NCBI GenBank assembly: GCA_013697655.1
Contig: JACCWK010000210.1
Coordinates: 1 to 32,663, forward strand
DNA length: 32,663 nt
From: Nitrosospira sp.
GTDB lineage: Bacteria; Pseudomonadota; Gammaproteobacteria; Burkholderiales; Nitrosomonadaceae
Direction: 5' to 3'
The notes under the pieces are model-generated. The model worked only from the letters and a program-made list of their open reading frames with translations. It was not told the DNA's origin and did not search any database. The stretch's first letter is position 1; the number at the start of each line of letters is the position of its first letter. Shown here piece by piece: positions 1-32,663 of this stretch. The translations under genes were made by a program, and so were the position numbers.

Positions 1-150
1 CGCTGCTTTGCTTGAAGCGGAATGACTCGTTGCCGGTTTCGACGATATGGCAATGATGGGTCAGTCGATCCAGTAGCGCGGTGGTCAGTTTGGCATCAAT
101 GAACACGCTGCTCCATTCCGAGAAGGTCAAATTAGTTGTGATGATGACGC
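1..150 (-). pseudogene. istB: IS21-family IstB ATPase fragment
   Basis: Read on the minus strand this stretch encodes [16 protein letters not shown], then [16 protein letters not shown], the C-terminal signature of IstB, the AAA+ helper of IS21-family transposition. The reading frame runs off the left edge of the window. The N-terminal side is missing: near position 150 the sequence changes to an RND efflux gene in the opposite orientation. No terminal inverted repeat is visible at this junction, so it is not a simple insertion-element end but a fusion inside istB, from a deletion after insertion or an assembly join. Family assignment is firm; the exact junction (about 142-160) is not. Confidence 0.75.
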
Positions 151-329
151 TGGGCCTGGGTGAGGGCGGCGAGCAGAACGCACCGCTCGGCCGCGCGGTT
201 ATCGGCGGCCTGGTCTTCGCAACGGTTGCAACACTGATCTTCGTCCCCGTTGTTTTCAGTATCGTGCACGGCAGGCCCGGCAAGAAGTCCGCCCCCGCCC
301 CCGTTGCCGGAGAAATACATGCCGCCTGA
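148..329 (+). pseudogene. C-terminal remnant of RND efflux pump (HAE1/AcrB-like)
   Basis: The translation [19 protein letters not shown] followed by a hydrophobic stretch ending in [11 protein letters not shown] is the last transmembrane helix and tail of RND inner-membrane proton/drug antiporters, which are normally over 1000 residues. Only about 60 residues remain, because the upstream part is replaced by istB sequence. The frame runs on into the istB fragment, so an apparent ORF from 81 is a chimera. The stop codon (327-329) overlaps the ATG of the membrane-fusion gene at 319, the usual arrangement of an efflux operon. The product cannot work as a pump on its own. Confidence 0.75.
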
Positions 330-1523
330 CACTTCAGTTCCTGGTGTGGCGTCGAGTAAATTGCGCCTCGCGGGTATTGGTGCCGCGGTCATCGTTATAA
401 TCATCGTCGTTGCTGGTCTGTCTCTGCGAGCCTCAAGCAACGAGCAGCTGCGGAATTGGACCGATGAGCAGGCAATTCCGTCCGTTTCTATTCTCAAACC
501 CGGCAAGCACGTCGGTACCCCCACCCTTGATCTGCCCGGCCGACTGGAACCCTATTCGCGCGCATCGCTGTATGCTCGTGTCAGCGGTTATCTGAAAAGC
601 TGGAAAGTCGATATTGGCGCTCCGGTCAAAGCTGGTCAATTGCTCGCCGAAATCGAAACTCCGGACCTTGACCAGCAGTTGTTGCAGGGGAAGGCCGATC
701 TTGCCGGTGCGCAGGCGAACGCGTCGCTCGCTGAAATAACCGCTCAACGCTGGCAGCTACTGTTGAGTTCCAATTATGTGTCAAAACAGGCAGCTGATGA
801 AAAGACGGGCGACTTCATGGCCAAGAAAGCATTAAGAGACTCTGGTCAGGCGAATCTCGACCGTTTGCGAGCGCAGAAGAATTTTACCCGCATCGTTGCA
901 CCATTCGATGGCCTCGTCACCGCCCGGAGAACTGATATCGGCACGCTGATCAATGCCGGCAGCGGTATGGGACAGGAACTCTTCGAAGTATCGAAGACGA
1001 ACACGTTGCGCGTCTACGTAAACGTGCCGCAGACATACGTGCCAAGAATCCCGTCCGGGACCAAGGCGAGAATCACGGTGCCGGAACAGCCAGGCAAGAT
1101 TTATGCTGCAACCATTGCCTCGTCGGCGGAAGCGGTCAATATCGCGTCAGGTGCAACGCTGATGCAGATTCTGGTCGATAACGCGAACGGAGAACTGCTG
1201 CCAGGCGCATTCGCCAACGTAAGTTTCGATCTTCCTCATAACCTTGTTGTGCTGAGTGTGCCGACGAGCGCACTGATGTTCGACAAGGCAGGTCTCCGCG
1301 TTGCCACGGTCGGGCCGGCAACAAGGTTATGCTGAAGGCATTCACGATCATGCGCGATCTGGGCAAGACCATCGAATTAAGCTCGGGACTTGCACCCGCG
1401 GATCGCGTCATTGAAAATCCGCCGGATGGTATTGCCAAGGGTGATCTCGTGCGAATCTCCGACATCGCGAAAAAGATAGATGGCGCGGAGGGTACGTCCA
1501 GCAGTAGCAAAGGCCTCAACTGA
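319..1523 (+). pseudogene. RND efflux membrane-fusion protein, frameshifted
   Basis: This is a HlyD/AcrA-type periplasmic adaptor linking an RND pump to an outer-membrane channel. From the ATG at 319 there is an N-terminal membrane anchor (about residues 15-35), a lipoyl half-motif around GRLEPYSRASLYARVSGYL, a helical hairpin and a second half-motif around FTRIVAPFDGLVTARR. The first frame stops at 1335 after LRVATVGPATRLC. The next frame continues the family C-terminus (VMLKAFTIMRDLGKTIEL, then SGLAPADRVIENPPDGIAKG) to 1523. Adding one G in the ccggc run near 1316 restores GPGNKVMLK, so a one-base deletion or a sequencing error explains it. An earlier in-frame start at 250 lies inside the pump gene and was rejected. 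No outer-membrane channel gene follows. Confidence 0.8.
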
Positions 1524-1776
1524 AGTATAGGAGCTCACACGGGGCGGTGGTTGAGGTCACATGCAGTTTCCCCATTTCGTCTTTCGGAGGCGCTCAAAAC
1601 TGGTGATTCCTCGGAAACTCATTACTCATGGCATCGTTAATCATCGACGAGGCTCCATTGATGTGTGCCGCGAAACTTAGCCGTAACGACTATGGCATGA
1701 GTAGTTTTTGCAGTCCGTCGCGCATGAGAATTGGTCATTGCGTTGCATGAACAACTTTTCAACTATTGAACTTGTC

Positions 1777-1803
1777 ATTCCCCGCAGTCTTGCTGTAGGG
1801 AAT
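1777..1803. repeat. REP-like hairpin in noncoding 1524-2034
   Basis: Arms attccccgcag and ctgtagggaat pair over 11 bp if G-U pairs are allowed, around a 5-nt loop. The form resembles dispersed REP/MITE-like hairpins of proteobacteria (inference). No convincing gene is seen in the surrounding 511 bases between the efflux remnant and nikR. Confidence 0.4.
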
Positions 1804-1900
1804 CCCTGACAATGTCCTCATATATCCTGACATCCTATTTCAACACTTCCTGACAGACACCCTCGCCGTGTGTATGGTATTTATAGGCAAGTTGCAGGTC

Positions 1901-1920
1901 TTCCATGAGATCTCATGGGA
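1901..1920. promoter_or_regulatory. 20-bp near-perfect palindrome upstream of nikR
   Basis: The core CCATGAGATCTCATGG (1903-1918) is a perfect 16-bp palindrome, extended to 20 bp with one mismatch. It lies about 115 bp before the nikR start in AT-rich, gene-free DNA, so it is a candidate operator for that promoter. It does not match the GTATGA NikR half-site. The 10-mer TCTCATGGGA from its right arm recurs just before the second nikR at 15517-15526. Confidence 0.35.
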
Positions 1921-2034
1921 AAGCAGGGGGGATTCTCATATCCAAGTATGCAACTTTAACAAGCATTGAATATGCGAAACGAATTCCGGTGAATAAAAGA
2001 GCTTATATAAATAAAAAATCTTGGAGAAGATAAT

Positions 2035-2496
2035 ATGGAACGCCTCACTATATCGCTAAATGATCAACTCGCCGAGCAATTTGACGTCGTAATGCATAAG
2101 CGCGGTTATTTTAATCGGTCGGAAGCCGTGCGTGACCTGATACGGGATCTGCTTGATACCGTCCGCGTGGAAGAACATGCCGAAGGCCGATGTATTGCGA
2201 CGCTCAGCTATATATACAGCCATCACGAAAGCGAGCTGGCAAGCTCGCTTACTGCCGTGCACCATGATCACCATGATCTTACGCTATCCACGATGCATGT
2301 ACATATGGATCATGACAACTGCCTGGAAGTAGCCATCTTGAGCGGGTCTATCAAGAACGTGAAAAAATTTGCCAATCATATTATTGCCACACGCGGCGTA
2401 CGCCATGGCAAACTGCATCTCTTGCCGGTCGAGACACCACAAGAGCATTATTCTCCTGATTCTTCACTGCATGTTCATAGCGCCGCTATTGCATGA
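2035..2496 (+). CDS. nikR: nickel-responsive regulator NikR (copy 1)
   Basis: NikR is a Ni(II)-dependent repressor: an N-terminal ribbon-helix-helix binds DNA and a C-terminal ACT-like domain tetramerises and binds nickel. Seen here: MERLTISLNDQLAEQFD and NRSEAVRDLIRDLL (residues 1-40), then HHDHH at 76-80 and the motif STMHVHMDHDNCLEV with His88, His90 and Cys96. With His77 these correspond to the high-affinity site of E. coli NikR (His76, His87, His89, Cys95). At 153 residues it is about 20 longer than the E. coli protein, because of a His-containing tail (HYSPDSSLHVHSA). The start has a good Shine-Dalgarno (TTGGAGAAG). It is clearly paralogous to the copy at 15045-15506. No permease is adjacent, so its targets are probably elsewhere, including the palindromes at 18362-18463. 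Confidence 0.93.
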   Translation: MERLTISLNDQLAEQFDVVMHKRGYFNRSEAVRDLIRDLLDTVRVEEHAEGRCIATLSYIYSHHESELASSLTAVHHDHHDLTLSTMHVHMDHDNCLEVAILSGSIKNVKKFANHIIATRGVRHGKLHLLPVETPQEHYSPDSSLHVHSAAIA

Positions 2497-2560
2497 TGAA
2501 TTAAATCGGGAAAAATGGGCGATATGTTGAGAATGTCGATATTGAATTAGCATCAATTCG

Positions 2561-3202
2561 CTATTCCAGCAATTTGTGCTCGGTGACATAGCGGACCAGC
2601 TGGGCATTGTTCTGCATATTCATTTTTTCCAGAATGCGGGCGCGGTATGTGCTGACGGTTTTTGCGCTTAATGCCAGCCTCTGCGAGATTTCGGCTAATG
2701 ATACGCCGGTGGTGATAAGTTTGAGAACATCATATTCCCGATCGGAAAGCGTGGAATGCAATGGTGTTTTCGATGCTGGACCGACGTCGAACAGCAGTTT
2801 TTCCGCCAGTTCGGGATCAATATATTTCCCGCCGTTTGCCAGGCGACGGATCACGGATATCAGCAGATCGGTTGGGCTGTTCTTCGTGAGATAGGCGGAC
2901 GCGCCTGCGCGTATTGTCCTGATAGCGTATTCATCCTCATGATATGTACTCAACATCAGCACCTGCCGCCCTGCATCGTCGGCCATCATTCGTTTGAGTA
3001 CTTCCAGCCCATTCATGCCTGGCATGCTGACATCCAGCAATGCCACATCCCATCCGCCATGGCGCATTTTCCCCAAGGCATCAAGTCCATCTGTCGCTTC
3101 GCCGACGACTACGATGTCGGCTGTTTCGGCAAGAATCCGTTTCAGCCCGTCCCGGAAGAGCCTATGGTCGTCAGCTAGAAAGACCTTGATTATCATGCTC
3201 AT
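2561..3202 (-). CDS. NarL/LuxR-type response regulator
   Basis: This two-component output protein has a receiver domain (IKVFLADDHRLFRDGLKRIL at the start; acidic pair at residues 11-12, phospho-acceptor Asp57 in ALLDVSMPGM, conserved Lys in AYLTKNSP). A LuxR/GerE helix-turn-helix follows at about residues 150-212 (LSDREYDVLKLITTGVSLAE). It should bind DNA as a dimer when phosphorylated. Length is about 213 residues, usual for NarL/UhpA-like proteins. The start is uncertain: ATGs at 3196, 3202 and 3226 all lack a good Shine-Dalgarno, and the long upstream extension of the frame lies in the kinase gene and was discarded. It sits 88 bp downstream of the kinase on the same strand and faces nikR. 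Its targets are unknown. Confidence 0.88.
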   Translation of the reverse strand: MSMIIKVFLADDHRLFRDGLKRILAETADIVVVGEATDGLDALGKMRHGGWDVALLDVSMPGMNGLEVLKRMMADDAGRQVLMLSTYHEDEYAIRTIRAGASAYLTKNSPTDLLISVIRRLANGGKYIDPELAEKLLFDVGPASKTPLHSTLSDREYDVLKLITTGVSLAEISQRLALSAKTVSTYRARILEKMNMQNNAQLVRYVTEHKLLE

Positions 3203-3290
3203 TATATCATTGGGATCGGTTGACATTGGAGAGCCTGGTCGACTTGTCGATACCGAAGTGAAGAAGTACCAATTAGCAGGCCAAAAGTGA

Positions 3291-5264
3291 TCATGAAATC
3301 CCTTCATTTCGTTTGATTGGTATGCGCACGTTAACCACTGTTCCTTGCTGCGGCAAGCTGGTGATATCGATACCGCCCCCCAGTACGGCCGCCCGTTCTC
3401 GCATTCCAAGCAGGCCAAATGACTTTTTCTTTGCGGCATCCGCAGAATCAAATCCTTTACCGTTGTCGCGCACCTCAACAATGAGATCATCCGCATTCTG
3501 CGACAGGGTGATTTCGACCCGACTTGCTTCGGCATGTCGTGTCACATTGGTCAGAGATTCCTGCACAATCCGAAATATTGCCACCGTCTGATCTTCATCC
3601 AAATCAATCGAGACCTCCATCAAATGCAACACACAGCTTACGCCACCATGTTTCCTGAATTCATCGGTCAATTTTTTTATGGCCGATACGATACCCAACC
3701 CCAGCGAAGCCGGACGCAAATGTTCCGCAACGTTGCGCACGCTCTGACTCGCTTTAACCACCAGTTCTGACATGTTATACCTGATGATTTCCACTCTTTT
3801 TCTATTATCTTCTACATCCTTTAGCAACGAAAGCTCCAAGTGCAATGCCGCCAGAAGCTGACCCAGTTCATCGTGAATCTCGCGGGCAATGTATTTACGA
3901 TCTTCTTCCCGCATCCGCTCGACATGCGCTGCAAATTCCCGTATCGCGGCATCGCGCACCCGAAGCTCCTGCTCTACCAGGATACGTGCTTCCGCCTGCT
4001 TGTGCTCCAGCCACTTCCCTATATCGTCCCCGATGACGTCGATCAGATTCTGCTCCTCCGGCAGCAAAAAGGGCTGGCTCTCACTGTAAAACACCTCAAT
4101 CCAGCCAGAAGCCTCGCCGTAGACCATAATCGGCTTTCGTAATCCACGTGTATGATCCTTATCATATTGATCGGAAACAAATTGCTTGCCATCGAGTTCA
4201 ATTATGATACTGGTGATATGCGGAAATTGCATCGCCGTGATCAGGTACACAAAAATAGTCCGGCAAACTTCCTCCAATGAGTCAGACTCCATGCCGCGAC
4301 GGATCGAATAGAAACAATTGATTTCCTTTAATCGCTCGCATAAGGATGCCTCGACCTGTTTGAGCTTGATGATCTCATGTTCAATGGCTTCCGCCATGGT
4401 ATTGAAGTCGGCGCCGAGCTCAGCAATTTCATTGTGCGTAGTGATATTGCAGCGGGTGGAGTAGCTGCCTTGAGCAATGCTGTTCGCCTGACGGCTGAGA
4501 TAATCGAGCGGACGCAGGATATTGCGACGCATGTAGAAAGCGGCGACCGCTACGGCAAGCAGTGCAGTGCAAAGTACCCCCAGTATCAGCAGGATTTGCT
4601 GCTGGAATTTGGACTGTAAATTGTTCAGCGTCGTTTGAGTGCGATGATCCAGCTCAGCCATGAATTGGATGATGGGTGCCATGATTCTGGCTTTCTCAGT
4701 TATATAGCGTTCTCCAAACAACAGGTCGATAGCGAAATCGCGGTCAGGCGCACGAGGTACGGTGAAATTTCCGTACCCGTCGTCGTATAACCCCTTTATG
4801 GCAGCGAAGGCCTGTTTTTCCAGATTAACCAGATTATCGGAATTCTTTTGGGATTGCCGTAGCAGATCGAGTTCCCGTTCACTAAAACCTTCACGACGCA
4901 TTAAATCCATCAAGGAGACAGCATTACCCGGCATGTTTGGTAATGGCGGTCTATTAACATCCCAATAGGTGATTGAGTGATTTTCCGGAGGGCGTGGCCG
5001 CTTGCCGTTACGGATGTCCAGGATCTCAAAGAAGAATTGTTCGTAGATCGAATTGCCAGTGGTGATATAGTTACGAGCCATCTTGGTGAGATCTTCAGAA
5101 CTATGAAATAACTCATTTGCGAGTTCCAGAGACCGGTGTTTTTGGCGCTCAGCCTCGGTGATCTCATCCAGCGTACCCAGCACCTGAGAAGAAAGGAATA
5201 TCAGCAGGCTGAGTCCTAAGACAGTGACAATAAGACAAAAATTGATGAAAACACCGATTCTCAT
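3291..5264 (-). CDS. NarX/UhpB-type sensor histidine kinase with HAMP domain
   Basis: This 657-residue membrane sensor phosphorylates the regulator downstream. It has a transmembrane segment at residues 5-27, a mostly helical periplasmic region of about 195 residues, a second transmembrane segment at 224-245, HAMP at about 246-298, a GAF-like segment at about 315-425 and a HisKA_3 dimerisation helix with REEDRKYIAREIHDELGQ (phospho-acceptor His464). The ATPase domain has N box QESLTNVTRHA (568-578), G1 DNGKGF (600-605) and GLLGMRER (617-624). All catalytic motifs look intact. The periplasmic ligand is not evident and no NarX P-box was recognised. It is transcribed away from the porin-urease cluster across a 495-bp spacer. 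A role in nitrogen-source sensing is only suggested by position. Confidence 0.88.
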   Translation of the reverse strand: MRIGVFINFCLIVTVLGLSLLIFLSSQVLGTLDEITEAERQKHRSLELANELFHSSEDLTKMARNYITTGNSIYEQFFFEILDIRNGKRPRPPENHSITYWDVNRPPLPNMPGNAVSLMDLMRREGFSERELDLLRQSQKNSDNLVNLEKQAFAAIKGLYDDGYGNFTVPRAPDRDFAIDLLFGERYITEKARIMAPIIQFMAELDHRTQTTLNNLQSKFQQQILLILGVLCTALLAVAVAAFYMRRNILRPLDYLSRQANSIAQGSYSTRCNITTHNEIAELGADFNTMAEAIEHEIIKLKQVEASLCERLKEINCFYSIRRGMESDSLEEVCRTIFVYLITAMQFPHITSIIIELDGKQFVSDQYDKDHTRGLRKPIMVYGEASGWIEVFYSESQPFLLPEEQNLIDVIGDDIGKWLEHKQAEARILVEQELRVRDAAIREFAAHVERMREEDRKYIAREIHDELGQLLAALHLELSLLKDVEDNRKRVEIIRYNMSELVVKASQSVRNVAEHLRPASLGLGIVSAIKKLTDEFRKHGGVSCVLHLMEVSIDLDEDQTVAIFRIVQESLTNVTRHAEASRVEITLSQNADDLIVEVRDNGKGFDSADAAKKKSFGLLGMRERAAVLGGGIDITSLPQQGTVVNVRIPIKRNEGIS

Positions 5265-5759
5265 GCTTTTCCTTGCGTCTTGTTAAATCACAACCACTTG
5301 CCTTGTCTGTAGCCAGAGTTTTCCAATCGCGATTTTAATACTGGGCCATTTGATGTATGGTTACGTTTGCTAATCGTTCCGTATAAATGCCGTGGATATT
5401 GGATTAAAAATCTACCCAATAGCACAATTTTTTATCTTTCGGCGGGCAAATCGCAGCATGATCCGCCCCGATATTATTTATATTGGCCTGGCATCTCCGC
5501 CCGCTGCGGGCTTAGTTTGGACGAGTGTTTCTGCTTCTCGCTCGTGGTCAGACGGTTTCCCATTTTTTTAGTGGCCCGCCTGAATTACTGGAACAAGTCA
5601 TGGCTTTGCAGCCCCATCCAAACGTGGTTCGTAATAAATATACAGGAAGTCCTCTTACACGAAATTTGTAATCTGTGGGTATTTTCTAATGACTCGGACC
5701 AAAAAGTCCTGCATAGTTATTCAGGTCGGGTTGACGAATATAAAAGGAGATTTTCAGGG
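5265..5759. other. 495-bp divergent intergenic region, kinase/porin
   Basis: No convincing gene is seen. The porin frame stays open back to 5367, but the upstream residues resemble no protein and precede a clear signal peptide, so this is read as leader DNA. It should hold promoters for both the kinase (minus) and the porin-urease cluster (plus). No recognised operator, including GTATGA/TCATAC, was found. Confidence 0.5.
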
Positions 5760-7100
5760 ATGAAGAATTTAGAGGAAAGGGTATATAAAATGCCCAGCTA
5801 TGAATCAACGTCGGCTGACAGCCCTTCACAAAAAAATGCCCTCGGGACGCAAAGCGAAAATTTCTTTGCCCGGGTAGCGTTACTGGCGGTAGCGCTGGTA
5901 GTGGGATTTTCATCATTGCTGACCGGAGTTCACGCCGCGGACGACTTCAAGTCCATCAGCAAGCCCAAGTGGGCTATCGACGAGACCAAGTGGATGACTC
6001 TCGGCGTGGGTTTTCGCGGCTCAGGCGTATGGGCGGAAAGCCGCAATTACCAGAATGATTTCAGCATTGACAATGCCCGTCTCTACGTCAACGGGCAGGT
6101 CCATCAATACGTCAAATTCGAAATCAATACCGAATGCTTCTTCTGTAATAACACGCACTCCGGCGATAACCCCAAGATGTCGTACAACATGCTTGATGCG
6201 ATAGGGAAGGTCGAGATTAACCGGTATGTGAACCTCTGGGGCGGGCGTATGCTGGTTCCCACGGAGCGGGGCGAATTGAGCGGTCCTTTTTTTCAGGCCA
6301 CTCACGATGCCTTCAAGACGCCATTTTTCTCGCAGGACTTCAGCACTAAATTCGGCAGCGGGGGTGCGGGGCGCTACGGCCGCGATGACGGCGGCACCTA
6401 CTGGGGCAGTGTTGAGCCGGGTTTCATCAAGGGCACGCTGGGTTATGCCGTAGGCGTGTACCGCGGATTGCAGTCATCCACCACCATTGGCCCCAACCAG
6501 GGAAATGATGTGTTGTGGGCGGGACGCTTTACCTACAATTTCCTGAACCCCGAGAAGAATCCGGGTTATTACACCAGCAGTACCTATTTTGGCAAGGCGG
6601 GAGACATTCTGGCGCTTGCGTTCGGCGCATCGTACCAGAAAAACGGCGCGGGCTCGTTCGCCAATCGCAGTGATTTCCTTGGCCTGGTCGGCGATGTCCT
6701 GTTTGAAAAGGTTTTGCCGAAGAATATGGGGGTGGCCACGGTAAACGGGGAATACAAGCAGTTCTACGCCAATTATTCTTCCCAGGCTTTTGCCGATCCG
6801 GGTTGCCTTTGCATGTTCGATGGGAAATCCTGGACGGTCACTGGACTTTATCTGATCCCCGTCAAGGTCGGTATCGGAAAATTCCAGCCATATGGCAGAT
6901 TCACCAGCATACAACCTAATCACAGCAGCAACCGGGAGGAGATCGAGGGTGGGGTGAATTACATTATTGATGGTTTCAATGCGCGCATTTCGGCGTACTA
7001 CCAGCATGGCGATCTCTACACCAAAGGCTTGAACTATGCGCCGGGTGTGATAGGTGACAAGGTGGATGTCTTTAAATTGTCGTTTCAGTTGCAGATGTAA
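5760..7100 (+). CDS. outer-membrane porin upstream of the urease operon
   Basis: The predicted 446-residue protein has a hydrophobic export segment (ARVALLAVALVVGFSSLLTG) followed by a likely signal-peptidase site at VHA-ADDF. The mature part has alternating aromatic and polar strands with many Gly, Asn and Tyr, as in beta-barrel porins of the phosphate-selective porin-like/FmdC-like group. ATGs at 5760 and 5790 both have a Shine-Dalgarno (AAGGAG and AGGAAAGG); both leave an unusually long N-terminal region before the hydrophobic core. The last residue is Met rather than the common Phe. The gene lies 93 bp before ureD on the same strand. FmdC of Methylophilus is known as an amide/urea porin; by context this could admit urea, but that is inference. 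Confidence 0.75.
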   Translation: MKNLEERVYKMPSYESTSADSPSQKNALGTQSENFFARVALLAVALVVGFSSLLTGVHAADDFKSISKPKWAIDETKWMTLGVGFRGSGVWAESRNYQNDFSIDNARLYVNGQVHQYVKFEINTECFFCNNTHSGDNPKMSYNMLDAIGKVEINRYVNLWGGRMLVPTERGELSGPFFQATHDAFKTPFFSQDFSTKFGSGGAGRYGRDDGGTYWGSVEPGFIKGTLGYAVGVYRGLQSSTTIGPNQGNDVLWAGRFTYNFLNPEKNPGYYTSSTYFGKAGDILALAFGASYQKNGAGSFANRSDFLGLVGDVLFEKVLPKNMGVATVNGEYKQFYANYSSQAFADPGCLCMFDGKSWTVTGLYLIPVKVGIGKFQPYGRFTSIQPNHSSNREEIEGGVNYIIDGFNARISAYYQHGDLYTKGLNYAPGVIGDKVDVFKLSFQLQM

Positions 7101-7193
7101 AGTTTGCGAATGCGTGAATTTTTGTGAAGGCATGAGATGTGGCCAATCGTGGAAACGTTATTATCAGATCAGCTGTGAACAGCAAACAAAAAA

Positions 7194-8135
7194 ATGCGTC
7201 CTACTATTCTTACTGAAAAACCCGCAGCCAGACAGGATTCCGGCGTAGTGGTTCATCGACTTTATCCCGCGGAGCGTTCTCCTCATCCAGCGCCAGGATT
7301 GCCGCAAGCTCGCCTCGAGGCACGGCTGTCACTCGACTTCTCGAATGATAGTGGCACAACCCGCCTGGTGGGAAGGGAACATTTTGGCCCCTTGATCGTG
7401 CAAAAACCGTTTTATCCCGACGGCCGGGACCTGTGCCAGGTCGTTGTTATTCATCCGCCGGGCGGCGTAGTAGGCGGGGACAAACTGGATATTGCGGTCA
7501 AGGTCGGGGCATCGGCGAAGGTCCAGGTCACCACCCCGGGGGCGGCCAAGTGGTACAAGGCCAACGGTCATATCTCGCAGCAGGCTATTCGGCTGGATGT
7601 TGGCGCGAGTGGTTTGCTTGAATGGGTACCTCAGGAAACCATCTTTTTTGACAATGCCCACGTTCAGATTGATCATCGCGTTGAGATGGGAAAAGAATCA
7701 AGCTATATCGGCTGCGAGATACTCTGCTTTGGCCGCACCGCATCGGGTGAGTCTTTTACCGGCGGGCATATAGGGCAACGTACACGCATTTATCGCGCTG
7801 GCAAGCCGATCTGGTTCGAGCAGTTGCGACTGACTGGCGGCGGCATGGGCATGACTGGGAGCTTGGGTCTTGGCGGAAACACGGTGTGCGCCACGCTTGT
7901 TGCCGTCGGCAAGGCCTTGCCTGCCTCGACAATGGATACCGTGCGCGAAAGCCTTGGCGCAATTGCCGCAGGCCGCGGTCATTTGGGTGTTTCGCAATTC
8001 AATTCGCTGGTGGTGATGCGCTACCTGGGAAATTCCAGTGAGACCGCGCGCCGGATAATGCTGCACTGTTGGGGGCTTTTTCGCCTGGAGATGCTAGGCC
8101 GTCAGGCGATGGTACCAAGAATGTGGAATACATAA
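7194..8135 (+). CDS. ureD: urease accessory protein UreD
   Basis: UreD (UreH) forms the UreDFG complex that delivers Ni to apo-urease. Family markers seen are LIVQKPFYPDG, VIHPPGGVVGGD, the TPGAAKWYK stretch, WVPQETIFFD and the C-terminal ending LGRQAMVPRMWNT. Length (313 residues) is in the family's upper range because of about 45 variable N-terminal residues. The ATG at 7194 has no obvious Shine-Dalgarno (A-rich leader), so the start could be further in. It opens the order ureD-A-B-C-E-F-G, common in betaproteobacteria. Its stop codon overlaps a hairpin at 8132-8160. Confidence 0.95.
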   Translation: MRPTILTEKPAARQDSGVVVHRLYPAERSPHPAPGLPQARLEARLSLDFSNDSGTTRLVGREHFGPLIVQKPFYPDGRDLCQVVVIHPPGGVVGGDKLDIAVKVGASAKVQVTTPGAAKWYKANGHISQQAIRLDVGASGLLEWVPQETIFFDNAHVQIDHRVEMGKESSYIGCEILCFGRTASGESFTGGHIGQRTRIYRAGKPIWFEQLRLTGGGMGMTGSLGLGGNTVCATLVAVGKALPASTMDTVRESLGAIAAGRGHLGVSQFNSLVVMRYLGNSSETARRIMLHCWGLFRLEMLGRQAMVPRMWNT

Positions 8136-8165
8136 TGCCGTTTGTTTTAAGGGGCATTATTTTAT
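8132..8165 (+). terminator. hairpin plus T-rich tail in the ureD-ureA gap
   Basis: Arms ATAATGCC (8132-8139) and GGCATTAT (8153-8160) form a perfect 8-bp stem around a 13-nt loop, followed by TTTAT. The left arm includes the ureD stop codon. This could act as an intra-operon attenuator or weak terminator, or as an mRNA-stability hairpin. A second stem, GGCAAA/TTTGCC, follows at 8173-8192. Confidence 0.4.
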
Positions 8166-8233
8166 AGGAAAGGGCAAATTTAAAACTTTGCCGAAGCAAA
8201 TTTTAAAAAATTCACTTTACTGAGGAGGAAGCA

Positions 8234-8536
8234 ATGGATCTTACACCAAGAGAAAAAGACAAGCTGCAGATATTCACGGCGGGTTTGGTAGCGGAGCGGC
8301 GCAAGGCGCGGGGCTTGAAATTGAACCATCCGGAAGCGGTAGCGTTGATCACCTGTGCGGTGATGGAAGGCGCGCGCGATGGTCATTCCGTTGCGGAACT
8401 GATGGCGGAAGGCACGCGCATTCTCACCCGGGGCGAAGTGATGGAAGGGGTTCCCGAAATGATTCCCGACATCCAGGTGGAGGCGACATTTCCCGACGGC
8501 ACCAAACTGGTGACGGTTCACAACCCCATTCCCTAA
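8234..8536 (+). CDS. ureA: urease subunit gamma
   Basis: The protein has 100 residues, the standard size of separate bacterial UreA. Recognisable segments are [49 protein letters not shown] and [20 protein letters not shown]. With UreB and UreC it forms the (alpha-beta-gamma)3 cytoplasmic urease that splits urea into ammonia and carbamate. A strong Shine-Dalgarno (GAGGAGGAAG) sets the start. The gene is 15 bp from ureB and 98 bp from ureD, the largest gap inside the ure operon, filled with AT-rich repeats and hairpins. Confidence 0.97.
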
Positions 8537-8551
8537 ATCAGGAGATTAAAA

Positions 8552-8875
8552 ATGGCTAGAGTACCCCTAATTCCAGGCGAAATATTCGTACAGCCTGGCG
8601 ATATCGAATTAAATGTCGGCAGAAAGACCAAGTCTCTCAAGGTTTCCAATGGAGGAGACAGGCCGATACAGATTGGTTCCCACTTTCATTTTTACGAAGT
8701 CAACTCCGCAATGAAATTGGACCGGGAGGCCGCCTACGGCATGCGCCTGAACATCATGGCGGGCACGGCGATACGATTTGAACCTGGACAGGAGCGCACC
8801 GTCGAACTGGTCGAGCTTGGAGGGGATCGCACGGTATACGGATTCAACCAGAAAGTAATGGGCAAACTAAAATAA
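8552..8875 (+). CDS. ureB: urease subunit beta
   Basis: This 107-residue UreB contains the typical start [20 protein letters not shown], the stretch [17 protein letters not shown] and the [16 protein letters not shown] block near the C-terminus. UreB is the non-catalytic beta-sandwich subunit of urease. It starts behind a clear AGGAG and lies between ureA (15-bp gap) and ureC (34-bp gap). Nothing is missing compared with the family; it is a separate gene, not the ureAB fusion of Helicobacter. Confidence 0.97.
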
Positions 8876-8909
8876 AGCGTACGGTCGACAACTTACAGAG
8901 GAGCAGAAA

Positions 8910-10616
8910 ATGACTTTTAAAATTTCCCGTCAGACATATGTCGAGATGATGGGCCCCACCACCGGTGACCGCATCCGCCTGGCCGATACCGAGCTTTTTG
9001 TTGAAATCGAAAAGGATTTCACCACCTATGGCGAAGAAGTGAAATTTGGCGGCGGCAAGGTGATTCGCGATGGCATGGGTCAATCGCAGCGCAACCACGC
9101 CGATGTGATGGATACCGTGATCACCAATGCGGTCATTATTGACCACTGGGGTATCGTCAAGGCGGATGTCGGCCTGAAGGATGGCAAGATCGCCGCTATC
9201 GGCAAAGCCGGCAATCCGGACATCCAGTCCAACGTTACCATGGCCATTGGCGCGGCCACCGAAATTATCGCCGGTGAAGGCTCCATTCTCACCGCCGGTG
9301 GTATCGACAGCCATATCCACTTTATCTGTCCGCAGCAGGCCGAAGATGCCATGATGAACGGCATCACCACCATGCTGGGCGGGGGCACCGGCCCAGCGGT
9401 CGGCACCGCTGCCACCACCTGTACGCCGGGCCCCTGGCATATCCACTCCATGCTGCGGGCATCGGATGGCTTGATAATGAATACCGGCTTCTTTGGCAAA
9501 GGCAATGTCAGTCTGCCGACTCCCAATGAAGAACAGATCCTGGCTGGCGCCTGCGGCCTCAAGCTGCATGAAGACTGGGGCACCACCTTTGCCGCCATAG
9601 ATAACTGCCTGAACGTGGCGGACAAGTATGATGTCCAGGTTGCCATCCATACCGATACCATCAACGAAGGCGGCTACCTTGAAAATACCATTGCCGCCAT
9701 GAAGGACCGCACCATCCACACGTTCCACACCGAAGGCGCCGGCGGCGGCCATGCGCCGGACATCATAGCAGTAGTGGGTCTGGAAAACGTGCTGCCCTCT
9801 TCCACCAACCCAACGCGACCCTATACGGTCAATACCCTGGACGAGCACCTTGACATGCTGATGGTATGCCATCATTTGAATGCCAATATTCCGGAGGATC
9901 TTGCCTTCGCGGAATCACGCATTCGCAAGGAAACGATCGCGGCCGAGGATATCCTGCATGACATGGGCGCCATCTCGATGATGTCATCAGACTCCCAAGC
10001 CATGGGCCGTATCGGCGAAGTCGTGTTGCGCACGTGGCAAACCGCACACAAAATGAAGATCCAACGTGGCACTCTGCAAGAGGACAAGGCCAAGCACGAT
10101 AATTTCCGTGTCAAGCGCTATATCGCCAAATACACCATCAATCCAGCCATCACGCACGGTGTCTCGCACGCGATCGGCTCGGTGGAGGTAGGCAAGTACG
10201 CGGATCTTGTCCTGTGGCGGCCAGCTTTCTTCGGCGTCAAGCCCTCCATGATCCTTAAAGGTGGAATGATTACGGCAGCCTTGATGGGTGATCCTAATGC
10301 TTCGATTCCGACGCCACAGCCGGTGCACTACCGGTACATGTTCGGTGGGTTCGGGGGCGGTATCAAGACCTCCTGCTTCACCTTTACTTCGCAGGCAGCG
10401 CTTGATGGCGGCCTGGTGGATAGCCTGAAGCTCGACAAGAACCTCATCGCCGTCAAGAACACCCGCAACCTGCGCAAGAAAGACATGATTCACAACGGCG
10501 CCACCCCCAAGATGGAAGTCGATCCGGAAACCTATGAAGTGCGGGCCGACGGACAATTGCTGACATGCGGGGCGGAGGATGTTTTACCGATGGCCCAGCG
10601 CTACTTCCTGTTCTAA
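8910..10616 (+). CDS. ureC: urease subunit alpha (catalytic)
   Basis: The 568-residue catalytic subunit carries the di-nickel site: His135 and His137 (HIHFICPQ), Lys218 to be carbamylated (GLKLHEDWG), His247 (HTDTINEGG), His273 ([11 protein letters not shown]) and Asp361 ([13 protein letters not shown]). The mobile-flap Cys320-His321 is in MVCHHLN. All align one position after the Klebsiella numbering, so the enzyme should be active once loaded with nickel. The start has a strong Shine-Dalgarno (AGAGGAG). Several long antisense frames over this gene are compositional shadows. In an ammonia oxidiser the product would supply both NH3 and inorganic carbon. Confidence 0.98.
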
Positions 10617-10622
10617 GCGGCT

Positions 10623-11150
10623 ATGCTCACTTTAAATACACGAATAGCGCATGCGGATTCGATTTTCGCGCAGCTTGTACTCCCGTACGAGTTGCGCGAG
10701 AACAGCCGTCTGCGCACCGCGCTGGCATCGGGAGAGGAAGTCGCTATTCTTACCTTGCGTGGGACCGTGCTGCGCAACAATGATTTGCTCAGGGGCGATG
10801 ATGGCCGGGTAGTGCAAATCGTGGCGGCGAACGAACCTACCTACCGGATAACCTGTCATACCCGACACGATCTTTTGCGCTGTGCTTTTCATCTGGGTAA
10901 TAGGCACACCCAAACCCAGGTGGGCGAGGGTTTTCTTCGCATTTGCCAGGATAGCGTGCTCAAGGAAATGCTGCAGGGGTTGGGAGCGACCGTAGTGGAA
11001 GAAAGTGCTCAGTTCGAACCGGAAGCGGGCGCCTACAGTGGGGGTGGCCATCATCATGATGACGATGGCCACGGTCATTCCCACGCGCACGGTCCGCTGG
11101 CCCCGATTCCGGTGCATCAGAAGATCCATCGTCCGTCGGACAAGCAATAG
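10623..11150 (+). CDS. ureE: urease nickel metallochaperone UreE
   Basis: UreE binds Ni(II) as a dimer and passes it to UreG. The 175-residue protein has an N-terminal domain (VLPYELRENSRLRTALASGE) and a Ni-binding domain (RITCHTRHDLLRCAFHLGNRHT, including the family's GNRH). The His/Asp-rich tail GGGHHHDDDGHGHSHAHG (about residues 138-155) is the nickel-storage tail of Klebsiella-type UreE. It follows ureC by only 6 bp, which suggests translational coupling, and ureF begins 13 bp after it. The His-rich tail suggests capacity to buffer nickel. Confidence 0.95.
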   Translation: MLTLNTRIAHADSIFAQLVLPYELRENSRLRTALASGEEVAILTLRGTVLRNNDLLRGDDGRVVQIVAANEPTYRITCHTRHDLLRCAFHLGNRHTQTQVGEGFLRICQDSVLKEMLQGLGATVVEESAQFEPEAGAYSGGGHHHDDDGHGHSHAHGPLAPIPVHQKIHRPSDKQ

Positions 11151-11163
11151 AGGCAGGGAGACC

Positions 11164-11844
11164 ATGATGCAGACAACTTCCCTTTTACGCTTGCTTCAAT
11201 TGGCGAGTCCGTCGCTTCCTGTTGGCGCATATACCTACTCGCAGGGCCTGGAAGCTGCCATTGAGGAGGGCTCGGTAAGCGACGAGAACTCGGCCCGCAT
11301 TTGGATCACCGAAGCGCTTAGCGTGGTTGCAGATTTTGAGGCGCCGATACTTTGGCGGTTGCTGAAAGCTTTTTCGGCGCATGACGAAGCGGTGGTCACT
11401 TCCTGGAGCGAGTGTTTTGTTGCGTCACGTGATACCGCCGAATTTCGGGCGGAAACCATCCAGATGGGATATTCGTTGAGTAGATTGGTGGCGGAACTGA
11501 AGGTTGCGGATGATTCACTGCTTAGGATAATGGCGAGTCAGTCCGAGATTCCGCTGCCTACCGCATTTGCCTATGCAGCGGAGGCACTGAAAGTACCGCA
11601 TGAAGCGGCGCTGCTGGGCATGTTATTTTCCATTGTTGAGAACCAGATGCTGGTTTGCGTGAAATCGGTTCCACTTGGTCAAGTCTCAGGCCAGCGGCTG
11701 TTGCTTTCCCTGCATAGCGCGATTGAAGTTGCTGCCTGCCATGCACAGGCGCTTGACGATGACGAACTGTCCAATTGGGCGCCGGGATTGTCGCTGTTGT
11801 CCATGCAGCACGAAGTCCAATATAGCCGTATTTATCGATCCTGA
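11164..11844 (+). CDS. ureF: urease accessory protein UreF
   Basis: UreF is the helical GTPase-regulating partner in the UreDFG complex. The start MMQTTSLLRLLQLASPSLPV, then GAYTYSQGLEAAIEEG, is the family's N-terminal signature, and ESQISPLP-like and WAPGLSLLSMQHEVQYSRIY segments occur near the end. Length is 226 residues. Either ATG at 11164 or 11167 follows GGGAGA. A longer open frame from 11005 only reads the end of ureE in another frame. It is 37 bp from ureG. Confidence 0.95.
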   Translation: MMQTTSLLRLLQLASPSLPVGAYTYSQGLEAAIEEGSVSDENSARIWITEALSVVADFEAPILWRLLKAFSAHDEAVVTSWSECFVASRDTAEFRAETIQMGYSLSRLVAELKVADDSLLRIMASQSEIPLPTAFAYAAEALKVPHEAALLGMLFSIVENQMLVCVKSVPLGQVSGQRLLLSLHSAIEVAACHAQALDDDELSNWAPGLSLLSMQHEVQYSRIYRS

Positions 11845-11881
11845 ATGATCTTGCGAAATTTACCTAATTGACGGAAATAAA

Positions 11882-12535
11882 ATGACTGATACATCTAATC
11901 CCTTGCGTGTTGGAATAGGCGGGCCTGTTGGCTCAGGAAAGACGGCTTTGTGCGAAGCATTGAGCAAGAGAATGCGCGACCGGTACGAAATGGCCGTTAT
12001 CACCAATGACATCTATACCAAGGAGGATATGGAAATCCTGCTGCGAGCGGACGCATTGCCGGCGGAACGCCTGATGGGCGTGGAAACCGGCGGCTGCCCT
12101 CACACCGCCATCAGGGAAGATGCCTCAATCAACTTGGAGGCGATTGCGCGCATGACCGCGGACTTTCCGAACCTGGATCTCATCCTGGTGGAATCGGGCG
12201 GAGATAACCTTGCCTCGACCTTCAGTCCCGAACTTTCCGACCTCACCATCTATGTAATTGACGTTGCCGCTGGCGAAAAGATACCGCGCAAGGGCGGGCC
12301 CGGAATCACGCGTTCCGCGCTGCTGGTCATCAACAAGATTGATCTTGCGCCCCATGTCGGGGCGAGCCTCGAAGTCATGGCGCGCGACGCGAAGCGGATG
12401 CGTGGCGAGCGGCCATTCGTCTTCACCAATATGCATACCGGAGAGGGTGTCGATCAGATCGTTGATTTCATCATAAAACAGGGATTGCTGGATGAGATCA
12501 AGGCGCAGCACTCCCGCAGCCACACGAGTGCTTAG
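11882..12535 (+). CDS. ureG: urease accessory GTPase UreG
   Basis: UreG is a SIMIBI-class GTPase whose Ni- and GTP-bound dimer delivers nickel to urease. Seen: P-loop GPVGSGKT (residues 14-21), the metal-binding Cys72-Pro73-His74 in [13 protein letters not shown], the acidic switch motif VESGGDNL and the guanine-specificity [10 protein letters not shown]. Length (217 residues) is normal. The ATG lies after an A-rich leader with a modest GACGGA. It is the last ure gene; the urea transporter follows after 167 bp in which no gene is evident. Confidence 0.97.
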
Positions 12536-12702
12536 TTTTTTCGGGGGAGGATTTCGAAAGAGGCTAAAGGCCGAATCACCACGGAACCTTTTGGGTAGCC
12601 TACTTGGAAATTTATCAGGTTATCTAGTGAATGGCGGTATTTTTTGTCTAGCTGCAACACTAAAAATAGCTCTTTATCATAAAAAACGCTGGAGGTACTA
12701 AA

Positions 12703-13659
12703 ATGGAATGGTCATTAACAATAGACAAGGCAATGCCCCGCCCTTTGCGCGTGATTCTGAGAGGGGTAGGCCAGGTATTTTTTTGCTGCAATGCGGTGAC
12801 TGGGCTTATCTTTCTGGTGGCACTTTTTATTGGCGGGGTAACAGCCGGCGCCGCGGCCACCGTGGGAGTGATAAGCAGCACCGTTGCCGCCTATCTCCTC
12901 GGTTTTTCGGAAGACGATATCGATGCGGGACTGTATGGCTTCAATGGCACGCTGGTGGGTCCCTGCCTGTTTCTGTTCCTGGAAAATTCCCCTCAGCTAT
13001 GGCTGTACGTGGTGCTTGCCTCGGTCCTGTCGAGTATTGTTTTAGCGGCGCTCATGAAAATTCTTGGCCCCTACAAGATTCCCGCCTCGACTTCCCCCTT
13101 TGTCCTTAGCTGCTGGATGTTCCTGGTTGCCGTATATTCGTTTGACAGTTTTACACGGGGACCTGTTTTGCCACCTCCCGGCACGCCTGCCATGGTAGCG
13201 GATGTCGCGGCGATTCCTGCTGACATGTGGTTTACGGCCCTCACCAAAGGCGTTGCAGAGGTGATGTTCGCGGACAGTGTCATAGTCGGTATCCTGTTTC
13301 TCACAGGTATCGCCATCGTCTCCTTGCGGGGCGCATTGATGGCGGTGGGGGGGACGATTATCGGCGTAGCGTTTCCGATAATGTTAGGAGCAAACTTGGG
13401 CCTGATCGAAATGGGGCTGTATTCGTTCAATCCGGTACTGACCATGATGGCGGTAGGATGGGTATTTTTGAAACCTGATGGTAAAAGCGCGGCGTTGGCG
13501 ATCCTTGCGGGCTTCCTTACCGTGATTTGCCAAGCCGGTCTTGCCAACTTTCTCGCGCCCATAGGCCTGCCCACGCTTACCTTCCCATTTGTGTTGGTGA
13601 TGTGGATGTTCCTGTTTGCCGCGGGAAAATCAAAATACTGGGCGGATTCCGACGCATAG
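12703..13659 (+). CDS. yut: UT-family urea transporter
   Basis: This is an integral inner-membrane channel-like urea transporter (the family of vertebrate UT-A/B and bacterial dvUT, ApUT and Yut). The 318-residue protein is nearly all transmembrane helix in two repeated halves. Each half has the duplicated motifs: GLYGFNGTLVG with IPASTSPFVLSCW, and GLYSFNPVLTMMAVG with LPTLTFPFVLVMW (the second matches LPxxTxPF). The start has a strong GGAGGT. Position directly after ureG indicates co-expression with urease, perhaps from its own promoter in the 167-bp gap. The hairpin after it probably ends the transcript. Confidence 0.95.
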   Translation: MEWSLTIDKAMPRPLRVILRGVGQVFFCCNAVTGLIFLVALFIGGVTAGAAATVGVISSTVAAYLLGFSEDDIDAGLYGFNGTLVGPCLFLFLENSPQLWLYVVLASVLSSIVLAALMKILGPYKIPASTSPFVLSCWMFLVAVYSFDSFTRGPVLPPPGTPAMVADVAAIPADMWFTALTKGVAEVMFADSVIVGILFLTGIAIVSLRGALMAVGGTIIGVAFPIMLGANLGLIEMGLYSFNPVLTMMAVGWVFLKPDGKSAALAILAGFLTVICQAGLANFLAPIGLPTLTFPFVLVMWMFLFAAGKSKYWADSDA

Positions 13660-13673
13660 ATATAAGCGCTTAA

Positions 13674-13723
13674 TGGCTATCGGCCCCTCATGTCAAGTTT
13701 GTTCATCAGGGGCCGATTAGCCA
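13674..13723 (+). terminator. long hairpin after the urea transporter
   Basis: Arms beginning tggctatcggcccctcatg and ending catcaggggccgattagcca pair over about 19 bp with one bulge and one mismatch, around an 11-nt loop. It lies 15 bp after the stop. There is no T-run, so it may be an mRNA-end or processing hairpin rather than a classic Rho-independent terminator. Confidence 0.6.
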
Positions 13724-13888
13724 CCCGCTCGATCCTCCAGGTTTTGAGGTGATATAACGGCCTATTTAACGAAACGGAAAGTTTTACGCTATCAAGACGT
13801 TTAGTTGCTTTAAATCCGGAATGCTGGGGCGGTTCTCAATATCCTTAGTCATTATTCATGATCAATTTTTATGTAACATAAAAATCTC

Positions 13889-14176
13889 ATGTTTACCAAA
13901 CCTCAAATGTTTCATTTTGCCAGGGGATCAAGACTTGTAGAGTTAAGGCGCAGATGTGCGCTTACCCAAAGTCAGCTGGGTGACCTTTGTGGGGTCACCA
14001 GAGCCATTATTTCACAATGGGAAAGCGGCGTTTCCAAGCCGGAACTCAGCAAGCTTATAGCGCTTCATTCAAAACTCGATTTTTCCCTTGCGTGGCTGCT
14101 TACCGGCTTCGAAAGTAAAAATGGCTCTGATGCTATGTCAGAGATCAAGGGGAGGAGTCTTCTTGGTGGACCTTAG
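13889..14176 (+). CDS. small XRE-family transcriptional regulator
   Basis: The 95-residue protein has a Cro/C1-type helix-turn-helix at about residues 14-70 (LVELRRRCALTQSQLGDLCG, then TRAIISQWESGVSKPELSKL). It continues with LHSKLDFSLAWLLTGFE, the usual end of this domain in phage-type repressors. No effector domain is present. Convergent with the carbonic anhydrase gene (62 bp apart) and downstream of the urea cluster terminator. No Shine-Dalgarno is visible before the ATG. Target unknown; a phage or plasmid origin is possible but not supported by neighbours. Confidence 0.75.
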   Translation: MFTKPQMFHFARGSRLVELRRRCALTQSQLGDLCGVTRAIISQWESGVSKPELSKLIALHSKLDFSLAWLLTGFESKNGSDAMSEIKGRSLLGGP

Positions 14177-14238
14177 CTGTGGATGAATGATTTGGCAACA
14201 TCAATAAGCCAACAAGCTCGCCAAAATGATATGTCATG

Positions 14239-15042
14239 TCAACGTTTGGTGGCGAATTCCTGGGGGAAGGTCAGATCAACTCTTCCGGTTTTAAGGCTAT
14301 ACACGCCGCCAACCACAAGAAGTCTATTGTCTGCCACCAATTTACTCAAAAGCGGTGGTTGTTTTTTCAGCCTGTCCACATTGCGAACGACATTCATTTT
14401 GATTGCGTTGTCATAACGGTCGCCTGGCATGCCCTTCACCGCCCTGACCGCGGGTAGCAACGCGCTCGCCATGGTTTGAATGTGCCCGGGAAATTGTTCG
14501 TTTTTATCGAAGGCATTGATGGCGGCCTCCACAGCGCCACAGCTTTCATGACCGAGCACCATGATCAGCGGCGTATGCAATACGGCAGTTGCATACTCGA
14601 GCGTAGCCAAAAAATCGGTGGTTAAATAATTGCCGGCGACGCGAGCCACAAATAGATCACCGCGCTGCTCATCAAAGCAGAATTCAGGGCTGACCCTTGA
14701 ATCGGAGCAACCTAAAATACAGGCATAAGGATTCTGTCCCGAAACCAGAGCTGCCCGGTCTTCGCTGAAGTCAAAAGGTGTGGATTGTCCGGCGACATAA
14801 CGCTTGTTACCCTCCATCAACCTGTCCAACGCCTCATTAGGCGTCATCACGTTTTCTGGCAGGGGCGGTGGCTTGGTGCTTGCGGCGAAAGCCGTTCTTC
14901 CGGCTGTTCCGGCAATGCCCAAAGCGAGAGCGGAGGCTGTGGCCAGCTTCAGAAAGCGGCGCTTGCCCGGGTCCTGCTCAGGTTTCTCATTTTTTTGATC
15001 ACATAGTTCGCACATATCAAAAGCGCATTGTAGCGGCCTCAT
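14239..15042 (-). CDS. beta-class carbonic anhydrase, exported
   Basis: It interconverts CO2 and bicarbonate. The zinc site of beta-carbonic anhydrases is visible as Cys112 in CILGCSDSR (with Asp114 and Arg116) and His165/Cys168 in VLGHESCGA. Length is 267 residues. Residues 27-54 (GKRRFLKLATASALALGIAG, ending AFA) look like a Tat export signal, though the consensus register gives Lys-Arg-x-Phe-Leu-Lys rather than perfect RRxFLK; this predicts a periplasmic enzyme. Two Cys (CELC) precede it. The ATG at 15042 is only 2 nt after the TGA of nikR copy 2, so translation is probably coupled; an internal ATG at 15015 is an alternative. The upstream urease cluster would produce inorganic carbon. Confidence 0.92.
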   Translation of the reverse strand: MRPLQCAFDMCELCDQKNEKPEQDPGKRRFLKLATASALALGIAGTAGRTAFAASTKPPPLPENVMTPNEALDRLMEGNKRYVAGQSTPFDFSEDRAALVSGQNPYACILGCSDSRVSPEFCFDEQRGDLFVARVAGNYLTTDFLATLEYATAVLHTPLIMVLGHESCGAVEAAINAFDKNEQFPGHIQTMASALLPAVRAVKGMPGDRYDNAIKMNVVRNVDRLKKQPPLLSKLVADNRLLVVGGVYSLKTGRVDLTFPQEFATKR

Positions 15043-15044
15043 AG

Positions 15045-15506
15045 TCAGGTAAGTGGATTGCTGTGGATATGCGATGACGCTGTGGGCGAGTGCTGTGCCT
15101 GCGTGATTTCCACCGGAACCATGTGTAATTTGCCATGCCGCACGCCGCGCGTGGCCATGACAAGGTCAGCAAAATTTCTTACGCTTAGAATCGAGCCGCG
15201 GAGGATGGCTACTTCGAGGCAGTTTTTATGATCCATATGCACATGCATGGAAGATAGAATAAGGTCGTGATGAGCATGCTGCGCCGATGCGATGCGGGTC
15301 GCCAGATCATTCTCGTGGTGATTATAAATATACGTGAGCGTGGCGACACAGTGACCTTCATTCCCTTCTTTGATGCGCTCGGTTTCCAGCTTTTCACGTA
15401 TGAGGTCGCGCATCGCCTCCGAGCGGTTGGTATAGCCGCGTGCGTGCGTGAGGTCATCAAACTGCTTAGAGAGCCGGTTATCCAGAGAAATGGTAAGACG
15501 TTCCAT
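15045..15506 (-). CDS. nikR: nickel-responsive regulator NikR (copy 2)
   Basis: This 153-residue NikR paralogue closely resembles copy 1: MERLTISLDNRLSKQFDDL and TNRSEAMRDLIREKLE form the ribbon-helix-helix, and HAHHD (76-80) plus SSMHVHMDHKNCLEV (His88, His90, Cys96) form the nickel site. It also has a His-bearing tail (QHSPTASSHIHS). All four nickel ligands are kept, so it should sense Ni. The start follows a GGGA in tctcatgggattgca. It forms a two-gene unit with the carbonic anhydrase, 2 nt downstream. Having two intact copies around one urease cluster suggests divided roles or a recent duplication. Confidence 0.93.
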   Translation of the reverse strand: MERLTISLDNRLSKQFDDLTHARGYTNRSEAMRDLIREKLETERIKEGNEGHCVATLTYIYNHHENDLATRIASAQHAHHDLILSSMHVHMDHKNCLEVAILRGSILSVRNFADLVMATRGVRHGKLHMVPVEITQAQHSPTASSHIHSNPLT

Positions 15507-16127
15507 TGCAATCCCATGAGAATAGAAGGTAATCAGCCACTTTGCGGCTGCGGAAATATAACCCGACTATTATAATATAAGCGATCATTGGCATGGAAAG
15601 AAATGATCTACGTGGAATATTCAAGGTTTGGGGGCAAGATCGGGAAAGAGCCGCTTGATAGCGGATGTCATGGTTAAGACGCCTTATCGGTCTAACGCTC
15701 AATGTTGCCATATTATCACCGCAGGCCGGTCGTTCCAAATAACGGAAAATTACGGTCAACCCATTGATCCTGCGTAAGTTATTGCCTTGGAGGTATTTTC
15801 GGTTTGTAACATGCCTATGAGTGCATACCTCGGTCCGCGCCCATTCTCCGGAGTGTTATTTGTGGGAGGAGACCGTTTTGGTAACTCCTTCCCCCGCGAA
15901 ACAGGCAGCCGCCTCTATAAAGCGGCGTGTATAAGGGTGAGTACCATGAAACAAATACCTGCAGGTGGATCTCCCTCTTCAATCCTCCCCCTTGTGCAAC
16001 ATCACAGCGATACCAGTGCGGGAGGACGTTTCTCGCAGCGATTAATGGCGAAAGGGTGAGAATGTCTGGTTGGACAGATTGGAGCTGAAAGTGCTGTCCG
16101 GGACGGGCTTATTCTGATCAGAAGGAA
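15507..16127. other. 621-bp intergenic region with hairpins; no certain gene
   Basis: On the minus strand a TATAAT (15569-15574) could be the -10 of the nikR/carbonic anhydrase promoter. Two hairpins lie at 15864-15893 (gggaggag/ctccttccc, one bulge) and 15908-15926 (gccgc/gcggc). They precede a possible 37-codon plus-strand ORF at 15946-16059 (MKQIPAGGSPSSILPLVQHH and so on) that has a fair Shine-Dalgarno (AAGGGTGAG) but no recognised family. None of this matches a riboswitch class I know. Confidence 0.35.
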
Positions 16128-18278
16128 TTAAAAATTGGCAATAACGCTCACCCGGAACGAGCGGCTTTCAATCGGATGGAAGTGCCTGTCGTCTATACCC
16201 GCAGCTGGCTCGCCGGGTAGTCTGGATGTGTAGAAATAATCAATCGCATGCGCGTGCGTGTTCAGTAGATTAAAGCCTTGCAGTACTACCCGAACCTTTT
16301 TGTCGAGCTTGAAACCGATCTGACCATTCAGTGTCATGGTGTGATTGGATTGAACGCTGTTATCTTCGGTCAATGGACGTTTGCCAAAATAGCGAAACTG
16401 CATGCTACCGAAAAGAGGACCGATGTTGTCCACGGCGATCGCGGCTTTTCCCACGCCTTGAATCGCGCCTGGAATGTGATTTCCGGCAGGGTCCGAGCCG
16501 GTAAAACGGGCCTTGGCCAAAGCATAATCCAGATCAACCGTCAACCAGTTATTCGGCATATAGAAGGCTGAAACCTCAACACCCTCCCGTTTGCTGGGAC
16601 GGCTTGCCTCATTGGTGCCGGCGTCGCCGACGAACAACAATTCAGATGCCAGGTCCAGCCGGAAAAAAGCCAACGAGGCCTGGAGCCCGGGAAGAATTGC
16701 AGTGCGCAGCCCGGCCTCATATCCCGTGGAACGTACGAGGGGGCTCACCCGTCCCACGGGGTCGCCGGATTTGGGATCCAGAGTGGTTGTGGTGCCACGG
16801 GCGTCGTTGCTATGAAAGCTGCTTCCATAGTTAAGATAGTATTCGGTTTTGGCCCATGGGCCAAAAATAAAACTGAGCTTGGGATTAGTTATGCTGTCGT
16901 ATTGCTGACCGGAGTTGGCGCTATTGTTGCTCTTGACATCGAACCAGTAGAAATCGCTACGCGCTCCGGCTACGCTGCGAAACTTCTCCAGCCATTGGAC
17001 GCTGTTCTGATAATACAAGCCCGTACTATTCTGGAGAATGTGGTCCCGGCGCGTGGTTGATAGCGTCTGCCGTTGCTTGGTACTCAGGAGCCCATTGTCG
17101 ATGACATCGTTCTGAACCTGGACCCCCACCGTGTTCTCGAATGCAAAGCCAGCAATATTGTTTACCCATGCATGGCTCAAATTCAATGCGGTTTGAAAGC
17201 GCTTATCGACCTGCGAAAATTGATCACCGTTTACGGGGTCATCCAGGAAGTAGGTAAAATTTGAAAAAAGGGCGAGATTACTGTGAATAGCATAGAGATT
17301 GACTTTAGTAATTCCATAATCACTGGTGTGTTGCAAGGCTCCGGACAGGCTGAAACGATGTGACTCACCGCCGTCACTGGGATCAATCGCGCCCAGACGC
17401 GAAATCAACCCACTCGATAGCGCGCGTTCGGGAATCTGGTCGGTAGAATTCCAGTTAGCGCCATACCCCATCGCAGTGATATTGAACCGGGTATTGCCGG
17501 TGTTTTGACTATAGCGCAGCACCGTATTGAATTTTTTATAATTTTCCTTCGTGACCCACGGCCCATCCTTCGTGTTGAGTTCGCCGGCAAAAAGAATGGT
17601 ACCGGCCCCCATATCCCGGGAATTGGCGACAAGCCCTCGCATGAATCCCTGGTTACCTACACTGAAATTGGCAATGCCCGCCGGCAATTTATTCAGATAG
17701 CCAATGCTGACGGCACCTGCTGAGGAGAAATCACCTTGATCCGCATAGTAGGGGCCCTTCTGGTATTGAAGTCCGGAAGCGAGTTCGGGAATAAGAAAAT
17801 TGAGATCGGTGTAGCCTTGGCCATGCCCATGGCTGCGCTGGTTAACCAACATGCCATCGACTGAGATCCTGAGGTCAGTGCCATGGTCAAGATTGAAGCC
17901 ACGTGCAAAATACTGGTTTGCTTTCCCTTCACCACTATGTTGCGTGACAATTAATCCCGGCACGCTCTCAAGCAGCTCTCCTGGACGATAAACCACGCGC
18001 TGATCGAGCTGTTTCTTGAGAACCGTGCCTTCATTGGCTGAGTTTGCCGATCCGATCAGATTGTTGCTTTTAGCTGTCACCACAACTTCATTGAGGGTCG
18101 GCACTCCAGCTGCGTGGGTAGCGAAAGGCACCCATATCATAAGACTAATAACCGGCCGGGAAATCAATGCCGGGAGGTGAGCAGCGACCCGAGACAACTT
18201 TAATACATTGGCGTAAATGAGCAGTAAAGCAGGGGTATTTTTCAACCTTCGAAGGCTAGTGGCTGACTGAGAGTCCAT
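16128..18278 (-). CDS. TonB-dependent outer-membrane receptor, candidate nickel receptor
   Basis: The receptor would move a metal or metal complex across the outer membrane using TonB energy. From the ATG at 18278 the protein has 716 residues. A hydrophobic export region ends near ATHA. A TonB box-like VPTLNEVVVTA and a plug domain follow (RPGELLESVPGLIVTQHSGE, ARGFNLDHGTDLRISVDGM, QRSHGHGQGYTDLNFLIPE), then a long beta-barrel ending RVSVIANF with the terminal Phe of outer-membrane proteins. The His/Gly-rich SHGHGQG in the plug could bind metal. An upstream in-frame ATG at 18329 is less likely. It is divergent from a metal ABC transporter, and NikR-like palindromes lie between them. Nickel as substrate is inferred from those sites; receptor assignment is solid. 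Confidence 0.88.
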   Translation of the reverse strand: MDSQSATSLRRLKNTPALLLIYANVLKLSRVAAHLPALISRPVISLMIWVPFATHAAGVPTLNEVVVTAKSNNLIGSANSANEGTVLKKQLDQRVVYRPGELLESVPGLIVTQHSGEGKANQYFARGFNLDHGTDLRISVDGMLVNQRSHGHGQGYTDLNFLIPELASGLQYQKGPYYADQGDFSSAGAVSIGYLNKLPAGIANFSVGNQGFMRGLVANSRDMGAGTILFAGELNTKDGPWVTKENYKKFNTVLRYSQNTGNTRFNITAMGYGANWNSTDQIPERALSSGLISRLGAIDPSDGGESHRFSLSGALQHTSDYGITKVNLYAIHSNLALFSNFTYFLDDPVNGDQFSQVDKRFQTALNLSHAWVNNIAGFAFENTVGVQVQNDVIDNGLLSTKQRQTLSTTRRDHILQNSTGLYYQNSVQWLEKFRSVAGARSDFYWFDVKSNNSANSGQQYDSITNPKLSFIFGPWAKTEYYLNYGSSFHSNDARGTTTTLDPKSGDPVGRVSPLVRSTGYEAGLRTAILPGLQASLAFFRLDLASELLFVGDAGTNEASRPSKREGVEVSAFYMPNNWLTVDLDYALAKARFTGSDPAGNHIPGAIQGVGKAAIAVDNIGPLFGSMQFRYFGKRPLTEDNSVQSNHTMTLNGQIGFKLDKKVRVVLQGFNLLNTHAHAIDYFYTSRLPGEPAAGIDDRHFHPIESRSFRVSVIANF

Positions 18279-18361
18279 GAAAAAGAATTCACCCTGAGAT
18301 TTTATTATTCTAGTTCTGGTGAATAGCAAAAAATCAAAACCCGATGCTCAATTTCCGTATA

Positions 18362-18388
18362 GTATGAGGTGTTTCCAATTATTCATAC
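18362..18388. promoter_or_regulatory. NikR-like operator 1
   Basis: GTATGA (18362-18367) and TCATAC (18383-18388) form a perfect inverted repeat with a 15-bp spacer, extendable by one base each side (AGTATGA/TCATACT). The E. coli NikR operator is GTATGA-N16-TCATAC, so half-sites are identical and the spacer is one base shorter. It lies 84 bp upstream of the TonB receptor start. Two nikR genes are in this window. Identity as a NikR site is inference. Confidence 0.65.
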
Positions 18389-18436
18389 TATCAAAGGACA
18401 GACTGGGCGACGATCTCGAGATATAATGTCCGGAAC

Positions 18437-18463
18437 GTATGAATAATTTTATAATGTTCATAC
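18437..18463. promoter_or_regulatory. NikR-like operator 2
   Basis: A second GTATGA (18437-18442)/TCATAC (18458-18463) pair has the same 15-bp spacer and is symmetric by one further inner base (GTATGAA/TTCATAC). A TATAAT (18450-18455) lies within it and could be the -10 of the ABC transporter promoter, so binding would block transcription. Its centre is 75 bp from that of operator 1. Confidence 0.65.
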
Positions 18464-18570
18464 ATTATATATTTATTTTTATTTTATTGTCCAGATGCCG
18501 GTGGAGAGGGTGCAAGACGGCAATCATTCGTCATCGTGCAGAAGCAGTGCTTAAAATAGAGAAAATATTT

Positions 18571-19536
18571 ATGAGAAAACTGGTCCAGTTTTTAAATATA
18601 TTTTTATGGCTTCCGTTAACACTGGTTCCTTACAGTTCGGTTCATTCCTCGGAGGCAAAAAAATTCCACATTGTGACAACCGTTGCCCCCATCACCAATA
18701 TTGTCCGGAATGTTGGCGCGGGATATATTGATGTGACGGGAATCGTCCCCGATGGAACCGATTCCCATACCTTCGAGCCGGTTCCATCGGACGCAAAAAT
18801 ACTCGGTGCGGCCGATATCATTATCGTAAATGGCCTTGATCTGGAGTTGCCGACGGTAAAGCTGGCGGAAAAAGTAAAAAAAACAACAACTCCGATTCTT
18901 CAGCTCGGTAACCGTACCTTGCGAAAGGAAGACTGGCGATTTGATCACAGCTTTCCCCGTGCGCATGGACATCCGAATCCGCACTTATGGCCCAACATAG
19001 CATTGGCCATGCGGTATGCTGAAATCGTCAGGGATAGCCTGATCGCGCTCGATCCGCAGCACAAGAAGGGTTATATCGCTAATACAGCAGCGTATCTGGC
19101 CAAGCTGCAGAAGCTGGACAATGCCATCTTTGATTGTGTGAAAAGCATCCCCCAGAACAATCGCAAGCTGGTCACGTATCACGACTCTTTTGCCTATTTT
19201 GCTCCGCGTTATGGCATGAAGGTTATCGCAGCCATTCAGCCGGCAAATTTTTCCGAGCCGGGGCCGCGAGAGGTAATTCGCATCATCAAACAGATCAATA
19301 AGGAAAAGGTGCCCGCTATCTTTGGTTCTGAAGTATTTCCGAGTAAAGCGGCGGAACAGATTGCTCGCGAAACCGGCGTCAAATTTATCGATCAGCTTTC
19401 GGATGACGAGTTGCCGCAGCCTCCCGATAACTCTTTTATTGGCATGATGACCAACAACATGGTTGTCATGACCGAGGCGCTGGGCGGCAACCCTCGCTGC
19501 ATGGCAAATGTTGACACTAGCAATGCCATACCCTGA
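18571..19536 (+). CDS. metal-binding ABC transporter solute-binding protein (ZnuA/TroA-like)
   Basis: This is a periplasmic cluster A-I binding protein for divalent metal. From the ATG at 18571 it has 321 residues, with a signal peptide (MRKLVQFLNIFLWLPLTLVP, cut near VHS). Likely ligands are His66 (DGTDSHTFEPVPSD), His138 (HPNPHLWPN) and His204 (TYHDSFAYFAPRYG), with Asp274 (FIDQLSDDE) or Glu254. A His at the third place is typical of zinc-type rather than manganese-type members. Instead of the long His-rich loop of ZnuA there is a short DHSFPRAHGHPNPH. Neighbours (ATPase, permease, divergent TonB receptor) and the NikR-like sites leave zinc, manganese or nickel open; nickel is my preferred inference. 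An upstream in-frame ATG at 18439 lies in the operator. Confidence 0.85.
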   Translation: MRKLVQFLNIFLWLPLTLVPYSSVHSSEAKKFHIVTTVAPITNIVRNVGAGYIDVTGIVPDGTDSHTFEPVPSDAKILGAADIIIVNGLDLELPTVKLAEKVKKTTTPILQLGNRTLRKEDWRFDHSFPRAHGHPNPHLWPNIALAMRYAEIVRDSLIALDPQHKKGYIANTAAYLAKLQKLDNAIFDCVKSIPQNNRKLVTYHDSFAYFAPRYGMKVIAAIQPANFSEPGPREVIRIIKQINKEKVPAIFGSEVFPSKAAEQIARETGVKFIDQLSDDELPQPPDNSFIGMMTNNMVVMTEALGGNPRCMANVDTSNAIP

Positions 19537-19553
19537 ACCAGGGATTAGGGTGC

Positions 19554-20342
19554 ATGAAATACGCGATTAGCTTAAATAACGTTACCGCTGGCTATGAGCG
19601 CAACGTGGTTTTTAGACATCTGTCACTGGAAATCTCAACCGGGCAATTCGCCGGCATAGTCGGGCCCACCGGATGCGGGAAGACCACGCTGCTTAAAACC
19701 ATATTGGGTACGCACCCTGTTTTCTCCGGCAATGTGCTTTTAAATGGGTGCTCCGTGGACAGAGTACAGCCGGGAACCATTGGTTATGTCCCGCAGTTGG
19801 GAAGCGTGGATTGGAGTTTTCCAGTCACCGTGGAAGAGGTGATCATGATGGGACTCTACACCGACAAGCGAATCTGGCCGTGGGCCGGTAGGGGAGAACG
19901 TGAGCGCATCCATGCGCTAGCTCACCGGCTCGGCATTTATGACTGCTTGCATCATCATATCGTTCATACCTCCGGCGGCCAGCGACAGCGCGCATTTCTT
20001 GCGCGTGCGTTGATTAACAGCCCAAAACTGCTGATTCTGGATGAGCCAACTTCTGGCGTCGATATTAAAACCCAGCATGAGGTATTGCATTTGCTCGGGG
20101 ATATCAGTAATGAAGGCATTACCATTTTGCTCACCACCCATGACCTTAACGCCGTCGCTTCACACCTGCCCTGGGTGATTTGTTTCAATAATGGGTTGGT
20201 GGCGCAGGGTCAGCCGCATGATATCTTCACCAACGAAATCCTGACCAGAACCTACGGTGGTGACATCGTCATAATCAAGCATGACGGTCACTTCCTGATC
20301 GCCAACAACACCCCCTTGCACCTCACGCGCAACTATTCATAA
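19554..20342 (+). CDS. metal ABC transporter ATP-binding protein (ZnuC/MntB-like)
   Basis: This cytoplasmic ATPase energises the importer. In 262 residues it shows Walker A GPTGCGKTT (37-45), the Q-loop around YVPQLGSVDWSFPVTVEEVI (typical of the manganese/zinc/iron-chelate subfamily), a TSGGQRQR signature in place of LSGGQ, Walker B LLILDEPTSGVD and the switch His in LLTTHDLNAV. It starts 17 bp after the binding-protein stop behind CAGGGATTAGGG. Its TAA is directly followed by the ATG of the permease, so the genes form an operon. Confidence 0.93.
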   Translation: MKYAISLNNVTAGYERNVVFRHLSLEISTGQFAGIVGPTGCGKTTLLKTILGTHPVFSGNVLLNGCSVDRVQPGTIGYVPQLGSVDWSFPVTVEEVIMMGLYTDKRIWPWAGRGERERIHALAHRLGIYDCLHHHIVHTSGGQRQRAFLARALINSPKLLILDEPTSGVDIKTQHEVLHLLGDISNEGITILLTTHDLNAVASHLPWVICFNNGLVAQGQPHDIFTNEILTRTYGGDIVIIKHDGHFLIANNTPLHLTRNYS

Positions 20343-21290
20343 ATGGAATTTCTTCTCGAACCCCTGGGCTATGAGTTTTTTCGCCATGGTCTGCTTGCTG
20401 CGCTAATGGTGGGTGCTTTGTGTGGCTTGGTGGGCGTGTATGTGATACTGCGCGGCATGAGTTATGTAGGCCACGGGTTGTCGCATGCTGCGTTTGGTGG
20501 TGCCGTGGTAGGCTTTACACTCAATTTTAATTTCTATGCCGGTGCAGCTGCGATGGGTCTCCTTGCCGCACTATTGATTAACCGGATCACTAAAAACGGC
20601 AAAATTAAATCGGACGCCGCGATCGGCATTGTTACTACAGCCATGTTTGCCTTGGGCGTCGTCATTATCAGCCAGGTCCGCACCTTTACTCAAAGCTTCG
20701 AGGCGGCTCTATTCGGCAATATTCTGGGTATTACCAGCAAAGACCTGCTTGTTATCGGACTGGTCACCGCGTCCACCATGATTGCGATGTTTTTCATGTA
20801 TAGACCGCTGCTCTTTTCCACCTTCGATAATGAAGCGGCGCGCGTATTCGGCATCAGGACGGGCATCGTGCAGCTAACGTTTTCACTTCTTCTTACGCTG
20901 TCAATCATTGCGTCGATGAATGTCGTCGGCGTTACCATGATTGCCGCCACTCTTATCACTCCCGCCGTGACAGCCCGCATGATGACGGACCGTTTCAGCC
21001 GGATGCTGATTTATTCCTTCATCATAGGTGCGATAACCGGCGTCGCAGGCATGTACTTGAGCTACATCTTTAATGCAGCCTCGGGAGCAACCATCGTATT
21101 ATTTGGAGCGTTATTATTTTGTTTGACGGCGGCGATCAAATTTATACGGGAAAAATTCATGCTGCGCGCCAATCTCCACCGTCATGGCGGCCTGATGCAT
21201 TTCCACCCGCACGATGAAGGTCATATCTCGCGGGATCATGAGCGTGAAAGTAGCAGCGAATCAGGTGAGGTCGCGCAAAAAGCCAAGTAA
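20343..21290 (+). CDS. metal ABC transporter permease (ABC-3 family) with His-rich tail
   Basis: The inner-membrane channel subunit belongs to the ZnuB/MntC/TroC group. The 315-residue protein has about eight to nine hydrophobic segments, with family stretches VYVILRGMSYVGHGLSHAAF, SDAAIGIVTTAMFALGV and VVGVTMIAATLITPAVTARM. After the last helix a soluble tail carries HRHGGLMHFHPHDEGHISRDH (seven His in about 21 residues) and an acidic, Ser-rich end. Such a tail could bind or sense the metal on the cytoplasmic side and is not needed in ordinary family members. No terminator is seen after it. Confidence 0.92.
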   Translation: MEFLLEPLGYEFFRHGLLAALMVGALCGLVGVYVILRGMSYVGHGLSHAAFGGAVVGFTLNFNFYAGAAAMGLLAALLINRITKNGKIKSDAAIGIVTTAMFALGVVIISQVRTFTQSFEAALFGNILGITSKDLLVIGLVTASTMIAMFFMYRPLLFSTFDNEAARVFGIRTGIVQLTFSLLLTLSIIASMNVVGVTMIAATLITPAVTARMMTDRFSRMLIYSFIIGAITGVAGMYLSYIFNAASGATIVLFGALLFCLTAAIKFIREKFMLRANLHRHGGLMHFHPHDEGHISRDHERESSSESGEVAQKAK

Positions 21291-21383
21291 CCTCAACCAG
21301 AAATCAATCCCCATTTCAGGATAATTACAGCGCGGGCTGCAAAGCTTGCCGCCGAAGTCAACCCTTCCGCTCAGCATTTTGCA

Positions 21384-21674
21384 CTACTCTGGACCCTGGC
21401 CTAGCCTACCGCCCTGAGGCGGCTGGGCACCTTTATAGTTCGCTGAGTCCTTGCCTGATTCTGGCTTCGAAGACTTTTTTCCCGTGACTTTCGTTTCGTT
21501 TGTCGTACTAGTCTCCTTCCCGGATTTTTTTTCGGTTATTACCGATTTTTGCGTGGATTCACCTTTAAGATTTTGCGACTGGGCATGAACCATGCCGCTT
21601 AACCCCAGAATCAAAGCGTTGATAAAAACTATCGATTGGAGTTTCCTATTGCTTGAGGAAAAAAGATGTTTCAT
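21384..21674 (-). CDS. small secreted low-complexity protein, unknown
   Basis: The 96-residue product has a signal peptide (FINALILGLSGMVHA-QSQ). A Lys/Ser/Thr/Gly-rich mature part follows (KKSGKETSTTNETKVTGKK), with a Gly/Pro-rich end (QPPQGGRLGQGPE). There is no cysteine or recognised domain. A weak GAGAG precedes the start. It is convergent with the ABC permease. A periplasmic or surface role is all that can be said; the clear signal peptide argues that it is a real gene. Confidence 0.55.
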   Translation of the reverse strand: MKHLFSSSNRKLQSIVFINALILGLSGMVHAQSQNLKGESTQKSVITEKKSGKETSTTNETKVTGKKSSKPESGKDSANYKGAQPPQGGRLGQGPE

Positions 21675-22164
21675 GACAGGCTCTCTTATAGAAGCATAGC
21701 GAAATAGCTGAAATGAACTCTACGCGATGCTTGAAACCCGCACAGTACGCTACCGCACACCCAGACCTGGGGCAGTCCCTGGACCGATAGTCCCCTAATT
21801 ACACAACTGGTTTCGCCACACTGATAGTTGGCTATCGATGCTGGGCTAGAGGGCAATGCGCTCAGCTAATTAAGAACCTCAGCGGCAGGCGAGGAATCGG
21901 GTCCATGGCGCAGGACCACTCCGCTTCCCTTTCACCTCGATCAGGCGAATCCAGTCTCTAACGGTATTATTATGGGCAGTCAGCTATCTCTACCCTATGT
22001 ACTTTACCGCACAGTATGAATCGCAACATTCGTCTATGCTGTTAATTCATGCCGTTTAAGAACTTGTAACCGCTCAATAACTCGGATGCTCGGAATGTTG
22101 ATGGCGGCCTACATAATAGGCAAGCAATACCGGAATTTTTAATCTTCTAATAGGAATTCAAATC
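21675..22164. other. 490-bp gene-free region
   Basis: I see no convincing ORF, RNA gene or strong repeat. The last about 100 bases should hold the promoter and leader of the CsbD-like gene. A lone GTATGA at about 22014 has no TCATAC partner. Confidence 0.4.
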
Positions 22165-22350
22165 ATGAATAAAGATCAGGTCAAAGGTACTGCAAAAGAC
22201 GTTGCCGGAAAAGTACAGGAAGAAGCAGGAAAATTGGTAGGAAGTAAAGAGCAGGAAGCAAAGGGGCTCTCCAAGCAAATAGCTGGTAAAACGCAAAAGA
22301 GTGTAGGAGACGTCAAGGAAGCTATCAAGGATTCGACCAAGAAGCGTTAA
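22165..22350 (+). CDS. CsbD-like stress protein
   Basis: At 61 residues, MNKDQVKGTAKDVAGKVQEE, then AGKLVGSKEQEAKGLSKQIAG, is the CsbD family pattern: small, highly charged, helical and repetitive, with Lys/Gly/Ala-rich heptads. Members are induced by general stress (sigma-B in Bacillus, YjbJ in E. coli), with no defined biochemical role. The leader TAATAGGAATTCAAATC gives an AGGA Shine-Dalgarno. It stands alone between long noncoding stretches. Confidence 0.88.
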   Translation: MNKDQVKGTAKDVAGKVQEEAGKLVGSKEQEAKGLSKQIAGKTQKSVGDVKEAIKDSTKKR

Positions 22351-22383
22351 TAGTGTCGATATCGATAAGATGCTAACTGGATC

Positions 22384-22482
22384 GGATCTGTCGCATTGAG
22401 TCTTTTTTTATGCCATATAGCACAGGTCGATTAGCGGCATGACTATAATGTATTGTGCATAGTTAATTAATGCGACAGACCC
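22384..22482. repeat. MITE-like element with 14-bp terminal inverted repeats
   Basis: GGATCTGTCGCATT (22384-22397) and AATGCGACAGACCC (22469-22482) are inverted repeats matching at 13 of 14 positions, enclosing 71 bp without coding capacity. This is the shape of a short nonautonomous transposon. A clear target-site duplication was not found, so a large hairpin of another kind is possible. Confidence 0.45.
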
Positions 22483-22709
22483 AATTTGCTACTTATCACA
22501 TCCGCCGCTTAACGATTAACCGGGCCGCCGCTACGGACATTCATCACGGACGATGAGACTGCGTAAGCGGCAAAGCAACTGGTTGTGTACAGCTTCTTTA
22601 TCGACTGTCCTCCTTTTCCGAATTCGCGCCCTACTTTGCCCGGCTTTTTAGCAACTGCTCGACAAGCTATCATCCTGCAAATTCATCCATGGCACCTTAT
22701 TGGGCAGGT

Positions 22710-22784
22710 TTACGGAGTCCCAAAGACTCCCAACCCAGCCGGCAGGATAAAAATAAAGGTGCTCCAATAGATAATGTTGTCCAT
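22710..22784 (-). pseudogene. possible remnant of UPF0391 (DUF1328) small membrane protein
   Basis: A 24-codon minus-strand ORF behind a strong Shine-Dalgarno (ACGGAGGG) reads MDNIIYWSTFIFILPAGLGV, then FGTP and stop. It resembles the N-terminal half of UPF0391/YtjA proteins (pattern YWAVVFFIIA...GVFGFGG), which are about 55 residues and often stress-linked. The expected second half was not found in any frame just downstream. It is either a decayed copy or an unrelated short peptide. Confidence 0.3.
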
Positions 22785-22968
22785 GGCATTCCCTCCGTAT
22801 GAAAGAGTTTGAGATAAGGTTGGGTTACATCATCTTCCTTCATCTTTATTACAACTGTTCGTATGAGGCGCTGTCATATGATGGACATACTCATATGTGA
22901 TCATTAGCCGCTGTGTCTATTCCTTTTTTAAAGACTCCCCTCGGTGTCTGCTGCTTATAGACGCCATT

Positions 22969-23004
22969 GCCCGGAACAGGTTAATCCCACGCCGGGCTTT
23001 TTTT
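22969..23004 (+). terminator. Rho-independent terminator with no gene in front
   Basis: GCCCGG (22969-22974) and CCGGGC (22992-22997) pair and are followed by seven T (22998-23004). A second stem, GGTGTC/GACGCC with G-U pairs, lies just upstream at about 22943-22965. The preceding 180 bases hold no plus-strand gene, so it may end a small RNA (see findings). Confidence 0.65.
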
Positions 23005-23209
23005 ATTTAAAACTCAAACGTATTGCCTCGATAAGTCGGCCTCGTAACTCTTACCGGTTAAGCAAAGGAATGTTTGGAACGGACGATTGCTCTATAATTT
23101 AATCATCAAAGTCTGACATTACGCTATTTACAGAATGAGACACGCAACAAGTAAAGCAACTCGCCCGCGTATTTTTTTAAACCCGACGAATTTTGAAAGG
23201 CTGACCTCC

Positions 23210-23647
23210 ATGAAAACTAGAATCATACGAATATCAATCATCTTAGCTGCCATTTTTTCGACGTTAAGCTTCGCTCAAGAAAACCCCTCGCTCCCCCCTG
23301 TGAAAACACAGGGTCAAACCCAGTTTCTTTCGGGAGGCATAGGTCAAGATGAATCAGAAGCGATATTTCAGGCAAGGGGCTCATGGCCATTGATGCTGGA
23401 ACTGACTCAGGCGGCCGGCTCCAAGGCCGAATATATCAGCGACGTCCAGATAACCATTAAAGATGAACTGCGCAACACCGTTCTGGATACTAACGCCGAA
23501 GGACCTTACCTTTTGGCAAAACTTCCAACTGGAAAATACTCCCTCGAAGCGACCCACAACTCGGTTACCCTCCATCGTAATCTGAAAATTCAGAAGGGCT
23601 CCGCTAAAAAAATAACCTTAGTCTGGCCGGCTCCAAAAAATAATTGA
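23210..23647 (+). CDS. exported carboxypeptidase regulatory-like protein
   Basis: The ATG at 23210 gives 145 residues with a signal peptide (MKTRIIRISIILAAIFSTLS, cut after FAQ or nearby). The mature region has SGGIGQDESEAI and a single beta-sandwich (VQITIKDELRNTVLDTNAEG, then PYLLAKLPTGKYSLEATHNS) typical of the carboxypeptidase regulatory-like fold in the periplasm. No catalytic domain is attached. The longer frame to 23135 is less likely because it places residues before the signal peptide. It is convergent with the glutathione S-transferase gene. Function unknown. Confidence 0.7.
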   Translation: MKTRIIRISIILAAIFSTLSFAQENPSLPPVKTQGQTQFLSGGIGQDESEAIFQARGSWPLMLELTQAAGSKAEYISDVQITIKDELRNTVLDTNAEGPYLLAKLPTGKYSLEATHNSVTLHRNLKIQKGSAKKITLVWPAPKNN

Positions 23648-23671
23648 AGTGGCAATGGGACATGCCCGACG

Positions 23672-24288
23672 CTAGGCGATAGCGCTTTCGGGCAGCCCTT
23701 CCGCCGCTCGCGCCTCCTGAACTTTTGGGTGGGATTCAATACGCCGCATGTACTTCCCCAATACCGGCCAGGTAGAGATATCTATCTTCAGGAGGCCTGT
23801 CCAGGTGAGCAAAGTATAGAGGTAAGCATCGGCAATGGTGTATTGCTCTCCGGTCAGGTACGGCTTCTCCTTCAGCTTGCCCGCAATATATGAAAAATGG
23901 CGGCCCAGCTTCTTAAGATAACCGTCTTTTGCGTCGATACCATGCCAGCGAAAAATGGATAGAAGCTTTTATGTACCTCTGCGGCAATAAAATTGAGCCA
24001 CTCATTGAGACGTACCCGCTCAAACGAGCCGAGCTCTGGGGCAAGCCCTGATTCAGGTTTTTGATCCGCCAGGTACTGGATGATCACGCTCACTTCCGAG
24101 ACCGTCTGATTGTTATTCAGCAGCAGAAGAGGTACCGTGGATTTTTCACTGATCTTGTTAAAATCTTTGCCGGATTCGGTTCTCTTGACTTTTAGGTCGA
24201 CCTTCTCCAGATCGAATGCGTAGCCTGCCTCAAGCAGCACAATATGTGCGGCAAGCGAACATGCGCCAAGCGTGTAATAAAGCTTCAT
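23672..24288 (-). pseudogene. glutathione S-transferase (beta class), frameshifted
   Basis: The N-terminal frame (MKLYYTLGACSLAAHIVLLE) has the beta-class catalytic Cys10, the thioredoxin-like domain with STVPLLLLNN and the acidic SEVS glutathione-binding region, then the start of the helical domain up to FYPFFAG. Near 23940 the reading frame shifts. The other frame continues IDAKDGYLKKLGRHFSYIAG, KLKEKPYLTGEQYTIADAYL and ends EGLPESAIA at 23672. One missing G in a GG run (atggta instead of atgggta) would give an intact protein of about 205 residues, the normal size. So it is either a fresh mutation or a sequencing error. Confidence 0.85.
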
Positions 24289-24613
24289 GAAATGCTCCTC
24301 GATTGTTTATGATATTGCGAAATACCCGAAAACCTGATAACTATTTTTGGCGACCCTTAGTGAACTCTCAGCCATCATTATCGATTGATAGATGATATCG
24401 ATCAGGACGTCAAGCCATCTTAAGCGCTTATTGATATTCGGTATGCCGCGAGGAACGTCGCACCGAATTTATTGTTAATGAAAAGACATGGTGCAATATC
24501 AGCGGAGCAACGTCATCTATCAGTTGAATAGCTGACGTTCGGGTGCGCTGCGAAAGCGATAAAAGAGCGGCTATATCTGGTTCCCGGACATTTTCACCTG
24601 CTATATTTTTATG

Positions 24614-24628
24614 TACCCATATGGGGTA
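24614..24628. promoter_or_regulatory. operator A, TACCC-N5-GGGTA palindrome
   Basis: TACCC and GGGTA arms with a 5-bp spacer lie directly before the -35 hexamer at 24629. It has the same arms and spacing as operators B (24634-24656) and C (29356-29374). The DNA from 24289 to here holds no gene I can support. Confidence 0.6.
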
Positions 24629-24656
24629 TTGACAGTATACCCTATAAGGGTATACT
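24629..24656 (+). promoter_or_regulatory. strong promoter overlapped by operator B
   Basis: TTGACA (24629-24634) and TATACT (24651-24656) with a 16-bp spacer make a near-consensus sigma-70 promoter. Perfect 9-bp arms AGTATACCC and GGGTATACT around a 5-bp spacer (24634-24656) cover everything between the hexamers and the -10 itself, as expected for a repressor site. The core TACCC-N5-GGGTA resembles operators of the CsoR family (copper or persulfide sensors); this is inference. Confidence 0.7.
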
Positions 24657-24812
24657 GCGGTTTTATCTGGAATCGAAAACCACTCAAAACTCTTCCGCAT
24701 ACTCCTTGGGATCTTGGACCCAGACTACGACATCTACTATATTTAGTGTGCCTCGGTGATTATCCGATTTTGCAGGCAACGCTCCGGGGATGATTTATTC
24801 AGAGATCTTCTA

Positions 24813-25541
24813 ATGAGAATATTTGTTCTGATTGCTTTCCTGTTTTTCATCCAATCCGCTGTTGCCGCAGACGTTTCTCCCGTGGATGCTCCCGATACGA
24901 TGGCGGAACGTGTTAAAGCCTGTATTGCCTGTCACGGTCCGGAGGATAAAGTGGGAAGAGATGCGTACTATCCGCGTATTGCAGGCAAGCCGGTAGGCTA
25001 CCTGTTCAACCAGCTGCGTAATTTCCGGGATGGACGGCGCCATTATCAGCCTATGGCTTTGCTGCTGGAAAATTTGCCCGATCAATATCTTCGCGAAATG
25101 GCCGCATATTTCGCCTCTGTGAAGCAAGCATTTCCCCCACCCGAGCCACTGATCCCCTCACCGGAAGAAGTGCGACTTGTTCATAAACTTATCACCCTCG
25201 GAGATCCGGCGCGGAAAATTCCTGCCTGTGTTGAATGCCATGGTAGGGATTTGATGGGAACAGACCCATTTATCCCGGGTTTGCTGGGTTTGCCGCGCGT
25301 ATACATAATCGCTCAGTTCGGCAATTGGAAAAATGGTGGGGTAATGCGAGGTCAGACTCCCGACTGCATGTCGGAAATCGCAAAACAGCTCACAACCGAC
25401 GAGGCAAGCGCCATTGCAACGTGGCTAGCCGCGCAACCCGTTTCAGAGTCGGTTCTGAAGAGCAGGACCCCGGCGGCAATCTCCGTCGAATTGGCCAGAC
25501 GGTGCAGCAGCATTGTTCTGGAATCGGGAAGCTTCCAATGA
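24813..25541 (+). CDS. diheme cytochrome c (c553/c4-like), periplasmic
   Basis: The ATG at 24813 gives 242 residues with a signal peptide (MRIFVLIAFLFFIQSAVAA). Two c-type heme sites are visible: CIACH (residues 37-41) and CVECH (139-143). Methionines that could be sixth ligands are near QPMALLL and GVMRGQTPDCM. The two halves look like a duplicated cytochrome-c fold of the c4/c553 type, an electron carrier in the periplasm. An in-frame start at 24756 would put extra residues before the signal peptide. It lies 156 bp downstream of a strong operator-covered promoter and overlaps the next cytochrome gene by 4 bp (ATGA). Confidence 0.9.
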   Translation: MRIFVLIAFLFFIQSAVAADVSPVDAPDTMAERVKACIACHGPEDKVGRDAYYPRIAGKPVGYLFNQLRNFRDGRRHYQPMALLLENLPDQYLREMAAYFASVKQAFPPPEPLIPSPEEVRLVHKLITLGDPARKIPACVECHGRDLMGTDPFIPGLLGLPRVYIIAQFGNWKNGGVMRGQTPDCMSEIAKQLTTDEASAIATWLAAQPVSESVLKSRTPAAISVELARRCSSIVLESGSFQ

Positions 25542-26833
25542 AATGGGTTGCCATCACAGTCGCGTTTGTCGGATTGATACTTCTTGGCATAACCCTCCTG
25601 CCGGTAACCCCCTCCTCCGCCTCCGTAGAGAAAGAATCGTCACAGACATTAGATATTGCGAAACAGCAGTCACGTCAAAACCAGCAGGTTCGAGGCGCAT
25701 ATCTCACGCGAGCCGGTAATTGCATGGGATGCCATACGGCAAAGGGTGGGCCGCCTTACGCGGGGGGTCATATCCTTGCCACAGCTATTGGATCGTTTAT
25801 TACACCCAACATCACGCCGGACGAGGAAACTGGTATTGGACGCTGGAGTGAACAAGAATTCTGGCTGGCATTGCATGATGGCATGGCACGCGATGGCAGA
25901 CCCTTGTATCCCGCGTTTCCGTACACGGATTATACGAAAATCACACGCGAAGACTCCGATGCCATCTTTGCCTATCTACAATCGCTTCCACGTGTTGAAC
26001 AGCGCACTCCGCCAAGCCAAATACGTTTTCCTTTCAACCTCCGGCCCCTCCTGTATGCCTGGCGTGCCCTTTACTTCACGAAGGGTGTATATCAACATGA
26101 GGCTGCAAAAAGCGATGAATGGAACCGTGGCGCTTATCTGGTGCAAGGGCTGGGACATTGCAACGCTTGCCACACAACCCGTAACCCGCTTGGCGCCAGC
26201 CAGGGCAATGTGCTTGGGGGAGGACAAATCATGGGCTCCAACTGGTATGCGCCTTCCTTGACCTCACTTCAGGAAGCCAGCTCCTCCGATTGGCCGATCG
26301 AGGATATTGTTCAACTGCTGACTACAGGCTTGTCGTCCCGGGCAGTGGCCACAGGACCGATGGGTGACGTCGTCAGCCAGAGCCTTCAGCATCTGACGGA
26401 GGCTGACGCCCAGGCCATGGCTACATACCTGAAGTCATTGCCTGAAAGCGCTCCCTATTCCAGAGGAATGGCTCCCGAGCTTACCGGCGAAGTGGATAAG
26501 CAATTCCGGCGAGGCGGCAAAATCTACGAGACATACTGCCAGGATTGCCATGGGAATTTTGGGCAGGGCGCACCCGGCGCATATCCTGCGCTGGCAGGCA
26601 ATCGCGGCGTCACCCTCGCCTCCCCGATCAACGCGATTCGCAGCATTCTCAATGGCGGCTACGCGCCGGTCACTGCAAGCAATCCGCGTCCTTACGGTAT
26701 GCCGCCCTTTGCACAGGTCTTGCGCGACGAAGAGATCGCGCTGGTTTCGTCGTACATTCGTAACGCATGGGGGAATCGTGGCAGCCTGATTACCGAAGTT
26801 CAAGTTGACCGGAGCCGGAAGGGCCTTCAATGA
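25538..26833 (+). CDS. triheme cytochrome c (AdhB/gluconate dehydrogenase-subunit type)
   Basis: The ATG at 25538 overlaps the stop of the first cytochrome (ATGA), which implies translational coupling. The 431-residue protein has an N-terminal membrane helix (residues 4-22) and three c-heme motifs: CMGCH (62-66), CNACH (208-212) and CQDCH (334-338). Conserved FITPNITPDEETGIGRW and PYTDYTKITREDSDAIFAYL match the cytochrome subunits of membrane alcohol, gluconate and sorbitol dehydrogenases. No dehydrogenase subunit is next to it, so with the diheme partner it more likely passes electrons between other carriers. The longer frame from 25325 is inside the upstream gene. Confidence 0.9.
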   Translation: MKWVAITVAFVGLILLGITLLPVTPSSASVEKESSQTLDIAKQQSRQNQQVRGAYLTRAGNCMGCHTAKGGPPYAGGHILATAIGSFITPNITPDEETGIGRWSEQEFWLALHDGMARDGRPLYPAFPYTDYTKITREDSDAIFAYLQSLPRVEQRTPPSQIRFPFNLRPLLYAWRALYFTKGVYQHEAAKSDEWNRGAYLVQGLGHCNACHTTRNPLGASQGNVLGGGQIMGSNWYAPSLTSLQEASSSDWPIEDIVQLLTTGLSSRAVATGPMGDVVSQSLQHLTEADAQAMATYLKSLPESAPYSRGMAPELTGEVDKQFRRGGKIYETYCQDCHGNFGQGAPGAYPALAGNRGVTLASPINAIRSILNGGYAPVTASNPRPYGMPPFAQVLRDEEIALVSSYIRNAWGNRGSLITEVQVDRSRKGLQ

Positions 26834-27222
26834 AAAGCATGGATCAAAGGTGAGTGCTAGCGGACTCCTATCAAGGTAATCGGCTATCCGCCATCATTCT
26901 CCTCTCGGGCACGGCGCTTCGCATATAAAGATGCGGTCACAACGGTCCAAGTTAGCCCGCGCCGGGTATGTATGAAATATGGTCCAGCCTTACCAGGAAA
27001 TCTCTGAGTAGCCCACGACTTTGCAATACGCGCGGACAACTTTCGCTCTCCAATTATTGTCGTCTGCTTCATACATTGCATAAAATGTGACGTATCGTAC
27101 AGATAGTTTCGATGAATGCTTCCATCATTACCCATCATTGCCAACCTATAACCAATGTCCGACCGAGACCTCATGTGGTCAGTTGGCCGGAAAGACAGGC
27201 AGTGACATACAAGGAGAAATTC
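26834..27222. other. 389-bp intergenic region
   Basis: No supported gene. A minus-strand frame at 26884-27252 lacks a ribosome site and runs through the Shine-Dalgarno of the next gene, so it was not accepted. The leader of the next gene lies at the right end. Confidence 0.4.
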
Positions 27223-27747
27223 ATGGAAAATATCATTGCAGGACGGTTCCAAACAGAAGACGAAGCCAGGTCGGCAGCGGCGTCAATGGGTGATGTGGTA
27301 AGCAAGGATGATTTTTGCATTTTTTTTAATAATCAGCCGGGTGCTCACGACTCGGACAGGGATGCCGGTAGTTCTGGTGACCAAGGCGCCGGCAAGGGCG
27401 CGGCAACAGGGGCGGCCTCTGGAGGAATTGTAGCAGGTACCATCGGGACACTGTTTGGGGGTCCGGCTGTTGGTGCAATAGCGGCGGCGGTGGGTGGGTA
27501 TACCGGGTCGCTCGCAGGTACAGCGGGAGGTTTACCAAAAGAAGGGGAGGGCACGGAAAAAGTCCCCCATCCGAGGTCTGCCGGCATGATGCTTGCAGTA
27601 CGTGTCGCAAATGCAGATCATACCCAACGAATAATTGAGCGCCTAAGACGTCATGGTGCCGCCGACATTGAAAAGGCACAAGGCAAATGGACGAACGGCA
27701 ATTGGGCAGACTTCGATCCGGTAGCGTCACCTCAACTGGTGGACTGA
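27223..27747 (+). CDS. glycine-zipper protein, possible stress/membrane protein
   Basis: The start at 27223 follows an ideal AAGGAGAA. The 174-residue protein begins with MENIIAGRFQTEDEARSAAA, a segment resembling general-stress proteins that carry a small N-terminal alpha/beta motif. It then has a Gly/Ala-rich hydrophobic stretch (about residues 56-103, with GAGKGAATGAASGGIVAGTI and GGPAVGAIAAAVGGYTGSLA), typical of glycine-zipper membrane segments. A second alpha/beta unit (AVRVANADHTQRIIERLRRH, then GAADIEKAQGKW) ends it. No enzyme motif is present. A single-gene unit; function unknown. Confidence 0.75.
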   Translation: MENIIAGRFQTEDEARSAAASMGDVVSKDDFCIFFNNQPGAHDSDRDAGSSGDQGAGKGAATGAASGGIVAGTIGTLFGGPAVGAIAAAVGGYTGSLAGTAGGLPKEGEGTEKVPHPRSAGMMLAVRVANADHTQRIIERLRRHGAADIEKAQGKWTNGNWADFDPVASPQLVD

Positions 27748-27925
27748 TTGTGATTGCCTTGTCCTTAATTTCTATGGCGAATGATTCTGACCGAGACTCC
27801 TGAGTCATATGCGCGATTAAACGGATGATTACTTTTATTGCAATATGGCAAGCAGAATATCACGATGGTTTGTTGCGATATGCTGGCACAGTTCGTAGCT
27901 TGATATTTGGCGGGGCAATCACGTG

Positions 27926-28996
27926 ATGTCTTTGCATGAGAAGAATGGATCAAGCGCCATAAGTGCAGAGGCTCTCGCTGCACAAGCGATAACGGCAGGA
28001 CTGGTATATGTTTCGGATAGCGAGCCAGGAATCCGGAGGCTCCGGCGGGGACGCGAATTTCATTACGTAGGCCCGGATGAAAAAGCACTGACCGATAAAG
28101 CCGAACTTGAGCGCATAGCCAGGCTGGCGATACCTCCGGCTTATATCGATGTGTGGATTTGCCTTCATGCCCGGGGACATTTGCAGGCAACGGGGCTTGA
28201 TGCGCACAAGCGCAAGCAATATCGTTACCATCCCAACTGGCGCGTGGTGCGGGACGGGATCAAATTTGATCGAATGGTGGAATTCGGAGAAGCGCTACCC
28301 GGGCTTCGGCAACATTTGCACCGTGACATGCGGCGAAGGGGCCTGCCGCGGGAAAAGATCCTTGCCGCTATCGTAAGCCTTTTGGATACCACCCGCGTAC
28401 GTATTGGCAATCTTTCCTATGCCCGCGATAATCGTATCTTCGGGCTCACCACGCTCCGCAAACGTCACCTTGCGTTCGTCAGCGCGCGGCGCGTAATGCT
28501 GAAATTCAAAGGCAAGAGCGGTGTTGAACACGAGGTCAAGATTAACAATGGGCGTATCGTGAACATCATACGCGATTGCCAGCAGTTGCGGGGGCAGCAT
28601 CTTTTCCAGTATGTGGATGACAATGGCAAGCGTCATTCCATAGGGTCCGAACAGGTCAACGGTTACCTGCGCGACACCATGGGTGCGGAATTTACCGCCA
28701 AGGATTTCCGGACCTGGGGCGCCACGCTGCGGGCTTTTGAGCTTATGCTGGATACACCCTTGCCAGAGTCTCCAAGTAAACGCGCGCTCAAAACCTGCAT
28801 TGTGTCCGCAATCAGAAAGGTAGCAGAGGAGTTGCGCAACACCGTTGCAGTCTGCAGGAAATCTTATATTAATCCTTTGGTGTTTTCCGCGTGGCAAGCG
28901 GGCATTCTCCACCAATGCTTGCAAGAACAAGCAGAGGGGATACGCGAAGAGTTGGAGGATATGGTTCTGGCTTTTCTTCGTCGAGAACAGCTTTGA
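27926..28996 (+). CDS. DNA topoisomerase IB
   Basis: This is a poxvirus-like bacterial type IB topoisomerase, which relaxes supercoils through a 3'-phosphotyrosine. The N-terminal domain has LVYVSDSEPGIRRLRRGREF and IPPAYIDVWICLHARGHLQA. The catalytic domain has LLDTTRVRIGNLSYARDN, the Lys loop LKFKGKSG, TAKDFRTWGATLRAF and the catalytic Tyr315 of CRKSYINPLVF. All the usual residues seem present; 356 residues is normal. A GTG at 27923 precedes the ATG by one codon and either could be used; only a weak GGCGGGG precedes them. No operon partner. Its reading frame has long antisense shadows. Confidence 0.93.
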   Translation: MSLHEKNGSSAISAEALAAQAITAGLVYVSDSEPGIRRLRRGREFHYVGPDEKALTDKAELERIARLAIPPAYIDVWICLHARGHLQATGLDAHKRKQYRYHPNWRVVRDGIKFDRMVEFGEALPGLRQHLHRDMRRRGLPREKILAAIVSLLDTTRVRIGNLSYARDNRIFGLTTLRKRHLAFVSARRVMLKFKGKSGVEHEVKINNGRIVNIIRDCQQLRGQHLFQYVDDNGKRHSIGSEQVNGYLRDTMGAEFTAKDFRTWGATLRAFELMLDTPLPESPSKRALKTCIVSAIRKVAEELRNTVAVCRKSYINPLVFSAWQAGILHQCLQEQAEGIREELEDMVLAFLRREQL

Positions 28997-29110
28997 ATCG
29001 CACCTGAACGGTGCTCAGGAACACCTGAAAAATCTTCCTACGCTCCAATCACGCGGCAAAATGAAAGATGCATACCTTTCCTGACAAGCGATCCAGCTAA
29101 ATCAACGAAC

Positions 29111-29153
29111 CCATGCGGCACAATGTCGCATGTGGCATATTGCCGCATCATGG
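29111..29153. repeat. imperfect hairpin downstream of topoisomerase IB
   Basis: ATGCGGCA (29113-29120) and TGCCGCAT (29141-29148) pair perfectly, and the flanking CC/CATGG extend the stem after a bulge. There is no T-run. It could be an mRNA end or a REP-like repeat; the rest of 28997-29355 holds no gene I can support. Confidence 0.4.
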
Positions 29154-29355
29154 AATTGATGGGTGCCGGCCCTGTCTAATTTTCATCTGCCGTATTTAGC
29201 AGTACACAGCAAAGCACCATAACCAGCGGTCAACCTTTCGCCTGAGCAATCTAGTGCTGTTTGCCCAAATCTCTGGCTTATTTATATGACTTTGTATTAC
29301 ATGCTGGATTTTTTCAATTCAGCGTAATTAATACTCCCTTACGGTATTTAAACTA

Positions 29356-29376
29356 TATACCCTAGTTGGGTATAAT
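29356..29376 (+). promoter_or_regulatory. operator C overlapping a consensus -10
   Basis: Arms TATACCC (29356-29362) and GGGTATA (29368-29374) with a 5-bp spacer match the core of operators A and B. The right arm overlaps TATAAT (29371-29376), a perfect -10, whose -35 is weak. It lies 71 bp before the His-tailed periplasmic protein. A shared repressor with the cytochrome promoter is inferred. Confidence 0.65.
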
Positions 29377-29446
29377 AAACCATAAAGAATAGAGAACTAC
29401 CTATAAAACTTAATCGCTTCTTCGCGCATTCCATGGAGAGATAAAA

Positions 29447-29938
29447 ATGAACACATTACGAATTATTGCACTTTTCGTCGGCGCTACATTAACCGGAGTA
29501 TCGTTGCTTGCCGGAGCTCATACCGAAGAATATTTCGATTCCAGGGATTCCCTTCACGGAGGCCAGGTGCGTATGACAGGTCCTTATCATCTGGAGCTGG
29601 TCGCCAGGGACAAGGAGATCGTGCTCTATGTCGCAGATCATGCTGACAGCAAACTCAGCACGGATGGCGGCTCAGGTAAGGCAACAGTTCAAACCGGCAA
29701 AGACAATACTAAAACCTCCATCAAACTGGAGCAGGCGGGTGACAATATCCTCAAAGGGACGGGAGATTTCTCTGTCACACTCGAAACGGTAATTACAGTA
29801 TTTGTTGCGCTGCCGGGACAGGAAGCTCACTCCGCCTGCTTTACCCCGCTAAAGCCAAAGGCCAAGCTTGACAAGAAAGCCAAAGATATTAACCCGCAAG
29901 AAAATAGCCACGACGGACATCACCACCATAATATGTAG
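29447..29938 (+). CDS. periplasmic protein with His-rich tail, probable metal binding
   Basis: The 163-residue protein starts behind GGAGAGA and has a signal peptide (MNTLRIIALFVGATLTGVSL, cut near LAGA-HTEE). The mature domain contains SLHGGQVRMTGPYHLELVAR, DKEIVLYVADHADSKLST and FVALPGQEAHSACFTPLKP. This resembles the small periplasmic domain found near or at the N-terminus of heavy-metal RND adaptors (HGGxxxxxxxYHxELV pattern). The C-terminus ends NSHDGHHHHNM, a natural metal-binding tail. It is a single-gene unit under operator C, so its expression probably responds to a metal or thiol stress signal. The metal is unknown; copper is suggested only by the operator type. Confidence 0.75.
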   Translation: MNTLRIIALFVGATLTGVSLLAGAHTEEYFDSRDSLHGGQVRMTGPYHLELVARDKEIVLYVADHADSKLSTDGGSGKATVQTGKDNTKTSIKLEQAGDNILKGTGDFSVTLETVITVFVALPGQEAHSACFTPLKPKAKLDKKAKDINPQENSHDGHHHHNM

Positions 29939-29968
29939 CACTGGCTATGGCTGGCTAAATAAAACGAG

Positions 29969-30026
29969 GAAGCCGCTTAAGGCGGGAATATTGCCCCATA
30001 ACATAGAGATGCAAAGGAGCGGCTTC
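29969..30026. repeat. 9-bp inverted repeat after the His-tailed gene
   Basis: GAAGCCGCT (29969-29977) and AGCGGCTTC (30018-30026) are perfectly complementary across 40 bp. This long-loop hairpin lies 30 bp after a stop codon and could mark the transcript end, but it has no T-run. Confidence 0.35.
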
Positions 30027-30167
30027 TCATTGATGATATCGTGGGCGTCAATGAACTACGAAATCAAAGCCATGAGCTCGGAACCTGAGGCGTGATAAGG
30101 AATGCGGCGGCAAACTTTATTCACCGATAGCGAGGGATCCATCCGCAGCACGTATTCAGACGCGTCC

Positions 30168-30554
30168 TTATACCGGCTCTCCTTTTACAAGAGAAAGTTG
30201 AGTATCAGCCTGCAAGTTGCAAAGAAAGTGCTGAAAAGGGGTATCCCCGCTCAGTATAGCGCGGGCATCAATCACTAGACGTAAACGTCCACTTTTCAAT
30301 CTCAACAGCTTTAGATAACTGGGGTACAAATGATGCGCAGGCACAGCGATGCCGGAACCCGGAGTCTCATCAGGATAACCTACCCATTCAGGCACCCATC
30401 CGGACTGACGTATGACCGATTCTGATTCCTCAAAAACATATGCCGTAACGCCGATAGCATTACTCTTCCAATGCCCGACCGGCATTGGACGCATCGCCGA
30501 TTTAAGAATGGACTTTGCGATTTGCGCGGAAGTACGCTTGGGTTCAGGTTTCAT
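30168..30554 (-). CDS. hypothetical protein, unknown
   Basis: The ATG at 30554 follows a very good AAAGGAGATC, which decides the start over the longer frame to 30641. The 128-residue product has a Lys-rich N-terminus (MKPEPKRTSAQIAKSILKSA). A central part follows with several Trp and Pro (GWVPEWVGYPDETPGSGIAV), then PAHHLYPSYLKLLRLKSGRL, RLVIDARAILSG. There is no signal peptide, membrane segment or cysteine pair. I do not recognise a family. It may be cytoplasmic. Confidence 0.65.
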   Translation of the reverse strand: MKPEPKRTSAQIAKSILKSAMRPMPVGHWKSNAIGVTAYVFEESESVIRQSGWVPEWVGYPDETPGSGIAVPAHHLYPSYLKLLRLKSGRLRLVIDARAILSGDTPFQHFLCNLQADTQLSLVKGEPV

Positions 30555-30958
30555 GATAGAGATCTCCTTTTTATTCGGTTCAAGACCCGCTCCCGAGCTT
30601 ATTCCGACACCGGAATCCTGATCCAATCGCAGGAACACCATAATATCAACGGGGGAACGTACCGTTTATCTTACGGATTTCCGCAACGTTTCAAATTGGA
30701 CTTAAGTACATATCCTCCAATGGCGTATCTCATTCTTGCGGCTGACCACTGCGAGAGACATGAATGGACAAAGGCTGATGGGTTGAAAAGAATGCAGAAG
30801 AATTCTATAAAGGATATAACAGATGCTGTTCAGCCCAGTAAATGTTTCTCGAGATTCGACTCATTTCCAGATTTCCATGGACGCAATCTAAAAAGTAACG
30901 GCTTCAACCATGATAAGATTCGATCCGCATTCCCACTACGATCACGAAAGAAATCCCA
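30555..30958. other. 404-bp intergenic region
   Basis: No gene is supported. A plus-strand frame at 30471-30992 runs antisense to the start of the unknown protein and has no ribosome site or recognisable domain. Confidence 0.35.
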
Positions 30959-31180
30959 ATGGCGCTTAATTTGGATTCGGAACCAGTCATGATCACGTGT
31001 CCTCATTGCAAGCATAACTTCGAGGAGACGATTTCACGGTTGAAATATCACCCAAAACATTCATGCCCCTCTTGCAAAAAGTACGTGGGAATAAATTTAC
31101 TGGCGCTTCATGCCGCCCTCGAATCCTCACGGAAGTCCATGGACGATCTCCTCGACAGGTTGCTCAACTCCGGCAGGTAA
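30959..31180 (+). CDS. small zinc-ribbon protein
   Basis: The 73-residue frame has two CxxC knuckles, CPHC and CPSC, 20 residues apart (ITCPHCKHNFEETISRLKYH, then PKHSCPSCKKYVG), the spacing of a zinc ribbon. A charged helix follows (ALHAALESSRKSMDDLLDRL). Either the ATG at 30959 or that at 30989 could be the start; both lack a clear Shine-Dalgarno. It is convergent with the L,D-transpeptidase gene, 33 bp away. A nucleic-acid or protein adaptor role is possible but not shown. Confidence 0.6.
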   Translation: MALNLDSEPVMITCPHCKHNFEETISRLKYHPKHSCPSCKKYVGINLLALHAALESSRKSMDDLLDRLLNSGR

Positions 31181-31213
31181 TCTCCGCCGCAGCTATGGCT
31201 AAGGCATGCGCGA

Positions 31214-32555
<1,342 letters not shown>

Positions 32556-32663
32556 CTGTCCGGGTCTGTAGCAAATGATCTGTCCGGTTTTATGCTATCC
32601 CGAAGGGGGGACAGACATGAGACGGACGGAATGGTTACAGGAGACTCGGAAGATGAGATTTGA
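32556..32663 (+). mobile_element. left end of an insertion sequence with partial transposase
   Basis: CTGTCCGG occurs at 32556-32563 and 32580-32587, a 24-bp direct repeat spacing like tandem transposase-binding sites at an IS end. An ORF starts at 32617 behind GGGGGGACAG and reads MRRTEWLQETRKMRF to the window end, matching the N-terminus of helix-turn-helix transposases I associate with the ISNCY (IS1202-like) group. The exact IS boundary and the family need the sequence to the right. Confidence 0.55.

Follow-up and report, generated by a model that had tools for sequence, protein, structure and literature searches.

The window, i.e. the whole stretch of 32,663 nucleotides analysed here, contains a three-gene ABC transporter operon that, judged by homology, would be annotated as an importer of zinc or manganese. 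Two NikR-type palindromes are located between this operon and the divergently oriented gene of a TonB-dependent receptor. This raises the question whether the transporter instead imports nickel for the urease encoded nearby, as the original prediction had proposed. The named genera closest to the source organism are Nitrosospira and Nitrosovibrio.

Genes and operators of the locus

The first gene of the operon encodes a periplasmic metal-binding protein of the PF01297 family (18571..19536, plus strand), for which we propose nickel as ligand. It is followed on the same strand by an ABC ATPase gene (19554..20342), found 3' of the binding protein gene in relatives, too, and by the gene of an ABC-3 family permease with a His-rich C-terminus (20343..21290), recognised from the ORF list and by Pfam. 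All three components exceed the Pfam gathering scores (PF01297 234, PF00005 99 and PF00950 234 bits). The receptor gene (16128..18278, minus strand, ATG at 18278) encodes 716 amino acids with Plug and barrel Pfam domains, a candidate receptor for nickel or a nickel chelate. Its start codon and that of the ZnuA-type gene (ATG at 18571) are 292 bp apart, and both operators lie inside this distance.

Two nikR genes and urease genes had been named as neighbours, and both are indeed present. Copy 2 of nikR (15045..15506, minus strand) is situated downstream of the receptor gene on the same strand, copy 1 at 2035..2496 (plus strand). With 193 and 196 bits, respectively, the encoded proteins exceed the cut-off of NF002815 (83 bits) and remain below that of TIGR02793; they are identical to each other at 93 of 153 residues. 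Copy 2 matches the E. coli NikR structure 1q5v with 133 bits over residues 1-133. It retains the HVH...C motif, which we take to be the nickel motif, as well as the start of the first strand (MERLTIS, MQRVTIT in E. coli), presumably the beginning of the DNA-binding strand. The urease genes ureD, A, B, C, E, F and G occupy open reading frames at 7194..12535 (plus strand) and encode a nickel-containing enzyme together with the proteins for its maturation; their names come from reading of the proteins, and their relatives cluster as well. A urea transporter gene follows at 12703..13659 (plus strand; TIGR03441, 342 bits, cut-off 275).

A motif scan of the window confirmed the positions and the letters of both palindromes, which are exact copies of GTATGA-N15-TCATAC with no strand assigned. 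Operator 1 (18362..18388) precedes the receptor gene, about 84 bp from its start codon, and similarly placed sites exist in relatives. Operator 2 (18437..18463) lies about 108 bp upstream of the start codon of the ABC operon and includes the TATAAT already noticed in the original prediction (18450-18455). The prediction had also pointed to the 15-bp spacer as one shorter than the 16 bp of E. coli. A spacer of N15 is not unusual, since the enterobacterial consensus GTATGAT-[N13/14]-ATCATAC, as given in the part of the source available to us, equals GTATGA-N15/16-TCATAC (PMC545781).

Allowing up to two mismatches, the window contains five N15 matches compared to 0.98 expected, a number reached by none of 100 shuffles; with the N16 spacing no match was found in the window at this tolerance. 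In the draft genome to which the window belongs (G000; 3,026,116 bases, 258 contigs, 93.28% complete) the two palindromes are the sole exact copies. At up to two mismatches this genome shows 77 matches, close to the 60 of the reversed control, so that only exact and near-exact sites carry meaning. One-mismatch sites number five. One is located inside ureC (9626-9652), the remaining four (L003, L005, L006, L007) fall within open reading frames whose lengths range from 119 to 457 codons, the 119-codon frame of L005 possibly not being a gene. Because of the two-mismatch count near the control and the position of the other one-mismatch sites in open frames, a wider NikR regulon in this genome was dropped. 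Promoter scoring of the region was discarded as evidence, too, as the 2 promoters scored correspond to the 1.8 expected by chance.

According to the mechanism we propose, Ni-NikR would bind both operators as long as nickel is sufficient and, from this common promoter region, repress the receptor gene as well as the divergent three-gene operon. When nickel becomes short, repression would be lifted and the periplasm would receive nickel, or a chelate of it, through the receptor. There the ZnuA-type protein may bind nickel via three invariant histidines; the ABC transporter would then pass it to the cytoplasm, where UreE and UreG could load urease.

Operator conservation and gene order in Nitrosomonadaceae

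A relative of the ZnuA-type protein was detected in 73 of 125 genomes of the family. The one in G032 (28% identical) was taken as a paralogue, leaving 72 loci. Sixty of these were fetched at length and picked without regard to sites; the operator counts refer to these 60 and omit the other 12, to which the window's own locus belongs. Upstream of the ABC genes, the closest gene recognised is something other than ureE in 48 loci (mostly a TonB receptor gene, otherwise nikR, another ABC gene or none). An N15 site was present in 27 of these 48 loci as exact copy, in 37 with up to one and in 43 with up to two mismatches. Counting N15 and N16 together, 38 of the 48 loci contain a site with up to one mismatch. 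Spacers from 9 to 21 other than N15 gave no exact site apart from one N16, which was found in L092 (genome G112) at 174 bp from the znuA-like match downstream, a natural spacer variant. As a control, 89 permuted half-sites were searched over the same loci; they occurred in 0.011 loci on average and in one locus at most. The half-sites themselves are conserved letter for letter across many loci. Related genomes are non-independent draws, and the locus counts therefore overstate the number of separate events.

No site with up to one mismatch was found in ten of the 48 loci (L083, L084, L085, L086, L087, L089, L090, L102, L107, L130), six of which contain an N15 site with two mismatches (L083, L084, L086, L087, L089, L090). 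Beyond this intergenic region, N15 or N16 sites with up to one mismatch were limited to four in the 60 loci; L091, L098 and L103 each have one in the interval from a porin gene to ureD, and the fourth falls within ureC. A search for the sites upstream of orthologues had been suggested along with the original prediction. Its outcome was mostly positive, i.e. in 38 of 48 loci, and negative at the ABC genes of the 12 loci with ureE upstream (ureE type).

These 12 loci, out of 60, have ureE as the closest gene recognised ahead of the ABC genes, on the same strand and at a distance of 12-496 bp. Four of them (L088, L091, L098, L103) show the order ureE-znuA-C-B-porin-ureDABC together with ureF and ureG. 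Seven have the porin and urease genes upstream on the opposite strand, and in L119 neither ureC nor ureD was seen. An operator with up to one mismatch was absent between ureE and the ABC genes from all 12 loci, and none was detected upstream of ureE within the fetched stretches. Instead, the operators preceding ureD in three of them (L091, L098 and L103, from genomes of the Nitrosomonas group) suggest that the urease operon is itself controlled by nickel. Furthermore, the receptor promoter was fetched for four genomes with ureE-type loci. It contained a one-mismatch site in G009 and G060, a two-mismatch site in G075 and none in G013. The stretches around nikR of three others (G073, G019, G057) contained neither receptor gene nor operator, and the five ureE-type loci from genomes lacking NikR had no site with up to one mismatch.

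The window encodes a porin-like protein, too (5367-7100, before ureD), with a weak likeness to ExtI (47.6 bits, cut-off 150). Relatives of its gene adjoin urease and ABC genes elsewhere and are 67-77% identical in those ureE-type loci that have one.

Overall, the gene order around the ABC genes varies widely among relatives. At the operator in Nitrosospira sp. Nl5, the position of the receptor gene is taken by an ABC operon of five genes, which belongs to the peptide/nickel class (L076:2552-8059). The Nik and Opp models match this operon, all below their cut-offs. Such an operon at the same operator would speak for a nickel context.

Co-occurrence with urease and NikR

Urease, called by UreC at E<=1e-100, was detected in 75 of the 125 family genomes. 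Among the 117 genomes outside the genus g2, 68 have both urease and the ABC genes, four the ABC genes only (G020, G029, G048, G103), none urease only and 45 neither. The exception G048 is probably due to an assembly gap, since ureD, ureA and ureB run to the contig end in its locus L126. Seven of the eight g2 genomes carry a urease of 64-65% identity, and none of these seven has a ZnuA-type gene. Shared ancestry was considered by means of an rpoB tree of 111 genomes, from which 12 genomes without rpoB match and two with a partial match were omitted. Outside g2, 19 independent pairs differ in urease. The ABC genes differ in the same direction in 16 of these pairs, in the opposite direction in none and not at all in three (median p 3e-5). 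Including g2, 15 or 16 of 20 independent pairs showed the same direction and again none the opposite.

NikR was detected in 64 of the 125 genomes, namely in 63 of the 72 with the ABC genes and in one of the 53 without. Five of the nine ABC genomes lacking NikR are represented among the 60 fetched loci, and no site with up to one mismatch was found there. The distance between nikR and the ABC genes is below 5 kb in 50 and below 15 kb in 58 of the 63 genomes (one NikR place per genome, the nearer being taken). Relatives of the receptor with at least 68% identity occur in 54 of the 125 genomes (53 at E=0; G098 in two pieces). The ABC genes are present in 53 of these, G012 being the exception.

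In the order as a whole, the binding protein was detected at E<=1e-70 in 10 of 399 sampled genomes, all of them belonging to the window's own family. A scan of named GTDB contigs yielded 184 relatives, the best 80 of which were analysed, some loci being short. Among these best 80 of 184, 51 loci contain NikR. In four Nitrospirota loci (L212, L218, L219, L224) nikR is inserted between znuA and znuC, giving the order znuA-nikR-znuC-znuB. For L218 the identity of the genes in the operon was checked by Pfam, and an OprB-type porin gene precedes znuA. In L214 and L221 nikR is located about 2.1-2.3 kb upstream. One-mismatch N15 sites precede the ABC genes e.g. in L208, L213 and L216. The four loci with nikR in the operon showed no one-mismatch operator in the 500 bp before znuA, and their NikR may therefore read another sequence or sit elsewhere. 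Urease is clearly present in 16 of 25 genomes of this wider set (one partial), doubtful in that of L216 and absent from eight. All four Nitrospirota genomes with nikR in the operon have urease, with no urease match at the locus up to 9 kb to either side.

Physical linkage explains part of the co-occurrence, as urease is found within 20 kb of the ABC genes in 54 of the 68 genomes having both. It might be that urease, nikR, receptor and ABC genes simply travel as one genomic block, in which case their co-occurrence would say little about function. This appears very improbable to us. In 14 of the 68 genomes both were kept although they are more than 20 kb apart or on separate contigs; most are on separate contigs, and on one and the same contig the separation amounts to more than 1 Mb in G051, 225 kb in G062 and 83 kb in G052. 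The diverse gene orders, the strict conservation of the operator half-sites in many loci and the four Nitrospirota with urease elsewhere in the genome argue against a mere block as well.

Nickel, zinc or a broader range of metals

The binding protein has three histidines, His66, His138 and His204, that are invariant in an alignment of 19 family members. Together with Ser258 they are invariant in 81 sequences including other phyla, in the case of His204 partly by construction because the search peptides included this region. YfeA, PsaA, Synechocystis MntC and Listeria MntA have Glu at the position of His204. Their following Asp aligns with Ser258 in YfeA, PsaA and MntC and with Pro257 in Listeria MntA. 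Two His, one Glu and one Asp are what we take to be the metal-binding residues of the manganese and iron proteins. This site of MntABC and YfeABCD is not found in the binding protein, which has His204 for Glu and Ser258 or Pro257 for Asp.

An AlphaFold model of the protein (pTM 0.80, mean pLDDT 80.4, residues 122-137 poor) has YfeA as best structural match, closely followed by MntC, AztC and related proteins. Among the NCBIfam models, zinc and manganese equivalogs come nearest, and every score is below the cut-off, e.g. 82.3 bits for ZnuA (NF007091, cut-off 268) and 178.5 bits for AztC (NF040870, cut-off 350). A binding protein of SBP family 5, as in the NikABCDE type, is not encoded at this locus, PF01297 being found instead.

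These folds and nearest models, together with the PF01297 and ABC-3 homology, would fit an ordinary zinc (or manganese) importer, the NikR-like palindromes being incidental or belonging to another regulator. We regard such an importer as most unlikely. Forty-four of the 50 urease-less family genomes have no PF01297 match of any kind, indicating that the ZnuA-type function is dispensable without urease and telling against a housekeeping role in zinc supply. PF01297 as a whole was detected in 74 of the 125 genomes, comprising the 72 with the ABC genes, G032 and a sub-threshold fragment in G003; the six urease-less genomes with a match are the four ABC-only genomes, G032 and G003 with its fragment. 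The equivalog scores below cut-off and the replacement of Glu and Asp in the site described above speak against zinc or manganese, too. Furthermore, no Zur box was detected between receptor and ABC genes (18279-18570) with the E. coli consensus word, with which a divergent Zur box could be missed. The receptor gene contains the only Zur-word match of the locus, at 17003 with three mismatches, and the total in the window corresponds to chance. A Fur-like box, searched with a consensus word as well, was likewise absent from between the receptor and ABC genes.

In the wider set, a Fur-family protein (single query) was detected in one of the best 80 of 184 loci, L222 from Herpetosiphonaceae, where its gene (8192-8656) adjoins the ZnuA-type gene. 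The wider clade may thus include zinc transporters and not be devoted to nickel throughout. The homologue in L222 shares the same residues, so that the His/Ser pattern alone cannot tell nickel from zinc.

Other nickel importers are unevenly distributed among the 125 family genomes, with matches to NicO (NiCoT) in 4, to HupE/UreJ in 48 and to CbiM/NikM in none. A search of G000 (93% complete) for the three families NiCoT, HupE/UreJ and CbiM gave no match to any of them. A strong full-length HupE/UreJ match (cut about 1e-49) is present in 24 genomes, 21 of which have no ABC genes, as if the importers had replaced each other.

Nine loci (L358-L366) of eight genomes encode a receptor homologue in frame with a HupE/UreJ domain, the fused frames comprising 900-936 codons. 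An example is L358:3770-6478, the locus for which the Pfam domains were checked. Three of the fusions were aligned, showing 47-48% identity to the receptor of the window. In G042, genes read from their proteins as ureF, ureG, urea transporter and carbonic anhydrase precede the fusion gene. HupE/UreJ relatives transport nickel or cobalt, and the fusion of a receptor homologue to this domain would speak for a nickel context. As such a chain combines proteins of the inner and the outer membrane, it would need cleavage. The junction looks like the end of the permease, where the last membrane helix gives way to a stretch that resembles a signal peptide and mostly ends with HAQ or NAQ. The fusion is not tied to urease, since urease was matched neither in G059 (recognised as fusion-bearing by frame lengths) nor in G076, which carries a fusion, too. 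In the 700 bp ahead of the fusion frames, as far as the stretches reached (L361 starts at a contig edge), no operator with up to two mismatches was found.

Alternatively it might be that the transporter imports divalent metals more broadly, nickel plus zinc or cobalt, and is regulated by NikR because nickel is the critical cargo. We consider this possible and rather unlikely. The range of HupE/UreJ relatives would fit such an importer, and a site of three His that lacks the customary acidic ligand would be compatible with zinc, cobalt or nickel. Moreover, the fold family binds several metals, FpvC e.g. having been solved with Ni2+ (6r44). However, the co-occurrence is with urease, and zinc is needed universally, yet most urease-less genomes lack this class of protein.

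The operators, the linkage to nikR in two phyla, the co-variation with urease, the gene order with the nickel-chaperone gene ureE and the three importer families unseen in G000 make a NikR-repressed outer- and inner-membrane nickel route for urease clearly the best reading of the locus. Such a route through a Znu-like ABC transporter was the core of the original prediction, which is supported by the conservation of the sites as well. We infer NikR binding, repression and nickel transport from sequence and hold the route to be correct in all likelihood. Points against it are the ten siteless loci among 48, the nine NikR-less genomes among 72, the siteless ureE-type and Nitrospirota loci, the g2 genomes with urease and without the ABC genes, and the eight urease-less genomes among 25 of the wider set. 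In ammonia oxidisers, the transporter labelled by homology as one for zinc or manganese is thus very probably a nickel importer feeding urease. Somewhat less firmly, we think it likely that the ZnuA-type clade of Nitrosomonadaceae, other Proteobacteria and Nitrospirota constitutes a distinct nickel-importer family, characterised by a three-His site, Ser for the acidic ligand and linkage to nikR, and would serve ureolytic nitrifiers as their principal source of nickel. Some of these organisms would make a receptor of this kind and HupE/UreJ as one polypeptide that is probably cut at the signal-peptide-like junction.

Comparison with known nickel and zinc systems

The locus provides a strong candidate for a nickel-importer family of urea-using ammonia oxidisers, which are important to nitrogen cycling in soil and water, and in this clade the names of ABC genes that homology assigned to zinc or manganese transport may be wrong. 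A survey from 2009 counted 62 bacteria with nickel-dependent proteins and without a nickel transporter; in its part available to us, Znu-class ABC transporters are not named among the nickel transporters (PMC2667541). A literature search covering titles and the openings of abstracts, with few subscription papers, returned no description of a Znu-type nickel importer under NikR or of a HupE-TonB fusion, which does not establish novelty in print.

NikMNQO, NiCoT, HupE/UreJ and UreH have the same role as proposed here and are often found beside urease, but belong to different protein families, according to the accessible part of the same survey (PMC2667541). AztABC, ZnuABC, MntABC and YfeABCD are homologous in binding protein, ATPase and ABC-3 permease. 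The window's transporter differs from them in scoring below the equivalog cut-offs, in its NikR-type operator and in its linkage to urease, and its ligand pattern is unlike that of Yfe, Mnt and Psa.

In Helicobacter, the TonB receptors FrpB4, FecA3 and NikH transport nickel under NikR or nickel control and serve urease, with FecDE/CeuE or NikABDE-like systems as inner-membrane partners (PMC3856676, parts available). For H. pylori, the sections at hand of a further source give NixA and NiuBDE as such partners (PMC7840056). The window resembles these systems in a TonB receptor with putative NikR control for urease; the inner-membrane partners differ, and the window's receptor is recognised by its generic TonB domains. 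The E. coli system nikABCDE is similar in its regulator, as NikR matches in sequence along its full length, in metal-site motif and in first strand and the operators have the same half-sites and spacer class. In contrast to the peptide/nickel-class ABC transporter of E. coli, that of the window belongs to the Znu/Mnt/Yfe class and shares its operator region with a TonB receptor.
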